From positions 372,001-436,000 of the forward strand of contig NZ_JSEP01000002.1 of NCBI RefSeq assembly GCF_001624695.1: a DNA stretch of 64,000 nucleotides, read 5' to 3'. Position numbers and translations under genes: made by a program. Of the stretch, positions 1 to 64,000 are shown in pieces (the first letter of the stretch is position 1; each line of letters opens with the position of its first letter). Source of the stretch: Labrenzia sp. OB1 (GTDB taxonomy: Bacteria > Pseudomonadota > Alphaproteobacteria > Rhizobiales > Stappiaceae). Below the pieces are notes generated by a model. That model was not told the DNA's origin and ran no database searches. It was given only the letters and a program-made list of their open reading frames with translations.

Positions 1-166
1 CGGTATCGACCGGATGGCATTCGGCGCGGTCGTCGACTTTGTGCATTTCCACGCCGGCAGCTTTTCCTGGTATGTGTTCAACCTTGCCGATGTGTGGATC
101 GTTGCGGGGGTCGCCGGTCTCCTGTATGACAGTTTCCGGAATGGTCCTAATTCAGCCGCAAAATAG
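1..166 (+). CDS. lspA: Lipoprotein signal peptidase (signal peptidase II), C-terminal part
   Basis: The gene is cut by the left edge of the window; 54 residues remain in frame from base 2, ending at TAG 164-166. The peptide runs [32 protein letters not shown]. The VVDF and FNLAD motifs contain the two catalytic aspartates of the LspA family, and a last transmembrane segment follows. LspA cleaves the signal peptide of diacylglyceryl-modified prolipoproteins at the inner membrane. The next gene downstream encodes a lipoprotein, one of its likely substrates. Confidence 0.9.
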
Positions 167-239
167 CGGTTTATGGCAGGATTAACGGATTGCGGGCAGG
201 ACGCTGCCGGTATGTGATCGAAAAATCGGGGAGTCTGCC

Positions 240-950
240 GTGCTGCGGACGAGTTTTGCTTTGGTGAAGAAATCTGCGGTACTGGCGATGCTCGCCGGAC
301 TGGCCGCCTGTCAGGCCGCGGACGGAACAAGCCAGGCACCGGATATTGCCCTTGTCAATTCGGTGATGAAGGGGCTCGGTGCTGTCGACCCGAATGAAAA
401 GCCGATCGACTACAAGCCGCGCGCGCCCCTGGCACTACCCTCCGAGACCGCCACACTCCCGGAACCGGAGACAAATGTCGCCGGCGTCAATTCCGCCGAC
501 TGGCCGAAGCAGCGCGAAAACGCGCAGCTTAACGAGATCCAGGAAGTGTTCGCCAGTTCGGGCAAGTCGGGCAGCATGAACAGCGCCCCCCTGACGCCCG
601 CGCAGATGCGCGGCTTCAAGATCACAGGCGTCACCGGCCAGCCGCGCGATGTGGAGGCTGATCGCCGCGACAGCGACATCACGGAAGGCAGCAAGCTGAC
701 ACGTGCCGAACAACGCGCGGAGTGGGAACGCCTGCAGCAGTTGAAAGCACAACAGGCCGGGGTCGACCAGAACGGGCTTGCGTCCCGCCAATTCCTGACC
801 GAACCGCCGACAGGCTACAGCACCCCTTCGCCGGATGCTCCGATGCCCGAAGTGGTCAAGAAGAACAAGCGGGCTGGCAATCGCGATATCTACGATGCCA
901 CGCCGCTCGACCCGCGGTGCCTGGAAGGCGAGACCAAATACTGCAACTGA
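240..950 (+). CDS. Predicted lipoprotein, function unknown (possibly DUF3035/BamF-like)
   Basis: 236 aa from a GTG start. Residues 1-24 form a lipoprotein signal: positive N-terminus, hydrophobic core, then the lipobox LAAC with Cys24 as the lipidation site. The rest is hydrophilic and rich in Pro, Gln and charged residues, without membrane segments. The stretch YKPRAPLALPSE resembles the proline-rich opening of DUF3035 (BamF-like) lipoproteins, which often follow lspA in alphaproteobacteria; this match is tentative. It lies 73 bp after lspA and before two M16 protease genes, an arrangement consistent with an envelope-quality cluster. A periplasmic or outer-membrane-anchored location is likely. 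The exact role is unknown. Confidence 0.75.
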   Translation: MLRTSFALVKKSAVLAMLAGLAACQAADGTSQAPDIALVNSVMKGLGAVDPNEKPIDYKPRAPLALPSETATLPEPETNVAGVNSADWPKQRENAQLNEIQEVFASSGKSGSMNSAPLTPAQMRGFKITGVTGQPRDVEADRRDSDITEGSKLTRAEQRAEWERLQQLKAQQAGVDQNGLASRQFLTEPPTGYSTPSPDAPMPEVVKKNKRAGNRDIYDATPLDPRCLEGETKYCN

Positions 951-1139
951 CGCTCCGGCCCTGCATGACGAAATTGTAATGAGACCTTCGGGCGCTGCTT
1001 CCTATATGGAAGATGGAGCCCGGAGGTTTTTTGCATTTGGCCCAGTCAGGCCAGCTTCCGCGTCAAGACAGGGAATTCGGGTCCACCGATTTCGTGGACA
1101 CATGACTATTCACATAAAGACCCAAAACGGGAGTTGCAC

Positions 1140-2609
1140 GTGAACCTGCCCATCAAGAAGAACCGCCCGTCCCTGCGCTATCGGCTGAAACAATCCGCCG
1201 GTCTGCTGTTGCTGCCGGCGCTGGTGTTCGGGGCTGTGTCCCTTCTGCCCGCTGACACAGTGCGCGCCCAGACCGTTTCGGCCGGCGACATGGTGATTGC
1301 CCCCAATCTGGAGAGCTTCACCCTGGACAACGGACTTCAAGTCGTTGTCATTCCCGACCGGCGGGCCCCGGTGGTGACCCATATGATCTGGTACAAGGTC
1401 GGGTCCGCCGACGAGCCGGAAGGTCAGTCCGGCGTCGCACATTTCCTGGAACACCTGATGTTCAAGGGAACAACGAAACATCCGAACGGTGAATTTTCAC
1501 AAATCGTCTCCGAACGCGGCGGCCAGGAAAACGCCTTCACCAGCTCGGACTACACGGCCTATTTCCAGCGGGTCGCGAAGCAGCACCTGCCACTGATGAT
1601 GGAACTGGAAGCCGACCGGATGGAGAATCTGGTGCTCAGCGACGCGGTCGTTTCGCCCGAGCGCGACGTGGTCCTCGAGGAGCGGCGCATGCGGGTCGAC
1701 AGCAACCCTGGTTCGCGGTTGCGCGAGGCCCTGAACGCCATCACCTTCGTCAACCACCCCTACGGGTCCCCGGTGATCGGCTGGCAAAGCGAGATCGAAG
1801 CCTTGAACAAGGACGCGGCGATTGCGTTCTATGACCGCTTCTACACGCCCAACAATGCGGTTGTGGTGATAGCCGGCGATGTCAACATAGAGGATGTGCG
1901 CAAGCTGGCCGAAGACACCTACGGCAAGGTCGCCAGGCGGGCGGAACCAGGGGCGCGTGTGCGTCCTGCCGAACCGCCGCTTTCCGGTGAACGGCGTATC
2001 ACGGTTTCCGATGCACGGGTGCGGCAGGAGTCCATTTCGGAAGCCTGGGTCGTGCCGAGCCGCAACACCGGGGCCGGCCATCTGCCGGAAGCGCTCGATG
2101 TGCTTGCCTACATTCTTGGAGAAGGGCCTTCGAGCCGTTTGTACAAGTCCCTCGTGCTGGAGCAGGAAGCAGCCATCAACGCCGGTGCATACTACCAGAG
2201 CAACGCCTTGGATGACGGCCGGTTCGGGGTTTATGCCACCCCCCGGCCGGGTCACACGCTGGAAGAACTGGAACAGCTCATTGCCACTGAACTTCAGCGG
2301 CTTCTGGAAACAGGTGTGAGCGAAGAAGAAGTCGAGCGGGCCAAGAACAGCATGATCGCAAGCGCGATCTATGCGCAGGACAGCCAGTCGGGGCTCGCCC
2401 GTCTTTTCGGTGGCGCTCTGGCAACGGGCCAGATGATCGAAGACGTTCAGAGCTGGCCGTCTCAGGTGAAGGCCGTGACGCCGCAGGATGTGCTCGATGC
2501 CGCCCGCGCCCATCTGACGGCGCTGCCGGTTGTCGGAGAACTGCGCATGGCGCCGGAAGAACCTGCGGCCGCCTTGAACGAAACCACTCCCCTCAAAGAC
2601 AAGTCCTGA
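1140..2609 (+). CDS. M16 family zinc metalloprotease (catalytic subunit)
   Basis: 489 aa with a signal peptide (hydrophobic stretch near residues 18-37, cleavage near VRAQ). The inverted zinc motif HFLEH lies at about residues 101-105, followed by the M16 core, including SGVAHFLEHLMFKGT and the later half-domain. M16 proteins of this size in Gram-negatives are periplasmic peptidases that work with a second, inactive M16 chain, which here is the next gene. I chose GTG 1140 as start because GGGAG at 1129-1133 then sits 6 bases upstream; the in-frame TTG at 1134 directly abuts that motif. The stop lies only 3 bp before the next start, so the two genes are probably one operon. The peptide substrate is unknown. 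Confidence 0.9.
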   Translation: MNLPIKKNRPSLRYRLKQSAGLLLLPALVFGAVSLLPADTVRAQTVSAGDMVIAPNLESFTLDNGLQVVVIPDRRAPVVTHMIWYKVGSADEPEGQSGVAHFLEHLMFKGTTKHPNGEFSQIVSERGGQENAFTSSDYTAYFQRVAKQHLPLMMELEADRMENLVLSDAVVSPERDVVLEERRMRVDSNPGSRLREALNAITFVNHPYGSPVIGWQSEIEALNKDAAIAFYDRFYTPNNAVVVIAGDVNIEDVRKLAEDTYGKVARRAEPGARVRPAEPPLSGERRITVSDARVRQESISEAWVVPSRNTGAGHLPEALDVLAYILGEGPSSRLYKSLVLEQEAAINAGAYYQSNALDDGRFGVYATPRPGHTLEELEQLIATELQRLLETGVSEEEVERAKNSMIASAIYAQDSQSGLARLFGGALATGQMIEDVQSWPSQVKAVTPQDVLDAARAHLTALPVVGELRMAPEEPAAALNETTPLKDKS

Positions 2610-2612
2610 TCC

Positions 2613-3968
2613 ATGACCAAGACATCCCAATTCCGGCAATCCAATACTGACCCGGTTTTTTCTCGTCTCGCCATTTCCACCCTGATCATAGCCCTGTTTG
2701 TCACATTCGGTCTGACCAAGGCCGCAGGTGCCGTCGAGATCCAGAAGGTGACCAGCGAAAAGGGAATTGAAGCCTGGCTGGTGGAAGACCATACGGTGCC
2801 CATCATCGCGCTGAACTTTTCCTTTGAAGGCGGATCCGCCCAGGACCCCGAAGGCAAGGAAGGCCTGACCCGGCTGCTCGCCGCCACCATGGATGAGGGT
2901 GCCGGAGATCTGGAGTCAGAGGCATTTCAGACGCGGATGGAGGAACTGGCGATCAGCATCAGTTTCAGCACCGGCAAAGACAGGTTTTACGGCAGTCTGC
3001 GGACACTCACTCCGACGCTGGATGAGGCCACTGGGCTTCTTGCAATGGCGGTCAACGAGCCCCGGTTCGATGCCGAAGCGGTCGAGCGGATGCAAACCCA
3101 GCTGTCGGCCCGGGCCAGACGCAACGAGAGCGATCCGGATTCGATCGCCGGCCGCTCGCTTGCCGTGTCGATGTTCGCCAGCCACCCTTATGCCCGGTCA
3201 ACCCTCGGCACGGACGAAACGATCAACGGCCTCAGCCCGGCTGACCTGTCCGCCCATCACGCCAGGCTCATAGCCCGAAACGGGCTGACCATCGGTGTGG
3301 TCGGCGCAATCGACGCGCAGAGACTGAAATCGCTTCTCGACGAGGTTTTCGCGCCGCTTGCCGAAACGGGCGAACTGGTCGCGGTGTCCGACCTGGAGCC
3401 GGAGTTCGGCAAACAGATCCACCAGGAGCTGCCGGTTCCGCAGACCACGATCCTCGTGGGACTGCCGGGCCTCAAGCGGGACGATCCGGACTATCAGGCC
3501 GCCTATGTGATGAACCACATTCTCGGTGCCGGCACCTTCACCTCGTGGATGTATCAGGAAGTGCGTGAAAAACGCGGCCTATCCTACGGCGCCAGCACGT
3601 CGCTCTCGCCCTACCGCCATGCGGGCCTTCTGATCGGATCCGCGGCCACCAAGGCCGACCGCGCCGGCGAGACTGTCGATGTGATGCTGGATCAGTTCCG
3701 GCGCATGGCCTCGGACGGCCCTAGCGAAGAAGAACTCAACTCCGCGAAACAGTTCATCACCGGATCCTATCCGCTGCGCTTCGACAGCTCGGGCAAGATC
3801 GCCCGTCAGCTGGTCGCTCTGCAGAACGCAGATCTCGGCATCGACTATTTCGACCGCCGGAACAGCGAAATCGAAGCGGTCACGCTGGAAGACGTCCAGC
3901 GTGTCGCAAAACGTCTGCTGGCGGAAAAGCAACCGACCATTGTGACGGTCGGCCCCAAGCAGAGCTGA
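2613..3968 (+). CDS. M16 family peptidase-like protein (non-catalytic partner)
   Basis: 451 aa. It begins with an N-terminal hydrophobic segment (residues 20-38), consistent with export. The M16 fold is recognisable from FSFEGGSAQDPEGKEGL near the start and the C-terminal half-domain motif REKRGLSYGAS with its conserved Arg/Tyr pair. Where the active partner has HxxEH, this chain reads LTRLLAATMDEG, so the zinc ligands are missing. This matches the known alpha/beta arrangement of processing peptidases and bacterial M16 pairs, in which the chain lacking zinc supplies substrate-binding Arg and Tyr. Its start is 3 bp after the catalytic gene, which supports a heterodimer made from one transcript. 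Confidence 0.9.
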   Translation: MTKTSQFRQSNTDPVFSRLAISTLIIALFVTFGLTKAAGAVEIQKVTSEKGIEAWLVEDHTVPIIALNFSFEGGSAQDPEGKEGLTRLLAATMDEGAGDLESEAFQTRMEELAISISFSTGKDRFYGSLRTLTPTLDEATGLLAMAVNEPRFDAEAVERMQTQLSARARRNESDPDSIAGRSLAVSMFASHPYARSTLGTDETINGLSPADLSAHHARLIARNGLTIGVVGAIDAQRLKSLLDEVFAPLAETGELVAVSDLEPEFGKQIHQELPVPQTTILVGLPGLKRDDPDYQAAYVMNHILGAGTFTSWMYQEVREKRGLSYGASTSLSPYRHAGLLIGSAATKADRAGETVDVMLDQFRRMASDGPSEEELNSAKQFITGSYPLRFDSSGKIARQLVALQNADLGIDYFDRRNSEIEAVTLEDVQRVAKRLLAEKQPTIVTVGPKQS

Positions 3969-4185
3969 GATATACTCAAAGAGCGTTGGCGGCGGGCCCT
4001 GCCTGCCGCTCGCACCTCTTCGCGTGTCATTGCCTGCATCATATCGCCGGAAGCTGCAGCAGCGCTGTGAAGCCTCGCAAGCGTCAGGGATCGAGCCTGT
4101 TGTGACAGGCACTCAGCTTATTTCGCTGCCCGCCGCCCAGAATGTCAAAGGAATGGATTGTGCCATCGGCATGCTGAACGGCTGA

Positions 4186-5754
4186 TCAGCCTGCAGCCGA
4201 TCTCCGCGGTCCAGGTGCGGGGGTTCCCTGAAGGACCTCCGCCTTGACCGGACGAGGCGGCGAGAAGAGGTTGCCCTGGGCAAGCTTCACATCATAGTCG
4301 AGCAGCTCCAGGACCTGGGACTCGGTTTCCACATGGTCGGTGATCAGCTCCATGCCATAGCGGTGCAGAAGATCGCCGAAATCGGAAGGATGGATATGGC
4401 CGTGTTTGGCTTCCCGCCGTCCGATCAGATAATCCGCATGCAGTTTGCCGTATTTGAACCCGCGTCCCGCCAGCGAATTGAAGTCCATCTTCATGTCGGA
4501 GATCTGATCGATGGAGAAACGGAAGCCGGCTTCATAAAGCGCGCTCAGGCTTTCCAGTTCCATCGCCCCCATATCCGCGACATCGGTCTGGGAGAACTCA
4601 AAAACGAGCGCGTCGGCAAAGTTGCGGTTCGCCTTGACGAATTCCAGGAAGCCCGGGAAGAAGGTCTCATCGACCAGGGACTGCGAAGAGATATTGCAGA
4701 AAAGGACCGCGTTGCGATTGCGTGAGGTCAGCCGGCGGATAACCTGGATCGAACGGAACAGCAGAAGATTGTCGATGCGTGCGATCTGACCGGATTGAAC
4801 AGCCGCAGGCATGAACCTGGAGGCTTCAATGAGATTTCCGGCGGAATCGCGAAGGCGGGTGTAGGCCTCGTAGTATTTCACCTGGCGCTGCGGCAGGGAA
4901 ACAATGGGCTGCAAATGCAGTTCGACGCGGTTGGCATTCAGCGCCGAGGCGACCAGTTCCCGCATCGCCATATCCGGGCCTGGCCGGTTCGGCTGCATCA
5001 CGGCACGGTCCCCGGTCGGCCGGGCCGGTTCATTCATGTCGCCAACGTGGACATCCGGCGCACGCACCGCGTCCTCGGACTGTCTGGGCGCATGGACGCC
5101 GTAGCGGCGATCCAATTCGGCCATATCACTATGCCCGGCAGGTCCGCCGTTGTCGGAAGGCGGGAACTGACCGTAGTCCGGCTGCGGCTCGCTCCTATGA
5201 TCCGGCGCCGGATAAGGTCCTGCCGGATACCCCTGCGCCGGCACCTGATGCTGGTGCCCCTGGGGAGGGAGGCCCTGGTGCGGCAAACCCTGGGGTTGCT
5301 GCCCCTGGGGATAGCCCGGCAGGCTGGGCATCCTCGGCGGCGGCATGAGTGCCTGCTGGTCTTCCACCTTGGTTTCCAGATCGGACATGGCTTCGGCCAT
5401 CTGTTTCACCAGGGTGCCCAGAACTTCCACTTCGGCGAACAGCGGATCAATTTCAGCACGGGTGCGGCGGGGAACGGCATGTTCCATCCCGGTCAGCCGG
5501 CCTTCCAGGTTGCCGACATCCTCATCGAGGTCGGCCATCCGGTCTTCCAGACGGTCAACCGCCTCGCCGACGGCGCTGCGGTCGCGCGCCCGGCCGATCA
5601 GGAGATGAACGAGGATCATGGTGCACATGAGGGCGAGCGACAGGGAGACGGCCTCACCAAACGGACGGCCAAACTGGAAGACCAGAACCGTTGCCGATGA
5701 CAGCGCAATAACCGCCATGCAGATTGCTACGAATATGGTCCCTGTGCGGCCCAT
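4186..5754 (-). CDS. Membrane-anchored EAL-domain protein, probably catalytically inactive
   Basis: 522 aa. Two transmembrane helices occupy residues 1-55. A predicted coiled coil follows (about 62-115), then a Pro/Gln-rich linker (about 118-200) and a C-terminal EAL domain (about 260-505). EAL domains hydrolyse c-di-GMP. Here the signature is YEAYTR; the Asn of FCNIS, the Glu of VFEFSQ and the Lys of KLHADYLI are kept. The metal-binding DDFG pair reads DQIS, and the AEGVE motif reads TDHVE. Two catalytic acids are therefore replaced, and a binding or scaffold role is more likely than hydrolysis. It converges on the M16 genes and has no partner cyclase in the window. Confidence 0.85.
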   Translation of the reverse strand: MGRTGTIFVAICMAVIALSSATVLVFQFGRPFGEAVSLSLALMCTMILVHLLIGRARDRSAVGEAVDRLEDRMADLDEDVGNLEGRLTGMEHAVPRRTRAEIDPLFAEVEVLGTLVKQMAEAMSDLETKVEDQQALMPPPRMPSLPGYPQGQQPQGLPHQGLPPQGHQHQVPAQGYPAGPYPAPDHRSEPQPDYGQFPPSDNGGPAGHSDMAELDRRYGVHAPRQSEDAVRAPDVHVGDMNEPARPTGDRAVMQPNRPGPDMAMRELVASALNANRVELHLQPIVSLPQRQVKYYEAYTRLRDSAGNLIEASRFMPAAVQSGQIARIDNLLLFRSIQVIRRLTSRNRNAVLFCNISSQSLVDETFFPGFLEFVKANRNFADALVFEFSQTDVADMGAMELESLSALYEAGFRFSIDQISDMKMDFNSLAGRGFKYGKLHADYLIGRREAKHGHIHPSDFGDLLHRYGMELITDHVETESQVLELLDYDVKLAQGNLFSPPRPVKAEVLQGTPAPGPRRSAAG

Positions 5755-6067
5755 GGAGCGTGACTATTCCAACTCGAATCAAAAGTTACCGGTTAATCAT
5801 GCCTTAAGAAGCGGCGGCCTCCCAATCCGCAAGCCGCTTTACAGTGTAGAATCCGTGACTTGTCCCCTACTATGCTCGGTCAAATACGCATTTTCGGCAA
5901 TTCAAGTGCCGTTGCTGCCGCCGACGATGTTTCAGATCTCCTTGCGCAACAAAGCCTTTGTCCGGTAATTCCCAGCCTTTTCAGCTTTGCATTCGACAAT
6001 GGCTCCGATAAACTTACGTAGGGGAAGATTCTCTCTCGACGCAATGAATATGAAGGGGAGGACCGGT
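5755..6067. other. Intergenic stretch without a recognisable gene
   Basis: About 310 bp between the divergent EAL gene and the next plus-strand genes. It is less GC-rich than its surroundings. Short open frames occur on both strands, but none has good codon usage or a recognisable product. It presumably holds the promoters of both flanking units; I cannot place -35/-10 boxes with confidence. A strong ribosome-binding sequence occurs at 6053-6062, belonging to the small frame that follows. Confidence 0.4.
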
Positions 6068-6181
6068 ATGGAGAATGCCGGCCGAGGTATTCGCAGACGT
6101 TTGTCACCGGATGCTGCCGGGACGAAACCACGAGTGCTGGACCTCGACGAATTTTTGTGCCGGCAGTTCGGCAATGGTTGA
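6068..6181 (+). CDS. Possible 37-aa leader peptide
   Basis: ATG 6068 sits 5 bases after a near-ideal Shine-Dalgarno sequence (AAGGGGAGGA, 6053-6062) and opens a 37-codon frame ending at TGA 6179-6181. The peptide is basic in its first third and ends DLDEFLCRQFGNG; I recognise no family. Its last codons overlap the ATG at 6174 of the next frame, an arrangement that can couple translation. The same Shine-Dalgarno could instead serve ATG 6075 in the frame of the larger gene, with a poor 12-base spacing. Codon usage does not decide between the two readings. Confidence 0.3.
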   Translation: MENAGRGIRRRLSPDAAGTKPRVLDLDEFLCRQFGNG

Positions 6182-6752
6182 GACGCATCACGGCTCTTTA
6201 GCAGCGCAATCCGAAAGCACCTCCCTTTCCGACCAACAGATCCGAAGAGCCCTTGCCAGGACGCTGAAAAGCCCGGAATTCCATTCAGCGCCACAGCTTT
6301 GCGCCTTTCTCAGGTTTGTGGGGACCGCCACACTCAAACATGGCCGCGACAGTCTGAAAGGTTATACCATCGCCGTTGAAGCGCTCGGCCGCCCGGAAGA
6401 GTTCAACCCGGTGACAGATCCGATCGTGCGCGTGGAAGCTGCCCGGCTGCGCCGGAGGCTGGAAAAATATTATGCAGGATCCGGATCGGAGGACCCTGTC
6501 CGCATCGTTATCCCCAAAGGTAGTTATGCGCCCGAATTTCGTCCGGCAGAGTGCCCCGAACGACAGAAATCCTTCTCCGTGCCACAAGAATCTGCCCCAG
6601 CGCTTTCCATCTCCCATCCCCCCTCCGGGGAACCCGGCAGGAAGGAAGCCGTGCAGGCGCGGCGCTATTCCCTGGCTTTTGTCGCGGCCGCCATGGCGGC
6701 GTCCGGCACTGTCTTCCTGCTCATCGGCTATCTGGCCGGTTCGATGCAATAG
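6174..6752 (+). CDS. Membrane-anchored protein with the N-terminal domain of cyclase/TPR-type regulators
   Basis: 192 aa from ATG 6174 (or 225 aa from ATG 6075). Residues 20-120 match the domain that commonly opens large adenylate-cyclase-like or TPR regulators: LARTLKSPEFHSAPQLCAFL, LKGYTIAVEALGRPEEFNP, DPIVRVEAARLRRRLEKYY and DPVRIVIPKGSYAPEF. A proline-rich linker follows, then one transmembrane helix at the very C-terminus (about 167-188) and almost nothing after it. The usual cyclase or TPR part is therefore absent and the domain would face the cytoplasm. It lies 234 bp before a sigma-54 activator on the same strand. The biochemical role of this domain is not established to my knowledge; the basic stretches would allow nucleic-acid binding. 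Confidence 0.7.
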   Translation: MVETHHGSLAAQSESTSLSDQQIRRALARTLKSPEFHSAPQLCAFLRFVGTATLKHGRDSLKGYTIAVEALGRPEEFNPVTDPIVRVEAARLRRRLEKYYAGSGSEDPVRIVIPKGSYAPEFRPAECPERQKSFSVPQESAPALSISHPPSGEPGRKEAVQARRYSLAFVAAAMAASGTVFLLIGYLAGSMQ

Positions 6753-6986
6753 CACCCTCAACAAACAAGAACAGCGATCCTCTCTCAAACCGAGAGCCTC
6801 CCGAACTGGCGGGTGGGGGCAAGATCCACATTCGTCGGCAAAATTCGCCGGTTTAGCGCTTTCTCCTTGGTCAAAGTGCAAAATGCGCGAACTGACAACG
6901 CTTTGTTTACCCTGTTCGGAGAATTATCAGATTGACGAATCTTTCGATTTCCGAATGACCGGTCGAGCGATGGGAGTTACCCAGCA

Positions 6987-8492
6987 ATGGGGAGTAATGA
7001 AGGCAATGCCCTGCCTGTGATTGTACGCATATTGGATGCATCGGCTTCTGAAGCCGCCCGCACGTCCGCAGTGTGCGCGAAACTGCCTCACTCCTGCTCG
7101 GACCCAATTCTTTATACGGAATCAGCCTCCTGTCTTCAGGACCTCGCGGACAAATCCACCGACATACTCGTGATCGATCTGGAAACCATCGGCGGAGACG
7201 AAGCGCTGGAAGCCTACGCCGTGCGGTGCCCGAAGGCGGTTATCCTGGCGGTCTCTTCAAGAGGATCTGTCTCGCGGGCCGTCAGCGCCATGCGGTCCGG
7301 AGCACATGACTTCCTGACCAAACCGTTCTCGCTGGACGCACTTGCCTCGAAAATCACCTTCCAGCTCGAGCAGCGCCGCCCCGTTCAGGCGCCCGTAGCG
7401 CCGGCTCAATCAGAACCGCAGGAAATCCGTCCTGCTTACATCAGTCCCGATCTGCTCTCACTGAGCAATCCTGAGGAACCGACACGCGACGCAATGAACC
7501 GGCTTATCGGTCACTCGGCGCAAATGCGCGACATTCACGACCAGATCAAACGCATGGCGCCATCGCAGGCGCCGGTTTTCATCACCGGTGAATCCGGTAC
7601 AGGCAAGGAGTTGTGCGCCAAAGCGGTTCACGACCTGTCGGACCGCCGGCCGAGCCGTTTCGTCACGCTGAATTGCGCCGCCATTCCCCGGGATCTCATT
7701 GAAAGCGAAATCTTCGGCTATGTCCGGGGCGCCTTTACCGGCGCGGTGGACAACCGGGCCGGCGCCGCGGAACAGGCGGACGGCGGAACGCTGTTTCTGG
7801 ATGAAATCGGCGAGATGGACCTGTTGCTTCAGAGCAAGCTGCTGCGCTTCCTGCAGACCGGCACGTTCCAGCGTCTTGGAGACACCCAGTCACGCAAGGT
7901 GGATGCACGCATCATCTGCGCGACCAACCGCAATCCGGTCGCCGAAATATCGGCCGGGCGGTTCCGGGAGGATCTCTACTACCGGCTTCATGTGCTGCCC
8001 ATCCACCTGCCGCCGCTGCGGGAACGCCGCGACGACATTCTTCCCTTAGCGGAAACGTTCCTGGAGCGGTATTCGACAGAAGAACGCCGCGGTTTCAGGG
8101 GCTTTGACGCAGATGCGGAGGCGCGGATCGTTTCTTATGCATGGCCGGGCAATGTGCGCCAGCTTGAAAACACCATCCGGCAGATGGTGGTCATGAATGA
8201 CGGCGCCGCCATAACCTTCGAAATGCTGCCGATGGTCATCCGTGACCAAAGCAGCCGTCCGAACGCAATCATTGATCTGTCCCGTGAGCGCTCCCGTGTT
8301 GCAGCTCCGAGCCGGGCTTTCGGGTCGATCGAACCGCTCTGGGCCCAGGAGAGGCGGATCATCGAGGATGCGCTTGACGCCTTCGACGGCAATATCGCCA
8401 TGGCAGCCGCCGCACTGGAAATCAGCCCGTCCACAATCTACCGCAAGCGGCAGTCCTGGACGGAACGCAGTCTTGTGCCGCTGATGTCCTGA
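6987..8492 (+). CDS. Sigma-54-dependent response regulator (receiver-AAA-Fis)
   Basis: 501 aa. The receiver-like domain (about 10-130) has the phospho-acceptor Asp in DILVIDLE and the Lys of LTKPF, but the N-terminal acidic pair is reduced to one Asp (RILDAS). The AAA+ domain (about 170-400) has Walker A GESGTGKE, the sigma-54 loop GAFTGA, Walker B GGTLFLDEIGE and arginine-rich sensor motifs. The C-terminal Fis-type helix-turn-helix reads GNIAMAAAALEISPSTIYRK. It should activate sigma-54 promoters in response to a phosphorylation signal. No histidine kinase gene is adjacent. The start is ATG 6987, with GGGAG about 10 bases upstream. Target genes are unknown. Confidence 0.9.
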   Translation: MGSNEGNALPVIVRILDASASEAARTSAVCAKLPHSCSDPILYTESASCLQDLADKSTDILVIDLETIGGDEALEAYAVRCPKAVILAVSSRGSVSRAVSAMRSGAHDFLTKPFSLDALASKITFQLEQRRPVQAPVAPAQSEPQEIRPAYISPDLLSLSNPEEPTRDAMNRLIGHSAQMRDIHDQIKRMAPSQAPVFITGESGTGKELCAKAVHDLSDRRPSRFVTLNCAAIPRDLIESEIFGYVRGAFTGAVDNRAGAAEQADGGTLFLDEIGEMDLLLQSKLLRFLQTGTFQRLGDTQSRKVDARIICATNRNPVAEISAGRFREDLYYRLHVLPIHLPPLRERRDDILPLAETFLERYSTEERRGFRGFDADAEARIVSYAWPGNVRQLENTIRQMVVMNDGAAITFEMLPMVIRDQSSRPNAIIDLSRERSRVAAPSRAFGSIEPLWAQERRIIEDALDAFDGNIAMAAAALEISPSTIYRKRQSWTERSLVPLMS

Positions 8493-8666
8493 TTCCCCTA
8501 CCACACCACAATGACCACCTGTGTGACGCTTTCACGGGTAAATTTCCGCAAGCTGGACGCGACGGCGTTTACCGCATCGCACGCTATTCCTTGTCATATG
8601 TGTGATTTCTGTCTATATCGGCAAAATCGCTAAGAAAAGACAAGACTTAATGGCGTGCGGGGAACG

Positions 8667-9242
8667 ATGACATTGTTGGCTGGAAGACTTGCATCTCGGT
8701 GGATCACATCCGCCGGCTTCATTATGGTCGCAATATTGACGGGCATATTGTCCGCGCAGGCCCAATCTGACACCGGCTCCGCTCTGTCTCCAGCATTCCT
8801 TCAGGCCCGCGCCGCTTATGACACGGCCTGGGAAACATCCGGCCTTGCGTTCGACAAGGTGACGCTCACAGATGGCAGCAGCCAGGGCTACGGTCAATAT
8901 ACCCCGCGCGCCAGTTCCGCATATGGCGATGGTGAGCCCCTTTCCGTCTACGCCGAACCGGTGGGTTACGATTTCCGCCAGACCGGTGACAGCTATGCCT
9001 ACGAGTTGACGGCCAGCTACCGGCTGCTGAACCTCTCGGGCCAGGTTCTGGCCGAACAGGGCAATTTCGCAAGCTTCGCAGGCAGCGGCCTCTCGAAAAA
9101 GCGGGAACTTTCCGCTTCTCTCAATTTCCAGTTCAGCGGCCTGCCCTCCGGCGACTACAAGCTGGAAGCCACCTTTACCGACGCTGTCGGCGGCAAGCAG
9201 GCCAGCTTTTCCCTGCCCTTTTCCGTCACCGCCGCGAACTGA
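8667..9242 (+). CDS. Secreted protein of unknown function
   Basis: 191 aa from ATG 8667 (GTG 8655 would add four residues). A clear signal peptide ends near residue 31 at SAQAQS. The mature part, about 160 aa, is rich in Ser, Thr, Tyr and Gly with alternating hydrophobic residues, suggesting a beta-sandwich: for example SYAYELTASYRLLNLSGQVL, then a C-terminal repeat of strand-like segments ending FSLPFSVTA. I do not recognise a family. GGGGA lies 3 bases before the ATG, a somewhat short spacing. It sits alone between the sigma-54 regulator and the groE operon. Confidence 0.65.
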   Translation: MTLLAGRLASRWITSAGFIMVAILTGILSAQAQSDTGSALSPAFLQARAAYDTAWETSGLAFDKVTLTDGSSQGYGQYTPRASSAYGDGEPLSVYAEPVGYDFRQTGDSYAYELTASYRLLNLSGQVLAEQGNFASFAGSGLSKKRELSASLNFQFSGLPSGDYKLEATFTDAVGGKQASFSLPFSVTAAN

Positions 9243-9366
9243 TCACGCGCCTCCGCACCCTGCATATTGCGGCCATTTTTTGCAGGCAATGTGAGGCTGC
9301 TTAAGGTCAACCGGCACTTTCGCCTGTCTCCGCGCCATTCGGTGCATGAATTCTCCTCACCAAGCA

Positions 9367-9395
9367 TTGACAACGGGCGCATGGATGCATAAATC
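9367..9395 (+). promoter_or_regulatory. groESL promoter
   Basis: A consensus -35 box TTGACA (9367-9372) is followed after 17 bp by TAAATC (9390-9395), a weak -10. The CIRCE operator begins 11 bp further on, so it would cover the transcription start. This is the usual arrangement of a HrcA-repressed housekeeping promoter. A sigma-32 promoter may overlap; I could not assign one. Confidence 0.65.
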
Positions 9396-9405
9396 CAAGG
9401 CACTG

Positions 9406-9432
9406 TTAGCACTCGCCTCAAGGGAGTGCTAA
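9406..9432 (+). promoter_or_regulatory. CIRCE operator (HrcA binding site)
   Basis: The sequence is the exact CIRCE inverted repeat: TTAGCACTC (9406-9414), nine bases, then GAGTGCTAA (9424-9432), with no mismatch. HrcA binds CIRCE and represses groESL until heat shock titrates GroEL away. hrcA itself is not in the window. Confidence 0.97.
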
Positions 9433-9535
9433 CCGGTGACGGGAGACAAACGAACTCCCGTGTAGTTCAACCAGATTATCATGTCTCGCGCGCTGCCTAA
9501 ATGCGTGGGGCGCGCTCATGAGAGGAAACAGTCTT

Positions 9536-9823
9536 ATGGCATTTCGTCCACTGCACGACCGTGTCGTTGTTCGCCGCGTAGACTCCGAAGCGAAGACCGC
9601 AGGCGGAATCATCATTCCGGACACCGCAAAAGAAAAGCCGCAGGAAGGTGAAATCATCGCCGTCGGCACCGGCGCCCGCAAGGACAGCGGTGAGCTGATC
9701 CCGCTGGACGTCAAGGCAGGCGATCGCGTCCTGTTCGGCAAATGGTCCGGTACCGAAGTCAAGATCGATGGTGAAGACCTCCTGATCATGAAGGAATCCG
9801 ACATCATGGGCGTGATCGCTTAA
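9536..9823 (+). CDS. groES: Co-chaperonin GroES (Hsp10)
   Basis: 95 aa, the standard GroES length. It starts [14 protein letters not shown] and contains the mobile-loop region with [16 protein letters not shown] and the C-terminal ESDIMGVI. GroES caps the GroEL ring and is essential for the folding cycle in the cytosol. ATG 9536 follows AGAGGAAA by a good distance. It is the first gene of the CIRCE-controlled operon, 57 bp before groEL. Confidence 0.98.
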
Positions 9824-9871
9824 GTTCCAGCGAACCGCTTCTGATCTCATCCAAATTCCACAAACAAGTGA

Positions 9872-11524
<1,653 letters not shown>

Positions 11525-11826
11525 GAAGCCTCACGCTCACAAGTCTTACGGAAAGGGCGGTCTATCGGGCCGCCCTTTTTGCATGAAGCGCCGCCCGTCA
11601 TTTCAGATTGTGCCGCATTGCCGCACGGGGAGCGACAATGGGCTTCCAGGAAGCCTCACGCTCACAAGTCTTACGGGAAGGGCCGTCCGTCGGGCCGCCC
11701 TTTTTGCATGAAGCGCCGCCCGTCATTTCAGACTGTGCCGCTTTGCCGCGTGGGGGAGCGGCAGAGACTTCCGGGAAGCCTCTAGCTCACAATTCTTGCA
11801 GAAAAGGTAGTCCATCGGGCCGCCCT
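11525..11826 (+). repeat. 125-bp tandem repeat, 2.4 copies, carrying the groE terminator
   Basis: The unit starts with GAAGCCTCACGCTCACAAG right at the groEL stop codon. Copies begin at 11525, 11650 and 11775, an exact 125-bp period; the third is cut after about 52 bp and is more diverged. Copies 1 and 2 both contain the GC-rich stem and T-run of the terminator, the conserved GCATGAAGCGCCGCCCGTCA and the same spacer. Copy 3 has lost the stem and T-run. This looks like a local duplication of the 3' end of the operon. Confidence 0.9.
11552..11580 (+). terminator. Rho-independent terminator of groESL
   Basis: Stem AAGGGCGG pairs with CCGCCCTT around a 9-base loop and is followed by five T, about 30 bp after the groEL stop. 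A second, slightly imperfect copy lies 125 bp downstream at about 11678-11705 as part of the tandem repeat. Confidence 0.9.
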
Positions 11827-11829
11827 CGA

Positions 11830-11860
11830 CACCCTGACAAACCTGTAGTTTGTCAGGGTG
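11830..11860. repeat. Perfect 13-bp inverted repeat
   Basis: CACCCTGACAAAC (11830-11842), a 5-base loop, then GTTTGTCAGGGTG (11848-11860), without mismatch. There is no T-run on either side, so it is not a typical terminator. It may be a dispersed palindromic unit or a protein-binding site. Downstream, 11861-12040 holds GC-rich dyads of the kind common in alphaproteobacterial spacers and no gene. Confidence 0.85.
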
Positions 11861-12040
11861 GACGGAGCGGAGATCCGGGACCGGTGAGCCGAAGCCCGTC
11901 GCATTGATAAAGCAGCTCCACCAAACGTTTGTGCCTCCCCGGTTCCGGCTCGCACTTCGCTTGGCCGGAATGACGACCGAAAGGGAAAGACTTTGTCATC
12001 GGACTGAGGGCGGTCCATCAAACCACCCGCGCGCCGCACC

Positions 12041-12256
12041 TTATACAAGCCGCAATAAATAAGAACCTATTTGACCATGACATGAGCGCGTTCCGCGAGG
12101 AGCGCGCTCATGTCATGGCCTCCGGTGGCTTGTTCAGGCCCGCCTGACTACGCCCACGTCCCTGGACCGGCCAACCAGGCCGATCTGCGTGCCGCGCCTT
12201 GCAGAAGGGCCTGAACAAGCCATCCAATAGGCTCTTATTTATTGCGGCTGGTATTA
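12041..12256. repeat. 216-bp element of nested inverted repeats (MITE-like or structured RNA)
   Basis: The ends (12041-12073 and 12224-12256) are 33-bp inverted repeats with 29 of 33 positions paired; the core AGCCGCAATAAATAAGA is perfect. Inside are two further perfect dyads: a 16-bp stem 12075-12090/12103-12118 around a 12-base loop, and a 16-bp stem 12126-12141/12207-12222 enclosing about 65 bases, which themselves contain CCTGG...CCAGG. The single-stranded form would be a three-way junction. There is no open frame with sensible codons. No clear target-site duplication flanks it. It may be a miniature inverted-repeat element, like those known in rhizobial and Brucella spacers, or a structured RNA. 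Confidence 0.8.
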
Positions 12257-12292
12257 CGAGGTTTCGCCATTTCCTTGCCAATTCATTCTCAT

Positions 12293-13210
12293 TTATGGGC
12301 CGGTGGCCTCATAAGCAGGAACAAGCGCCATTTCAGTCCCGCTGGGATCAAAGCCGATCAACGTCGTTCCGGATGTCTTCAGCAAGCCCCTGGCTTTTGC
12401 CATGATTGCGCGATCGTGTACATGCAACGTGTAGCCGGTCAGTCGCGCCATGAATGGTGGTGCGGGCGAGAGGTTTTGCCCCGCCCAGATGTTCAGTCCA
12501 AGGCGATGGAGAGACCCGCCGCCAAAATTCATATCTGCAAAGCCAAACCCGGGGATCATGAGACTACGGCTGAAACCTATGCCTTCAAACCAGTCCGTGG
12601 CGCTGTCGAGAGCCGGAATCTGAAGATGCAGATGTGCGAGGCTTGCCTCGTCCGACAGGCGCGCATCCAGATCGGCTCCCTGCGCGTGCCGCAATTCTGC
12701 TTCCACGTCCAAAGGCTCGCGCCCGCTATGCGGGTTTCCATCGATATCGTACATGGCGAGACCCCTGGACAGGTCCCCGAAGCGGCCGAAACGCTCAGGC
12801 GTCTCATAGACGATCTCGATCCCCAATCCGTCGGGATCGCTGAAATAGATGGATTTGGAAAGGAGATGATCCGTCGGCGAGACGGGCACGCCCTTCTTGA
12901 TAAGCCGTGCCAGAACGCGTGAGAACTCCGCCTGGTCGGGCACCCCGATGGCAACGTGGTACAGGCCCAGATGCTCCCGGCGCACCGGCCTCAATGCACC
13001 GGAAAGCAGCACGATGAGGGTCTTTTGCCGCGTTCCGAGCGCGGCCGTACTGCCGTCCTGTTGGCGAGTTCCCAGTCCGAACGCCTGCGTCCAGAAATCC
13101 ACGGCGCGGGCAAGGTCAGTAACCTGAAATTCTGCGACGTCCCAGGACAGGCGTTCGTGCTGATTGCCATCTCCGGCTTCCCGGATGGTGCCTAAAGCAT
13201 CGGTATTCAT
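12293..13210 (-). CDS. VOC-family protein, ring-cleavage dioxygenase/glyoxalase type
   Basis: 305 aa with two vicinal-oxygen-chelate modules. The first contains WDVAEFQVTDLARAVDFW, then LYHVAIGVPDQAEF and SIYFSDPDGLGIEIVYETP; the His of YHVAI and the Glu of IEIVYE are the expected metal ligands. The second module begins HLHLQIPALDSATDWF. Overall order and length resemble CatE-like catechol 2,3-dioxygenases, though the substrate cannot be read from sequence. AAGGA precedes the ATG by 8 bases. The gene follows the DoxX gene on the same strand by 57 bp, and a LysR gene lies divergently beyond, the likely regulator of the pair. Confidence 0.8.
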   Translation of the reverse strand: MNTDALGTIREAGDGNQHERLSWDVAEFQVTDLARAVDFWTQAFGLGTRQQDGSTAALGTRQKTLIVLLSGALRPVRREHLGLYHVAIGVPDQAEFSRVLARLIKKGVPVSPTDHLLSKSIYFSDPDGLGIEIVYETPERFGRFGDLSRGLAMYDIDGNPHSGREPLDVEAELRHAQGADLDARLSDEASLAHLHLQIPALDSATDWFEGIGFSRSLMIPGFGFADMNFGGGSLHRLGLNIWAGQNLSPAPPFMARLTGYTLHVHDRAIMAKARGLLKTSGTTLIGFDPSGTEMALVPAYEATGP

Positions 13211-13267
13211 GGTGTCATCCTTACGGCCGCGCCCCGGAAAGGACCCGGAACGCGGTTCTGCTGTTGT

Positions 13268-13699
13268 TCAGACGCGGGGAGCGATCACAGATTTGCGGCT
13301 GCGGCCCCAGATAATCAACACGGCAAGACCGAGGTAGATCAGGTTGAAGGGAAGAGCGGCAAACTCACCACGGTACATGTGGAACGGGATGGCGAGTACC
13401 TGAATAGCCGCCAGTCCCACGGCAGCATAAATCGTCAACTTGGGCATGATGCGGGTCGCGGCAGGCAGGATAAGGCCGATGATGCCAAGCAATTCCATCA
13501 CGCCGATAAAGCGCACGAAGCCAAGCGGGGCATTTTCAGCCCAGGCGATCCCCATCGCGACCATCTCCGTTTGCGACAAAAAAAGCTTCATATAAACGGA
13601 CATGGCGTAGAGCAGGCTCAGCACGACTGCTGCGACCCAAAGGCCGATATTCCATTTGGTGCTGGTGGGGGTCATAGATGTTTCAGTTGCAAGTGTCAT
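13268..13699 (-). CDS. DoxX-family membrane protein
   Basis: 143 aa with four predicted transmembrane helices (roughly 20-40, 60-80, 85-105 and 112-130). The second carries the DoxX-like FIGVMELLGIIGLILP pattern. DoxX proteins are small inner-membrane proteins often found with thiol or quinone metabolism; the activity is not settled. AAGGA stands 8 bases before ATG 13699. It leads an apparent two-gene unit with the VOC dioxygenase and is divergent from the LysR gene at 13827. Confidence 0.8.
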   Translation of the reverse strand: MTLATETSMTPTSTKWNIGLWVAAVVLSLLYAMSVYMKLFLSQTEMVAMGIAWAENAPLGFVRFIGVMELLGIIGLILPAATRIMPKLTIYAAVGLAAIQVLAIPFHMYRGEFAALPFNLIYLGLAVLIIWGRSRKSVIAPRV

Positions 13700-13826
13700 A
13701 GGTCTGTTCCTTCAGGGTGGCCGCCGCTGGGCGGAGCGGTTGCTATCTGAGGTCAACCTTACTAGTTTCCCTTGAGGATATCATCCGGGGTAAATTTGAT
13801 GCTGTATTTCTTGAGAGTAAATTGAG

Positions 13827-14732
13827 ATGGATGCCCTTCTCAGTCTGCGGGTCTTTGCAGAGGTTGCCGAGCACAAGAGTTTCGCCTTTGTCGCGGAGCG
13901 TTTGAAACTCTCGCCCGCGATGACGACCAAACACGTTCAGCATCTGGAAAAACGGATTGGCGCCCGGCTGCTGAACCGCAACAACCGCAATGTCAGCCTG
14001 ACGGAGGCCGGCGCGCTCTACCTTGCGACCGTACGTCCCTTGCTGGAGGGACTGACCGAGGCCGAGGCTCAACTGTCGCACTCGACGCTGGCGGCAAAAG
14101 GGACACTGAAGATCAGCATGCCGGTCTGGATGGCGAACCCTTTCTTCGGGCGCATCATGGCGGCGTACCACGCAGAGAACCCTGAAGTGGTGCTGGATTT
14201 CGATCTGAACAGCCAGAAAGTCAATATGGTCGAGGAAGGGATTGATCTGGCATTGCGGGCGGCTCCGACACTGGACGAAGGCCTGATCGCACGCAAACTT
14301 GCCTACGTGGATTTTCCGCTGGTGGCCTCTCCCGGGTTCCTCGACCGGTTTGGCCGGCCGAACACCTTCGATGACTTGTCCGGCGCACCGTTCCTTCTCT
14401 ATTCACCGATGGTTTTCGGTGGCCGCCTGCGTTTACGCGAATACGCCGATTTGCCGGACCTTCGCTACAAGCTGGTGATGCAAAGCGAAAACGAAACCCT
14501 GATCCAGATAGGTGTACGCGAAGGCATGGGCTTTACCTTCCTGCCGTATTGGCTTGCTGCCGACGATCTGGCCACGGGACGGCTGGAAGCCGTGCTGCCG
14601 AGAGAAGACTGGCCGAGAGTTCCGATTTCAGCAGTTTATTCCGACCGCAGCTATCTGCCCGCCAAGGTGCGCAGTTTTCTCGACTTCCTGGCCGGGCCAA
14701 AAGGGCTGGGACAAATGGCAGTCCAGCAATGA
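13827..14732 (+). CDS. LysR-family transcriptional regulator
   Basis: 301 aa. The N-terminal winged helix-turn-helix covers residues 1-60 (LSLRVFAEVAEHKSFAFVAE, then LSPAMTTKHVQHLEKRIGARLLNR). The periplasmic-binding-protein-like effector domain covers about 90-295. It is of the CrgA-like subgroup judging from the domain's YLPAKVRSFLDFL ending. It is divergent from doxX-VOC, with 127 bp between, and LysR proteins usually control the divergent gene. The inducer is unknown; a quinone or aromatic is a guess from the neighbours. Confidence 0.9.
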   Translation: MDALLSLRVFAEVAEHKSFAFVAERLKLSPAMTTKHVQHLEKRIGARLLNRNNRNVSLTEAGALYLATVRPLLEGLTEAEAQLSHSTLAAKGTLKISMPVWMANPFFGRIMAAYHAENPEVVLDFDLNSQKVNMVEEGIDLALRAAPTLDEGLIARKLAYVDFPLVASPGFLDRFGRPNTFDDLSGAPFLLYSPMVFGGRLRLREYADLPDLRYKLVMQSENETLIQIGVREGMGFTFLPYWLAADDLATGRLEAVLPREDWPRVPISAVYSDRSYLPAKVRSFLDFLAGPKGLGQMAVQQ

Positions 14733-14921
14733 GGCGCCGGAGGCGGCCCAGCCCAGCCGCTCCAAGACTGGCCCGAGCCTTTTCAATCATTGTTGACGGG
14801 CGTGTATCCGACCGCGTTTGAAGACTTGTCAGCAAAAAGCGGTTCGCAGAGCGACGTGCATCACCGGTCAGAGAGTGCGGCGCGCCCCTCAAACCGCACC
14901 GGCTGCTCCCGTCCCCACATA

Positions 14922-15626
14922 TCACGCTCTTGCAGGAATATTCACCGCCCTCTCGCTTGCCGGGCGGTGCATGCATGTATCCAGCCAGCGCATCACGTTT
15001 GTGAAATCGGCGAGACCCAAGACTTCTCCCGCTTCGTAGAAGCCGCCGAGATTGCGTATCCAGGGCCAGGCGGCAATGTCGGCGATGGTGTAATCGGCGC
15101 CAATGATGAACTCGCGGGTGTTCAAGTGCCGATCCAGAACTCCGAGCAGGCGCTTGACCTCGTCGCGGTAGCGCTCGAACGGGCGGCGGTCCTCATAGTC
15201 GCGGCCGGCGAACTTGTGAAAGAAGCCGAGCTGACCGGCCATCGGGCCAAGACCACCCATCTGCCACATCAGCCACTGCATGGTCTCGGCTCTCCGGGCC
15301 GGGTCCGCCGGAAGCAGCTTGCCGGATTTCTCGCCAAGATAAATCAGCATTGCACCGGACTCCCAAAGCGGCAGCGGCTTGCCGTCCGGGCCATTGGGGT
15401 CGATCATCGCCGGGATCTTGTTGTTGGGATTGAGCGACAGGAACTCCGGACTCGTCTGGTCATTGCTGGCGAAATCCACCAGATGCGCCTCATAGGCAAG
15501 GCCGGTTTCCTCCAGCATCGCCGACGCCTTGATGCCGTTCGGTGTCGGCAGGGAATAGAGCTGGATCCGGTCCGGATGCCGGGGCGGCCATTTGCGTGTG
15601 ATCTGAAATTCGGACAAGTCGGACAT
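14922..15626 (-). CDS. Glutathione S-transferase, YfcG/YghU (nu-class) type
   Basis: 234 aa. The thioredoxin-like N-terminal domain (about 20-110) has QLYSLPTPNGIKASAMLEE and NPNNKIPAMIDP, the latter holding the cis-Pro. The helical C-terminal domain contains YTIADIAAWPW, the N-capping motif of the family. Nu-class enzymes bind two glutathiones and reduce disulfides or peroxides in the cytosol, with an Asn/Thr pair near the active site (TPNG here). GAGGAAATCC precedes the ATG. It is convergent with the LysR gene. gshA, which makes the substrate precursor, lies far downstream in the window. Confidence 0.9.
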   Translation of the reverse strand: MSDLSEFQITRKWPPRHPDRIQLYSLPTPNGIKASAMLEETGLAYEAHLVDFASNDQTSPEFLSLNPNNKIPAMIDPNGPDGKPLPLWESGAMLIYLGEKSGKLLPADPARRAETMQWLMWQMGGLGPMAGQLGFFHKFAGRDYEDRRPFERYRDEVKRLLGVLDRHLNTREFIIGADYTIADIAAWPWIRNLGGFYEAGEVLGLADFTNVMRWLDTCMHRPASERAVNIPARA

Positions 15627-15884
15627 GGATTTCCTCGGTAAAATGTTTCTTCAGGCTGTCGTTTCTTTCTGGCGGCTGGCGCCAGGATCCAGCTCACCGG
15701 ACAGGGCGTCCCGGACGCCGGTTCAAACTATCGGCAAAATCCGATGATTGAAATTGTTGTGTCGCCGCCGACGCCATATAAGGTCCCGGAGATTTGCTTT
15801 TCCGGACAGGGCCTCTTCCAATCGCCCCCCGGAAAAACAGATCGATCTTATCGTGTTCCGCGACCCAACCATCAGGAGATGCCC

Positions 15885-16097
15885 ATGGCGGATGACCATG
15901 AACAGAGGCTGGAACAGCTTGAAATCATGCTTGCCCACGCGACGCACACGATCGATGAACTCAACACCGTCGTCGTCGAACAAGACAAGAAAATCGAAAG
16001 GTTGACGCGACTTTTGGGCAACATGACCGATCAGGTGGAAGAACTCATGGAGAACGTCCTGCCCGGGCACCAGGGCGAAAAACCACCACATTACTGA
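15885..16097 (+). CDS. slyX: SlyX family protein
   Basis: 70 aa. It is almost entirely a heptad-patterned coiled coil (EQRLEQLEIMLAHATHTIDE, then LNTVVVEQDKKIERLTRLLG) and ends with the family signature PPHY. ATG 15885 was chosen because AGGAG at 15874-15878 is then 6 bases away; the ATG at 15879 directly follows that motif. SlyX is small and widely conserved, but its cellular role is unknown. It stands alone between the divergent GST and the export operon. Confidence 0.9.
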   Translation: MADDHEQRLEQLEIMLAHATHTIDELNTVVVEQDKKIERLTRLLGNMTDQVEELMENVLPGHQGEKPPHY

Positions 16098-16279
16098 TCA
16101 GTTCTGAGACCCTCTACCCTCGCCGGGCGATCGGCGCCTTCTCCTTGAAGCATGTCGCGTTCGCTCCAGCTTCATTGCGCACTTCCCTGATCCCAAGCCC
16201 CGGCCCCGTGTTTTGATCCAGAGCATGGCACCCAGGCCGGGACGCGGTAGTCTGTGACTGGGTCTTGCACAGGTGCTTC

Positions 16280-17293
16280 ATGCGATTGGGACGTTATCTG
16301 CTTCTGCTCTGCGCCTTCGGCGCGGTCATTGCCGGCGGTTACTGGTGGTCGGTCCGCCCACCGGAGGTGACCGTGATGCATCCCTTCAGGGGCCGGACCG
16401 CCGAGGTTGTCTACGCGACCGCCGTTGTCGAGCCGGTGCGTTGGGCGAAAGTCACCAGCATCGTGCGGGAACGGATCATCTCGCTTTGTGGCTGCGAAGG
16501 CATGAAAGTGACCAAGGGCGACGGGCTGGCGGAACTCGACAGCGGCGACGCCCGTGCGACGCTTGCCGAGCTGGAGGCCCGGCAGGACCTGGCCCGGTCC
16601 GAACGCGACCGCGCCGTTCAGCTTCTGGAACGGCGCGTGGTCAGCCAGCAGATCTATGACAGGGCGCAAAGCGAACTGATCCGTATCAACGCCATCATCG
16701 CCGCCCAGAAGGAACGCCTTCGGGACTATAGCATCGTCGCGCCGATGGATGGTGTGGTCCTCAGGCAGGACGGGTCGGTCGGGGAAGTGGCGGAGCCCGG
16801 AGAGATCCTGTTCTGGATCGGACAGCCGAAACCGCTGCAACTGGTTGCGGAGGTGAACGAAGAAGACATTCCCAAAGTGGTGGAAGGCCAGAAGGCGCTG
16901 ATCCTGGCGGATGCCTTTCCGGACGAGGACCTGAGCGCGACCGTCGGACGGATCACGCCCAAGGGCGATCCTGTCCTGAAGAACTACCGGGTCTATCTCG
17001 ACCTGCCGGAAGATACGCCCCTGCGCATCGGCATGACCGCGGAAATCAACATTGTCACACGCGAAAACGACAACAGCCTCCTGCTGCCCCCCGCCGCGTT
17101 CAACGGTTCGAAAGTGCAGACCGTGGACATGGAGAACCGGGTCGTCCTCTTTGACGTCAAGGCCGGCATCAGGGGAACCCGGGCCATCGAAATTCTTGAC
17201 GGCCTCGCGGAGGACAGCCGCGTGGTGTTTCCCTATCGGAGCGACCTGACAGAGGGGCAGAAAGTCGTGCCGGAGGCCGGAGACGAGCGATGA
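16280..17293 (+). CDS. Periplasmic adaptor (HlyD/RND membrane-fusion type) of an ABC export system
   Basis: 337 aa. One N-terminal membrane anchor (residues 4-24) is followed by the split lipoyl/barrel-sandwich domain, an alpha-helical hairpin (about 85-145) and the beta-barrel. The second lipoyl half reads IVAPMDGVVLRQDGSVGEVAEPG. ATG 16280 follows AGG by a few bases; the upstream TTG at 16265 is less likely. The stop codon overlaps the next start by 4 bp, and the next two genes encode the permease and ATPase, so this is the adaptor of a MacA-MacB-like tripartite pump, or of a lipoprotein-type exporter with split ABC parts. The first lipoyl half is unusual in containing SLCGCEG. Confidence 0.85.
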   Translation: MRLGRYLLLLCAFGAVIAGGYWWSVRPPEVTVMHPFRGRTAEVVYATAVVEPVRWAKVTSIVRERIISLCGCEGMKVTKGDGLAELDSGDARATLAELEARQDLARSERDRAVQLLERRVVSQQIYDRAQSELIRINAIIAAQKERLRDYSIVAPMDGVVLRQDGSVGEVAEPGEILFWIGQPKPLQLVAEVNEEDIPKVVEGQKALILADAFPDEDLSATVGRITPKGDPVLKNYRVYLDLPEDTPLRIGMTAEINIVTRENDNSLLLPPAAFNGSKVQTVDMENRVVLFDVKAGIRGTRAIEILDGLAEDSRVVFPYRSDLTEGQKVVPEAGDER

Positions 17294-18528
17294 TGCTGCT
17301 GTTGCGGATCGCGGCTACCCATATCAGGAACCGGATGCGGCAGACGGTGGTCTCGGTTCTCGGGGTAGCGCTCGGCGTCGGGTTTTCGGTCGCCATGGCC
17401 AGCCTCATGGAAGGCTCCCAGCGCGATTTCACCGCAACCCTGATCGATGCCATACCGCATGTGGAGATCGTCGACGAACAGCGCGCGCCCGCCGAACAAC
17501 CGGCCAGCACGGTCTATGATGCCGTCGCCTATTCCGGGTTGCGGCCGAAAGAGGACCTGCGCGGCATCCGCAATCCGACGGAAGCGCTGGCCGCACTCAG
17601 GGACTGGGTCGACGGCAAGCTGGCCCAACGGCTGAGCGGACAGGCGGTTCTGCGCTACAGCGGTCAGGACATCGGCATGACGCTGACGGGTGTCGACCCG
17701 AAGCGCGAACTCAGCGTGTCCAAGATCCGGGACGACATGCGCGAAGGCTCCTTCGAGGATCTGGGAACCACGGCGAACGGGCTTGTCATCGGCGACAAGG
17801 CGGCCGAACGGTTGGGGGCGGATGTCGGCGATACAGTGACGCTGACCTCGGCGGGCGGGGTCGCGAAACGATTCAAGATCGTCGGGCTGTTCCATACCGG
17901 CATCACGACAAGCGATGAAGGGCTCGCCTACGCGCCGCTGAAGGCGGTGCAGATCCTTCTGGAGAAGCCCGATGTCATCAACAGCATCGCCATACGGCTC
18001 GACACCATCGCCCAGGCCAAAGAGGTTGCCGCCCGCGCCGAACGGCAGCTTGGCTACAAGGCCGTGTCCTGGGAGGAGGCCAACGAGGGCCTGATGGAAG
18101 CGTTTTTCGTGCGAAACGTCATCATGTATACCGTCGTCGGCGCCATTCTGGTCGTTGCGGGTTTCGGCATCTTCAACATCGTGTCGACGATCGTCCACGA
18201 AAAGTCCCGCGACATCGCCATCCTCAAGTCGCTGGGATTTCCCGAATCCGATATCCAGCAGATCTTTGTCCTTGAAGGGCTCGTCATCGGCATTCTGGGA
18301 GCGCTGGCCGGGTCCGCGCTCGGCTTCGGGCTCTCCAGCTATATGGCGACCATCCGCTTCGAGTTCACCCAGGACGTGGAAATGACGCATCTGCCGATCT
18401 ATTTTTCCTGGACCCATTACATCATCGCCTGCCTGCTCGCCCTCTTCTCCTCCGGGATCGCCGGCTATATCCCGGCGCGCAAGGCGGCCCGGCTCAATCC
18501 TGTCGACATCATCAGGGGAGCGACATGA
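17290..18528 (+). CDS. ABC exporter permease, FtsX/MacB/LolC type
   Basis: 412 aa. The topology is that of the FtsX family: one transmembrane helix at 20-40, a large periplasmic domain (about 45-275) and three C-terminal helices (about 280-400). The cytoplasmic coupling stretch reads EKSRDIAILKSLGFPESDIQ and the final helix ends PARKAARLNPVDIIRG, both typical. These permeases use ATP to drive extrusion from the periplasm or the outer leaflet rather than classical transport. Its ATG overlaps the adaptor stop by 4 bp and its stop overlaps the ATPase start by 4 bp. The cargo is unknown. Confidence 0.9.
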   Translation: MMLLLRIAATHIRNRMRQTVVSVLGVALGVGFSVAMASLMEGSQRDFTATLIDAIPHVEIVDEQRAPAEQPASTVYDAVAYSGLRPKEDLRGIRNPTEALAALRDWVDGKLAQRLSGQAVLRYSGQDIGMTLTGVDPKRELSVSKIRDDMREGSFEDLGTTANGLVIGDKAAERLGADVGDTVTLTSAGGVAKRFKIVGLFHTGITTSDEGLAYAPLKAVQILLEKPDVINSIAIRLDTIAQAKEVAARAERQLGYKAVSWEEANEGLMEAFFVRNVIMYTVVGAILVVAGFGIFNIVSTIVHEKSRDIAILKSLGFPESDIQQIFVLEGLVIGILGALAGSALGFGLSSYMATIRFEFTQDVEMTHLPIYFSWTHYIIACLLALFSSGIAGYIPARKAARLNPVDIIRGAT

Positions 18529-19253
18529 GCCTTCCCGCCAGACGTCCCGCACAAGCAGCCACGACGCCGGCTCTTGTGGAAGCCAGAGACCTGACGCGCA
18601 TTCTTCCGGCGGTGGTGCCGGTCACCCTCGTTCAGGACGTCAGCTTCAGGATCGGCAAATCGGAATTCGTGGCGATCACCGGACCGTCCGGGTCCGGCAA
18701 ATCCTCTCTTCTCTATCTGCTCGGCCTGCTCGACCGGCCAACCTCGGGCAAGGTGTTCATCAGCGGTGCGCGGACGGACGACCTGTCCCCGGCGGAGATG
18801 GCGCACATGCGTCTGGAAAAACTCGGTTTCGTCTTCCAGTTCCATTTCCTGCTGCCCGAATTCACCACGCTGGAAAATGTGATGATCCCGATGCAGAAAC
18901 TCGGCAAGCTGTCTGCCGGGGATCAGCTGGACCATGCAACGGCACTGCTTGCTGATCTCGGACTGGAGGACTTTCTGCACCGGCGTCCGGCCCAGCTTTC
19001 CGGCGGCCAGCGCCAGCGGGTGGCGGTCGCGCGGGCACTGGCAAATTCCCCGGACCTGATCCTGGCGGACGAACCGACCGGCAGTCTTGATTCCGTCGCG
19101 ACGGAACAGGTCTTCGACAGCCTGCGGAAAATCGTCGAGACGCAGAAGACCACAGTGGTTGCGGTCACCCATGACATGGATCTTGCGGCCCGCATGGAAC
19201 GGCGCATCCACCTGGTGGACGGCCGCATCGACTGGGACCGGCAACAGGGATGA
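18525..19253 (+). CDS. ABC exporter ATPase, MacB/LolD type
   Basis: 242 aa. All nucleotide-binding motifs are present: Walker [11 protein letters not shown]-loop [19 protein letters not shown], signature [15 protein letters not shown], Walker [13 protein letters not shown] and the switch His in VTHDMD. The PTGSLD variant and [10 protein letters not shown] place it with the LolD/MacB ATPases. It is the last gene of the adaptor-permease-ATPase operon, joined by 4-bp overlaps. Confidence 0.93.
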
Positions 19254-19323
19254 ACTCCTGATCCCGGCGGGTCTTTCAGCCTAAACCGGTTGTCTGTTTG
19301 CCAGCAGGGCACGCCAGGAGAGG

Positions 19324-20127
19324 CTATCCAGTGGCGGCGGGAATTCCACCAGACCCGTCTTCATCGGCTCCTTCGTCATTATCGAAGTCTTCCAAAACAG
19401 ACGGAAGGACCGCGAGCAGAAGCAGCACCGTGACCGGAATGGCAAGGACCCAGAAGCCGAAGGAGCCGAACAGGAAACTGGCCAGCAGCCCGCCTACGGC
19501 GAAGGCGGATATAACCAGCGTCTGGTGGATGACAATATCCCGGCTGCCGGAGCGGCTTTCCGGGTGGGCGAAATAGTCGGCGAGACCCAGAACCAGCTTC
19601 AGCGAATTTCCCGTCATCATGGTGGTCGGCACGTGGTGGTTCAAAATGGTCAGCATGATCACGTTCTGAAGTGTCATGGCGATTGTCGACAGTCCGACCG
19701 CGACCATTGTGATCGGCGCAAGCGGCCCGGATGCGCTCGGATCGCCAAGCCCAGCGACCAGCATGAAGGCCGCCACGATGCAGGCTTCGAGCGCGAAGAG
19801 ATGGCCGATGGCAACTTTCTTCCGGCGGATCAGCCGCGTCACGACGACATACCAGAACAGCGTGAAGACCAGAAATGTAGCCAGCACGAATACCTTGAGG
19901 AGTGCGTTTTCGCTCTGGTGAAACACTTCCACGCACAACACGACAAGCGTCCCGGAAATGAAGGCCGTGAAGGTGTGGAAGAGGCCGATTATGCAGACCA
20001 CATCGACAAAGCAGGCGCAAAAGGCGAGCAGAACCGGCACAAGAGAATGGCTGCGATACGAGGTTGAATTTTCCGGCACGGGTCTCTTTGCTTTCGTTTC
20101 AAACCGGCTTTCGGATCTGCGGCCCAT
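19324..20127 (-). CDS. YoaK (DUF1275) family membrane protein
   Basis: 267 aa with about six transmembrane helices. The family patterns are visible in the first helix ([20 protein letters not shown]), the HTNG-like position near ISGTLVVLC, and the later [20 protein letters not shown]. The C-terminal tail is Asp/Glu-rich. DUF1275 proteins are widespread inner-membrane proteins of unknown function, sometimes annotated as transporters. The gene is convergent with the ABC operon and transcribed alone. Confidence 0.8.
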
Positions 20128-20370
20128 CCACCGTGGTTCCCTCCCAGAGAAGTGCCATGACTTGCCGAACTTGCCAAGAGCCCCTTGTCAGACGCCGGAA
20201 GTCATGACATAAGCGCCCCATCATCAAGAGAAGGGCTGGCGCCCTCGCCAACCTGCCTTACCGGGCAAGGTGGTTTCCGCAAACAGGGATGCGGCCGGAC
20301 TGACCCTCAGGAGAGGCTGACCGGCAACTAAGCGGTTTACTTTCATGCGCCAGTCCTCCTCGGGCAACCG

Positions 20371-20667
20371 ATGGAGGATTTTTTGTCTCAACAGCCTTTT
20401 GCCGGACGTGCGGCAGATCTGATCGCCGGCCATTCACCTTGTGAACCTGCCGATACGAAAATCTGGGAACAGGCAGCTGAAGACTGCGTCCTGGCGCGCA
20501 TCAGGTCCATGCGTCTCATTGGCGGAATTCGGCGTCGCAAGGCCCCCCTGGCGCCAGAAGAACGGATCAGGCGTCTGACGGACTTGCTGCATCTCTGGGC
20601 CAATGGCTGCACCTGCGCCGTGGACGAGGACCTTGTTGCCGACATCGTCCACCGGCAGCGGGGGTAG
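20371..20667 (+). CDS. Small protein of unknown function
   Basis: 98 aa. The middle is strongly basic (RIRSMRLIGGIRRRKAPLAP) and a Leu-rich helix follows (ERIRRLTDLLHLWANG). Codon usage is acceptable for this genome, and no other gene overlaps it; the thioesterase gene converges and ends 6 bp away. No Shine-Dalgarno is clear before the ATG. I recognise no family, so it may be a real small cytoplasmic protein or a chance frame. Confidence 0.4.
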   Translation: MEDFLSQQPFAGRAADLIAGHSPCEPADTKIWEQAAEDCVLARIRSMRLIGGIRRRKAPLAPEERIRRLTDLLHLWANGCTCAVDEDLVADIVHRQRG

Positions 20668-20673
20668 TTCCGG

Positions 20674-21075
20674 TCAGATTTCTTTGGGCACCGGGCGCGG
20701 CTTGCCGCTGTCATCGACGGCGACCATGGTGAAGACCGCCTCGGTGACCTTTTCCCGATGACCGTATCGATGGCGCAGGGCCCAGCAGACCAGCTTGATC
20801 TCCATGGACGAGTTTCCGACGCGGATGACTTCGGCGTAGACACACAGAACGTCGCCGACATGGACGGGGCGAATGAATTTCATCTGGTCGACTGCGATGG
20901 TGACCACACGCCCCTGGGCTCTTTGTCCCGCGGCAATGCCGCCCGCCAGATCCATCTGCGACAGCACCCAGCCGCCGAAAATATCGCCGGAGGCGTTGGT
21001 GTCGGATGGCATCGCCATGGTCCGCAGTGTCAGTTCGCCGGTCGGCTTGTCTTCGCTCACGCCTGAACTCTCCAT
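20674..21075 (-). CDS. yciA: Acyl-CoA thioesterase, YciA type
   Basis: 133 aa, a single hotdog fold. The characteristic segments are MPSDTNASGDIFGGWVLSQMD, with its catalytic Asp in SGDIFGG, then MKFIRPVHVGDVLCVYAEV and TEAVFTMVAVDDSGKPRPVP. YciA enzymes hydrolyse a wide range of acyl-CoA thioesters in the cytosol as hexamers. It is convergent with the small frame before it and transcribed alone. Confidence 0.9.
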   Translation of the reverse strand: MESSGVSEDKPTGELTLRTMAMPSDTNASGDIFGGWVLSQMDLAGGIAAGQRAQGRVVTIAVDQMKFIRPVHVGDVLCVYAEVIRVGNSSMEIKLVCWALRHRYGHREKVTEAVFTMVAVDDSGKPRPVPKEI

Positions 21076-21221
21076 TTTGCAATTCGTCCTTGAAGACTAA
21101 CGGCAGGCGTGAAGATCACAAGACTAGTCAGGTCATTCGGTGCAGCAGAAGTGCCATGATCCACAGCGAGAGGGGCACCGTTCAGTAGACCCCGCCAGAA
21201 ACGTCCGCCAAAAAACGCAGG

Positions 21222-21737
21222 TTACCGGCTTGATCCGCCCCATTCGCTGGTTGTCACGGAAAGCTCGGGAGGCGGGGTGGCCGCTGCAAAACCGAAGGTC
21301 GCCAGCCAGAGGCTCTGGGCGATACGTTCGGCAATCATGATGATTTCGTCGGCAAGATCAGGGACAAAAAGCTCCCGCACGACCGGACGGAAGACTGTCA
21401 GCCATTCGCCGTAGTCGGAACTGACCAGTTCCTTTTGCTTCATATGGGCCGGAACGGGCTTTCCCTTGTAGGCTCCGTTCTTCAAAAGAACGGATTGCCA
21501 GAAGCTCTCCATCTTCACGAGATGCTCGTCCCATTTGCCTTCCAGGCGGCGCGAGAAGATCTCTCCAAGGCGCAGATGCTCGCGGATACAGCCGTAAAAC
21601 GTTTGCACCATGACCCGAATGGAATCTTCGCTCACGCTTTCATAGCGCTGCAAACGATCACCCTCGCCGTCCACAGCGCGGTACCGGCGGGCGACGGGAG
21701 CGTCCTCGGATTTCGGACCGGAATTACGGGAAACCAT
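21222..21737 (-). CDS. Group III truncated hemoglobin
   Basis: 171 aa. The core (about 30-140) contains MVQTFYGCIREHLRLGEIF, WDEHLVKMESFWQSVLL and NGAYKGKPVPAHM; the last pattern supplies the probable proximal His of group III globins, and EWLTVF follows it. An Arg-rich N-terminus and a 20-aa tail extend the usual core. ATG 21737 was chosen because GGAG lies 6 bases before it. These globins are linked to NO or oxygen chemistry. It is divergent from nsrR, and an NsrR-like 23-bp operator lies directly upstream of its Shine-Dalgarno, so NO-dependent derepression is likely. Confidence 0.85.
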   Translation of the reverse strand: MVSRNSGPKSEDAPVARRYRAVDGEGDRLQRYESVSEDSIRVMVQTFYGCIREHLRLGEIFSRRLEGKWDEHLVKMESFWQSVLLKNGAYKGKPVPAHMKQKELVSSDYGEWLTVFRPVVRELFVPDLADEIIMIAERIAQSLWLATFGFAAATPPPELSVTTSEWGGSSR

Positions 21738-21748
21738 GATCATCTCCA

Positions 21749-21771
21749 AACATTCATTTTGAATGCATCTT
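21749..21771. promoter_or_regulatory. NsrR-type operator
   Basis: AACATTCATT (21749-21758), three bases, then AATGCATCTT (21762-21771). The known NsrR site is a 10-3-10 inverted repeat of AAGATGCATT; the right half matches exactly and the left half matches 8 of 10. It sits between the globin start and nsrR. A weaker half-site, AATGAATGTT, occurs at 21809-21818 just before nsrR and may serve autoregulation. Confidence 0.65.
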
Positions 21772-21832
21772 TTAAATCTCACATCGTCCCGTTAAAATCA
21801 ACATATCAAATGAATGTTTAGTGGGCCCCGAT

Positions 21833-22264
21833 ATGCGCCTCAGCCAGGCTAGCGACTTCGCCCTGAGAATCCTGATGGCGACCGACCAGTCAGACGATCC
21901 GCAAACGGTGGGAGGACTGACCGAACAGCTGGGCCTTGCCCACTCCCACGTCATGAAGATCGTCGCCCATCTGGCGAAAGGCGGCTATCTGGAGACCACT
22001 CGAGGTCGCGGCGGCGGCATAAGGCTGGCGAAAGAGCCGGCCACCATCCGCATCGGCGATGTCGTCCGGCTGATGGAACCGGATCTCGGCGTGGTAGCCT
22101 GCCTGAAGCCCGAACCGACAACCTGCGTCTTCCTGCCCCGCTGCGCCCTGAAGGGCGCCATGGCACGGGCCGCGGAGGCGTTTATCGACAGCCTCAACAC
22201 GCAGACGCTGGCAGGAATTTTGGTCGGAACGCAACCTGCCTCGTTTTCGCAGACGCAAGCCTAA
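21833..22264 (+). CDS. nsrR: NsrR-like Rrf2-family NO-sensing repressor
   Basis: 143 aa from ATG 21833. Rrf2 winged helix: MRLSQASDFALRILMAT, then LGLAHSHVMKIVAHLAKGGY and the wing TTRGRGGGIRLA. Cys90, Cys98 and Cys104, spaced as in NsrR, would ligate the Fe-S cluster that NO destroys. NsrR represses NO-detoxification genes; here the divergent globin is the evident target. An upstream in-frame GTG at 21821 is possible, but the family normally begins MRL. It overlaps the 3' end of the Crp/Fnr gene by 4 bp, convergently. Confidence 0.9.
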   Translation: MRLSQASDFALRILMATDQSDDPQTVGGLTEQLGLAHSHVMKIVAHLAKGGYLETTRGRGGGIRLAKEPATIRIGDVVRLMEPDLGVVACLKPEPTTCVFLPRCALKGAMARAAEAFIDSLNTQTLAGILVGTQPASFSQTQA

Positions 22265-22950
22265 AGTGTTGATGCCTGTTGCAGGAATTCCACCTGCTCC
22301 AGGCAGTAATAGCCGGAAATCCGGCTGATCGTGCCGGAGCGTTTCCAGTCGTTCAGCACGCGGCTGACATTTTCGCGCGCCGCCCCCGCCATATTGGCGA
22401 TATCGGCCTGGCTGAGCTTGTAGTGGATCAGCACCCTGCCATTCTCCAGAGGCTTGCCGAAGGTTTCCGAAAGCTGCAGCAGTGCCTGGGCGACACGGCC
22501 CGGCAAAGGCAGGAAGGAGCGCGCCGCCAGCACATCGTTGGCATGGCGCAGGCGTTTGCCGACGATCGACAGCATATGCCGGTAGACTGCGGGATTCTCA
22601 TCGGAAAATCTCTGGAAAGCGGCCTTGTCGATAAAGGCGACATGGGCCTCTTTCAGCGCAATCACCGTCGCCGAGCGCGGTCGGCCGTCAAGCAGCGCAA
22701 GCTCACCGACGAGATCGCCCGGGCCGAGGACGGCCAGAAGCTGCTCGTCGCCGTCAACCGACAGCAGGGAAACTTTCAGCGAGCCTTCGAGCACAGCGTA
22801 ACAGCCGTTTCCCGGGTCGCCGTTTTCGAACAGGATTGTGCCTGCGGGAATTTTCATCGCTCTGGCGAGACGCGACAGGCCGACCGCCAATTCCGGATCA
22901 AGCCCCTCCAGCGAAAAGCTGTTTTTCAAAAAGTCCTTGATTTCCGTCAC
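22261..22950 (-). CDS. Crp/Fnr-family transcriptional regulator
   Basis: 229 aa from GTG 22950, chosen because AGGGGGA lies 4-5 bases upstream; an ATG at 22983 would add 11 residues. The cyclic-nucleotide-binding fold covers about 10-130 (IPAGTILFENGDPGNGCYAV, GDLVGELALLDGRPRSATV). The helix-turn-helix reads LSQADIANMAGAARENVSRV. The recognition helix has Arg-Glu-x-x-x-Arg as in CRP rather than the Val-Glu of FNR, predicting TGTGA-type half-sites. There are no N-terminal cysteines for an FNR cluster. A matching palindrome lies 280 bp away at 23232-23247. Confidence 0.88.
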   Translation of the reverse strand: MTEIKDFLKNSFSLEGLDPELAVGLSRLARAMKIPAGTILFENGDPGNGCYAVLEGSLKVSLLSVDGDEQLLAVLGPGDLVGELALLDGRPRSATVIALKEAHVAFIDKAAFQRFSDENPAVYRHMLSIVGKRLRHANDVLAARSFLPLPGRVAQALLQLSETFGKPLENGRVLIHYKLSQADIANMAGAARENVSRVLNDWKRSGTISRISGYYCLEQVEFLQQASTL

Positions 22951-23231
22951 GCATTCCCCCTGCCAGCGAGTGTATCCGTTCATACCGTTCGGATATTAAA
23001 GCGCTTTGCATTCCTATTGAACCAATTGAGCGCAAAGCACTCTAGAGTACGGACCCTAACACAATGGTGTCGGGAACCTGCCACCGGACCCCGTTTCTCC
23101 CACCAAGAAAGCAGGCCGGCTTTTGCCTGCGGGCAGGTCCCAGACCGAAGACTGCCGGCAGCGCCGGTCGACACCGGACCGGCCTGGACCGGAAACCCCA
23201 CATCAATCATAAAATGCACTTACCGCGATCC
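22951..23231. other. Gene-free stretch between the Crp/Fnr gene and a CRP-type site
   Basis: Together with 23232-23638 this forms 688 bp without a protein gene. This part contains the Crp/Fnr upstream region and GC-rich dyads around 23110-23200 (for example GGTCGACACCGGACCGGCC), but no supported coding frame. The remainder holds the CRP-type site, the candidate small RNA and, from 23356 to 23638, sequence in which I see only short chance frames. Confidence 0.4.
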
Positions 23232-23247
23232 TGTGATGTTCATCACG
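23232..23247. promoter_or_regulatory. CRP-type binding site at about -41.5 of a putative promoter
   Basis: TGTGATGTTCATCACG is a near-perfect CRP-type dyad (TGTGA-N6-TCACR) with GTGATG/CATCAC arms. A -10-like TATATG lies at 23269-23274. A start near 23281 puts the site centre at -41.5, the class II activator position. No good -35 box is present, as expected for an activator-dependent promoter. The nearby Crp/Fnr protein is a natural candidate to bind here. Confidence 0.6.
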
Positions 23248-23280
23248 TGCAATCAAGAGAAATATCCCTATATGGTTAGT

Positions 23281-23355
23281 CATGGAAGCGGGGTCGCCCC
23301 TCCCCCTTTCAGACCTCCACGAAAAACGGCTCTGTTCCCCGCAGAGCCGTTTTTT
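23281..23355 (+). ncRNA. Candidate small regulatory RNA, about 75 nt
   Basis: The predicted transcript begins just after the TATATG box and ends at a strong terminator. It has a short 5' hairpin (GGGGTCGCCCC), an unpaired middle with C-rich anti-Shine-Dalgarno motifs (CTCCCCC, ACCTCC) and the terminator stem with a T-run. There is no sensible coding frame with a ribosome-binding site. This layout is that of trans-acting small RNAs in alphaproteobacteria. The alternative is that the hairpin only terminates the minus-strand kinase gene, whose stop lies 284 bp away. Confidence 0.5.
23322..23355 (+). terminator. Bidirectional Rho-independent terminator
   Basis: AAAAACGGCTCTG (23322-23334) pairs with CAGAGCCGTTTTT (23342-23354) without mismatch around a 7-base loop, giving T-runs on both strands. 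On the plus strand it would end the candidate small RNA; on the minus strand it could end the kinase gene transcript. Confidence 0.85.
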
Positions 23356-23638
23356 CGGTTCAGATCATAATTTCAGCGCCTTGTCCCGAGCTGTCTGCAT
23401 CCCTCCCGCAATCGAGCCGCCGCCAGACGTCTTTGATCCCCGGATGATGATGCACGGCACTCACATCTCGATCCGGAAGGCCTCAAGGCGGCGAAGTTCA
23501 TCGCGAAAACTGAGCGACGAGAGGGGCAGAGGCGGGCGACACGCGGTATATGCCTACAACCGCGCCATGGTGGGCAGAGCAGCCGATGGTGGGTTCTTCT
23601 CAAGATTTAAATGTGATCTCTTTTGAGCATTCCCGGAA

Positions 23639-24169
23639 CTAACTGCGGACAAGCCTAGCAGCAGGTTTTCCTTCGCTTTCGGCAATTTTTACGCAAATCT
23701 CTGAAGCGGCGGCCTCTGGAGAAGTGATGTTTTGAACCGTGCATCCAAGGGATCTGAGATTACGTTCAACGGCGCGGTAAGTCTTTATCGTAAGATCGCC
23801 GAGCGGTTCCCGCCCATCGCGAGCAGCCTCTCTTTCGACAATTGTTTCAACAGGCGCCCAGATCGTGAAGAGATGAACTGGAGTTTCCGGAGGAAGCCAT
23901 TGGCAAAATCTCGAGACTTTTTCCGCAGCATCAAAGACGTACTCGAAAATTATTCGCGGTGCTCCCATCCCCAGGTATGCCGACGTCAAAGAGGCCCCGG
24001 CGCGGTAGGTCGATCCGTGGCCAAGGTACTGACCGACATCGACTGGCGCGAACCATCGAATGGCATCGCCGGAAATATTTATCGTTCCTGGAAGCATCCT
24101 TGCCAGGTTAGCGGAAATGGTAGTTTTCCCCACTCCGGCCGGACCATTGATGATTACGACATGGGTCAA
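23639..24169 (-). CDS. P-loop kinase-like protein (AAA/NMP-kinase fold)
   Basis: 176 aa from TTG 24169, which has GGAAG 6 bases upstream; the open frame extends to 24271 but without a better start. Walker A reads INGPAGVGKTTIS right at the N-terminus, as in small-molecule and nucleotide kinases. EYVFDAAEK and HLFTIWAPVETIVEREAARD resemble the substrate and lid regions of chloramphenicol-phosphotransferase or gluconate-kinase-like folds. The substrate is unknown. Base composition is lower in GC and codon choice less biased than in the neighbours, suggesting acquisition by transfer. It follows the ChbG-like gene on the same strand with a gap of about 110 bp. Confidence 0.65.
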   Translation of the reverse strand: MTHVVIINGPAGVGKTTISANLARMLPGTINISGDAIRWFAPVDVGQYLGHGSTYRAGASLTSAYLGMGAPRIIFEYVFDAAEKVSRFCQWLPPETPVHLFTIWAPVETIVEREAARDGREPLGDLTIKTYRAVERNLRSLGCTVQNITSPEAAASEICVKIAESEGKPAARLVRS

Positions 24170-24280
24170 TTCGAACTTCCGTTCAATCCCGCGACTATCT
24201 GCATCATGCTGGGGGAACTTCGCCGCCACGACAAGGCAGTGAGCCAGATCAACGACGGGACAAGCAATCACCGGAGGGTG

Positions 24281-25078
24281 TTAGTTCAGGAAGACATCCT
24301 TCTGGTCCAGCGTCTGGAAGAAACGGTTGCTGGACAGAACTTCGTACTGGCATTCCCGTATGGCAATCTTCCTGCGCGGCTCGTCCCGCCTCAGACGATC
24401 ATCGGGCCGTCCGGGTATGGCGGCGACAAAACTGCGGTCCGTCATGCCGTCGAAATGATTGTGCAGAAGTTTATGCAGCTCTTCGGTGTCGCTCGTTTCC
24501 GGCAGGGGATCGGCCCTGGGCAGCATCTGAAGATTGCAGGACTTGGCAAGGTGATTGAGCCGCAAGCTCTTCAGACCCGGGCGCACCGGTGAAATCACCA
24601 GCGGCGGCACCTGGAAATCCGCATGATCGATGGCCTTGAAGACAATGCGCGCCAGTGCGGTTCTGGCCAGCAGGCCCTCACGCACCGCGACGAAGTCGGG
24701 TGGCCGCCCCATCAGGATGCTGTAGCGAACCAGTTGCGCATGGGCTTCCTCGAACAGCACTTCGTCCGGCAGCAATCTCACGAGCGCCCGGCGCTGGAGT
24801 TTTGCCCGGCTGAACATGCGCTCGCCATAGGCCTCCTGCATGCGCGCACTGACGGGAAACACCCGGTCGCCGCTGAAGGCCAGCGTCACGCCGAACAGCA
24901 CTTTCTTGCCGACCTTCTCCGCGGTTTCCTGAAGCGGGCGGAATTCCCGTGGCCAGAGTTCGCTGGCAACAATCGCGCCCACGGCGCTCAGGCGGCCCAT
25001 CTCGACCAGTTCGCGCAGCGCGCGATCGACCCCGAACGCAAGGCCGTAGTCCAAAGCTCCAAGTGTGATCCGCTTCAT
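24281..25078 (-). CDS. ChbG/HpnK-like (YdjC fold) protein lacking metal ligands
   Basis: 265 aa. The frame aligns with carbohydrate deacetylases of the ChbG/HpnK family: GALDYGLAFGVDRALRELVE at the start, SAVGAIVAS, FGVTLAFSG and PPDFVAVREGL. In active members these positions read ADDFG, GxHLxL and DGHxHxH. Here the first Asp and the histidines are gone (ALDYG, FGVTL, FVAVREG), so zinc-dependent deacetylation is unlikely. The gene follows the GT39 and GT2-GtrA genes on the same strand, a context in which intact ChbG/HpnK enzymes are found. A lipid-linked sugar-binding role is possible but unproven. Confidence 0.6.
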   Translation of the reverse strand: MKRITLGALDYGLAFGVDRALRELVEMGRLSAVGAIVASELWPREFRPLQETAEKVGKKVLFGVTLAFSGDRVFPVSARMQEAYGERMFSRAKLQRRALVRLLPDEVLFEEAHAQLVRYSILMGRPPDFVAVREGLLARTALARIVFKAIDHADFQVPPLVISPVRPGLKSLRLNHLAKSCNLQMLPRADPLPETSDTEELHKLLHNHFDGMTDRSFVAAIPGRPDDRLRRDEPRRKIAIRECQYEVLSSNRFFQTLDQKDVFLN

Positions 25079-25187
25079 GAATTTCCGCAGGCGAGTCGGA
25101 GAGATCTGAAAATGCGATATCTTCCCTGCGGCATTCGCTGCAGGTTTGCAAGCCTCTTCTCAGGAAGACGACAGGTCTTTTGCCAGA

Positions 25188-26687
25188 TTATCTGTGCCGG
25201 ATCGGCTCGAAGACCGGACCGATCCGGTCCTCGACCCTGTAGACTACAAGGTCTTCCAGACGGACACCTTTCACTGTGCGCTCCAGCTCCGCGATCTTCT
25301 CAACGACCGCGAATGATTTCTCAAGATCGCCTGCCTTGTCGCGCCGTGCCTCGGCCACATAGAGCCCCGGGTTTGCGAACAAGGTCTCTTCAGGTTCCGG
25401 CTGCCTCAGATAGCGGATGCGCTCGGTGAGCTGGAACACCGGCAGCCCGTCCTTCAGGAGAAAGTCCAACTGGCCGTTGAGCCCGTAGCTGGTCGTGGCG
25501 ACAAAGGCTGCGTTTTCCCGTTCGGCGATCTCATCGAGCTTCCGGCCTATTTCAGGCCAGCCGCGCAGCTGGAAGGTCGGATCCTTGCGGGCGAACTGCC
25601 CGGTGAGCGGCCACACGGCATGGATCTGCAGCAGGACCGCAAGCAGCACACCAAGGACCACGCCGCCGCCCGCGATCCCCCGCCAGACAGATCTGCCCTG
25701 CGGGAGCCCTGCCACAAAGACAGCGGCCATCATCGCGAAGGCCGGAAACAGCGGTGCCGGCCAGTTGGCCTGAACGCGGGCATGCAGCGCGTGGTAAAGC
25801 AGATAAAGAAGGAACGGCAGTGTTGTGAGCAGAACCAGGGAAGCTGCGTTCTGCCTTCTGCGCAGGGCTCCGAACAGTCGTACCGCGCCGAATATAGCCG
25901 GGATCGCGATCAGCGGATTGATCAGGCCGATCAGCGCACCGAGAAACTCGAAAATGTATTTCGCCGTGTAGCCGCCATTGCCCGCCCGGCCGAACTGCTT
26001 GTAAAAGCTGGCCCATTCGTGGGCGTGGTTCCAGTAGAGAACCGGCGAGAAGCACAAAAGCGCGATCAGGCCACCGGCCCAGAGCTGCCAGCTACACCAC
26101 CAGCGCCGCGCCTCCGGCACCCAGCACAACCACAACACTATTCCCGCACCGAGGAAGAGAACGGAATATTTGGACAGCAGGCCGCACCCCGCCATGAGGC
26201 CCGCCAGAAGCCACCAGTTGGCGTTTCTGGAGACGGAGAGTTCGGCCAGTGCCCAAAGACTGAGGCCCCAGAAGAAGACGGACGGTGCGTCGGGGGTCGC
26301 CAGAATGCCGCCGATGCCGACGAGAAGACTGGCGTTGAGAAACAGCACCGCCCAGCCGGCGGCCCTTCGATCGAACAGAATGGCGGCAGTGCGCCACAGG
26401 GCCAGAGAGCCGATCACACCGGAGACAATCACCAGCACCCGCACAGCGAACAGCGTGTCACCGAAAACGGCCTGTCCGGCCGCAATCCACCAGCCGATCA
26501 TCGGAGGATGATCGAAATAGCTCAGCGCCGGATAAAGCCCCCAGAGCCGATAATAGGCTTCATCCTCGACGAAATGGGCATTGCCGGCCGCAAAGAGTTT
26601 CACGGCGGTCAGCAGGCCGACGATAATGATCAGGCCAGCCGGCCGCAGCACCGGCGGCAGGTCTTGCGTCTTTGCCAAATCGCTCAC
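25188..26687 (-). CDS. GT39-family (ArnT/PMT-like) membrane glycosyltransferase
   Basis: 499 aa with about 11-12 transmembrane helices. The first periplasmic loop has the acidic motif AHFVEDEAYYRLW and YFDHPPMIGW, typical of ArnT-like enzymes, which use polyprenyl-phosphate sugars as donors. A periplasmic C-terminal domain (about 385-499) follows. GTG 26687 follows GAGGCAAC. The stop of the upstream GT2-GtrA gene is 10 bp before, so the pair is co-transcribed: the GT2 protein would make the polyprenyl-phosphate sugar and this enzyme transfer it to an envelope acceptor. The acceptor is unknown. Confidence 0.88.
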   Translation of the reverse strand: MSDLAKTQDLPPVLRPAGLIIIVGLLTAVKLFAAGNAHFVEDEAYYRLWGLYPALSYFDHPPMIGWWIAAGQAVFGDTLFAVRVLVIVSGVIGSLALWRTAAILFDRRAAGWAVLFLNASLLVGIGGILATPDAPSVFFWGLSLWALAELSVSRNANWWLLAGLMAGCGLLSKYSVLFLGAGIVLWLCWVPEARRWWCSWQLWAGGLIALLCFSPVLYWNHAHEWASFYKQFGRAGNGGYTAKYIFEFLGALIGLINPLIAIPAIFGAVRLFGALRRRQNAASLVLLTTLPFLLYLLYHALHARVQANWPAPLFPAFAMMAAVFVAGLPQGRSVWRGIAGGGVVLGVLLAVLLQIHAVWPLTGQFARKDPTFQLRGWPEIGRKLDEIAERENAAFVATTSYGLNGQLDFLLKDGLPVFQLTERIRYLRQPEPEETLFANPGLYVAEARRDKAGDLEKSFAVVEKIAELERTVKGVRLEDLVVYRVEDRIGPVFEPIRHR

Positions 26688-26697
26688 GTTGCCTCTT

Positions 26698-27858
26698 TTA
26701 CGTCTTCCGCCAGGTCAGGGCGGAGCTGGCGGCATAATTCCAGACAGCTCCCATGATCGCACCGGCAGTGCCGGCGAACCACCAGTAGGCCGGATCGGCG
26801 TAGACCAGATTGGCAACGCCGACGTTCGCCAGCACGCCGACCGAGCACACGGCATAGAAGGTGAGAAGGCCGATCAGCATTCGCACGCCATGCAGGCGGC
26901 GGTCGCGATAAGTGAGCTGGTTGTTCAGGAAGAAGTTCGAGGTCATGGCGACGAAGGATGCCGCGGTCTGTCCGAAATTGAAATCCATCCCCGAGAGAAG
27001 GAATACACGCAGCGCGGCCAGATGCACGATAAGCCCGCTGGCACCGACAAGACCGAACATCAGAAACCGTACGGAGACGACATCGCCGAAATACTTGGCG
27101 AGCAGCAGGCCGAAATAATCCAGGGTGACCAGACTATCGAGCTTGCTTTCGCCATGTTGGCGCTCGCGGAATGTAAACGGCAGTTCCTGGATCTTCAGAG
27201 CCCCGCCCGCACTGGAAACGAGATCGAGCAGGATCTTGAAACCCTGCGGCGACAGTTTCGGCGCGAGTGCTTCCGCTTTTTCGCGGCGGATCATGAAGAA
27301 GCCACTCATCGGGTCCTTCAAGGTGACGTTGAGCAACTTCTGGGCCAGCCCGTTGGCAACGTCGGAGGCCCAGGCGCGGAGGGTGGAAAGCCCCTCACCC
27401 GCGGTTCCACCTTCGACCTTGCGGCTGGCGACCACCAGATCGGCGTCCGAGGCCCGCAATTCGGCCAGCATCTTTGGCAGCATGGTTTCATCGTGCTGCA
27501 GGTCCGCGTCCATCACCGCGACATAGGGAGCCGAGGAAGCCAGGATACCTTCCACGCAAGCGCCGGAAAGACCTCTGCGGCCAATGCGGCGAATGACCCG
27601 CACACGCGGATCGCTCAGGGCAATGGTACGGGCAACTTCAGTAGTGCCGTCCGGAGAATTGTCATCGACGACAATAGCCTCCCAGGCGATGCCGGCAAGG
27701 GCGGTGTCTAGCAGCCCGACAAGGATCGGGATATTGGCGGCTTCGTTGAAACTCGGAAGGATAACGCTGAGTTCGGCAGCTTTTGCCACCGGCCCCCGGC
27801 CGGCCGGTATTCCGCTGTCTCCTGCATCCATCTCCGCCATACGCACCGCTTCGTCCAT
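26698..27858 (-). CDS. GT2 polyprenyl-phosphate glycosyltransferase fused to a GtrA domain
   Basis: 386 aa from ATG 27858, which has AAGGG 6-7 bases upstream. The N-terminal DPM1-like GT2 domain (about 30-250) shows LSVILPSFNEAANI, VVDDNSPDGT and the metal-binding AVMDADLQHD. The C-terminal GtrA domain (about 260-385) has four transmembrane helices, with MTSNFFLNNQLTYRDRR typical of GtrA. Such fusions make a polyprenyl-phosphate sugar at the cytosolic face and may help flip it. It heads an operon with the GT39 enzyme and probably the ChbG-like gene. Confidence 0.9.
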   Translation of the reverse strand: MDEAVRMAEMDAGDSGIPAGRGPVAKAAELSVILPSFNEAANIPILVGLLDTALAGIAWEAIVVDDNSPDGTTEVARTIALSDPRVRVIRRIGRRGLSGACVEGILASSAPYVAVMDADLQHDETMLPKMLAELRASDADLVVASRKVEGGTAGEGLSTLRAWASDVANGLAQKLLNVTLKDPMSGFFMIRREKAEALAPKLSPQGFKILLDLVSSAGGALKIQELPFTFRERQHGESKLDSLVTLDYFGLLLAKYFGDVVSVRFLMFGLVGASGLIVHLAALRVFLLSGMDFNFGQTAASFVAMTSNFFLNNQLTYRDRRLHGVRMLIGLLTFYAVCSVGVLANVGVANLVYADPAYWWFAGTAGAIMGAVWNYAASSALTWRKT

Positions 27859-28286
27859 TGCCAACCCTTGTCCGTTCCGCTTGCAGCCGGTCCAGGTTTC
27901 TCCGCCGCAATTCGCGCGGACCATAGCCTGCCTGATCTTAAATACAAGAAAACACCGGGTCCTTTTAATCCGAACTGTGATGCAAACAAGGCACCGGTTC
28001 CGCTTTCGGCGTTGCATTCCCGGTCCAGGCATCAAAAACCCGCCTCGTCCGGCCCGTTTCTTCCCGCCCCGGTCTTGAGCCGGGGCCACTGCAAATCGGC
28101 GTAGGGGTCCCGGCTCAAGGCCGGGACAGCTCCGGAGGGGGATACGGGGAAAGCAGCCGCCCCTGCTTCACCTCCTTGCTCTCAGCCCCTGTTTCGTCTA
28201 GGAAAACCGCAACATGCACACTGCCGGACGCCCGATCCTTTTTCGCGCGCGCACGGCATGGAACCCGCCAGGACCTGTTAGACTTC
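27859..28286. other. 428-bp divergent spacer between the glycosyltransferase operon and hisS
   Basis: It contains an imperfect inverted repeat: CCCGGTCTTGAGCCGGG (28068-28084) and CCCGGCTCAAGGCCGGG (28109-28125), 16 of 17 positions paired with 24 bases between. Palindromes of this kind are frequent in alphaproteobacterial spacers. No gene is supported here. The hisS promoter should lie in the last 150 bp, but I could not identify boxes. Confidence 0.6.
28068..28125. repeat. Imperfect inverted repeat in the hisS upstream spacer
   Basis: Two 17-bp arms, CCCGGTCTTGAGCCGGG and CCCGGCTCAAGGCCGGG, pair at 16 of 17 positions over a 24-base gap. No T-run follows. It is probably one copy of a dispersed palindromic family, since similar GC-rich arms occur in the groE downstream repeats. 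Confidence 0.75.
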
Positions 28287-29804
28287 ATGGCCAAAAAACC
28301 GAACAAGCTGAAGGCGCGCCTGCCGCGCGGCTTCGTAGACCGCTCTGCCGAGGACATCCGCGCCACCGATGAGATGCTTTCGCAGATCCGCGCCGTTTAC
28401 GAGCAATACGGCTTCGACCCCGTGGAAACGCCGGCCTTCGAATATACCGACTGCCTTGGCAAGTTCCTGCCAGACACCGACCGCCCGAACGCGGGTGTCT
28501 TTTCCGTGCAGGACGACGACGAGCAGTGGATGAGCCTGCGCTACGACCTGACGGCGCCGCTCGCCCGTCATGTGTCGGAGAACATCAACGAGATCCAGCT
28601 TCCCTATCGCACCTACCGTGCCGGATGGGTGTTCCGCAATGAAAAGCCGGGACCCGGCCGCTTCCGCCAGTTCATGCAGTTCGACGCCGACACGGTCGGC
28701 GCGCCGGGTGTCCAGGCGGATGCCGAAATGTGCATGATGATGGCCGACACCATGGAGGCCCTCGGCATTCCGCGCGGGCAGTATGTGATCCGGGTGAACA
28801 ATCGCAAGGTTCTGGATGGCGTTCTGGAATCAATTGGTCTTGGCGGTGAGGAGAACGACGAGCGTCGGCTAACAGTTCTCAGAGCTATCGACAAGCTGGA
28901 CAAGTTCGGCATTGAGGGCGTGCGGTTACTGCTGGGTGAAGGTCGCAAAGATGACAGCGGCGACTTCACTAAGGGCGCTGGGCTTGGTAAAGATCAAGCA
29001 GAGTTCGTATTATCTGTTGTTATGAATGAACGCTTCGTCGAAGGCGAAGAAGAGATGGCATTGGATCAAGCCAACAGGAAAACTCCCGGATTTTCTGAAG
29101 GTTTCGCCGAATTAGATCTAATTCGAGATGTCATCAGCTCCTGCGGCTACGGCGAAGACCGCATCAAGATCGATCCCTCCGTCGTCCGTGGCCTGGAATA
29201 TTACACCGGCCCCGTCTACGAGGCAGAACTCCTGTTCGACGTGACCAATGAAAAGGGCGAAGTGGTCCAGTTCGGCTCCGTCGGTGGCGGTGGACGCTAT
29301 GACGGGCTGGTCAAGCGCTTCACGGGCCGCGACGTTCCCGCCACCGGCTTTTCCATCGGCGTTTCGCGCCTGATGACGGCGTTGAAGAACCTCGGCAAGC
29401 TGAACACGTCCGACGTGAGCGCGCCGGTGCTGGTCACCGTCATGGACGGCGACGTGGAGGCGCTCGGCCGCTACCAGAAAATGGCGCAGGACCTGCGCAA
29501 TGCAGGCATCCGGGCGGAGATGTACCAGGGCAACTGGAAGAAGTTCGGAAATCAGCTCAAATACGCCGACCGGCGCGACTGCCCGATCGCGATCATTCAG
29601 GGATCGGACGAGCGGGACGCCGGCGAGATTCAGATCAAGGATCTGATCGAGGGCAAACGCCTGTCCGAGGAAATCACCGACAACATCACCTGGCGCGAAA
29701 GCCGTCCGGCGCAGATCACCGTCAAGGAAGCGGACCTGCTGACGGCGGTCAAGGGCATTCTGGAGAGCCACGCCGAGGACCGCAAACGGGCGAGTGAGGG
29801 CTGA
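28287..29804 (+). CDS. hisS: Histidyl-tRNA synthetase
   Basis: 505 aa from ATG 28287. Class II signatures are visible: motif 2 in [21 protein letters not shown], the histidine-specific [13 protein letters not shown], and motif 3 [18 protein letters not shown]. The C-terminal anticodon-binding domain begins near [13 protein letters not shown]. It charges tRNA-His in the cytosol. The form is longer than the E. coli enzyme (424 aa). The stretch from about 28835 to 29135 (residues 184-283) is clearly lower in GC and codon bias than the rest, suggesting a recombined segment. hisZ follows after 3 bp and hisG after that. Confidence 0.95.
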
Positions 29805-29807
29805 GCC

Positions 29808-30959
29808 ATGACGGCAGCACAGACAACCGGACTGGATCCGGCGAAGATCGACGCGGTTCTGGAGCGGTTCTCGGCGGAAGGCCATGCTTTGGTCAGCCCG
29901 CCGATCCTGCAGCCGGCCGACGTCTTTCTGGACCTGACCGGCGAGGACATCCGCCGCCGTCTTTTCCTGACCAGCGGTACGGACGGTGCCGACCTGTGCC
30001 TGCGGCCAGACTTCACCATCCCGGTCTGCCGTCATCACCTGGCCCGCTCCGACGCGAAGCTGCCTGCCGCGTATTGTTATAACGGGCCGGTGTTCCGGCA
30101 GCGTCCGGACGGTCTTGGCGAAATTCCGCAGCTTGGCGCGGAAAGCCTCGGACGCACCGATACCGCACAGGCGGATGCGGATCTTCTGGCACTTTCTGTC
30201 CGGGCTCTGGAGACATTCGGTCTCGATGATTGTTCCATCCGCATCGGCGACGAGACACTGTTCGCCGCCGTTCTGGAGGGCCTCGACCTTCCGGCCGTCT
30301 GGCGCCGTCGCCTGCGCGATCTCTTCGGCGAGACCTACCGGCTTGCCGACGCCATCGGCCGCATGGCCGGCGGATCGGCGTCGGATGACGACAGCCGTGA
30401 TGTTCGCCTCGGCTTCCTCTCTGCACTGGACGGCACCGATCCGGAAGCGGCCCATGCGGTTGTGGAAGATCTTCTGTCCATCGCAGGAATTTCCGCTGTC
30501 GGTGGCCGCACCCCCGGTGAAATCGCCGACAGGTTTCTGGAACAGGCTGCCCTTTCCAGCGGCGCGCGCGGCCACGACAAGGCCGCGGAGACGCTGAGCG
30601 CCTATCTCGCCCTCAAGTCGGACGCCGCCGCCGCGCCTGGCGTGCTGCGCGATTTCAGCAGAGAGTACAGCCTCGGTCTCGATATGCCTCTGACCGCCTT
30701 CGAGCAGCGTCTCTCGGCGCTCGACGCGGGTGGGATAAGCCCTTCACGGCTGAGTTTTGCCGCCGATTTCGGCCGGCGCCTCGATTATTATTCCGGTTTC
30801 GTTTTCGAAATCCACGCAGCTTCCGGAAAAGTCGAGGGACCGCTTGTCGGCGGTGGCCGTTACGACAAGCTGGTGACGTTGCTGGGCTCGGAACAGGACG
30901 TTCCGGCTATCGGCTTTTCCATGTGGCTCGACCGCATTGCCTTGAGCGTGAGGGGCTGA
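29808..30959 (+). CDS. hisZ: ATP phosphoribosyltransferase regulatory subunit
   Basis: 383 aa, a HisS-like catalytic-core paralogue without the anticodon-binding domain. It retains class II folds (LRPDFTIPVCRHH, FRQRPDGLGEIPQLGAE, YYSGFVFEIHAASGKVEGPLVGGGRYDKL) but aminoacylates nothing; HisZ binds HisG and confers histidine feedback control on the first step of histidine synthesis. It lies 3 bp after hisS and 3 bp before hisG, an apparent single transcript. Confidence 0.95.
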   Translation: MTAAQTTGLDPAKIDAVLERFSAEGHALVSPPILQPADVFLDLTGEDIRRRLFLTSGTDGADLCLRPDFTIPVCRHHLARSDAKLPAAYCYNGPVFRQRPDGLGEIPQLGAESLGRTDTAQADADLLALSVRALETFGLDDCSIRIGDETLFAAVLEGLDLPAVWRRRLRDLFGETYRLADAIGRMAGGSASDDDSRDVRLGFLSALDGTDPEAAHAVVEDLLSIAGISAVGGRTPGEIADRFLEQAALSSGARGHDKAAETLSAYLALKSDAAAAPGVLRDFSREYSLGLDMPLTAFEQRLSALDAGGISPSRLSFAADFGRRLDYYSGFVFEIHAASGKVEGPLVGGGRYDKLVTLLGSEQDVPAIGFSMWLDRIALSVRG

Positions 30960-30962
30960 CTC

Positions 30963-31931
30963 ATGAGCAAACTGATCATCGCCATTCCCTCGAAGGGACG
31001 CCTTCAGGAAAACACTCACGACTTCTTCGGCCGTGCGGGCCTGAAGGTGATACAGCCGGGCGGCGCGCGCAATTATCGCGGCGCCATAGAGGGTCTTGGC
31101 GATGTGGAGATCGCCTTTCTGTCCGCCTCAGAGATCGCCCGCGCGCTTGCCGACGGCACCGTTCATTTCGGCATCACCGGGCTCGATCTGGTGCATGAGA
31201 ACATTACCGATCCGGAAAATTCGGTGCACATCGTCACCCCGCTCGGCTTTGGTCCGGCGAATGTGGTCGTCGCCGTGCCGAAAGCATGGATCGATGTGGA
31301 AACCATGGCGGATCTTTCCGACGTCGCCTCCGATTTCCGCAACCGCCACGGCCGCCGTCTCAGGGTCGCGACCAAATATGTCACGCTGACCCGCGCCTTC
31401 TTCGCCCGATATGGCATCGCCGACTACCGGATCGTGGAAAGCGCCGGCGCAACGGAAGGCGCCCCGGCTGCCGGTTCCGCGGAACTGATTGTCGATATCA
31501 CCACCACGGGGGCGACCCTGCAGGCCAACAACCTGAAGATCCTGCCCGATGGCGTGATCCTGAAAAGCCAGGCCAATCTGGTCGCCTCTCTCAAGGCCGA
31601 CTGGTCCGAGACCGCGCTAGCGGCGGCACGGGCCATTCTGGACCGGATTGCGGCCGAGGAGGCCGCCCGCGATGTCAAACTGGTCAAGGCCGTCGTCGAT
31701 GACCGCACGCAGGCGCTCAGATCCGTCAGCCAGATCGGCGCACTGCAGCGGTTTTCCGACACGCCTGATGGCCATCATGTCAGCGTGCTGTGTCCGAAGG
31801 ACGCCGTCGCCGACTGCGCCCAGTTGCTCATTCAGGAAGGCGCGGAGACGGTCACCGTGGAAACGCTCGACTATGTCTTCTCAAGGGAAAACTGCCTGTT
31901 TGCCCCGCTGAAGGACAAAGTGGGCAGTTAG
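30963..31931 (+). CDS. hisG: ATP phosphoribosyltransferase catalytic subunit
   Basis: 322 aa. The catalytic core reads [20 protein letters not shown], then the PRPP-binding region near [20 protein letters not shown]. HisG joins ATP and PRPP in the first committed step of histidine biosynthesis. Short HisG forms (about 210-230 aa) need HisZ, whereas this one has an extra 90-residue C-terminal part (about 230-322) and still lies with hisZ. The extension resembles the C-terminal regulatory part of long forms only weakly. It is the last gene of the hisS-hisZ-hisG unit. Confidence 0.93.
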
Positions 31932-32048
31932 AATTTCAGGCCGGTCCGGCATTGCCGGCTTCCGGCCGGCCCGCATCTCCCGGGTGTCAACAGCAACCGA
32001 TAGCGCTATCGCTTTCGTGCGCTGAAGACCCCGGGATCCCTCTGCCCG

Positions 32049-32723
32049 TCACGCCGGCCTTTTGAAGTCTGCCCGCGCCTTTTCGATCCGATCGCGGCAG
32101 CAGCAGCCCTCCAGATGGTCGTTGACCATGCCCATCGACTGCATGAAGGCATAGATGGTGGTGGGACCGACGAAACTCCAGCCGCGTTTTTTCAGGTCCT
32201 TCGAGAGCGCTGTGCTCTCCTCAGTCTTGCCGAGCGTTCTTACCGTAGCGAAATCGATTTTTTCCGGCCGGTTCGCCGGTTCGGGCTCAAAGGACCAGAA
32301 ATAGGCGGCGAGCGTGCCGAATTCGGCTTTCAGTTCCAGTGCGCGTTTCGCGTTGTTGATGGTCGATTCGATTTTCTTGCGGTGACGGACGATGCCGGCA
32401 TCCTCCAGACAGCGCTCGACATCGGCTTCGGTGAACGTGGCGACCGTTTCGAATTCAAAATTTGCGAAGGCCGCCCGGAAGGCGTCGCGCTTGCGCAGAA
32501 TGGTCAACCAGGAGAGGCCGGACTGGAACCCTTCCAGGCAGACCTTCTCGAAAAGGCGGCGATCCTCGTCGATCGGCCAGCCCCATTCGGTGTCGTGATA
32601 GAGCAGGTAGTCCTCCAGGTTGCCGTGCCACCAGCACCGCTGCCGTCCGTCGCTTCCGGCCAGCAGTCCCGTGACCGGATCGCGCTCCGCCTTCGTGGCA
32701 CCGCCACTGTCCTGTTCTGCCAT
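32049..32723 (-). CDS. tag: DNA-3-methyladenine glycosylase I
   Basis: 224 aa. Family motifs: RCWWHGNLEDYLLYHDTEWG at the start, EGFQSGLSWLTILRKRDAFR, the HTH-like helices, and FVGPTTIYAFMQSMGMVNDH followed by CCCRDR. Conserved His and Cys residues bind the zinc snap of Tag. It removes 3-methyladenine from alkylated DNA. AAGGG precedes the ATG by 8 bases. It lies downstream of cheZ on the same strand but behind a terminator. Confidence 0.93.
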   Translation of the reverse strand: MAEQDSGGATKAERDPVTGLLAGSDGRQRCWWHGNLEDYLLYHDTEWGWPIDEDRRLFEKVCLEGFQSGLSWLTILRKRDAFRAAFANFEFETVATFTEADVERCLEDAGIVRHRKKIESTINNAKRALELKAEFGTLAAYFWSFEPEPANRPEKIDFATVRTLGKTEESTALSKDLKKRGWSFVGPTTIYAFMQSMGMVNDHLEGCCCRDRIEKARADFKRPA

Positions 32724-32820
32724 CGCAATGCCCTTTATTCACTTTTTGTTCTCATGTTGATAAGATCGAAAGGACCGGAGCGCAAGGGCGAATGATGTCG
32801 TGGCAATCCGGTATGAAACA

Positions 32821-32847
32821 AAAAACCCGGCACAAGGCCGGGTTTTT
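32821..32847 (-). terminator. Rho-independent terminator of cheZ
   Basis: AAAAACCCGGC pairs with GCCGGGTTTTT around a 5-base loop, with T-runs on both strands. It lies 20 bp after the cheZ stop on the minus strand and separates cheZ from tag. Confidence 0.9.
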
Positions 32848-32867
32848 CGAAAACGGTCTGGAAGCTG

Positions 32868-33620
32868 TCAGGCAAACAGGGCGTCGATGTCGTCCTGACT
32901 TGCGACATCCACGTCGTGGTCGAGCGATGGGCCGTTGAGCAGCGCCGCATCGCCTTCCTTCTGCTCGCGTTCTTCGATCTCGATGTCCTGGAAGCTTTCG
33001 ATGCCGCCCCAGATATCCATCATCTGCGTGATCCGGTCCTCGACGAAGCGCAGGGTGTTGACCACCTTGGTGATGCGCTGACCGGTCAGGTCCTGAAAGT
33101 TACAGGCTTCGAAAATGTGAACGACCTTGTCCTGAATGTCGTTCGCCAGATCCTGATCCTGAGCACTGAGCCTGGCGGAAAGGGTGTTCGCGGTCTCGTC
33201 GATAAACTCGGCCGCCGTCAGAATGGATTCCGTCGCACCCTCGGTACCGTCAACGACAGCGTCCAGCTCGTTGGTTACGCGAGTCATTTCCTCACCTTCG
33301 GACCCGGTGGTCTGGTGAAGAGTCGCGATTTCCTTCTTGGTCTGCGCTATTGCTTCATAGATCGCATCGAGTTCGGTCTTCAGCTTGGCCGCTTCAGACA
33401 TTTCCTTGCGGAACTCCGACAGGACCTTGGCGCTCATGGCTTCCGGATCCATCGCGGCCTGCTGCTGCCCTTCTCCGCTACGGATCAGGGATTTTACGCT
33501 GGCCAGTTCTGCCAGGAGCTCCTGATGGCGGCGTTCTTCAGCAAATGCAGGGCTGTCGGAGGCCCCGGAATTCATGCGTATCAAGCTTTCCGCTCGAAAG
33601 GATCTTTTCACCGCGGCCAT
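32868..33620 (-). CDS. cheZ: Chemotaxis phosphatase CheZ-like protein
   Basis: 250 aa. Mostly helical with coiled-coil character (about 30-110). The catalytic helix reads ACNFQDLTGQRITKVV; Asp177 and Gln181 match the CheZ pair that positions water on CheY-phosphate. The C-terminus ends SQDDIDALFA, the expected CheY-binding tail, after an acidic linker. It would dephosphorylate CheY and reset the flagellar motor. GGGAG stands 6 bases before the ATG. No other chemotaxis gene occurs in the window, so it is an orphan here. Confidence 0.9.
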   Translation of the reverse strand: MAAVKRSFRAESLIRMNSGASDSPAFAEERRHQELLAELASVKSLIRSGEGQQQAAMDPEAMSAKVLSEFRKEMSEAAKLKTELDAIYEAIAQTKKEIATLHQTTGSEGEEMTRVTNELDAVVDGTEGATESILTAAEFIDETANTLSARLSAQDQDLANDIQDKVVHIFEACNFQDLTGQRITKVVNTLRFVEDRITQMMDIWGGIESFQDIEIEEREQKEGDAALLNGPSLDHDVDVASQDDIDALFA

Positions 33621-33897
33621 GCCTACTCCCGTCCCGCGCCTTTCCAGGCGTATTCAAATCAATCTGTCCTGCTCTTATAGCCGGGGAAGCTTAAAGAATT
33701 GTTTTTGAGATGCTTGCCGAAGAGGGAGGACCGATTTGACCTTTGGTAACTGTTTCTTGGCTTTCCTCTTCGCAGACCATTCGCTATCCTCGCGTTGAAT
33801 CAACGGAGCAGCCCATCGCATGCTAAAGTTAGCGGAACTCTGCCAATTTCAAAGAGCTGACGGACCCTGCGCGACACGCGAAGGCGAATTGACCTGA

Positions 33898-34617
33898 ATG
33901 CCAGCGATGCGTTTTCTTTCGGCCATTCTGTTCGCAGGATTTTTTTCCACGGCCCCGACTCTGGCCGCGAATGACACTTTTACCACTGAAGAACTTCTCT
34001 ATGGATTTGAGAAAACAGTATTCGGACTAGAATACCGCAGTTGGAGTTGGCGTCCTTACCTGGTTAAAAAATTCACGCGGCCAGTTTTATTTCAGATCCA
34101 CAATCTTTCTTCACGCGACCGGACAAAGACCGTCCAGCAATTCGTGCGCGAAATCGACAAGCGGGTCGACGGGTTGAAGACGGCTATCGTCCGCGATCCC
34201 GCCGAGGCGAATTTCGAGGTCTATGTGGTCGACCGCGACCAGTATGAGCGTGTCGTCAAAACGGAAATCTACAAGAGCGAGCGCGCAAACGTGCCGGGAC
34301 GCTGCCTGGTGCGCGTCGTCTCCGGCCGCAACGGGATCAAGCGCTCCGCTGCGGTGATCGTTTCCGATGAAGGCGAATTCCTCTTCAAGCGATGCCTGGT
34401 GGAAGAGGTTCTGCAGGGCCTCGGCCCGATGAACGACGACGAGGACCTCACACATTCGGTCTTTAACGATTCCTCGCGTCACAGCCGGTTCACCGTGTTC
34501 GACCAGCTCATTTTGAACATGCTTTACGACCCGCGTATCAAGCCGGGCATGTCGCAGAAGCAAACACAGTCGGTTTTGCCACTGGTGGTGCGCGACGCCC
34601 GGCAGCGGGTTCGTTAA
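33898..34617 (+). CDS. DUF2927 domain protein, secreted
   Basis: 239 aa with a signal peptide (residues 1-23, cleavage near TLAAN). The rest matches DUF2927: CLVEEVLQGLGPMNDDEDL, HSVFND, FTVFDQLILNMLYDPRIKPG. The fold is thought to be metalloprotease-like, but the usual HExxH is not visible; two cysteines (in GRCLV and KRCLV) could form a disulfide. Function is not established. ATG 33898 or 33907 may be the true start. The preceding spacer (278 bp) separates it from the divergent cheZ. Confidence 0.75.
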   Translation: MPAMRFLSAILFAGFFSTAPTLAANDTFTTEELLYGFEKTVFGLEYRSWSWRPYLVKKFTRPVLFQIHNLSSRDRTKTVQQFVREIDKRVDGLKTAIVRDPAEANFEVYVVDRDQYERVVKTEIYKSERANVPGRCLVRVVSGRNGIKRSAAVIVSDEGEFLFKRCLVEEVLQGLGPMNDDEDLTHSVFNDSSRHSRFTVFDQLILNMLYDPRIKPGMSQKQTQSVLPLVVRDARQRVR

Positions 34618-34867
34618 CCAAGGTCTTCACGAAAGACCAAGGATTTCAAGCGCGGCCAAATTGACTTGCCAGCACCTCCCCCAGAGGAAAGTATTTTATT
34701 AAGGCTGTTTCTCAACCAACAGATAACCATAAGGAACAATTACCGAAATACACCGCAGCGGATTCACTTTTGAAAGAGCTGGAACCCTTATTATCATTTC
34801 CAATCCGTTAATCGGCGGCTAGAAAAGCCGCTGAACGTGGTCGATGACAAGTATCAAGAGTACAGCC

Positions 34868-35623
34868 ATGTTCCAGTTACGCATTGTATCTTCAAAATTG
34901 CTGATCCTGGGCGGCGCTTTGTTATTCAGCGCTGCGCTTTTCCTTCCCCAGGCAATCGCCGGACAGGTGTCTCCACCGCCGCTCGTCCTCAGTCCGAACC
35001 TGGCGGAACCCTGGGTGCTGCAATTGCAGCCCCGCGCCACCCGACGCGCCGCGGCGCCCGTTCAGCGGCGCCAGGTGGCGCAGCCGCAGGTCCGCCGCGC
35101 CAACTGGTGGTCGCCCCGCCAGCAACCGGTGCGCCAGCAGCCGCAGCGCCAGACCAGTGCACTGCAAAGCCGCCAGACCGCGCCGGAATTTCTGCCCACG
35201 ATCGTCAACTATGACGGCAAGCACAAACCCGGCACGATCGTGATCGACACCAATACCAGGCATCTCTATCTGGTGCAGAACGACGGCACCGCCCGGCGTT
35301 ACGGCGTCGGCGTCGGCAAGCCCGGCTTCGAGTGGGCCGGAACACACAAGATTACCCGCAAGTCCGAATGGCCTGACTGGCGTCCGCCGGCCGAAATGCG
35401 CAAGCGCCGCCCGGAATTGCCGACCTTCATGGCTGGCGGTCCGCAAAATCCGCTCGGTGCCCGCGCGCTCTATCTCGGATCGACGCTTTACCGTATCCAT
35501 GGCTCCAACCAGCCCTGGACCATCGGCCACGCCGTTTCCTCCGGCTGCATCCGCATGCGCAACGAGGATGTGATTGACCTTTACGAGCGGGTTGGCGTCG
35601 GCACCAGGGTCATCGTGATCTAA
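34868..35623 (+). CDS. L,D-transpeptidase (YkuD family)
   Basis: 251 aa from ATG 34868, which has AAGAG 8 bases upstream. A signal peptide covers residues 1-31. An Arg/Gln/Pro-rich low-complexity linker (about 55-110) precedes the YkuD domain (about 125-251). The active-site signature is YRIHGSNQPWTIGHAVSSGC with Cys227, followed by IRMRNEDVIDLY. Such enzymes form 3-3 crosslinks in peptidoglycan or attach proteins to it in the periplasm. The basic linker suggests contact with polyanions. It stands alone. Confidence 0.93.
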   Translation: MFQLRIVSSKLLILGGALLFSAALFLPQAIAGQVSPPPLVLSPNLAEPWVLQLQPRATRRAAAPVQRRQVAQPQVRRANWWSPRQQPVRQQPQRQTSALQSRQTAPEFLPTIVNYDGKHKPGTIVIDTNTRHLYLVQNDGTARRYGVGVGKPGFEWAGTHKITRKSEWPDWRPPAEMRKRRPELPTFMAGGPQNPLGARALYLGSTLYRIHGSNQPWTIGHAVSSGCIRMRNEDVIDLYERVGVGTRVIVI

Positions 35624-35823
35624 GGCGAACTGCCATCAGAATACTCATGACTTCCAGGAAACCGCGCGGATAGGCCGTGCGGTTTCCCTCGTCTCTCCGC
35701 ACTTGCAAGAGCATGGGACCGATATTGATCGCAGCATCCCTTGCAGACCTTCCGCTTTCCCTGCAATTTGTCGATACAGTCGACTGAATCGTCACCCTTC
35801 CCCTGACAAAGCCGGTCCGAGGC

Positions 35824-37182
35824 ATGACAGAACGCTTGAAATTCTTTTCTCCCGGATCGGACGCCGCCTATTTCGCCAAGGCAGCTCTGGTGGGCGTGCT
35901 CGTCGGAGTGCTCGGCGCCGGTTTCCATTCCGGCGTGGAAATTCTGCTTGCGCAGTCTTCGGCGCTCAGGACTTCACTGGGCACCGGTGTATTGGCCTAT
36001 GCGGTGTCGATTGCGATATCCGGTGCCGCGGTCGTCGGCGCGTTCTTTCTGGTCCAGCGTATCGCGCCGGAAGCTGCCGGCAGCGGCATTCAGGAGATCG
36101 AAGGCGCCATGGAGGACAAGCGGCCCGTACGCTGGGCCAGAGTCCTGATCGCGAAGTTTTTCGGCGGATTGCTCGCTCTGGGATCCGGCCTGGTGCTCGG
36201 CCGCGAAGGCCCGACCATTCACATGGGGGCGATGACGGCCGAAGCGCTTTCCAGATCGCAAGGGCTTTCGTCGTCCGATCACAAGGGACTTCTGGCGGCA
36301 GGAGCCGCCGCCGGTCTGGCCGCGGCCTTCAATGCGCCGCTCGCGGCGATCCTGTTTATCGTGGAGGAAACCAGGCGGCAGTTTCCGTTCGGCTACCGAA
36401 CTTACATGGCTGTCATCATCGCCTCGATTCTGAGTGCGGCGGTCACGGTGAAGCTGACGCATATCGGCCCGCCGCTGCTGGTCACGGTGTCCTATGTGCC
36501 GATCTGGAGCTTCTTCCTGCTCGGCCTTCTCGGCATTTTTCTCGGCGCACTCGGCGTGTTCTTCAACTGGGCTCTGATCAAGGTCATGGACCTGTTCCAG
36601 ACAATCCGGCTCGGGCTGCGCTGGCTGCCGGCGCTTGCCGTCGGCGGGATCACGGGGGCTCTCCTGATCGCGTTCCCGGACGCAACCACCGGCGGTGAAG
36701 ATCTGGTGCGCGGGCTGATCACCTCCCATCAGGGTGTGCTGGTCCTCCTCCTGCTCACCTTGCTGCGCTTCGGCGGCGTGCTGTTTTCCTATGCCTCGGG
36801 CGTTCCCGGCGGGATCTTCGCACCGATGCTGTCCATCGCAACCTGCGCCGGGCTCGCCTTCGGCACCGGGGCGGCGGAACTCCTGCCCATCGTGGATGAC
36901 GACTTCCGGGCCGCCTGCGCGGTGGCTGCCATGGGCGGTTTTTTCGCTGCTTCCGTCCGTGCGCCCCTCGTCGGCGTCGTGCTGGTGATGGAACTGACGG
37001 GCGCCTACGCCCTGATCATGCCGGTTCTGGTGACCTGCACCACGGCGTCCCTCACGGCGCATCATCTCGGGGGCCGGCCGATCTACGAGCAACTGCTGGA
37101 ACGGACCTTGAGACTTGCAGGCCAGGAGCCGGACAAGCAGCCCGAAGACACCCCGATTCAACTGGGTACGCGCGAAGGCTGA
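35824..37182 (+). CDS. clcA: ClC-family chloride channel/transporter
   Basis: 452 aa with 10-12 membrane helices. All three anion-pathway motifs are present: GSGIQEIEGAM (GSGIP-like), GLVLGREGPTIHMGA with the gating Glu, and the later GGIFAPMLSIATCAGL with FNAPLAAILFIVEE in between. The gating Glu and the Glu of VEET suit a Cl-/H+ exchanger rather than a pure channel. There are no C-terminal CBS domains. A role in acid tolerance or ion balance is usual for the family. It is convergent with glcF. Confidence 0.9.
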   Translation: MTERLKFFSPGSDAAYFAKAALVGVLVGVLGAGFHSGVEILLAQSSALRTSLGTGVLAYAVSIAISGAAVVGAFFLVQRIAPEAAGSGIQEIEGAMEDKRPVRWARVLIAKFFGGLLALGSGLVLGREGPTIHMGAMTAEALSRSQGLSSSDHKGLLAAGAAAGLAAAFNAPLAAILFIVEETRRQFPFGYRTYMAVIIASILSAAVTVKLTHIGPPLLVTVSYVPIWSFFLLGLLGIFLGALGVFFNWALIKVMDLFQTIRLGLRWLPALAVGGITGALLIAFPDATTGGEDLVRGLITSHQGVLVLLLLTLLRFGGVLFSYASGVPGGIFAPMLSIATCAGLAFGTGAAELLPIVDDDFRAACAVAAMGGFFAASVRAPLVGVVLVMELTGAYALIMPVLVTCTTASLTAHHLGGRPIYEQLLERTLRLAGQEPDKQPEDTPIQLGTREG

Positions 37183-37201
37183 CCGGGAAAAGCCGGGCGC
37201 C

Positions 37202-38539
37202 CTATTCCGCAGCTTCCAACGGAAGCAGGACGGAGGACAGGCTTTCCGGCTGCCGTCCGCCATAGACCCAATCCAGAAGCTCCACCGTATGCAGGATCGG
37301 TATGCCGGTCCCCAGGCCGATCTGGGTCATGCAGCCGATATTTCCGGTGGCGATGACATCAGGCCTGGTTTTCTCGATATTGGCCACCTTCCTGTCACGC
37401 AGGCGGCGGGCAATGTCCGGTTGGAGAATGTTGTAGGTTCCCGCCGATCCGCAGCATAAATGCCCTTCCGGCACATCCTTGACACTGAAGCCGGCCGCCG
37501 TCAGGAGATCTTTCGGCTGACGGGTAATCTTCTGGCCGTGCTGCATGGAACAGGCGGAATGATAGGCAATGGTCAGCTCCGGTGCGACGGCGGGCGCGCC
37601 AAGATCAACCCCGGTCAGGAATTCGGTGACGTCCTTTGCCAGCGCGGAGACCCGGGCTGCCTTCAGGGCATAGTTCGCATCGTCTTTCAGCATGTGGCCG
37701 TAGTCCTTGATCGTCGTACCGCACCCCGATGCGGTGATCAGGATGGCGTCAAGTCCACCTGTCTCGACTTCGCGCATCCAGACGTCGACATTGCGCCGGG
37801 CGTTTTCCAGAGCGGCCTCTTCCTTGCCCATGTGATGGACAAGCGCACCGCAACAGACCTCACCTTCGGGCAGAACGATCTCATATCCCGCACGGGTCAA
37901 CAGCCGGATCGTGGCGTCGTTGATACCGGGATTGAGCACCGGCTGGGCACATCCGCCCAGAAGGGCCACGCGGCCCTTGCTGGCCGGGGTTTCCGCCGCA
38001 AACACGCCGGGTCCTTCATGTTCCCCGCGTCCGGGAGATCTTGCGGGTGCCAGTTCCAGCATCGCACCGATCTTTTTCATCGGGCCGCCCAGCGCCTTCA
38101 GCGCACCGGCAAACGGACGGGCGAAGAATGCGCCGATCAGTGCGAGGCGGAACCGTTTCGGATAGGGCAGCACAAACGCCAGGACGGACCGCAGCAATCT
38201 GTCTGACGCCGGCCGTCTGTAGGTCTTTTCGATGTGGGCGCGGGCATGATCGACAAGATGCATGTAGTGCACCCCGGAAGGACAGGTGGTCATGCAGGCA
38301 AGGCAGGACAGACACCGGTCGATATGCTTGACGATCTTTTCGTCTGCCGGACGGTCGTTTTCCAGCATGTCCTTGATCAGATAGATCCTGCCACGCGGGC
38401 TGTCGAGCTCATCTCCCAGCAACGTGAAGGTCGGGCAGGTTGCCGTGCAGAACCCGCAATGAACGCATTTGCGCAGGATCTTTTCAGACTGCGCGACATG
38501 GCTGTCCTTCAGCTGCTCTGCGGTGAAATTGGTCTGCAT
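37202..38539 (-). CDS. glcF: Glycolate oxidase iron-sulfur subunit
   Basis: 445 aa. Two 4Fe-4S ferredoxin motifs near the N-terminus: CVHCGFCTATCPTF (about 26-39) and CLSCLACMTTCPSG (about 77-90). Two cysteine-rich CCG domains follow (for example VCCGALVHHMG and HLCCGSAGTYN). GlcF transfers electrons from the GlcDE flavin subunits to the respiratory chain. In this genome it is split from glcDE by a small membrane protein gene and a terminator, so it may have its own promoter between 38540 and 38690. The Shine-Dalgarno before ATG 38539 is weak. Confidence 0.95.
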   Translation of the reverse strand: MQTNFTAEQLKDSHVAQSEKILRKCVHCGFCTATCPTFTLLGDELDSPRGRIYLIKDMLENDRPADEKIVKHIDRCLSCLACMTTCPSGVHYMHLVDHARAHIEKTYRRPASDRLLRSVLAFVLPYPKRFRLALIGAFFARPFAGALKALGGPMKKIGAMLELAPARSPGRGEHEGPGVFAAETPASKGRVALLGGCAQPVLNPGINDATIRLLTRAGYEIVLPEGEVCCGALVHHMGKEEAALENARRNVDVWMREVETGGLDAILITASGCGTTIKDYGHMLKDDANYALKAARVSALAKDVTEFLTGVDLGAPAVAPELTIAYHSACSMQHGQKITRQPKDLLTAAGFSVKDVPEGHLCCGSAGTYNILQPDIARRLRDRKVANIEKTRPDVIATGNIGCMTQIGLGTGIPILHTVELLDWVYGGRQPESLSSVLLPLEAAE

Positions 38540-38687
38540 GGTGTCCGCCGTCCCTCAATTGCCCGCATTCGCTGCGGTATTCTCCTTGCGAGTGATCCGG
38601 ATCGTAGGGGCTGGGTTTTCACCGCACAAGGTATCATTCCGGCACAAGAGCACCATCAATGCGGAATGAATTGAGCTGAATAAACAC

Positions 38688-38718
38688 AAAACCCGGCCGC
38701 AGGATCGCGGCCGGGTTT
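38688..38718 (-). terminator. Rho-independent terminator after the small membrane protein gene
   Basis: AAAACCCGGCCGC (38688-38700) pairs with GCGGCCGGGTTT (38707-38718). On the minus strand the stem is followed by a T-rich run. It lies 33 bp after the stop of the membrane protein gene and 149 bp before glcF. Confidence 0.8.
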
Positions 38719-38750
38719 CGTGTCTTGTCGTCAATGATCGTCAGAACGGC

Positions 38751-39113
38751 TCAGAACAACCAGGTCTGCGGGTCCGGCACCGGTTCACCGCGGGAGGCAA
38801 GCTGAAGACCCTTGATGCAACGAATGATCATCCAGATCAAAAGCGCGATCAGCAGGAAGATGCCAACGACAACAAAGGTCAGGAGAACACCGAGCACGCT
38901 GCCGAGCAAACCGATCCAGAAAGTCCGGATCTGGTAGGTATAGTGCGTGTCGACCCAGCCACCGGCCTTGCCCCTGTTCAAATAGGCGAAGATGATGCCG
39001 ACCAGCATGGTGATACCGAACAAAATGCTCACCAGATACAGAATATAGACAAGGCTGACATTCTTGCCGCCTGGCTCCAGATAACCTTCAGTACCGGATT
39101 GTTGTTCCATCAT
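38751..39113 (-). CDS. Small DUF4870-type membrane protein
   Basis: 120 aa with three transmembrane helices (about 22-42, 62-82, 84-104). WVDTHYTYQIRTFWIGLLGS is the typical loop that follows the second helix in this family. It ends with a short hydrophilic tail. The function is unknown. GGAG lies just before the double ATG; the second Met (39110) has the better spacing. It sits between glcE and glcF, with a terminator of its own behind it. Confidence 0.75.
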   Translation of the reverse strand: MMEQQSGTEGYLEPGGKNVSLVYILYLVSILFGITMLVGIIFAYLNRGKAGGWVDTHYTYQIRTFWIGLLGSVLGVLLTFVVVGIFLLIALLIWMIIRCIKGLQLASRGEPVPDPQTWLF

Positions 39114-39155
39114 GCTCTCCGCTAGAAATATCCACGTAAAAATACGCTGATAAGA

Positions 39156-40346
39156 CTACACACCCGCGACCATTCGTCCAGCATTCAGAATGCCTTTTGC
39201 ATCGAACTGCTCCTTCAGGCGCCGGGACAGCGCCGCCAGGGAGCCAGGTTGGGGCTGGAACACCGGCACGGTCGAGCGGACGGACGGATCCGCGCGCACC
39301 AGTGTCGCGTGACCTCCGCCGGTTTCCTCTAGCGCCGCGCGAATTTCCACCTCGTGAATTTCTCCGTCGTCGCAGGACAGCCAGACAAGACCGCCGCTCC
39401 AGTCGAAGAACGCCCTCATGTCGAAGGCCGCCTTCAGACGCTCCACCAGCATCGGGCCGGAGGCCGGGGCGACGGACACCCGCCACACGGGAGTATGGGC
39501 ACCTGCGAACGGCACCACATCACGGATGTTCCGCCACAGTTTTCCGGACTCCGCTTCCGCAAGGCGGGCGGGCGCACCAAATTCCGCAAGAAGCTTTTCC
39601 AGAGATTTGAACCGGTAGTCGACCGAGGTTTCAAATCCTTCCAGCCGAAGGACCGTCTTGCCGACCTCGCCGTCGATGCCACCGGGCAGATGGGCAGCAC
39701 CGGACACTTCCGCCGACGAACCCATGGCCCGGCACAGGGCGTCAATTGCGTCTGCCTCTTTCAAACCAGCAAGCAGGAACGTCGCCGAGGTTTCCGGTTT
39801 CGGATTGACCTTGAGCGTCACCGTGGTCGCAACAGCCAGAGTGCCGAAAGACCCGCAAAGCGCCCGCGGCAAATCATAGCCGGTGACGTTCTTGACCACC
39901 TTGCCGCCGGAATTGAAAATTTCCCCGCGTCCGGAAACGGCTTCCATGCCAAGCACATGGTCCCGCGCCGCGCCCGCCTTGATGCGGCGTGGACCGGAGA
40001 GATTTGCCGCCAGCACGCCGCCCAGGGTTCCCCGTCCGGGCTCTTCCCCCAGCAGCGGCCCGTAGTCCATCGGCTCGAACGAGAGTTCCTGGCCGTTGTC
40101 CCCGACCAGTTTTTCGACCTCGGCGATCGCCGTTCCCGCCTTGACGGTCAGCACAAGCTCCGCCGGCTCGTAACTCTCGACGCCGGTGAGGTCCGACAGG
40201 TCCAGAACATGCGCCGCCTGCACCGGGCGGCCGAGCTTTCTCTTGGATCCGTGCCCGACGATCTCCAGCGGCTGTTCCTCCGCGGCCGCCCATTTCACCG
40301 CATCTTCGACCTGCCGCGTATCCTGCGGCTTGAACGTTGCATCCAT
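39156..40346 (-). CDS. glcE: Glycolate oxidase FAD-binding subunit
   Basis: 396 aa. The N-terminal FAD_binding_4 domain covers about 1-175 (QPLEIVGHGSKRKLGRP, PGRGTLGGVLAANLSG, GGKVVKNVTGYDLPRALCGS), shorter than in GlcD, and the C-terminal oxidase domain is reduced. GlcE works with GlcD as the flavin part of glycolate dehydrogenase at the inner membrane. It follows glcD by 12 bp. GAGGAA precedes the ATG. Confidence 0.93.
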   Translation of the reverse strand: MDATFKPQDTRQVEDAVKWAAAEEQPLEIVGHGSKRKLGRPVQAAHVLDLSDLTGVESYEPAELVLTVKAGTAIAEVEKLVGDNGQELSFEPMDYGPLLGEEPGRGTLGGVLAANLSGPRRIKAGAARDHVLGMEAVSGRGEIFNSGGKVVKNVTGYDLPRALCGSFGTLAVATTVTLKVNPKPETSATFLLAGLKEADAIDALCRAMGSSAEVSGAAHLPGGIDGEVGKTVLRLEGFETSVDYRFKSLEKLLAEFGAPARLAEAESGKLWRNIRDVVPFAGAHTPVWRVSVAPASGPMLVERLKAAFDMRAFFDWSGGLVWLSCDDGEIHEVEIRAALEETGGGHATLVRADPSVRSTVPVFQPQPGSLAALSRRLKEQFDAKGILNAGRMVAGV

Positions 40347-40358
40347 TTCGGAAATTCC

Positions 40359-41855
40359 TCAGAAGCGCGGGATATCGGGGAAGGGCAACTGGCCCTTGTG
40401 CACATGCATTTTACCCAGTTCGGCGCAGCGGTGCAGCAAGGGGAAGACCTTGCCCGGGTTGAGCAGATGCTTATCGTCGAAAGCACATTTGACCCGCTGC
40501 TGTTGCTTGAGATCGTCCTCGGAGAACATTTCCGTCATCAGATCGCGCTTTTCGATGCCGACGCCATGCTCGCCTGTCAGCACACCGCCGACCTCGACGC
40601 ACAGCCGCAGGATATCGGCACCGAAGGCTTCGGCAGCCTCCAGTTCCCCCGGCTTGTTGGCATCGTAAAGGATCAGCGGATGGAGGTTGCCGTCGCCGGC
40701 ATGAAAGACATTGGCCACGCGAAGCCCGTGCTTTTCGCCCAGGTCCCGCATGCCGGCGAGCACCTTCGGCAGTTCGCGGCGCGGGATCGTGCCGTCCATG
40801 CACAGATAGTCCGGCGAAATTCGCCCGACGGCCGGAAATGCAGCCTTGCGTCCCGCCCAGAAGGTCATGCGTTCCTCTTCGCTGGCCGAGATCCGCACGT
40901 GGCTGGCTTCGTTGGCCCGGGCAATTTCCTCGACGCGGCCGATCAGGTAATCGACCTCCTCCTCCGGCCCGTCGAGTTCAACGATCAGCAGGGCCTCGAC
41001 ATCAAGCGGATAGCCTGCGTGGACAAAATCTTCCGCAGCATGAATGGCGAGCCGGTCCATCATTTCCATACCGCCCGGGATGATGCCCGCCGCGATGATT
41101 TCTGCGACGCAGCGGCCGCCGTCCTCGCTGGCCGGAAAGCCGATAAGCAGCGCGCGTGCCGTTTCGGGTTTTTGCAGGATGCGGACGGTAACTTCGGTCA
41201 CCACGCCGAGCAGTCCCTCCGACCCGGTCATCAGCGCCAGAAAATCGTATCCTTCGCTGTCCAGGTGCTTGCCGCCGAGGCGGATCACCTCACCGGTGAT
41301 CAGCACCATTTCCAGCCCAAGCACGTTGTTTGTGGTCAGCCCGTATTTGAGGCAGTGCACACCACCGGAATTTTCCGCGATGTTGCCGCCGATGGAACAG
41401 GCGATCTGGGAAGACGGATCCGGCGCATAATAGAAGCCCTCGCCTTCCACCGCGCGCGTGATGCCGAGATTGGTCACACCCGGCTGTACCACGACGGCCC
41501 GGTTGGGATAGTCGATGTCGAGGACCTGATTGAACTTCATCATCGACAGCAGCACGCCGTCCTCCAGCGGCAGGGCGCCGCCGGACAGCGAGGTCCCCGC
41601 TCCGCGCGGCACCACCTTGACGTCGTTGTCGTAACAGTACCTGAGGACCCTGGAGACCTGATCGACCGTTTCTGGAAGAACCACAATGAGGGGGAGCTGC
41701 CGATAGGCCGTCAGAGCATCCGTTTCATAGGCGCGCATCTCGCGCTCGTCGTGGATCACGCCCTCTCCGGGAACGATCGCCTGAAGCGCGCTCAGGATCT
41801 CTCGGCGACGGGCAAGGACATCCCGGTCCGGGGCAGGCATGGCGATCGCGGTCAC
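40359..41855 (-). CDS. glcD: Glycolate oxidase catalytic flavoprotein subunit
   Basis: 498 aa from GTG 41855, chosen because AAAGGAG lies 8 bases upstream; the length equals that of E. coli GlcD. FAD_binding_4 motifs: VVPRGAGTSLSGGALP and CSIGGNIAENSGGVHCLKYG. The C-terminal domain has HAGDGNLHPLILYD and GEGVGIEK-like GEHGVGIEKR, with the metal and substrate residues of the D-2-hydroxyacid dehydrogenase family. It oxidises glycolate to glyoxylate. It heads the operon and is divergent from a LysR gene, with 155 bp between. Confidence 0.95.
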   Translation of the reverse strand: MTAIAMPAPDRDVLARRREILSALQAIVPGEGVIHDEREMRAYETDALTAYRQLPLIVVLPETVDQVSRVLRYCYDNDVKVVPRGAGTSLSGGALPLEDGVLLSMMKFNQVLDIDYPNRAVVVQPGVTNLGITRAVEGEGFYYAPDPSSQIACSIGGNIAENSGGVHCLKYGLTTNNVLGLEMVLITGEVIRLGGKHLDSEGYDFLALMTGSEGLLGVVTEVTVRILQKPETARALLIGFPASEDGGRCVAEIIAAGIIPGGMEMMDRLAIHAAEDFVHAGYPLDVEALLIVELDGPEEEVDYLIGRVEEIARANEASHVRISASEEERMTFWAGRKAAFPAVGRISPDYLCMDGTIPRRELPKVLAGMRDLGEKHGLRVANVFHAGDGNLHPLILYDANKPGELEAAEAFGADILRLCVEVGGVLTGEHGVGIEKRDLMTEMFSEDDLKQQQRVKCAFDDKHLLNPGKVFPLLHRCAELGKMHVHKGQLPFPDIPRF

Positions 41856-42010
41856 AGGCTGGACTCCTTTCACATATACGCTTGATGATCCACGGGATTT
41901 GCTCGAACGTAAGCAGTGGTGGTAGATCAACGGCTTCCCCGAAGTGTGACAAGTATCTTGGCCAAGGGAAACGCCCGCACGATACTAGATGTCTTTCTGA
42001 GAGATTGAAA

Positions 42011-42955
42011 ATGAGCAATCTGACCGACATGGAGATTTTCGCCCGAGTGGTGAGCGCCGGCAGCATGTCCGCCGCCGGGCGAGAAATGAACCTGTCGCCA
42101 GCCGTGGTCTCCAAACGCATCCGGCGTCTTGAGGAAAAACTCGGAACGCGTCTCCTGCAGCGAACGACCCGCCAGATCGCCATGACGGAGGCGGGCCAGG
42201 GCTTTTATGAAAGGGTCATTGCAATTCTGGCCTCGGTGGAGGAAGCCGAGTCTTTCGTTTCGCGCGGATCCGCCAGGGCCCGCGGCATTTTGAAGGTGGC
42301 TGTACCGACGTCCTTCGGCCGTCTTCACATCGCCCCGCATATGGGCAAATTCCTGATCGAGAACCCGGACCTTTCGGTCAATCTCGATCTCTCCGACGAC
42401 TTCGTCGATATCGTCGGAGATGGTTACGACCTTGCGGTCCGCATTGCCGAGTTGTCCGATTCCAGCCTTGTCGCACGCCGGCTTGCTCCCGTGCACCGGA
42501 TCCTGTGCGCCAGCCCGGACTATCTGAAACGACACGGCGCGCCCCAGAGCATCGAAGATCTGGCGGCCCACCATGTCACGCTTGCCGCGACAAATCAGGA
42601 TCCCTGGCGGCTCGCCGGTCCGGACGGCTCCGTGACCATCCGCACCCGCGCGCCCATCAAGACCAACTCCAACGAAGTTGTGCGCGAATGCCTGCTGGCC
42701 GGAGTCGGGATAGCGCTTCGCTCGACTTGGGACGTGGGTCCGGAGTTGCGGGCGGGCAAGCTGCAGATCCTTCTGCCGGAATACAGGGCTTCGAAAGATG
42801 TCGGCCTCTACGCGGTTTACCCGAGCCGCCAGTTCCTGCCGGCGAAAGTACGGGTCTTCATTGATTTTCTGGCTCATCTATACGGCTCTTCGCCCTATTG
42901 GGACGCCGGTCTGGAAGACTGGCTGCACCTTCCGAGCGAGGCGCGGGCGAGCTGA
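42011..42955 (+). CDS. LysR-family regulator, probable regulator of glcDE
   Basis: 314 aa from ATG 42011. The helix-turn-helix covers residues 1-60 (MEIFARVVSAGSMSAAGREM, LSPAVVSKRIRRLEEKLGTR). The effector domain ends LYAVYPSRQFLPAKVRVFID, the CrgA-like pattern. It is divergent from glcD. An imperfect dyad (TTGATGATCCAC at 41882 and GTGGTAGATCAA at about 41918) lies in the shared spacer and could be part of its operator. Regulation of glycolate use is an inference from position. Confidence 0.88.
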   Translation: MSNLTDMEIFARVVSAGSMSAAGREMNLSPAVVSKRIRRLEEKLGTRLLQRTTRQIAMTEAGQGFYERVIAILASVEEAESFVSRGSARARGILKVAVPTSFGRLHIAPHMGKFLIENPDLSVNLDLSDDFVDIVGDGYDLAVRIAELSDSSLVARRLAPVHRILCASPDYLKRHGAPQSIEDLAAHHVTLAATNQDPWRLAGPDGSVTIRTRAPIKTNSNEVVRECLLAGVGIALRSTWDVGPELRAGKLQILLPEYRASKDVGLYAVYPSRQFLPAKVRVFIDFLAHLYGSSPYWDAGLEDWLHLPSEARAS

Positions 42956-43047
42956 TCGCGACACAATGTACCTGCGACCGTGCGTCACTTGCGTCGATCT
43001 CCTGCATCCTGTTGTGTGATTGAGAGTTAAATCCGAGGGAGAATACT

Positions 43048-43443
43048 ATGCAGCGATTGCTGATGATCGCCGGAACGGCGCTTCTGGCGCTTACCGTGCA
43101 TGCAAGTGCCGAAGGCGATCCCGCCAAGGGTGAGAAGGTTTTCAAGAAATGCGCCGCCTGCCATGCGGTCGGTGAAGGCGCCAAGAACAAGGTCGGGCCG
43201 GAGCTCAACGGCATTGTCGGCCGGCCCTGGGGTCAGGTCGAGGGCTACAAATACTCCAAGCCGCTGATCGAACTCGGCGAAGGCAAGGTCTGGGACGTCG
43301 AGATGCTGGATATCTACCTGACCAAGCCGAAAGACCTCATTCCCAAGGGCAAGATGGCGTTCGCCGGGCTGAGGAAAGAACAGGACCGCGACAACGTGAT
43401 CGCTTATCTGGCTCAGTTCAACGCAGACGGCACGACCCAGTAA
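43048..43443 (+). CDS. Class I cytochrome c (c2/c550 type), periplasmic
   Basis: 131 aa with a signal peptide ending near ASAEG (residue 22). The heme-binding CAACH covers Cys35-His39, and Met103 in KGKMAFAG is the likely sixth ligand. NKVGPELNGIVGRPWG and YKYSKPL are typical of the short c2/c550 family. It would shuttle electrons in the periplasm between bc1 complex, oxidases and dehydrogenases. It is followed by a strong terminator and is transcribed alone. The glycolate and lactate dehydrogenases close by may feed the chain it serves. Confidence 0.93.
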   Translation: MQRLLMIAGTALLALTVHASAEGDPAKGEKVFKKCAACHAVGEGAKNKVGPELNGIVGRPWGQVEGYKYSKPLIELGEGKVWDVEMLDIYLTKPKDLIPKGKMAFAGLRKEQDRDNVIAYLAQFNADGTTQ

Positions 43444-43467
43444 GCTCCATTGGGCCGACAATACGCG

Positions 43468-43499
43468 AGAGGCCGGGATTTCCCGGCCTCTTTTGTTTT
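43468..43499 (+). terminator. Rho-independent terminator of the cytochrome c gene
   Basis: AGAGGCCGGGA pairs with TCCCGGCCTCT around TT and is followed by a T-rich run, 25 bp after the stop. Confidence 0.9.
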
Positions 43500-43568
43500 C
43501 CTGGCCGAGTTACCAGGCAGCGTTGCCCGATGGACCATGGACGCGGCCGCGTTGCCGGCACCAAATGC

Positions 43569-44891
43569 TCAGTGATCATTGTGCTTCTTGCGGATGCGCC
43601 GGACCAGCCACCAGATCAGGATCACAACGACAGGCACGGCGAGCCCGGTGGTGACATTCGCATCCGGGACGGGCAGTCCGGTCTCCCTTGCAGCCTTGGC
43701 CAGATAGGAAATCAGCCCGACCACATAATAGCTGACAGCCGCGACCGACAGCCCCTCGACCGTCTGCTGCAGCCTCAGCTGAAGATGGGCACGGCGGTTC
43801 ATGGACTGAAGCAGCCTGCTGTTCTGCTCCTCCAGTTCGACATCAACGCGTGTGCGCAGCAAGGTCGTCGCCCTTGCGAGCTTACGGGACAGCATGGCCT
43901 GGCGGTCTTCGGTCGCCTGACAGGTCTGCATGGCGGGCGTCAAACGCCGGGTCAGGAACGCAGCCAACGACAGATCTCCGGGAGCAGCCTCCTCCTTCAG
44001 CGCATTCAACCTGGCCTTGACGATCCCGTCATAGGCCCGGCTGGCGCCAAAGCGGAACGCGCTCGCCGTCGCCCCGGCTTCCAGGGCAGCTGCCATTTCG
44101 CTCAACCTGCCGAGCAACTGCTGGTTCGCCCCCAGGCCGGAGTTTTCCTTCAATTGGTTCGTCAACTCGGCCAGTTCGATCTCGAACCGTCTGATCTCCG
44201 GTTGCAGCTCCGTCGCCTTGAACAGGCCCAGCATGGCCAGCGTTCGATAGGTCTCCAATTCCAGGAGGCGCTGCGCGACCGCGCCGAGACGCACGTCGCT
44301 GAGCGACCGGTTGAGTACAAGAAACCGGGTCAGGCCGTCGCCGTCCTGGCGGAAATCGGTCGCCACCAGAGCGGCGCTGTTCTCCACCTCCGACACGGTC
44401 AGACTGCCGGTGTCGAACCTCTCCCGCCAGTCCTCAAGGTCGCCGGACCCTCGCACTTCCAGACGGACAGCGACCAGCAGGTCTCCAGGAGCCCTGAAAG
44501 CAGCACCGAAGGGATGAGATGCCGGAACCGGTCCGAAAAGCGCCTCCGACTTCGCGGCCCCATCCCAGGTGTAGGTGGTGAATTCCGCATGCTGTTCCCA
44601 GCTGAGCGTACCGCCGCCGAAGGAAAGCCTGTGATAACGCGCGCCGGGCGCCGGGCCGTGCCAGCCTCTGGAAACGCAAAATTCGTTCAGCCAGACATGA
44701 TCTCCGGCCGCTTCCTCCACATTGGTCAAAAAGGCGTAGTGCAACACGGTGCGCGGACTGCCAAGCGGGCGCAGCGGGCGGGCATGCACTTCCCCCAGAA
44801 CCTTTTCGCGCAGCGGCGATGTCCGGAATACGGGTAAGGACGATCTGTTTTCCGAGTCCTGATCCAAGCTGACAACCCCGTTTGCACACAT
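43569..44891 (-). CDS. DUF3422 family membrane protein
   Basis: 440 aa from ATG 44891, which has AGGA about 5 bases upstream. DUF3422 patterns occur at the N-terminus (LREKVLGEVHARPLRPL) and in the middle (YRTLAMLGLFKATELQPEIR). The C-terminal third is helical and coiled (about 300-375), then two transmembrane helices close the protein (about 380-430), ending WWLVRRIRKKHNDH. The family is widespread in proteobacteria and its function is unknown. The open frame continues upstream to 45863, but that part overlaps lldR and is not coding. It is divergent from lldR. Confidence 0.82.
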   Translation of the reverse strand: MCANGVVSLDQDSENRSSLPVFRTSPLREKVLGEVHARPLRPLGSPRTVLHYAFLTNVEEAAGDHVWLNEFCVSRGWHGPAPGARYHRLSFGGGTLSWEQHAEFTTYTWDGAAKSEALFGPVPASHPFGAAFRAPGDLLVAVRLEVRGSGDLEDWRERFDTGSLTVSEVENSAALVATDFRQDGDGLTRFLVLNRSLSDVRLGAVAQRLLELETYRTLAMLGLFKATELQPEIRRFEIELAELTNQLKENSGLGANQQLLGRLSEMAAALEAGATASAFRFGASRAYDGIVKARLNALKEEAAPGDLSLAAFLTRRLTPAMQTCQATEDRQAMLSRKLARATTLLRTRVDVELEEQNSRLLQSMNRRAHLQLRLQQTVEGLSVAAVSYYVVGLISYLAKAARETGLPVPDANVTTGLAVPVVVILIWWLVRRIRKKHNDH

Positions 44892-44992
44892 TCGTTCCTG
44901 GAGCTCACCTTCGCCCCGTGACATCCGGAGACCAACCAAGATCAACGCGACCGGGACAATATGACACTGGTGTATGGTGTTTGCGCATTGCC

Positions 44993-45019
44993 GAATTGGA
45001 TAAGAAAATTGACCAATTC
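44993..45019. promoter_or_regulatory. Putative LldR-type operator
   Basis: GAATTGG (44993-44999) and CCAATTC (45013-45019) form a perfect 7-bp dyad with 13 bases between, and the second arm overlaps a tighter dyad, AATTGACCAATT (45007-45018). Dyads of the form AATTGGT...ACCAATT are used by LldR and related GntR proteins. The site is 47 bp before the lldR start. The match is suggestive only. Confidence 0.4.
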
Positions 45020-45065
45020 TTGTTTCAACGCTATTTTCCGGCCTTGAGTGAAGAGGCTGGCCAGC

Positions 45066-45842
45066 ATGTTTCAACCCGTAGACCATCAGAAAACGGCGAA
45101 CGCCGCCGTGGAACAGATCGAGGATCTGATCCTGAAGGGGGTGCTCCAGTCCGGTGACAGACTGCCGCCGGAAAGAAATCTGGCTGAGCTCATGAAGGTG
45201 TCGAGGCCGGTTCTCAGGGAAGCCCTGAAGCAACTGGAGGAGCGGATGCTGATCGAAGCCCGCCAGGGTGGCGGCACCTTTGTCTGCGACTTGATCGGCC
45301 CGATTTTCTCCGAGGCCATCGTTCAGCTGATCGCCCGCCATCCCTCCGCCATCAGCGACTATTTCGAATTCCGGCGCGGTATCGAGAGCCAGGCCGCGGC
45401 GCAGGCAGCCGTTCGGGCGGCGCCATCCGACATCGCTCGCCTCGACGAGATCGTCCGGCGGATGCAGAGCGCCCATGACGCGGAAGATCTGGCCGCTGAA
45501 GCCCGGCTGGATGTCGACTTTCATCATGCCGTCGGCGAGGCCGCCCACAATGTGGTGATGCTGCACACCTTGCGATCCTGCTACCGGCTCCTGGAAAACG
45601 GCGTTTTCTATAACCGCGGGCGTCTCTATGACCATCCGACCGCGCGCATTGAACTGTTGCAGCAGCACAAGACTATCGCGGAGGCCATCCGCCGGCGGGA
45701 CCCCGATGAGGCCCACCGGGCGTCGCAGGATCACATCGACTATGTGCGCGGCACCCTGGCCGACGCGCAGGCAATGGACCGGCGCGAACAGCTCGCCGGT
45801 CTGAGAATGAATAAACCCATGAAGAATTCTGCTCGTTCCTGA
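45066..45842 (+). CDS. lldR: GntR/FadR-family regulator of lactate use
   Basis: 258 aa from ATG 45066 (an upstream in-frame GTG at 45048 is possible). The winged helix covers about 10-75 (GDRLPPERNLAELMKVSRPV, LREALKQLEERMLIEARQGG). The FCD effector domain (about 90-235) has the metal-binding acidic and His residues in RLDVDFHHAVGEAAHN and HKTIAEAIRRRDPDEA. The gene lies 19 bp before lldD, as in E. coli lldPRD. It probably represses lldD, and itself, until L-lactate binds. Confidence 0.85.
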   Translation: MFQPVDHQKTANAAVEQIEDLILKGVLQSGDRLPPERNLAELMKVSRPVLREALKQLEERMLIEARQGGGTFVCDLIGPIFSEAIVQLIARHPSAISDYFEFRRGIESQAAAQAAVRAAPSDIARLDEIVRRMQSAHDAEDLAAEARLDVDFHHAVGEAAHNVVMLHTLRSCYRLLENGVFYNRGRLYDHPTARIELLQQHKTIAEAIRRRDPDEAHRASQDHIDYVRGTLADAQAMDRREQLAGLRMNKPMKNSARS

Positions 45843-45861
45843 GCATCCTGGAGGAAACCCC

Positions 45862-46998
45862 ATGACAATTGTGACCGATGTTGCGGATCTGCAGGCTCTG
45901 GCAAAACGCCGGGTGCCGAAAATGTTTTACGAATATGCCGACACGGGGTCCTGGACCCAGAGCACCTACCACGAGAACGAGGCGGCGCTGCAGCGTCAGA
46001 AGCTGCGCCAGCGGGTCGCCCGCAACATCGACAATCGCTCCGTCACGACGACGATGATCGGTGAGGAAGTAGCCATGCCGGTCGCTCTCGCGCCGGTCGG
46101 CCTGACCGGGATGCAACACGCCGATGGCGAAATCCTCGCCGCCCAGGCGGCCGAGGAATTCGGTGTCCCTTTCACCTTGTCCACCATGAGCATCTGCTCA
46201 ATCGAGGACGTCGCGGAACACACAAAGTCGCCTTTCTGGTTCCAGCTCTACGTGATGCGTGACCGCGGTTTTTCCGAAAGGCTGATGCAGCGGGCGCACA
46301 CGGCCGGCTGCTCGGCGCTGGTACTGACGCTCGACCTGCAAGTGCTCGGCCAGCGTCACCGGGACATCAAGAACGGTCTGTCGACACCACCCAAGCCCGG
46401 ACCGGCCGTTCTGGCGGATCTCGCGCTCAAGCCCCGCTGGTGCTGGCAAATGCTGCAGACCAAGCGGCGTCAATTCGGCAACATTCACGGCCACGTCTCG
46501 GGCGTTGACGACATGACATCGCTGGCCGAATGGACCAACAGCCAGTTCGACCCGACGCTGGACTGGTCCTCCGTCGAATGGGTGAAGAAACACTGGGACC
46601 GCAAGCTCATCCTCAAGGGCATCAACGACGTCGAGGACGCGAAAATCGCAGCCGATATCGGGGCCGACGCCATCGTGGTTTCAAACCATGGCGGCCGCCA
46701 GCTCGACGGTGCGCTGGCCTCCTACGAGGTTCTGGGAGATATCGTCGATGCGGTCGGCGACAGGATCGAGGTTCATTTCGACGGCGGCATCCGCTCCGGC
46801 CAGGACATTTTCAAGGCCGTCGCCATGGGCGCCCGCAGCACCTATATCGGCCGCGCCTTCATCTATGGCCTCGGCGCCAACGGCAAGGACGGCGTGACCA
46901 AGGTGCTGGAGATCCTGCACAAGGAACTCGATGTCACCATGGGACTTTGCGGTGAAACCGATATCGCCAAGGCCGGCCGGCACAATATGGTTCTTTGA
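45862..46998 (+). CDS. lldD: L-lactate dehydrogenase (FMN, quinone-linked)
   Basis: 378 aa, a complete member of the FMN-dependent 2-hydroxyacid dehydrogenase family. The active-site segment VVSNHGGRQLDG (about 272-283) holds the catalytic His, and MPVALAPVGLTGM and PFWFQLYVMRDR bind FMN. LldD oxidises L-lactate to pyruvate and passes electrons to the membrane quinone pool. GGAGG stands 7 bases before the ATG. It follows lldR. No lactate permease is adjacent. Confidence 0.93.
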   Translation: MTIVTDVADLQALAKRRVPKMFYEYADTGSWTQSTYHENEAALQRQKLRQRVARNIDNRSVTTTMIGEEVAMPVALAPVGLTGMQHADGEILAAQAAEEFGVPFTLSTMSICSIEDVAEHTKSPFWFQLYVMRDRGFSERLMQRAHTAGCSALVLTLDLQVLGQRHRDIKNGLSTPPKPGPAVLADLALKPRWCWQMLQTKRRQFGNIHGHVSGVDDMTSLAEWTNSQFDPTLDWSSVEWVKKHWDRKLILKGINDVEDAKIAADIGADAIVVSNHGGRQLDGALASYEVLGDIVDAVGDRIEVHFDGGIRSGQDIFKAVAMGARSTYIGRAFIYGLGANGKDGVTKVLEILHKELDVTMGLCGETDIAKAGRHNMVL

Positions 46999-47227
46999 GG
47001 AGCGGCACGGCGCACCGGGCAACGCAAGACAGGCCGAGAACGCGCGGCGCCGGTCATGTCGGCCCGCACGGCATGGAGGCAGGCGTCGCTTTCGAAGCGC
47101 CGGCCTGAATCGGCAGATTCGCTTCAGACTTATCGCCTTTGCTGATGAGAACATCAAAAACAATCACTTGTTCTGATAAGGCGGGGCGATCAGATTACCC
47201 TCCATCACATTCTGGATCGGTTCTCAC

Positions 47228-48145
47228 ATGAGCGTTGCCACGCCTGCCCTGCGCCGGGAAAACGCCGGTTTCACTCCGGCCGACTACGGTCTTTATGCCA
47301 CCACCGTGCTCTCCTGGGGCTTCAGCTGGATTGCAATGAAGAGCCAGATCGCGACTGTCTCACCGGAAGTCTCCGTCTTCTGGCGTTTCGTGCTGGCGGC
47401 CGCGGTCATGATGATCTGGGCGAAAGCGCGGGGGCACAGGATGTCGTTCCCCTTCCGGGACCATCTGCGTTTCGCCGGTCTCGGCGCGTTCCTGTTCTCG
47501 ACCAATTTCACGCTTTTCTACTATGGCGCTTCCTACCTGCCCTCCGGCCTGCTCGCGGTGATTTTTTCCACGGCGTCCATATTCAATCTGTTCCTGGGCC
47601 TCATTCTCTTCCGTCAGAGGCCTAATCTCCTCGCGCTCACCGCCGGTTTCCTGGGTTTCATAGGCATCGGCCTGATGTTCTGGCCGCAGCTCACGGGCGC
47701 CGAGTTCAATTTGCAGGCAGCCATCGGACTGGCCTTCTGTATCGGGGGGACGCTGTCCTTCTGCTTCGGGAACATGCTGTCGGCCGACACTCAGCGGCGC
47801 GGTATCGGCGTGACGCCGGCCACTGCCTGGGGCATGGTCTACGGCATGGCGTTCCTGGGGATTGTCTCGCTACTCAGAGGGCAGAGCTTTGCCGTGGAGT
47901 GGTCGCTCGCCTATTTCGGCGGCCTCGTCTATCTGGCGATCATCGCGTCGGTGATCGCCTTCGCCTCCTACCTGACACTACTCGGCCGGATCGGCTCGGC
48001 GCGGGCGGGTTATGCCACCGTTCTGTTCCCCGTGCTCGCGCTGACGCTGTCAACGATCTTCGAAGGCTATCACTGGACGCCCCTGGCCGTGGCCGGGCTC
48101 TTCTGTGTCCTGGGCGGAAATCTGATCATGCTGCGCGCACGCTGA
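47228..48145 (+). CDS. EamA-family (DMT) transporter
   Basis: 305 aa with ten predicted transmembrane helices in two EamA repeats (about 15-145 and 160-300). SWGFSWIAMKSQIATVSPEV opens the first repeat, and FLGFIGIGLMFWP lies between the repeats. DMT exporters commonly export amino acids or other metabolites; the substrate cannot be inferred. It is convergent with the LysR gene that follows. Confidence 0.85.
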   Translation: MSVATPALRRENAGFTPADYGLYATTVLSWGFSWIAMKSQIATVSPEVSVFWRFVLAAAVMMIWAKARGHRMSFPFRDHLRFAGLGAFLFSTNFTLFYYGASYLPSGLLAVIFSTASIFNLFLGLILFRQRPNLLALTAGFLGFIGIGLMFWPQLTGAEFNLQAAIGLAFCIGGTLSFCFGNMLSADTQRRGIGVTPATAWGMVYGMAFLGIVSLLRGQSFAVEWSLAYFGGLVYLAIIASVIAFASYLTLLGRIGSARAGYATVLFPVLALTLSTIFEGYHWTPLAVAGLFCVLGGNLIMLRAR

Positions 48146-48192
48146 AAAACCCCGGCTGCCGGTATTTTCTGCTGAAAGGTTGATACGGCAGA

Positions 48193-49083
48193 CTATTCGG
48201 CGGCCAGTTGTACGGATCCGGCGCCGACATTGCCGATGGCCGCAACCAGGTGATTGCAGAGCGTGTCATGCATGGCTTCGCGCGCCTCATCGGACCGCAG
48301 CAGAGCAATGTCGCAGAACGGCAACGAGGGGAACCCGTCCCGTTCATCCAGAATGCGCATGCCGTCGCGGATAGCGCTTTCCGGGAAAACCGTAACGGCC
48401 AGACCGACCTGAACCGCACCTACGAGCCCGGCCGCACTGGCGCTGGTGTAGGACACCCGGTAGCGAAGTCCGGCGCGGTCGAGTGCGTCCATGGAAAGTC
48501 GTCGCCAGTTGCAGGTCGCCGGGCCCAGCGCCAGACGGATCACATCCTGAGTGTGAGCACAATGCTGGGCCGAAGTGACCCAGTAAAGCGGTTCCCGCCG
48601 GATGATCTCGCCGCGCAGGTTGAGGGTGTCTCCGGACGTGGTGATCGCCACGTCGAGCTGCCCGTCGCGGATCGCTTCGGTGAGTTTCGCGCTACTCGAG
48701 CATTCGACCTGAACCTCGATGGAAGGATTGAGGCGATTGAATGCCGCCAGAACCTGCGGCAGCAACCTGTCCGCATAGTCGTCCGGCACGCCGAGCTTCA
48801 CATGACCGACTTCCTTCCGGCCATTGAAAGCCGACAGGGTTTCATCGTTCAGAAGGATCATCCGCCGGGCGAACTCGACCAACCGAAGACCATCTTCGGT
48901 CAGCCTCGACTGGCGGCCATCCTTGATGAAGATCGGTTGCCCGACGCGCTCTTCAAGACGACGCATCTGCATGGAGACAGCTGACTGGGTCTTGTGCACC
49001 GCTTCACCCGCCTTGGTAAAGCTTCCCAGCTCGGCAATCGCCAGAAACGTGCGCAACTGGTCAATATCTAGTGCGTGACTCAT
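48193..49083 (-). CDS. LysR-family regulator (paralogue A)
   Basis: 296 aa. Helix-turn-helix at 10-70 (FLAIAELGSFTKAGEAVHKT, SAVSMQMRRLEERVG); effector domain at about 95-290. AGGGT lies 4-8 bases before the ATG. It is closely similar, in length and along the whole protein, to the LysR gene 170 bp upstream; both end in AAE. The two are probably a tandem duplication. Its target is unknown; the convergent EamA gene is a candidate only by position. Confidence 0.9.
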   Translation of the reverse strand: MSHALDIDQLRTFLAIAELGSFTKAGEAVHKTQSAVSMQMRRLEERVGQPIFIKDGRQSRLTEDGLRLVEFARRMILLNDETLSAFNGRKEVGHVKLGVPDDYADRLLPQVLAAFNRLNPSIEVQVECSSSAKLTEAIRDGQLDVAITTSGDTLNLRGEIIRREPLYWVTSAQHCAHTQDVIRLALGPATCNWRRLSMDALDRAGLRYRVSYTSASAAGLVGAVQVGLAVTVFPESAIRDGMRILDERDGFPSLPFCDIALLRSDEAREAMHDTLCNHLVAAIGNVGAGSVQLAAE

Positions 49084-49252
49084 AAAAGACCCTGTAGATG
49101 AGCTGTATCCAGCCCGGAAGATTTGAGATTCGAATTAATAAATGGATTATACATCACAAATATTTACAACTCAATGACAATTTAAGCCCGGGAGGATGGG
49201 CGAAATTTGAATAAGCCCTTATAAAACAATCTTGTATCCGGTCACTTCGCAA

Positions 49253-50128
49253 CTATTCTGCGGCCTGAGGGACCGAAAGGTTGTCCAGTGACGACACGAT
49301 GTGTTCGACCAGGGCGTCGGTGACCCTGGAGCTGTTGTGCCAGGATCGCATGATGCCGATCTCGCAATCGGGCAGGCGTGGAAAGCCTTCGGCTTCCGTC
49401 AGAACGCGCATGCCGGATCGCAAAGCGGATTCCGGCAGAACCGAAATCGCCAGACCGGCAAGCACCGCCGCGCCGACAGCGGTCGAATTCCAGCTTGAAT
49501 AAAGCAGCCGGTGCTCACGTACCTGATCGCTCAGGGCATTGATCGCCGCCTTGCGCCAGTCACAGGTCGCCCGGCCGAGCGCCAGGGGAAGCGGGGACTC
49601 GTTTTCCACCGCATGACGGGCCGACACGACCCACAGCAGCGGCTCGCGGCGGACCAGATCGACATTCTTGCGGCCCTTCCTCTGAACGTGGGTGATAATC
49701 GCCACATCCAGCTCACCTTCCGAAATCATGTCGGCCAGGTTGGGTGTCGGCGCGCAGACCACACTCACTTCCGCCTTGGGATTCGATCTCGAAAACCGCG
49801 CCAGAATTTCCGGAAGAAACCGGTCGGCATAGTCGTCCGGCGTCCCCAGCCGGACCAGACCGGCGAGCTCGGTGTCATCGAAGGCCGCGAGGGTTTCATC
49901 GTTAAGCTGAACAAGTCGGCGCGCGTAATGCAGCAGCCGTTCGCCGTGTTCCGTCAGGCGGGACTGGCGGCCGACACGGACAAAAAGCGGTTTTCCAACG
50001 CGCTCTTCCAGACGGCGCATCTGCATGGAGACCGCCGATTGGGTCTTGTGCACATTGTCCGCAGCGCGCGTAAAGCTGCCGCCTTCGGCAATCGCCACAA
50101 AGGTTCGAAGCTGATCCAGATCGAGCAT
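49253..50128 (-). CDS. LysR-family regulator (paralogue B)
   Basis: 291 aa. It shares with paralogue A HKTQSAVSMQMRRLEERVG, GRQSRLTE and PDDYADR, and the effector domain aligns throughout (RLALG/LALGRATCDWR). Differences concentrate in the ligand-binding half, so the inducers may differ. It lies upstream of paralogue A on the same strand with 169 bp between, enough for separate promoters. The 49084-49252 spacer is AT-rich. Confidence 0.9.
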   Translation of the reverse strand: MLDLDQLRTFVAIAEGGSFTRAADNVHKTQSAVSMQMRRLEERVGKPLFVRVGRQSRLTEHGERLLHYARRLVQLNDETLAAFDDTELAGLVRLGTPDDYADRFLPEILARFSRSNPKAEVSVVCAPTPNLADMISEGELDVAIITHVQRKGRKNVDLVRREPLLWVVSARHAVENESPLPLALGRATCDWRKAAINALSDQVREHRLLYSSWNSTAVGAAVLAGLAISVLPESALRSGMRVLTEAEGFPRLPDCEIGIMRSWHNSSRVTDALVEHIVSSLDNLSVPQAAE

Positions 50129-50394
50129 AAGCGCCTCAAATATAAGACAAACTGATGTTTGCCACCAAACCTATTCAAAGTTGAAATGTTTCGGCCGGCT
50201 GTCAGCATTTGTCAGCGCTCCGGAACACCTTGCTCCATCACATCACAATTTTCGATCAATGGCATCAAAAACATTCGTTGGAATAATATTTGAAATACCG
50301 CCATCTATGGAGTGTTCCACAAACAGGACTGCCAATAGTTGGCCGGGAACAGGCTGCCGGAAATTCCTTCGGCCGCTCACAGGAGAATTATGCC

Positions 50395-50721
50395 ATGACC
50401 CATACAACAAGCACCCCGTCCTTCGCGCTCTTCGGGCAGATGGTTGCCCGTGCATGGCGTGTATTCAAAAACCGGCGTCAGTTTACCGAACTCACGCATT
50501 GGTCTGACGAGCAGTTGAAGGATGTCGGCCTCACCCGGAGCGACGTTCGACGCGCCTTGGCACAGCCATTCTATCGCGATCCGACCTCCTCCCTATTGAG
50601 CGCTTCCCCGGCGCTTAACCGCAGGCTGAGCCTGCAGGCGGCGAATGCGCCCCGGGAGAGAGCGAACCTTACGCTTGTGGACACCGGCAAGACCGCTGAC
50701 AACGGCCAGATTGCCGCCTGA
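50395..50721 (+). CDS. DUF1127 small protein
   Basis: 108 aa from ATG 50395, preceded by AGGAGA 9 bases upstream. The DUF1127 part (about 25-62) reads RQFTELTHWSDEQLKDVGLT followed by RSDVRRAL and PFYRDP. The C-terminal 40 residues are a basic tail with no known motif; most DUF1127 proteins are 45-80 aa, so this one is long. Members have been linked to RNA metabolism and phosphate or stress responses in alphaproteobacteria. It is monocistronic and followed by a strong terminator. Confidence 0.85.
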   Translation: MTHTTSTPSFALFGQMVARAWRVFKNRRQFTELTHWSDEQLKDVGLTRSDVRRALAQPFYRDPTSSLLSASPALNRRLSLQAANAPRERANLTLVDTGKTADNGQIAA

Positions 50722-50793
50722 TTCCGGGCCTGGCGGCCCGACGAGCACTTGATTTGCAGCCCCTGTCGGCAATTAGCCTTGCTGACGCAACTG

Positions 50794-50819
50794 ACCCGCC
50801 TTCCGGCGGGTCTTTTTTT
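50794..50819 (+). terminator. Rho-independent terminator of the DUF1127 gene
   Basis: ACCCGCC pairs with GGCGGGT around TTCC and is followed by seven T in a row after one C, about 70 bp after the stop codon. Confidence 0.92.
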
Positions 50820-50839
50820 GCGCAGGTATGGCTTTAAGA

Positions 50840-51634
50840 TCAGGTTGCCCCGAAATCCTTCGCCGCTTTCTTGAAAAAGCTGTCGAAGGCGTTGAACTGG
50901 CTGGACTGAAAGTCGCGACCTGCCTCCATCCAGTCGGCGACCATTCCGTCAAATTCCGAGGCTTCGCCGGAACTACCCTCATCTGAAGCGTCATCCTCCG
51001 GCTGAAGGTCCTCTTCCTCCGGTTCCGCCTCCTCCTCAGGCTCGACGTCAGCTTCGACGACCCTGGCAGGCTGCAGAAAAACACCCCAGAAGGCCTGCAT
51101 GGCCTCGGCGTAACCCTGCAGGTAGTCGGCCGGCGTCGGCTGCGGCTTGGGCCGCCCGCGCGCGAAGCCGCGCAGGTAGGCGTCAAGAAGGTTGCGCGCT
51201 TCGCCGTGCACGAAGGGCCGGGCGACCTGGCCCATTGCGAGGGTCGCGGCCACGGGCATCATTTCCTGGATGGCATCACCCTGCAGTCCGGTCAGCGTGG
51301 CGATCTGCCCGGCCAATGCCTTCTGGACCGCTTCCGGCCCGAAGAACGGCGTCAGCGCCTCCTGCGAAGGCCCCTGATACAGTCCGGTGTAGCCGGCGAA
51401 GGGATTTTGCGCTGCGGAGCCGAATGGTGAAGAGCCGAACGGTGAAGATTGGCCGAGGAACTCGCTGAACCCGGGAATGGTGCCGCCGAAATAGCGAAAA
51501 CCGTTGAGCGCGGCTGGCATGAGCTGCCCCATGACGCTGTTCAGATCGTCATTGGACCAGCCGAATCGCTCTCGCACATCTTCCGTCAGCGAAAAGATAT
51601 CGAATGGGGGAGCTGCCGTTTCGTTGCCAGTCAT
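50840..51634 (-). CDS. Protein of unknown function with acidic tail (DUF937-like segment)
   Basis: 264 aa from ATG 51634, with GGAG 7 bases upstream. The first 60 residues resemble phasin/granule-associated starts (PPFDIFSLTEDVRERFGW). A middle part, GPEAVQKALAGQIATLTGLQ followed by GDAIQEMMPVAATLAMG, is like DUF937. A very acidic stretch (about 205-235) and a C-terminal amphipathic helix (FNAFDSFFKKAAKDF) follow. There is no signal peptide. A role on polyhydroxyalkanoate granules is possible from the layout, but no pha gene is near. It converges on the DUF1127 terminator. Confidence 0.6.
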   Translation of the reverse strand: MTGNETAAPPFDIFSLTEDVRERFGWSNDDLNSVMGQLMPAALNGFRYFGGTIPGFSEFLGQSSPFGSSPFGSAAQNPFAGYTGLYQGPSQEALTPFFGPEAVQKALAGQIATLTGLQGDAIQEMMPVAATLAMGQVARPFVHGEARNLLDAYLRGFARGRPKPQPTPADYLQGYAEAMQAFWGVFLQPARVVEADVEPEEEAEPEEEDLQPEDDASDEGSSGEASEFDGMVADWMEAGRDFQSSQFNAFDSFFKKAAKDFGAT

Positions 51635-51954
51635 CGCACTGCTCCGCTCGGGGTTCCGCCAGGTCTTGAGAAACAGGACCAACCTAGGGAACAGGCTCAG
51701 AATATTGTATTTTCAGGCATCAAACCGGCAAAGAAGAACGAGGAAAAGCCTGCTGAGCCATGCTGGAGCACGACCCAAAGGCTTTGACTCAGCCCTCGCC
51801 GCCGGGCTGGTGCCTGAAAACACAGTTTGTTGAGCCCGTACCCTATGCAGAGAGTGACCCTTTGTAGGCGTTAGGTCAATTCACGGATGACAGCGCGAGT
51901 TTTCCTTGCCCTTGGAAACTTTCAGGCAGCGGGTTTCTCGGCGCGCTGCCTGCC

Positions 51955-53328
51955 TCAATAGGCATAGTCGCTGAACACACGGGTAACATCGCCGTTCCAG
52001 GACCCGTGGTAACGCTGCAGCAGGACATCGGCCGGGCTCATGCCCGAGGCAAGCCCCTCCTCGACCGGCGCCAGATGCACCCGCTCGTCCAGATCACCGT
52101 CACTCATCCTGTTTCGGCGTTTCAGGCCTTCCTGGGAGAGTGACAGAACCTGTCTGGCGACATCCAGTACCGTCCCGTCGCGGAAAGGTGTCTGCAACGC
52201 CGTCTTGGGAACATCCCGGCGCAGTGCCGCACGCTCTTCGCGGGTCCAGTCCTTCACCAGCTCATAAGCCTGGTCGAGGACCCCCTTGTCATAGAGCAGA
52301 CCGACCCAAAGTGCGGGCAAGGCACAGATGCGCCGCCAGGGGCCACCGTCGGCACCGCGCATCTCGATATATTTCTTCAACCGGACATCCGGGAACAGGG
52401 TCGACAGATGGTTGTTCCAGTCGCCGAGCGTGGGGGTCGCATCCGGCACCCTGCTTTTGAGAGCACCGTTCATGAACTGCCGGAACGTCGTGCCGGTGAC
52501 GTCGTAATAGGTCTCGCCGCGCTTGACGAAATACATAGGCACATCCATCGCCCATTCCACATAGCGCTCGAAGCCAAAGCCTTCCTCGAAGGCGAAGGGC
52601 ATGTCGCCGGTCCGGTCCGCGTCGGTGTCGGTCCAGATCTGGGCACGGAAGGACTTGAAGCCGTTCGGTTTGCCGTCGGTAAAAGGCGAATTGGCGAATA
52701 TGGCGGTTGCGATCGGCTGCAGCGCGAGGCCGACACGCATTTTCGTCACCATGTCGGCTTCGCAGGAGAAGTCGAGATTCACCTGGATGGTGGACGTCCG
52801 GTACATCATGTCCAGGCCGAGGGAACCGACCTTGGGCATGTAGTTGGTCATGATGTCATAACGGGATTTCGGCATGCGCGGCATATCGGAGCGCGCCCAG
52901 GTGGGCGCCATGCCGATGCCCAGAAAACCGACGCCCATCGGTTCGGCCACCTGACGGACCTGCGCCAGGTGCTGGTTGGCTTCCCGGCAAGTCTCGTGAA
53001 GTGTTTCAAGCGGCGCGCCGGAGAGTTCGAACTGGCCACCCGGCTCGATGGAAATGGCACCGCCGCCGCGATCGTCCGAGAGGCCGATGATCTTTCCGGC
53101 ATCCTCGATCCGTTCCCAACCGATCAGCTTTTCCATTCCGGTCAGGACGGCTTCCACGCCGTTGGGGCCTTCATAGGGGATCGGGCCGAGTTCCTTCAGG
53201 CAGAACCCGAACTTTTCGTGTTCGGTGCCAATCCTGAACCGGACTTCCGGCTTCGAGCCCTCATTGAGCGTCGCGGCCAGATCCGCCACAGTTTCAATCG
53301 GTGTGGTGTCGACCGTGTCGCGGGCCAT
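51955..53328 (-). CDS. gshA: Glutamate-cysteine ligase, plant/alphaproteobacterial type
   Basis: 457 aa, the size of the GCS2-related plant-type enzyme. Motifs: RIGTEHEKFGF near the N-terminus, DRGGGAISIEPGGQFELSGA, and MPKSRYDIMTNYMPKVGS with the ATP- and Glu-binding residues. It makes gamma-glutamylcysteine, the first and rate-limiting step of glutathione synthesis. AGGA lies 8 bases before the ATG. It is downstream of rsmE on the same strand with a gap of about 255 bp. Glutathione is the likely co-substrate of the GST encoded at 14922. Confidence 0.93.
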   Translation of the reverse strand: MARDTVDTTPIETVADLAATLNEGSKPEVRFRIGTEHEKFGFCLKELGPIPYEGPNGVEAVLTGMEKLIGWERIEDAGKIIGLSDDRGGGAISIEPGGQFELSGAPLETLHETCREANQHLAQVRQVAEPMGVGFLGIGMAPTWARSDMPRMPKSRYDIMTNYMPKVGSLGLDMMYRTSTIQVNLDFSCEADMVTKMRVGLALQPIATAIFANSPFTDGKPNGFKSFRAQIWTDTDADRTGDMPFAFEEGFGFERYVEWAMDVPMYFVKRGETYYDVTGTTFRQFMNGALKSRVPDATPTLGDWNNHLSTLFPDVRLKKYIEMRGADGGPWRRICALPALWVGLLYDKGVLDQAYELVKDWTREERAALRRDVPKTALQTPFRDGTVLDVARQVLSLSQEGLKRRNRMSDGDLDERVHLAPVEEGLASGMSPADVLLQRYHGSWNGDVTRVFSDYAY

Positions 53329-53582
53329 GAAACCGTCCTAGTTGCTGAGCGGTGCGTCAGCCGGAGTGTCGTAAGACCCCGCGAACCGCTTGAATCCGGC
53401 GCGTCCGCAAAACGAACGCTTTTGAGCTTCGGTGATTTAGGTTTGTTGCGGCCAGAATGCAAGGATGGAATACGAGCGTAGTCCGCGCTCAAGCCATTCC
53501 GGCCCCGGGAAAAGCAGCGCGCCAGGCACGCTCTCCGTTCCGGACGGATCGGACAGGGCTCAAAATGTCGCGCCCAGTCGCC

Positions 53583-54341
53583 TTACTTCCAGTCACCCAG
53601 CGTTGCCTGAATGATCGTGAGCGCGGCGACCGCGGCTGTATCGGCTCGCAGAATGCGGGGCCCGAGCGGTATCGGCGTGACGAACTCCAGCGCGCGCAGT
53701 TCCGCCCGCTCCTCTTCGGAAAACCCGCCTTCGGGGCCGATCAAAACAGCCAGTGGCTGATCGCCCTTGTCCTTCATCTGGGCCAGGGCAAGAAGAGGAT
53801 TGTTCGTGCCTTCCGCCTCGTCGCAAAAGAGCAGCCGGCGGCCGGGTTGCGCTTCCTGCCAGACTGCGAGGACATCGCTCAACGGTTGCGGTGCAAGCAC
53901 GTCGGGAACGCAGAGCACGCCGCATTGTTCGGCGGCCTCGATCACATTGGCCTCCATGCGCTCCAGATTGACCCGGCTTGACTGGGTATGCCGGGTGATG
54001 ACCGGCTTCAGGCTGCCGGCGCCCATTTCCACGGCCTTTTGAACCATATAGTCGAGACGGGCGTGTTTGAGCGGGGCGAACATATACATCAGGTCATTGG
54101 GCGCGGTCTGTTCGCGCACGCGCTCGATGAGTTGCAGCGCGCAATCCCTGCGCCCGTTGCTGGCGATTTTCGCCAGCCATTCGCCGTCACCGCCGTTGAA
54201 CACCAGAACGTAATCGCCGTCCTTCAGGCGCAGGACATTCATGAGGTAATTGGCCTGGCCACGATCCGCCTCGATCCGGGCACCGTCCGCGAGAATATGC
54301 CGTAAGAACAAACGTTGCATTTTGAACTCGTATTTTGCCAT
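53583..54341 (-). CDS. rsmE: 16S rRNA m3U1498 methyltransferase
   Basis: 252 aa from ATG 54341 ([12 protein letters not shown]); an internal ATG at 54320 is also used by some relatives. The SPOUT methyltransferase signature is [17 protein letters not shown] with the C-terminal knot region [16 protein letters not shown]. The PUA-like N-terminal part binds RNA. RsmE methylates U1498 in the decoding centre of the 30S subunit. It precedes gshA on the minus strand and is divergent from xseA. Confidence 0.93.
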
Positions 54342-54527
54342 GGGTTTCAGGTAGTCGATGGAATGTGAGGGTTTCAAGGCGGAACGCGGTGCGCGCGGCA
54401 CTGTTCACATTATTCGATTCCCCACGCCATCCCCACCCGAGTTGTTTGCTCCTGTTACCGTTCCGAAGCCGCCTCTTGACCCTCCCCGGCTTTATGGCCA
54501 GTTTCGCAAGGTCAGAAGGAATCATCC

Positions 54528-56090
54528 GTGGACGAAAAACCCTCGAACGCCGCCGAATTCACCGTTTCCGAAATCTCCTTTTCCATCAAGCGCACGATGG
54601 AGGACGCCTTCGGCTATGTCCGGGTGCGCGGCGAGCTGGGGCGGATCTCGCGACCCGGGTCCGGGCATATCTATCTGGACCTCAAGGACGACCGGTCGGT
54701 GCTCTCCGGCGTGATCTGGCGCGGTGTCGCCTCGAAGCTGAAAATTCAGCCGGAACAGGGACTGGAGGTGATCGCCACGGGCAAGATCACCACCTTCCCC
54801 GGCCAATCCAAATACCAGATGGTGATCGAGGCGCTGGAACCGGCCGGCGCGGGAGCTCTGATGGCGCTGCTGGAAGAGCGCAAGAAGAAGCTTGCGGCAG
54901 AGGGTCTGTTCGCCGAGGAACGCAAGCGGCCGCTGCCGCCGCTGCCCAGGATCATCGGTGTGGTCACCTCGCCGACCGGCGCTGTCATTCGCGACATTCT
55001 GCACCGGATCGATGACCGTTTTCCCCTGCATGTGCTGGTGTGGCCCGTGCGGGTGCAGGGCGAAACCAGCGGCGCGGAAGTCGCCAACGGCATTCGCGGT
55101 TTCAATGCGCTCCTGCCCGGCGGCCCGGTCCCGCGTCCGGATCTGCTGATCGTCGCGCGCGGCGGCGGCAGCATCGAGGACCTGTGGGGCTTCAACGAGG
55201 AGGCCGTCGTGCGCGCCGCCGCCGAGAGCGAGATCCCGCTGATATCCGCGGTCGGCCACGAGACGGACTGGACACTTCTCGATCTTGCCGCGGATGTGCG
55301 CGCGCCGACGCCAACAGGCGCGGCGGAAATCGCCGTGCCGGTCAAGGCCGAGCTGATGGCAATGGTCGACGACCGGTCGCGGCGCCTGAATTCCGGCCTG
55401 GTGCGTTTCGTCACCACCCGGCGGACCGAACTGCGCGCCGCGAGCGCGGCCCTGCCCGCCCCGCAGGACCTGCTGGCCCTGCCGCGCCAGAAGTTCGACA
55501 CCCTTGCAAGCGGCCTCGGGCGGGCGCTGATCGTCAGCACAAGAACACATCGCACCCATCATCAGAATCTCGCGGGACGCCTGTCGCCGGTCCTGCTCTC
55601 CCGTCTGACCTCCAAGGCCAGGCAGGATCTTGCCAACCACAGCGAACGCCAGCAACGGGCGCTGCTTGTCGCGGTATCGCAGAAGCGCCAGACCTTCGCT
55701 GCGCTGGCGGTCCGGTTGACCCCGGTGCGCCTCGCCCAGCAGACAACGCTAGGCAAGGAACGCCTTACCGGCCTGACGGGCCGGCTGGACCGGGCCTATC
55801 TCTCGCGTGTCGGTCAGGAGAAGGCACGGCTGGACGGCCTGCAGAAGCTGCTGAAGTCCCTGTCCTACAAGGACGTTCTTGCGCGCGGCTATGCGGTGGT
55901 GCGCGACGACGGCGGACAGCCGGTCCGCTCCGCCGCCGCTGTCGCATCCGGCGCGGCCCTGTCGATCGAGCTTGCGGATGGCAGCATCGATGCGGTCGCC
56001 ATGAGCGACAGCGCCGCGCCCAAGCCGGCGAAGCCCAAGAAAGGCGGCTCAGCCAAACCGGCACGGACAGATCAGGGTACGCTGTTTTAG
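54528..56090 (+). CDS. xseA: Exodeoxyribonuclease VII large subunit
   Basis: 520 aa from GTG 54528, which has AAGGA 8 bases upstream. The N-terminal OB fold (about 10-110) contains [20 protein letters not shown]. The catalytic part (about 130-330) has [20 protein letters not shown] and [19 protein letters not shown], with the catalytic [14 protein letters not shown] long coiled region follows, with repeated ALxLxRLxP-type elements, and a basic tail rich in Lys and Pro. With XseB it degrades single-stranded DNA in the cytosol. xseB is not in the window. Confidence 0.95.
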
Positions 56091-56206
56091 GTCTGTGGAG
56101 TGAAAACGCCGCTTTCCTTCAGTTTTAACGAACTCCCTAACGTCAAATTTAAGCATCTCACCTAAGGTCACCTTCGTTCGATCATAAAATATCGGTGACG
56201 GAGACT

Positions 56207-56800
56207 ATGGTGACAATGCAGCGCAAGGAATTCGGAAGGCGCGGCCTTTCGCAGGAGAACCCGTCTCAGCGGGGGAAACGGCAGTCGCATTATTCATCCG
56301 GCCGCATGACGGCGTCCTACGCTCAGGCGGGAGGCGCTCTTGCCCTGGACGATGCAGACAGCTTCTCCCTCTGGACAGCGTTCTCAACCACCCTTGCGCT
56401 GTTGTTCAGCTTTCAGGGGCGGATCGGGCGGATGGAATACTGGTCCATCGGCATCGCCCGATGTGTGCTGCTGCTGGCGCTTTTTTTCGCTCTCATCGAC
56501 ACGACCCAGCCCGGACTGGCGGAGATGGACGAGGCCGCTCTCGCCATTGCCCTTTTCACGTCGACTTCCGGCCTGGTGTATACAGCGCTCTTCATCGCCG
56601 GGATCGTCAATTACTGGTCGCTGGAAGCTCGGCGCTGCCACGACAGGGATGTTTCCGGCCTGGTGCTGCTCCTCCTGTTCGTACCGATTTTCGGCACTTT
56701 CTACGCCCTGTATCTCTTCATCATGAACGGCTTCTTTCCGGGTACACCGGGAACCAACCGGTTCGACACGGCACAGGGTCTGGCGCCGGTCTTCGACTGA
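56207..56800 (+). CDS. DUF805 membrane protein
   Basis: About 197 aa; ATG 56207 or 56216 may be the start (GGAG at 56200-56203). A charged, Ser/Gln-rich N-terminal part of about 60 residues is followed by four transmembrane helices. FSFQGRIGRMEYW opens the DUF805 domain, and EARRCHDRDVSGLVLLLLFV is its typical middle. The C-terminal NGFFPGTPGTNRF is the expected ending. The function is unknown. The hydrophilic N-terminal extension is not found in typical 120-aa members. Confidence 0.8.
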   Translation: MVTMQRKEFGRRGLSQENPSQRGKRQSHYSSGRMTASYAQAGGALALDDADSFSLWTAFSTTLALLFSFQGRIGRMEYWSIGIARCVLLLALFFALIDTTQPGLAEMDEAALAIALFTSTSGLVYTALFIAGIVNYWSLEARRCHDRDVSGLVLLLLFVPIFGTFYALYLFIMNGFFPGTPGTNRFDTAQGLAPVFD

Positions 56801-56860
56801 GAAGACCGGCCAGTTACCGGACCTGAATTCCAAGAGATTTGTTGTCCCCGCAACAAACGA

Positions 56861-56904
56861 AAAGCGCCGCCGGAAAAATGTCTCCGGCGGCGCTTTGTTT
56901 TTTT
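56861..56904. terminator. Bidirectional terminator between the DUF805 gene and dctM
   Basis: AAAGCGCCGCCGGA (56861-56874) pairs with TCCGGCGGCGCTTT (56883-56896), a perfect 14-bp stem, followed by a T-rich run on the plus strand and A/T-rich flanks on the minus strand. It serves both convergent transcripts. Confidence 0.85.
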
Positions 56905-56923
56905 CAGGTAACGTTGCGCGGGA

Positions 56924-58294
56924 TCAGCCCATCAGTTGTGGCAGGATGGTGATGATCGACGGGAAGGCAAGCAGGCCGCCGATTGTCAGTACATCCGCCA
57001 CGAAGAACGGAACGCAACCCCGGAAGACTTCCTGGACCGGGATGTCCGGCCGCACGCCGGAAACCACGAAACAGTTGAGTCCTATCGGCGGCGTTATCAG
57101 ACAGAGCTCCGCCATCTTGACCACCAGTATCCCGAACCAGATGGCACAGGCCTCGCCCGACATGCCGAAAGCGCTGTCGGCCGCGGAAACGCCTTCACCG
57201 CCATTCAGGGCCATGACCGCCGGATAGACCACCGGCAACGTCAGGATCAACATGCCGATCGCATCCATGAACATGCCGAGCACGGCATAGGCCAGGAGAA
57301 TGCAGATCATGACTATCCATGGCGAGAATTCGAGCGCCACGATGAAGTCCTTGAAGGCTTCCGGCAGCCCGGCGAAGCCCAGAAAGCGCACATAGACCAG
57401 CACCCCCCAGATCAGCGTGAAGATCATCACGGTCAGTTTTGCCGTCTCATGCAGCGCCTGGCCGAGCTGTCGGGTCCTCATGCCTTTCGCGAAGGCGACC
57501 ACCAGAACCACGAAAGCCCCCAGGGAACCGGCTTCGGTGGGCGTTGCCAGTCCGAAGAAGAACGAGCAGAAGATGATCGCCACCACGGCGATGATCGGCA
57601 GGGTGCCCGGAACGCTTTCGAAACGCTCTTTCCAGGTGAACCCCTTGACCGCCGGAGCATCGCCGCGCCAACTGGCGACAGCGACGATGATGCCGACATA
57701 GACCAGCGCGGAAAACACGCCGGGCAGAAAACCGGCGATCAGCAGCTTGCCAACCGACTGTTCCACCAGGATGGCGTAGATCACCAGAATGGCGGAGGGC
57801 GGGATCAGGGAGGCCAGCGTACCGCCCGCAGCGACGACCGCCGACGACAAACGCTTTGAATAGCCGGCCGCCAGCATTTCGGGAATGGCCACGCGGGCAA
57901 AGACGGCCGCGGTCGCGACGGAGGCGCCGGACACGGCCGCGAATCCCGCCGTGGAGAAAACCGTGCCGACGGCCATGCCGCCCGGCAGCCAGCCCAGCCA
58001 GCGTTTGGCCGCCTCGAAGAGCTGTTTGGTGAACCCGGCGTAGAATGCCAGGAACCCGATCAGAATGAAGGTCGGCAGCACCGACAGGGCATAGGTGACG
58101 GATTTGGAATGCGGGATCGTCCCGGCCATCTTGAGCGCAACGAAGAAGCCGCGTTCAAAGCCCATCTTCATCGAGAACAACACGATCAGGCCGACAAGGC
58201 CGGTGAAGGCGGCGGCGAAGGCCACACGCACGCCGATCACCACGAGAACAAGCAGGACGCCGGTCATCATGATGCCTACTTCGAACGGCGTCAT
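56924..58294 (-). CDS. dctM: TRAP transporter large permease (DctM)
   Basis: 456 aa with about 12-13 transmembrane helices. Family segments: FAVSAFTGL-like MKMGFERGFF, GGMAVGTVFSTAGFAAVSGA, GGTLASLIPPSAILVIYAIL, and the central Glu/Asp loops (SFFFGLATPTEAGSLGA). Together with DctQ it forms the sodium-driven membrane part of the tripartite transporter. Its start overlaps the dctQ stop by 4 bp. It is the last gene of dctPQM. Confidence 0.93.
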   Translation of the reverse strand: MTPFEVGIMMTGVLLVLVVIGVRVAFAAAFTGLVGLIVLFSMKMGFERGFFVALKMAGTIPHSKSVTYALSVLPTFILIGFLAFYAGFTKQLFEAAKRWLGWLPGGMAVGTVFSTAGFAAVSGASVATAAVFARVAIPEMLAAGYSKRLSSAVVAAGGTLASLIPPSAILVIYAILVEQSVGKLLIAGFLPGVFSALVYVGIIVAVASWRGDAPAVKGFTWKERFESVPGTLPIIAVVAIIFCSFFFGLATPTEAGSLGAFVVLVVAFAKGMRTRQLGQALHETAKLTVMIFTLIWGVLVYVRFLGFAGLPEAFKDFIVALEFSPWIVMICILLAYAVLGMFMDAIGMLILTLPVVYPAVMALNGGEGVSAADSAFGMSGEACAIWFGILVVKMAELCLITPPIGLNCFVVSGVRPDIPVQEVFRGCVPFFVADVLTIGGLLAFPSIITILPQLMG

Positions 58295-58971
58295 TTGGCA
58301 TCTCCTTCGCCGGTTCCTGCGCCGTTTCCGTCATCACTTCCGGCGACGGCATCGGCCCCGAGGGCATCTTCGATTTCGTGTCTGGCGTGGTCTTCCACAT
58401 TCTCGATCATCGGCACCGCGACAGGGTCCCGGCCGGGATTGGCGACCAGTCGGCCATAGCCGTAGATCTGCATGAGAAGACGGAGAAACAGAAGGCCGAG
58501 CGCCGCCGGGATGATCAGCTTGGAGGGCCAGGTCGGCAGGCGTATGTCCATGGTGCTGTCGCCGATGCCCCAGGACCGGTCGAAATGAAACCACGACCCC
58601 CAGATCAGCAACGCGACCGTAAACGCGATCAGGATGACGCCGAGCATTTCGCAGACATAGAGTGTGCGCCCGCTCAGCTTGCCGAGCACGATCTCCATAC
58701 GGATGTGCCCGCCGACACGCTGGCAATAGGCGACGCCCGCGAAAGCGAAGATTGCCATCGCCTGCTCGGTGATGTCGATGAAGCCCGGGACCGGCATGTT
58801 GAACAGCAGCCGGCCCACCACCTGGGCAACGGCCAGCAGCATCAGGGCAAGGATCGAAAAGGCCGCGAACAGGTTGAAGGCGTTTTCGACCTGGCCGAGC
58901 CAGCCGTCGAAACGGATAAAGGTGACCGGGCGTTCCGACGCGGAACGGCCACCGGGATCAATTGTCATCAT
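58291..58971 (-). CDS. dctQ: TRAP transporter small permease (DctQ)
   Basis: 226 aa with four transmembrane helices (about 32-55, 68-88, 106-126, 150-172). GFIDITEQAMAIFAFAGVAY and GGHIRMEIVL are the conserved DctQ pieces. The C-terminal 45 residues are acidic and Gly-rich, longer than usual. It lies between dctP and dctM and overlaps dctM by 4 bp. Confidence 0.9.
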   Translation of the reverse strand: MMTIDPGGRSASERPVTFIRFDGWLGQVENAFNLFAAFSILALMLLAVAQVVGRLLFNMPVPGFIDITEQAMAIFAFAGVAYCQRVGGHIRMEIVLGKLSGRTLYVCEMLGVILIAFTVALLIWGSWFHFDRSWGIGDSTMDIRLPTWPSKLIIPAALGLLFLRLLMQIYGYGRLVANPGRDPVAVPMIENVEDHARHEIEDALGADAVAGSDDGNGAGTGEGDAK

Positions 58972-58991
58972 GAGTATAAGCCCCGCGCAGG

Positions 58992-59030
58992 GCTTTCCGG
59001 CACCCGTTCAAATGAACGGCGCCGGAAAGC
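58992..59030 (-). promoter_or_regulatory. Stable mRNA hairpin between dctP and dctQ
   Basis: GCTTTCCGGC (58992-59001) pairs with GCCGGAAAGC (59021-59030), and inside CCGTTC (59004-59009) pairs with GAACGG (59014-59019) around four bases. There is no T-run, so it is not a full terminator. A hairpin after the binding-protein gene that protects the upstream mRNA or reduces read-through is a known device in binding-protein transport operons. Confidence 0.75.
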
Positions 59031-59055
59031 ATGAGGTCAATCCGGTTGGACCGGA

Positions 59056-60072
59056 TTATTCGGCGATGGTCTTCTTGACCATGTCGAGCAGTTCCTGGGC
59101 GGGCAGCCCGTTGGCGGATTGCTCTTCGATCCAGGCAGCATGGATCGGCCCGGCCTTTTCAGCGAAGGCGGCCAGTTCCTCGTCGGAGAACTCGACCTGC
59201 GTAACGCCGCGGCTTTCCAGCTCCGGCCACCACTTGTCATAGACCTTGGCGTAGGTGTCGAGGTAATGCGCGATCGCCGGATCGACCGAAGCGTCCAGCG
59301 CGGCCTTCATGTCGTCCGGCAGTTCGTTGTAGGCATCCACATTGACCACCACCGGGCAATGCACGGTGCCGGGGTTGAGGTTCTTGGTCCACCAGTCGGC
59401 GACCTCGACCACCTTGAAGGAGAGGTGCGCATGCGGCGCGAAGCCGGCGGCCTGAACAGTGCCTGAATCGATGGACTGATAGGTTTCAGACGCGGTCACG
59501 GACGTAGGCACGGCACCAACGGCTTCCATCAGTTTGCCAAGACCGCCCAGCGCGCGCACGCGCATACCGTCGAAGTCAGATATGGATTGCGGCACATCGC
59601 CCTTGCCGGCGAAATTATACTGCGGCATCGGCGACGGCATCAGAAGCTTGGCATTCCAGCGTGCGAGATCGGCCTGAACGGCGGGATGATCGTAAAGGGC
59701 CTTGGAGACCTTCACTTCGGTTTCCAGATCGGAAACTCCGAGGAAGGGCAGTTCCAGAACCGTCAGGCTCGGGTTCTTGTCGGCATGGTAGGAGGCACAG
59801 AATTGCGCCATTTCGAAAGCACCGAAAGAGATCCCGTCCAGATTCTCGCGGGATTTGGACAGCGCGCCGCCGTAATGCAGCTTGATTTCGAATTTGCCGT
59901 CGGTCCGGGCGGACACTTCCTCTGCCAGTTTCTCGATATGCTCGGTGAAAGCGCGCCGTTTGCCCCAGAGCGAGACGTTCCAGGTGACGTCCGCTGCAAA
60001 GGTTTCGGTGGCGAAAACGACGGATAGAGCAACCGCGGATACGGCGGTCGCCGACTTGAGTGAAAAGAGCAT
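59056..60072 (-). CDS. dctP: TRAP transporter substrate-binding protein (DctP)
   Basis: 338 aa from ATG 60072, which has GGGAGGA 5 bases upstream. The signal peptide ends near ETFAAD (residue 26). The DctP/TAXI-type domain is recognised by SLWGKRRAFTEHIEKLAEEV, GDVPQSISDFDGMRVRALGG and NPGTVHCPVVVNVDAYNEL. DctP binds an organic acid in the periplasm and delivers it to DctQM. The Arg in RALGG is the usual carboxylate ligand. The ligand itself cannot be read from sequence. It is the first gene of dctPQM and lies behind a sigma-54 promoter. Confidence 0.93.
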   Translation of the reverse strand: MLFSLKSATAVSAVALSVVFATETFAADVTWNVSLWGKRRAFTEHIEKLAEEVSARTDGKFEIKLHYGGALSKSRENLDGISFGAFEMAQFCASYHADKNPSLTVLELPFLGVSDLETEVKVSKALYDHPAVQADLARWNAKLLMPSPMPQYNFAGKGDVPQSISDFDGMRVRALGGLGKLMEAVGAVPTSVTASETYQSIDSGTVQAAGFAPHAHLSFKVVEVADWWTKNLNPGTVHCPVVVNVDAYNELPDDMKAALDASVDPAIAHYLDTYAKVYDKWWPELESRGVTQVEFSDEELAAFAEKAGPIHAAWIEEQSANGLPAQELLDMVKKTIAE

Positions 60073-60163
60073 GAAATCCTCCCGAATTATTTTGCTCATT
60101 TCCTTGGTCGCTCAGCCTGCACGCTCCCCGCGCCGCAAGCCCGAACCAAGTCGAAGAACCCAT

Positions 60164-60180
60164 AGCATGACCCGTGCCAG
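60164..60180 (-). promoter_or_regulatory. Sigma-54 promoter of dctPQM
   Basis: On the minus strand the sequence reads CTGGCACGGGTCATGCT, matching the TGGCACG-N4-TTGCW consensus with the invariant GG and GC spaced by 10 bases. Transcription would begin about 12 bp past the GC, leaving a leader of about 80 nt before dctP. The upstream dctBD pair supplies the matching activator. DctD sites should lie between about 60190 and 60353. Confidence 0.8.
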
Positions 60181-60353
60181 TTCCCTTTGACAACACTTCT
60201 TTCGCGGAACCTCGCCCGTTCCCGCACCGTCCGGAAACAATACCGCACCGCACCTCGGCAAGATCTTGCTTGCGCATATCCTCCATCGGCAAGATTCCGC
60301 CGAAGCCTGCAGCCGACCTCACGTCCAGATTATCGCCTGGCAGATGCTTTCGG

Positions 60354-61751
60354 TCAGGTCTCCGTCGTGTCCGCAAGGCCGGTCCGCTCCCGGCTCAGGC
60401 CCAGGCGGGTCATTTTCTCGTTCAGGGTCCTGCGCGGCAGATTGAGTTCGCCCATGACCTCCTGAATGCGGCCGCCATGCCGGCGCAGGGAACCTTCGAT
60501 CAGGTTGCGCTCATAGGCATCCATGAGGTCCTTCAAACCGCCTGCCGCGGGAAGTGCACCGGTGTCGTGCCGGCCTGTCACCAGCGCCTCGAGGGGCTGC
60601 GGACTGACCGGCGCGTTCAGCACGAACCGTTCGGCCGCGTTGCGCAGTTCACGCACGTTGCCGGGCCAGGCATAGGTCAGCAGAAAAGCCTCGTCGCGGG
60701 CACTCGCGGCGGGCGCATCGAGGCCATAACGGGCCGCGAAGCGGTTGACGAAGGTGTCGAACAGAAGCAGGGCATCGCGGCCGCGTTCGCGCAATGGCGG
60801 CACCCGTAGCTCGATCGCATTCACCCGGAACAGCAGATCCTCGCGCAGGTGACCCGACCGCACGGCTTCCGCCGGGTCCAGATTGGCGGCGCTGACCAGA
60901 CGGATATCGACATCCACCGGCTGTGTCCCGCCGATCCGGTCGACCTTCTTCTCCTGCAGGACCCGCAACAGCTTCGGTTGCAGGGGCAAGGGCATGGAAA
61001 CGATCTCGTCGAGGAACAGCACACCGCCGCCCGCGGCCTCTATCCTGCCGACCCTGCGGCGGTCCGCGCCCGTGAAGGCGCCCGCCTCGTGACCGAACAG
61101 TTCGGCTTCCACCATGGCTTCCGGCAGCGCCGCCGCATTGATCGCCATGAACGGTCCGTCCTTGCGCGGACTGAAGTCGTGCAACGCCTGCGCAATGACT
61201 TCCTTGCCGGTGCCGGTTTCGCCGACGATCAGCACGGCGGCGTCCGTCGCTGCGAAATGCAGGACCTGACGCCGCAGCGCCTCCATCGCCGAACTGGCTC
61301 CGAGCAACCGGCTTTCCAGGCCGGCGCTGTCTGTAAGCTGCATCCTGAGGGCGCGGTTTTCCATCACCAGCATTCGCTTGTCGCAGGCCCGGCGAACCAC
61401 ATCGGCGATATGATCGGGATCGAAAGGCTTTTCGACGAAGTCATAGGCGCCGGCCCGCATGGCCTCGACCGCCATCGGCACGTCGCCGTGGCCGGTGATC
61501 AGCACCACCGGCAAATCGGCGTCCAGTTCCACGATCCTCCGCAGCAGCGACATGCCGTCTTCACCGTCAAGCATGACGTCCGTGACCACGCAACCGGTGA
61601 AGTCCCGCGACAGGCGGGTCAGGGCCTCATCCGGTGTCGCGACTTCCCGGGTCTCGAACCCGGCCAACCGGATCCATTGCCGGAGCGCCGCCCGCATGGA
61701 CGGATCATCGTCGACGATCAGGACGGGCACTTTGGCAGGATGATCTGTCAT
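60354..61751 (-). CDS. dctD: C4-dicarboxylate response regulator DctD (sigma-54 activator)
   Basis: 465 aa. The receiver (about 8-125) has VLIVDDDPSMR, the phospho-acceptor in VVTDVMLDGEDG, and FVEKPF. The AAA+ domain has GETGTGKEVIAQALHDF, GHEAGAFTGADR and GGVLFLDEIVSMP. The C-terminal Fis-type helix-turn-helix reads GGRIQEVMGELNLPRRTLNEKM. It activates the sigma-54 promoter of dctPQM when phosphorylated by DctB. It overlaps dctB by 4 bp and lies 281 bp before dctP. Confidence 0.93.
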   Translation of the reverse strand: MTDHPAKVPVLIVDDDPSMRAALRQWIRLAGFETREVATPDEALTRLSRDFTGCVVTDVMLDGEDGMSLLRRIVELDADLPVVLITGHGDVPMAVEAMRAGAYDFVEKPFDPDHIADVVRRACDKRMLVMENRALRMQLTDSAGLESRLLGASSAMEALRRQVLHFAATDAAVLIVGETGTGKEVIAQALHDFSPRKDGPFMAINAAALPEAMVEAELFGHEAGAFTGADRRRVGRIEAAGGGVLFLDEIVSMPLPLQPKLLRVLQEKKVDRIGGTQPVDVDIRLVSAANLDPAEAVRSGHLREDLLFRVNAIELRVPPLRERGRDALLLFDTFVNRFAARYGLDAPAASARDEAFLLTYAWPGNVRELRNAAERFVLNAPVSPQPLEALVTGRHDTGALPAAGGLKDLMDAYERNLIEGSLRRHGGRIQEVMGELNLPRRTLNEKMTRLGLSRERTGLADTTET

Positions 61752-63535
61752 TCAGCGGCTTCGGATTTCAGTTCCGGCAATGGGCCCTGACCTGCAATCC
61801 CGGCGGTAAGCGCAGGCAGGCGAAGTTCGAACACCGCTCCTTTAGGCATGTTCGCACGCACTGACAAGCCGCCGCCCAGATCCTCTGCAAGACGGATCGA
61901 GATCGCCAGGCCGAGCCCCATGCCATCGGAACTGGCCTTGGTCGAGAAGAACGGATCGAAGATCCGCTCGCGCAGGTCATCCGGGATGCCCGGGCCGTTG
62001 TCTGAAATCTTGAGGATCACCTGCCCCTCCAGCCGCGCCGCCGTCAGCGTGACCGTGCCGCCTTGCTCTGCCGCCGCCGCATCCGCACCGTTGCGCAGAA
62101 GGTTGACGAGGATCTGTTCAATCCTGAGCGGCGCCGTTTCAACCTCCAGCGGGGAGTCCGGAAGATCGAGCTCAAGCGTGACGCCTGTCTCCTCAAAACG
62201 GGGCCGTACGATCTTTTCCGCGACCCGGACACTTTCCCTGAGATCGATTTTCTCGATCCGGCTTTCCCTCGGACGGGCAAAGCGCTTGAGCTCCTGGGTC
62301 AGGGAGGCCATGCGCATCTGCAGGGAATCGATCTCATCGAGATTTTCGGCGGCCGTGGCCGTATCGCCCTTTTCAAGGAACTTGCGCGTGCCGGCAACGA
62401 ACATCCGCAGGGCCGACAACGGCTGGCTGAGTTCATGCACGACCGCCGCGGACATCTCGCCGACGGCGGCCAGCCTGTTCGACCGGGCGAGGCCGCGCTG
62501 AGCCTCCAGCAGTTCCCGTTCCACCCGGCGGCGTTCCTGGACCTCGTCCACCAGACGGGTGTTCAATTCCTTCAGGCTTGCCGATTCCTGACGCAGCAAG
62601 ACGGACGCCTTGCGCAATCGTCGGCCACGCAGCATCAGCACAATGACGGCATAGACGAGGCACAGCGTGATGGCAGCGGCCCAGATGGGCAGGACACTCT
62701 TGCGCGCTTCCTCCACCGGCACCAGAAAATGCAGCGTCCAGCCGAGCAGGCCGACTTGCGCGGAATTGTGGCGATAGGCCTTTCCCTCGATGCGCAACTG
62801 TTCCATCGACCGGCCGGAGGGATCGCCGACCGGCTCAAGGCTCTGCCCGGCATACTGGCGTGTGGCCTCGATGGCGCTGCGCACATCGCCGGGCAGCGTG
62901 TCAAGCGTGCGGTAGCGCCAGTCCGGCTGGCTCGACAGGAAGATCACGCCGTTGCTGTCGGAAGCAAACACGGTTTCCCCGCCTTCCGCCCAGGCCTCTT
63001 CCAGCGGTCCCATATCGACCTTGACGACAGCCACGCCCTTCGGCTCGCCGGTGACCGGCGTCGGCCGGGCCAGAAACAGCCCCGGTTCGCCCAATGTGGC
63101 GCCGATTGCGAAAAACCGACCCTCCTCGCCTGTGATCGCGGACTTGAAATAAGGCCGGAACCCATAGTTGCGCCCGACCAGAGACAGCTCGTCACGCCAG
63201 TTGCTTGCCGCCAGCGTCGTGCCCTCAGCGTTCATCACGTAAAGCAGCCCGGCGCCGGAATTCTCAGCCATTTCCTCAAGGAATCGGTTGGCACTTTCGA
63301 CCGGCTGGCCGAAACCGAGCGCTGCAGTCGCTCTCGGATCCCGCGCGATCATATAGGGCAGATACCGGTATTTCTGGTACTCGCCCAGAATGGTCTGACG
63401 GTACAGCGTCAGACGTTCGGCCGCCTTGCGGTCAATGCTGTCCTCGTCCAGCTCCAGAAAAAGCTGAACCAGCACAAAGGCGGCGGCCACGAACACCAGG
63501 GGCGGCAGCGCCAGATAAAACCAGCGTTTCGACAT
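61748..63535 (-). CDS. dctB: C4-dicarboxylate sensor kinase DctB
   Basis: 595 aa from ATG 63535 (GGAG lies only 2 bases upstream, so the start is uncertain). Two transmembrane helices (about 8-28 and 285-305) flank a periplasmic dCache-type sensor domain (about 40-280). The kinase core has the H-box AAVVHELSQPLSALRMFVAG, N-box LVNLLRNGADAAA, and DNGPGIPDDLRERIFDPFF. It senses an organic acid outside and phosphorylates DctD. Its stop overlaps the dctD start. It is divergent from the universal stress gene. Confidence 0.92.
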   Translation of the reverse strand: MSKRWFYLALPPLVFVAAAFVLVQLFLELDEDSIDRKAAERLTLYRQTILGEYQKYRYLPYMIARDPRATAALGFGQPVESANRFLEEMAENSGAGLLYVMNAEGTTLAASNWRDELSLVGRNYGFRPYFKSAITGEEGRFFAIGATLGEPGLFLARPTPVTGEPKGVAVVKVDMGPLEEAWAEGGETVFASDSNGVIFLSSQPDWRYRTLDTLPGDVRSAIEATRQYAGQSLEPVGDPSGRSMEQLRIEGKAYRHNSAQVGLLGWTLHFLVPVEEARKSVLPIWAAAITLCLVYAVIVLMLRGRRLRKASVLLRQESASLKELNTRLVDEVQERRRVERELLEAQRGLARSNRLAAVGEMSAAVVHELSQPLSALRMFVAGTRKFLEKGDTATAAENLDEIDSLQMRMASLTQELKRFARPRESRIEKIDLRESVRVAEKIVRPRFEETGVTLELDLPDSPLEVETAPLRIEQILVNLLRNGADAAAAEQGGTVTLTAARLEGQVILKISDNGPGIPDDLRERIFDPFFSTKASSDGMGLGLAISIRLAEDLGGGLSVRANMPKGAVFELRLPALTAGIAGQGPLPELKSEAAE

Positions 63536-63677
63536 GACTCCATATTGCGCATTTTTTTGGTTCCCGCCACCCGAACGCGAATTGCCGTTGATACGGGTCA
63601 AGGATCATGGGTTGCGTGTCGTCTAGAATTTTGACAAGGCTGGTCGATATCGGTGTTTCCAGCCGTAGGAGAGATAA

Positions 63678-64000
63678 ATGCCTATCAAAGATATTTTGAC
63701 CGTCTTGGATCTTGCCGGCGACCAGCCGGCCGCCAAATACGCCTTGGAATTCGGCCGCACACACGATGCTCATGTCACGGGGCTGGCTGTGTCGTTCGAA
63801 CCTGTGGTCCCTGCATTCGCGGCGGCGCCGATGCCTGTCGATTATCTGCAGGCCGCGCACGAGCAGGCTTTGGCCGCAGCAAAGGAATCCAGGAAGCAGT
63901 TTGACGAACTCGCCAGACTGGCCGGAACGAAAAACGAAAGCCGTATGGCGGAAATCCTGACGGGCGGCCCGCTGGAAAACGTCCTTGCCCATTGCCGTCC
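63678..64000 (+). CDS. Universal stress protein (UspA family), N-terminal part
   Basis: 107 codons are visible and the gene runs off the right edge. ATG 63678 follows AGGAGA. The opening MPIKDILTVLDLAGDQPAAK and the next strand HVTGLAVSFEP are the usual first half of a UspA fold, and EILTGGPLENVLAH precedes the second half. Such proteins bind ATP and accumulate under stress; two-domain forms are common, so the full length is unknown. It is divergent from dctB, with 142 bp between. Confidence 0.85.
   Translation, partial: MPIKDILTVLDLAGDQPAAKYALEFGRTHDAHVTGLAVSFEPVVPAFAAAPMPVDYLQAAHEQALAAAKESRKQFDELARLAGTKNESRMAEILTGGPLENVLAHCR

Follow-up and report, generated by a model that had tools for sequence, protein, structure and literature searches.

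Genomic context of the RNA

The window analysed here is a stretch of 64,000 nucleotides from Labrenzia sp. OB1. Within it lies a predicted small RNA gene of about 75-77 nt (23281..23357, plus strand), whose start is placed by prediction and which is recognised by its fold and as the only good covariance-model match in its own genome (E 2.9e-28). It is divergent from a crp/fnr-type regulator gene (22261..22983, minus strand), and the interval between the two holds a CRP-type dyad, TGTGA-N6-TCACG (23232..23247, plus strand), which is a predicted activator site, and a predicted -10 element, TATATG (23269..23274, plus strand). Convergent with the RNA is a ydjC-like gene (24281..25078, minus strand) identified by Pfam (YdjC) and tblastn, and found near crp in all 39 related loci compared by tblastn. 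An open reading frame for an AAA-type ATPase (23639-24271, minus strand) separates the RNA from ydjC in the window; in relatives the two are mostly immediate neighbours. On the far side of the regulator gene are two genes regarded as neighbours only: one of the Rrf2 family (21821..22264, plus strand), which passes the superfamily cut-off and is NsrR-like but below the NsrR equivalog cut-off (89.4 vs 182 bits), and one resembling group III truncated haemoglobins (21222..21782, minus strand; PDB 2ig3, E 2.2e-12). Beyond these, and away from the RNA, a SAM-I/IV riboswitch (RF01725; 20216-20341, plus strand; 61.5 bits) is the only Rfam family to reach its cut-off in the window. The gene it controls is not obvious, and it also occurs near crp in two other loci (L042 and L072).

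The regulator scores above cut-off for the Pfam families cNMP_binding, HTH_Crp_2 and Crp (PF00027, PF13545 and PF00325), which places it in the CRP/FNR superfamily. An internal GTG near 22950 may be where its translation begins, and named relatives of the protein, at 98% identity, come from Roseibium. It lies below every NCBIfam equivalog, that of the cAMP-activated CRP included (NF008732, 77.6 vs 266 bits). Its recognition helix, ARENVSRV (core RENVSR), can be set beside the RETVGR of CRP, with the pattern R-E-x-x-x-R, and bears out an earlier reading of the sequence in which a Crp/Fnr protein with a CRP-like helix was encoded next to the RNA. The closest solved structures are 3r6s and 4byy, which we take to be GlxR. 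In the ligand helix the regulator has Ala-Asn where the nearest solved relative has Thr-Asn, and cAMP as its ligand is thus uncertain. It contains only three cysteines, at positions 11, 61 and 227, and so has no FNR-type iron-sulphur motif. The protein encoded by this neighbouring crp gene is the presumed binder of the dyad, and CRP-type control of the RNA is likely.

The first-pass annotation had suggested a role in redox or NO defence, similar to that of FnrS, the Crp/Fnr-family-activated small RNA of Escherichia coli, under a redox-sensing Crp/Fnr protein. The NO-response genes on which this idea leaned do adjoin crp here, as they do in many Roseibium: of 39 loci, each examined over 3 kb, 23 have the NsrR-like gene near crp and 26 have the globin gene there. 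The neighbourhood is nevertheless confined to part of the genomes, as 13 of the 39 loci have the dyad and the RNA and show neither gene (one, L082, ends at a contig edge). The likeness to FnrS extends to predicted activation by a Crp/Fnr-family protein and predicted action at ribosome-binding sites. Against it, the dyad is of CRP type and does not correspond to the FNR/FixK half-site TTGAT-N4-ATCAA, the regulator lacks the FNR cysteines, and the predicted target is a porin, no redox target having surfaced in the part of the matches examined from a screen with one seed pattern. An FnrS-like function is improbable.

The predicted promoter

The dyad reads TGTGATGTTCATCACG at 23232-23247. Its centre, 23239.5, lies at -41.5 from the predicted +1 at 23281, the class II activator position claimed for it previously; this distance hangs on that predicted start, which would fall on the C or A of CATGGAAG. 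The -10 element lies 21 bases beyond the dyad, and one of the forms TATAT, TACAT or CATAT occurs at a fixed offset (35-41) in 53 of the 63 family genomes that carry the dyad. A promoter scan of 22950-23650 found no sigma-70 promoter with both hexamers, which agrees with the earlier remark that a -35 box is missing.

The motif TGTGAN6TCAC is expected 0.44 times per 64-kb window and was present in 33 of 100 shuffles. The dyad alone is therefore within chance expectation, and the case for the element is carried by its conservation. Among the 65 family genomes that have the RNA, the dyad is intact at the same place, the first model position, in 63; in the other two (G046 and G051) it is lost and the RNA retained. 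Measured in 27 Roseibium loci, the distance from dyad to RNA is 48-49, whereas in the 65 family genomes the dyad and the crp match are separated by anything between 24 and 249 bp (median 49). Thus, the dyad travels with the RNA, although the same site might serve crp too. Elsewhere in the Labrenzia genome TGTGAN6TCACG occurs at 10 sites, against 3 for the reversed control, and TGTGAYN4RTCACA at 6, against 0. No clear regulon emerged from these other sites, whose neighbours include cytochrome b561, a cold-shock gene and a T6SS gene.

Structure and covariation of the RNA

The region 23278-23357 folds much better than its shuffled versions (z -7.24), none of 200 shuffles being as good. It begins with a 5' hairpin (23283..23311, plus strand) with a C-rich apical region, recognised by its fold and by covariation across genera. 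An unpaired linker follows (23312..23319, plus strand; mean unpaired probability 0.97), which carries GACCTCCA and contains the predicted seed, GACCUCCA, identified by its complementarity to the Shine-Dalgarno regions of porin genes and flbT. The last element is an intrinsic-terminator hairpin (23322..23355, plus strand), in which AAAAACGGCTCTG (23322-23334) and CAGAGCCGTTTTT (23342-23354) form 13 perfect pairs around the loop TTCCCCG, together with a T-run. An automated terminator scan did not list this stem, on our reading because the T-run lies mostly inside it. The transcript is predicted to be bounded by this terminator at about 75 nt.

Both stems covary. In a 34-row alignment across genera, 18 of 22 stem pairs are changed on both sides: 8 of 9 in the 5' hairpin and 10 of 13 in the terminator stem, counts that are inflated by related rows. 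The covariation score for these rows is 0.441, compared with 0.167 in shuffled alignments (none of 500 reaching the observed value) and at most 0.128 in slid controls, with the reservation that the alignment was fitted to the structure. The 24 Roseibium-type rows show double changes in three terminator pairs only and none in the 5' hairpin. Independent folds of single sequences give the 5' hairpin and the terminator hairpin in nearly all cases, the exceptions among minimum free energy structures being L066 and L076.

A coding reading from the ATG at 23282 was also considered and rejected: the C-rich stretch varies in length among relatives, which puts the frame out of register, and the 114-aa open reading frame has no Pfam match.

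Distribution among relatives

By blastn the element was found in 41 of 101 relatives, 40 of these 41 (the Labrenzia genome counted) belonging to the same genus. Covariance models built first from 24 rows (R1) and then from 34 rows (R2) extended this to 68 of 87 family genomes at E <= 0.01. In 65 of the 68 the match adjoins crp, the other three being G013 and G446 (both weak) and G456 (a second, different RNA), and in all 65 the RNA is divergent from the crp-type gene. The latter is present in 84 of the 87 genomes; 19 of these 84 have no recognised RNA, namely G038, three members of genus g5 and 15 of genus g6. The dyad, TATATG, 5' hairpin and 13-bp terminator described in the first-pass annotation are thus all present in the sequence, and the terminator-bounded RNA with C-rich unpaired motifs that it proposed is conserved, with covariation, in 65 of 87 family genomes. 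It had named absence of the dyad and hairpin from close relatives as evidence against the gene, and had called for a search of related genomes for the pair with covariance in the stems; this search found them, in the numbers of genomes and doubly changed pairs given above.

In an order-wide search of 397 genomes, the only strong matches outside the family were three copies in G084, a member of another family, where they stand in tandem on one strand, each with its own CRP-type dyad. This array (L114, L115 and L116; G084:C242:5725-6228, minus strand) lies beside a cold-shock gene, about 870 bp from a crp gene. Among the weaker matches listed outside the family (weaker than E 1e-6), G259 has a dyad and a longer RNA, and G097 and G098, described below, have none.

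The array bears on the reading that there is no functional RNA here, the dyad serving to autoregulate crp and the hairpin being the terminator of the convergent ydjC. Such an arrangement would fit the closeness of the dyad to the crp match, the constant presence of ydjC and a stem that is A-rich before and T-rich after, and so could terminate in both directions. It is at odds with the fixed spacing between dyad and RNA as the spacing to crp varies, with the constant offset of the -10 element, with a 5' hairpin that covaries across genera and with three copies repeated on the same strand in G084. This reading is very improbable, and the existence of a small-RNA gene at the locus is close to certain.

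Several other loci were noted during the searches. Four genomes of the Stappia genus (G456, G457, G462 and G455; loci L180, L185, L186 and L187) contain a second, different hairpin RNA, away from crp, with a CRP-type dyad at the same spacing, which suggests that a CRP regulon of several small RNAs may exist. In genus g6, L191 (G449) and L192 (G443) have, at the corresponding place, a CRP-type dyad divergent from crp and lack the C-rich motifs; beside the dyad of L191 is a short terminator-bounded stretch, likewise without them, and these loci perhaps represent the same gene, whose RNA has changed completely. In genus g5, a dyad and a terminator are 270 bp apart in L188, L190 has a dyad and L189 has none. 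Two genomes from other families of the order (G097 and G098; L137 and L144) have a hairpin with a C-rich loop followed by a terminator, and no CRP dyad; these are candidate small RNAs, unrelated or distant.

Porins as predicted targets

Candidate targets were sought in seven genomes of the genus with the pattern TGGAGGTC-N2-9-ATG, and part of the matches was examined. In the Labrenzia genome (G000) the matches listed comprise 31 sites, against 8 for the reversed pattern. The genes recurring between genomes in the stretches examined encode Porin_2 (PF02530), FlbT (PF07378) and an EF-hand protein; a lipoprotein, an acetyltransferase-like and a cupin-like protein, all three named by eye, also recur. 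The porin, chosen after a screen that yielded about six recurring genes, was the only one to hold up across genera.

The extent of pairing was taken as the longest Watson-Crick run between the RNA without its terminator and the porin start region; duplex energies were left unused because the long RNA arms swamp them. Among the porins examined, a run of at least 8 nt (8-12 nt) was found in 13 of 22 genomes: 12 nt in G014, 11 and 12 in G043, 11 in G050, G047, G349 and G057, 10 in G462 and G459, 9 in G018 and G052, and 8 in G000, G002 and G035. The other nine fall below 8 nt, with 7 in G045, G055, G056 and G439, 6 in G036, G060 and G440, and 5 in G046 and G051; of these, G045 and G055 fall short by one mismatch (in stretches of 13 and 11 nt). 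The shuffled controls for this comparison were single-base rather than dinucleotide shuffles.

In G014 (Roseibium), where three clustered porins have runs of 12, 12 and 9, the 12-nt porin run is the only one of that length among 322 sampled genes. In G047 (Stappia), two porins with 11 nt are joint top, 3 of 309 sampled genes reaching 11. Both samples were drawn with a simple gene finder from 400 kb per genome, in stretches chosen to include porins. The Labrenzia genome has an 8-nt run to two porins, and 5 of 67 sampled genes have at least 8, so the porin is unremarkable there; seed-bearing genes were over-represented in this sample, and the five include a gene call with a wrong start next to a porin. 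The two porins are tandem genes with near-identical leaders, each with the 8-nt seed match (G000:C7:67869 and 69456; L227), and other porins of this genome (on C11 and C13) have no seed match.

When RNAs and porins of eleven representatives were exchanged, their own partners scored 95, compared with 84.5 +- 3.5 for swapped partners (P 0.0035); a second set of eleven gave 94 against 81.5 +- 3.4 (P 0.00045), both P values being calculated without regard to phylogeny. In the window the seed reads GACCUCCA; other Roseibium have CUGACCUCC(A/U) or UUCUGACCUCC, and Stappia has UCCUGACCUCG. The seed occupies the linker of the Roseibium RNAs and, in those of Stappia, the hairpin loop. It is mostly unpaired, at 0.58-0.97 compared with 0.33-0.51 for the whole RNA, in 11 genomes all chosen for runs of at least 8. 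The porin leader contains TTGGAGGTCAGATATG. At the base that adjoins GAGG, Stappia has C in the porins and G in the RNA, and Roseibium has G in the porins and C in the RNA.

Other observations weigh on both sides. The two genomes that have lost the dyad, G046 and G051, also have only a 5-nt porin run, which is counted for the porin target; porin sites GGAGGTCAGG also occur in G053, where no such RNA was found, which is counted against it. Porin paralogues without a site are common: 17 of 20 further porins, two more of the Labrenzia genome included, have runs below 8. Overall, the complementarity makes the porins a good lead as targets of the RNA.

A C-rich RNA might instead act generally, as a CRP-driven anti-Shine-Dalgarno RNA that binds many targets weakly and has no circuit specific to porins, since C-rich loops pair with any G-rich site. 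C-rich stretches do occur in three unpaired regions, genes such as flbT and that of the EF-hand protein recur alongside the porin in the screen, and 9 of the 22 genomes lack a long porin run. The longest porin matches, however, extend past the GGAGG core into UCAG(GA), which on our reading, judged by the 16S tail, is not Shine-Dalgarno sequence. Porins also top two independent gene samples, and an RNA pairs better with its own porin than with a swapped one. We regard general action as unlikely, though it deserves to be kept in mind beside the dedicated repression of porins that we favour.

The gene flbT is a lead in Roseibium. Its predicted pairing runs are 9-12 nt in G000, G002, G018, G035 and G043, with a 9-nt run to the seed in the Labrenzia genome (G000), and below 8 in the other 17 of 22 genomes. 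The EF-hand gene was set aside: it recurs in 5 of 7 genomes of the Roseibium genus, and its relatives in Stappia, at 35-41% identity, have no match. The ribosome-binding site of crp itself has a 7-nt run, AGGGGGA, which is matched or exceeded in 5 to 12 of the 67 sampled genes, and is conceivable as a target.

Relation to known RNAs and regulators

Searched against Rfam at E up to 5, the RNA region gave best matches at chance level (RefA9 on the other strand, RsaE and ar14), and the CyaR model gave no match. The closest parallel in function is nonetheless CyaR (RyeE) of enterobacteria, which depends on CRP and Hfq and whose pairing with the ompX Shine-Dalgarno sequence hinders attachment of the ribosome (PMC11795201). 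Like CyaR, the present RNA has a conserved unpaired seed and, at a predicted activating position, a CRP-type site that is kept in 63 of 65 genomes. It may also have a Shine-Dalgarno target in the mRNA of an outer-membrane protein, the complementary run being 8-12 nt in 13 of 22 genomes and below 8 nt in the other 9. Unlike CyaR, it has a different seed, is encoded beside its presumed activator and would act on Porin_2 instead of OmpX.

In appearance it is closer to alpha-r14 / NfeR1 of rhizobia, which has unpaired anti-Shine-Dalgarno motifs and diverged stems, NfeR1 being part of a feedback loop with its own regulator (PMC10746234 and PMC3927594). The present RNA is likewise alphaproteobacterial and shares both features. 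However, alpha-r14 has three hairpins, each with CCUCCUCCC, whereas here there are two hairpins and a linker, and this 9-mer is absent from 23281-23357. The score against the alpha-r14 model (RF02344) is 17.7 bits, below the cut-off of 58.8 (E 0.24). The RNA would work like CyaR and looks like alpha-r14 / NfeR1, and by the tests made it is a member of neither. With RsaE/RoxS of Firmicutes, of which RoxS is described as NO-regulated (PMC4409812), it shares the character of a short C-rich small RNA; the model score (RF01820) is at chance level, at 20.8 bits against a cut-off of 79 (E 0.23).

The regulator can be compared with Clr of Sinorhizobium meliloti, also a CRP-like protein of an alphaproteobacterium, for which PMC10127613 gives the core site GTNNCNNNNGNNAC and contacts at Thr140/Thr141. 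Here the site is TGTGA-N6-TCAC and the ligand helix has Ala-Asn, the putative positional match to the two Clr residues being drawn from the alignment with the nearest solved relative.

Proposed mechanism and significance

The best account of these observations, and in our judgement a fairly probable one, is that this is a CRP-activated small RNA that represses a subset of porins by pairing with their Shine-Dalgarno sequences. In this scheme the dyad at -41.5 would be bound by the product of the neighbouring CRP-family gene, which, to judge by the geometry, would recruit RNA polymerase to a promoter that has no -35 box. The 13-bp terminator would halt transcription once about 75 nt had been made, giving a transcript that, according to the computed fold and covariation, would adopt the 5' hairpin, short C-rich linker and terminator hairpin. 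Its unpaired seed would then pair with certain Porin_2 mRNAs, and in some Roseibium also with the flbT mRNA, at the ribosome-binding site, as the computed complementarity suggests, and this pairing would presumably block translation. Overall, certain porins, and perhaps flagellin control too, would be lowered while the CRP-type protein is active.

It is attractive to go further and to see here the alphaproteobacteria's own CyaR, an RNA that travels with the gene for its activator and whose seed has moved between positions, the pairing with porins being kept by matched changes. This extension is possible, though we would put it somewhat short of an even chance. In the literature consulted, mostly outside subscription journals, no paper was found that is devoted to small RNAs from Roseibium, Labrenzia or Stappia.

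If these proposals are correct, the enterobacterial arrangement of CRP, small RNA and porin would also exist in marine alphaproteobacteria, with an unrelated RNA and an unrelated regulator, and would present a case of convergent circuit design. The Crp/Fnr protein would gain a named regulon across the whole family. Moreover, genomes in which the RNA is kept, the dyad lost, the seed moved or copies added would form a natural series in which the co-evolution of a seed and its targets could be followed.
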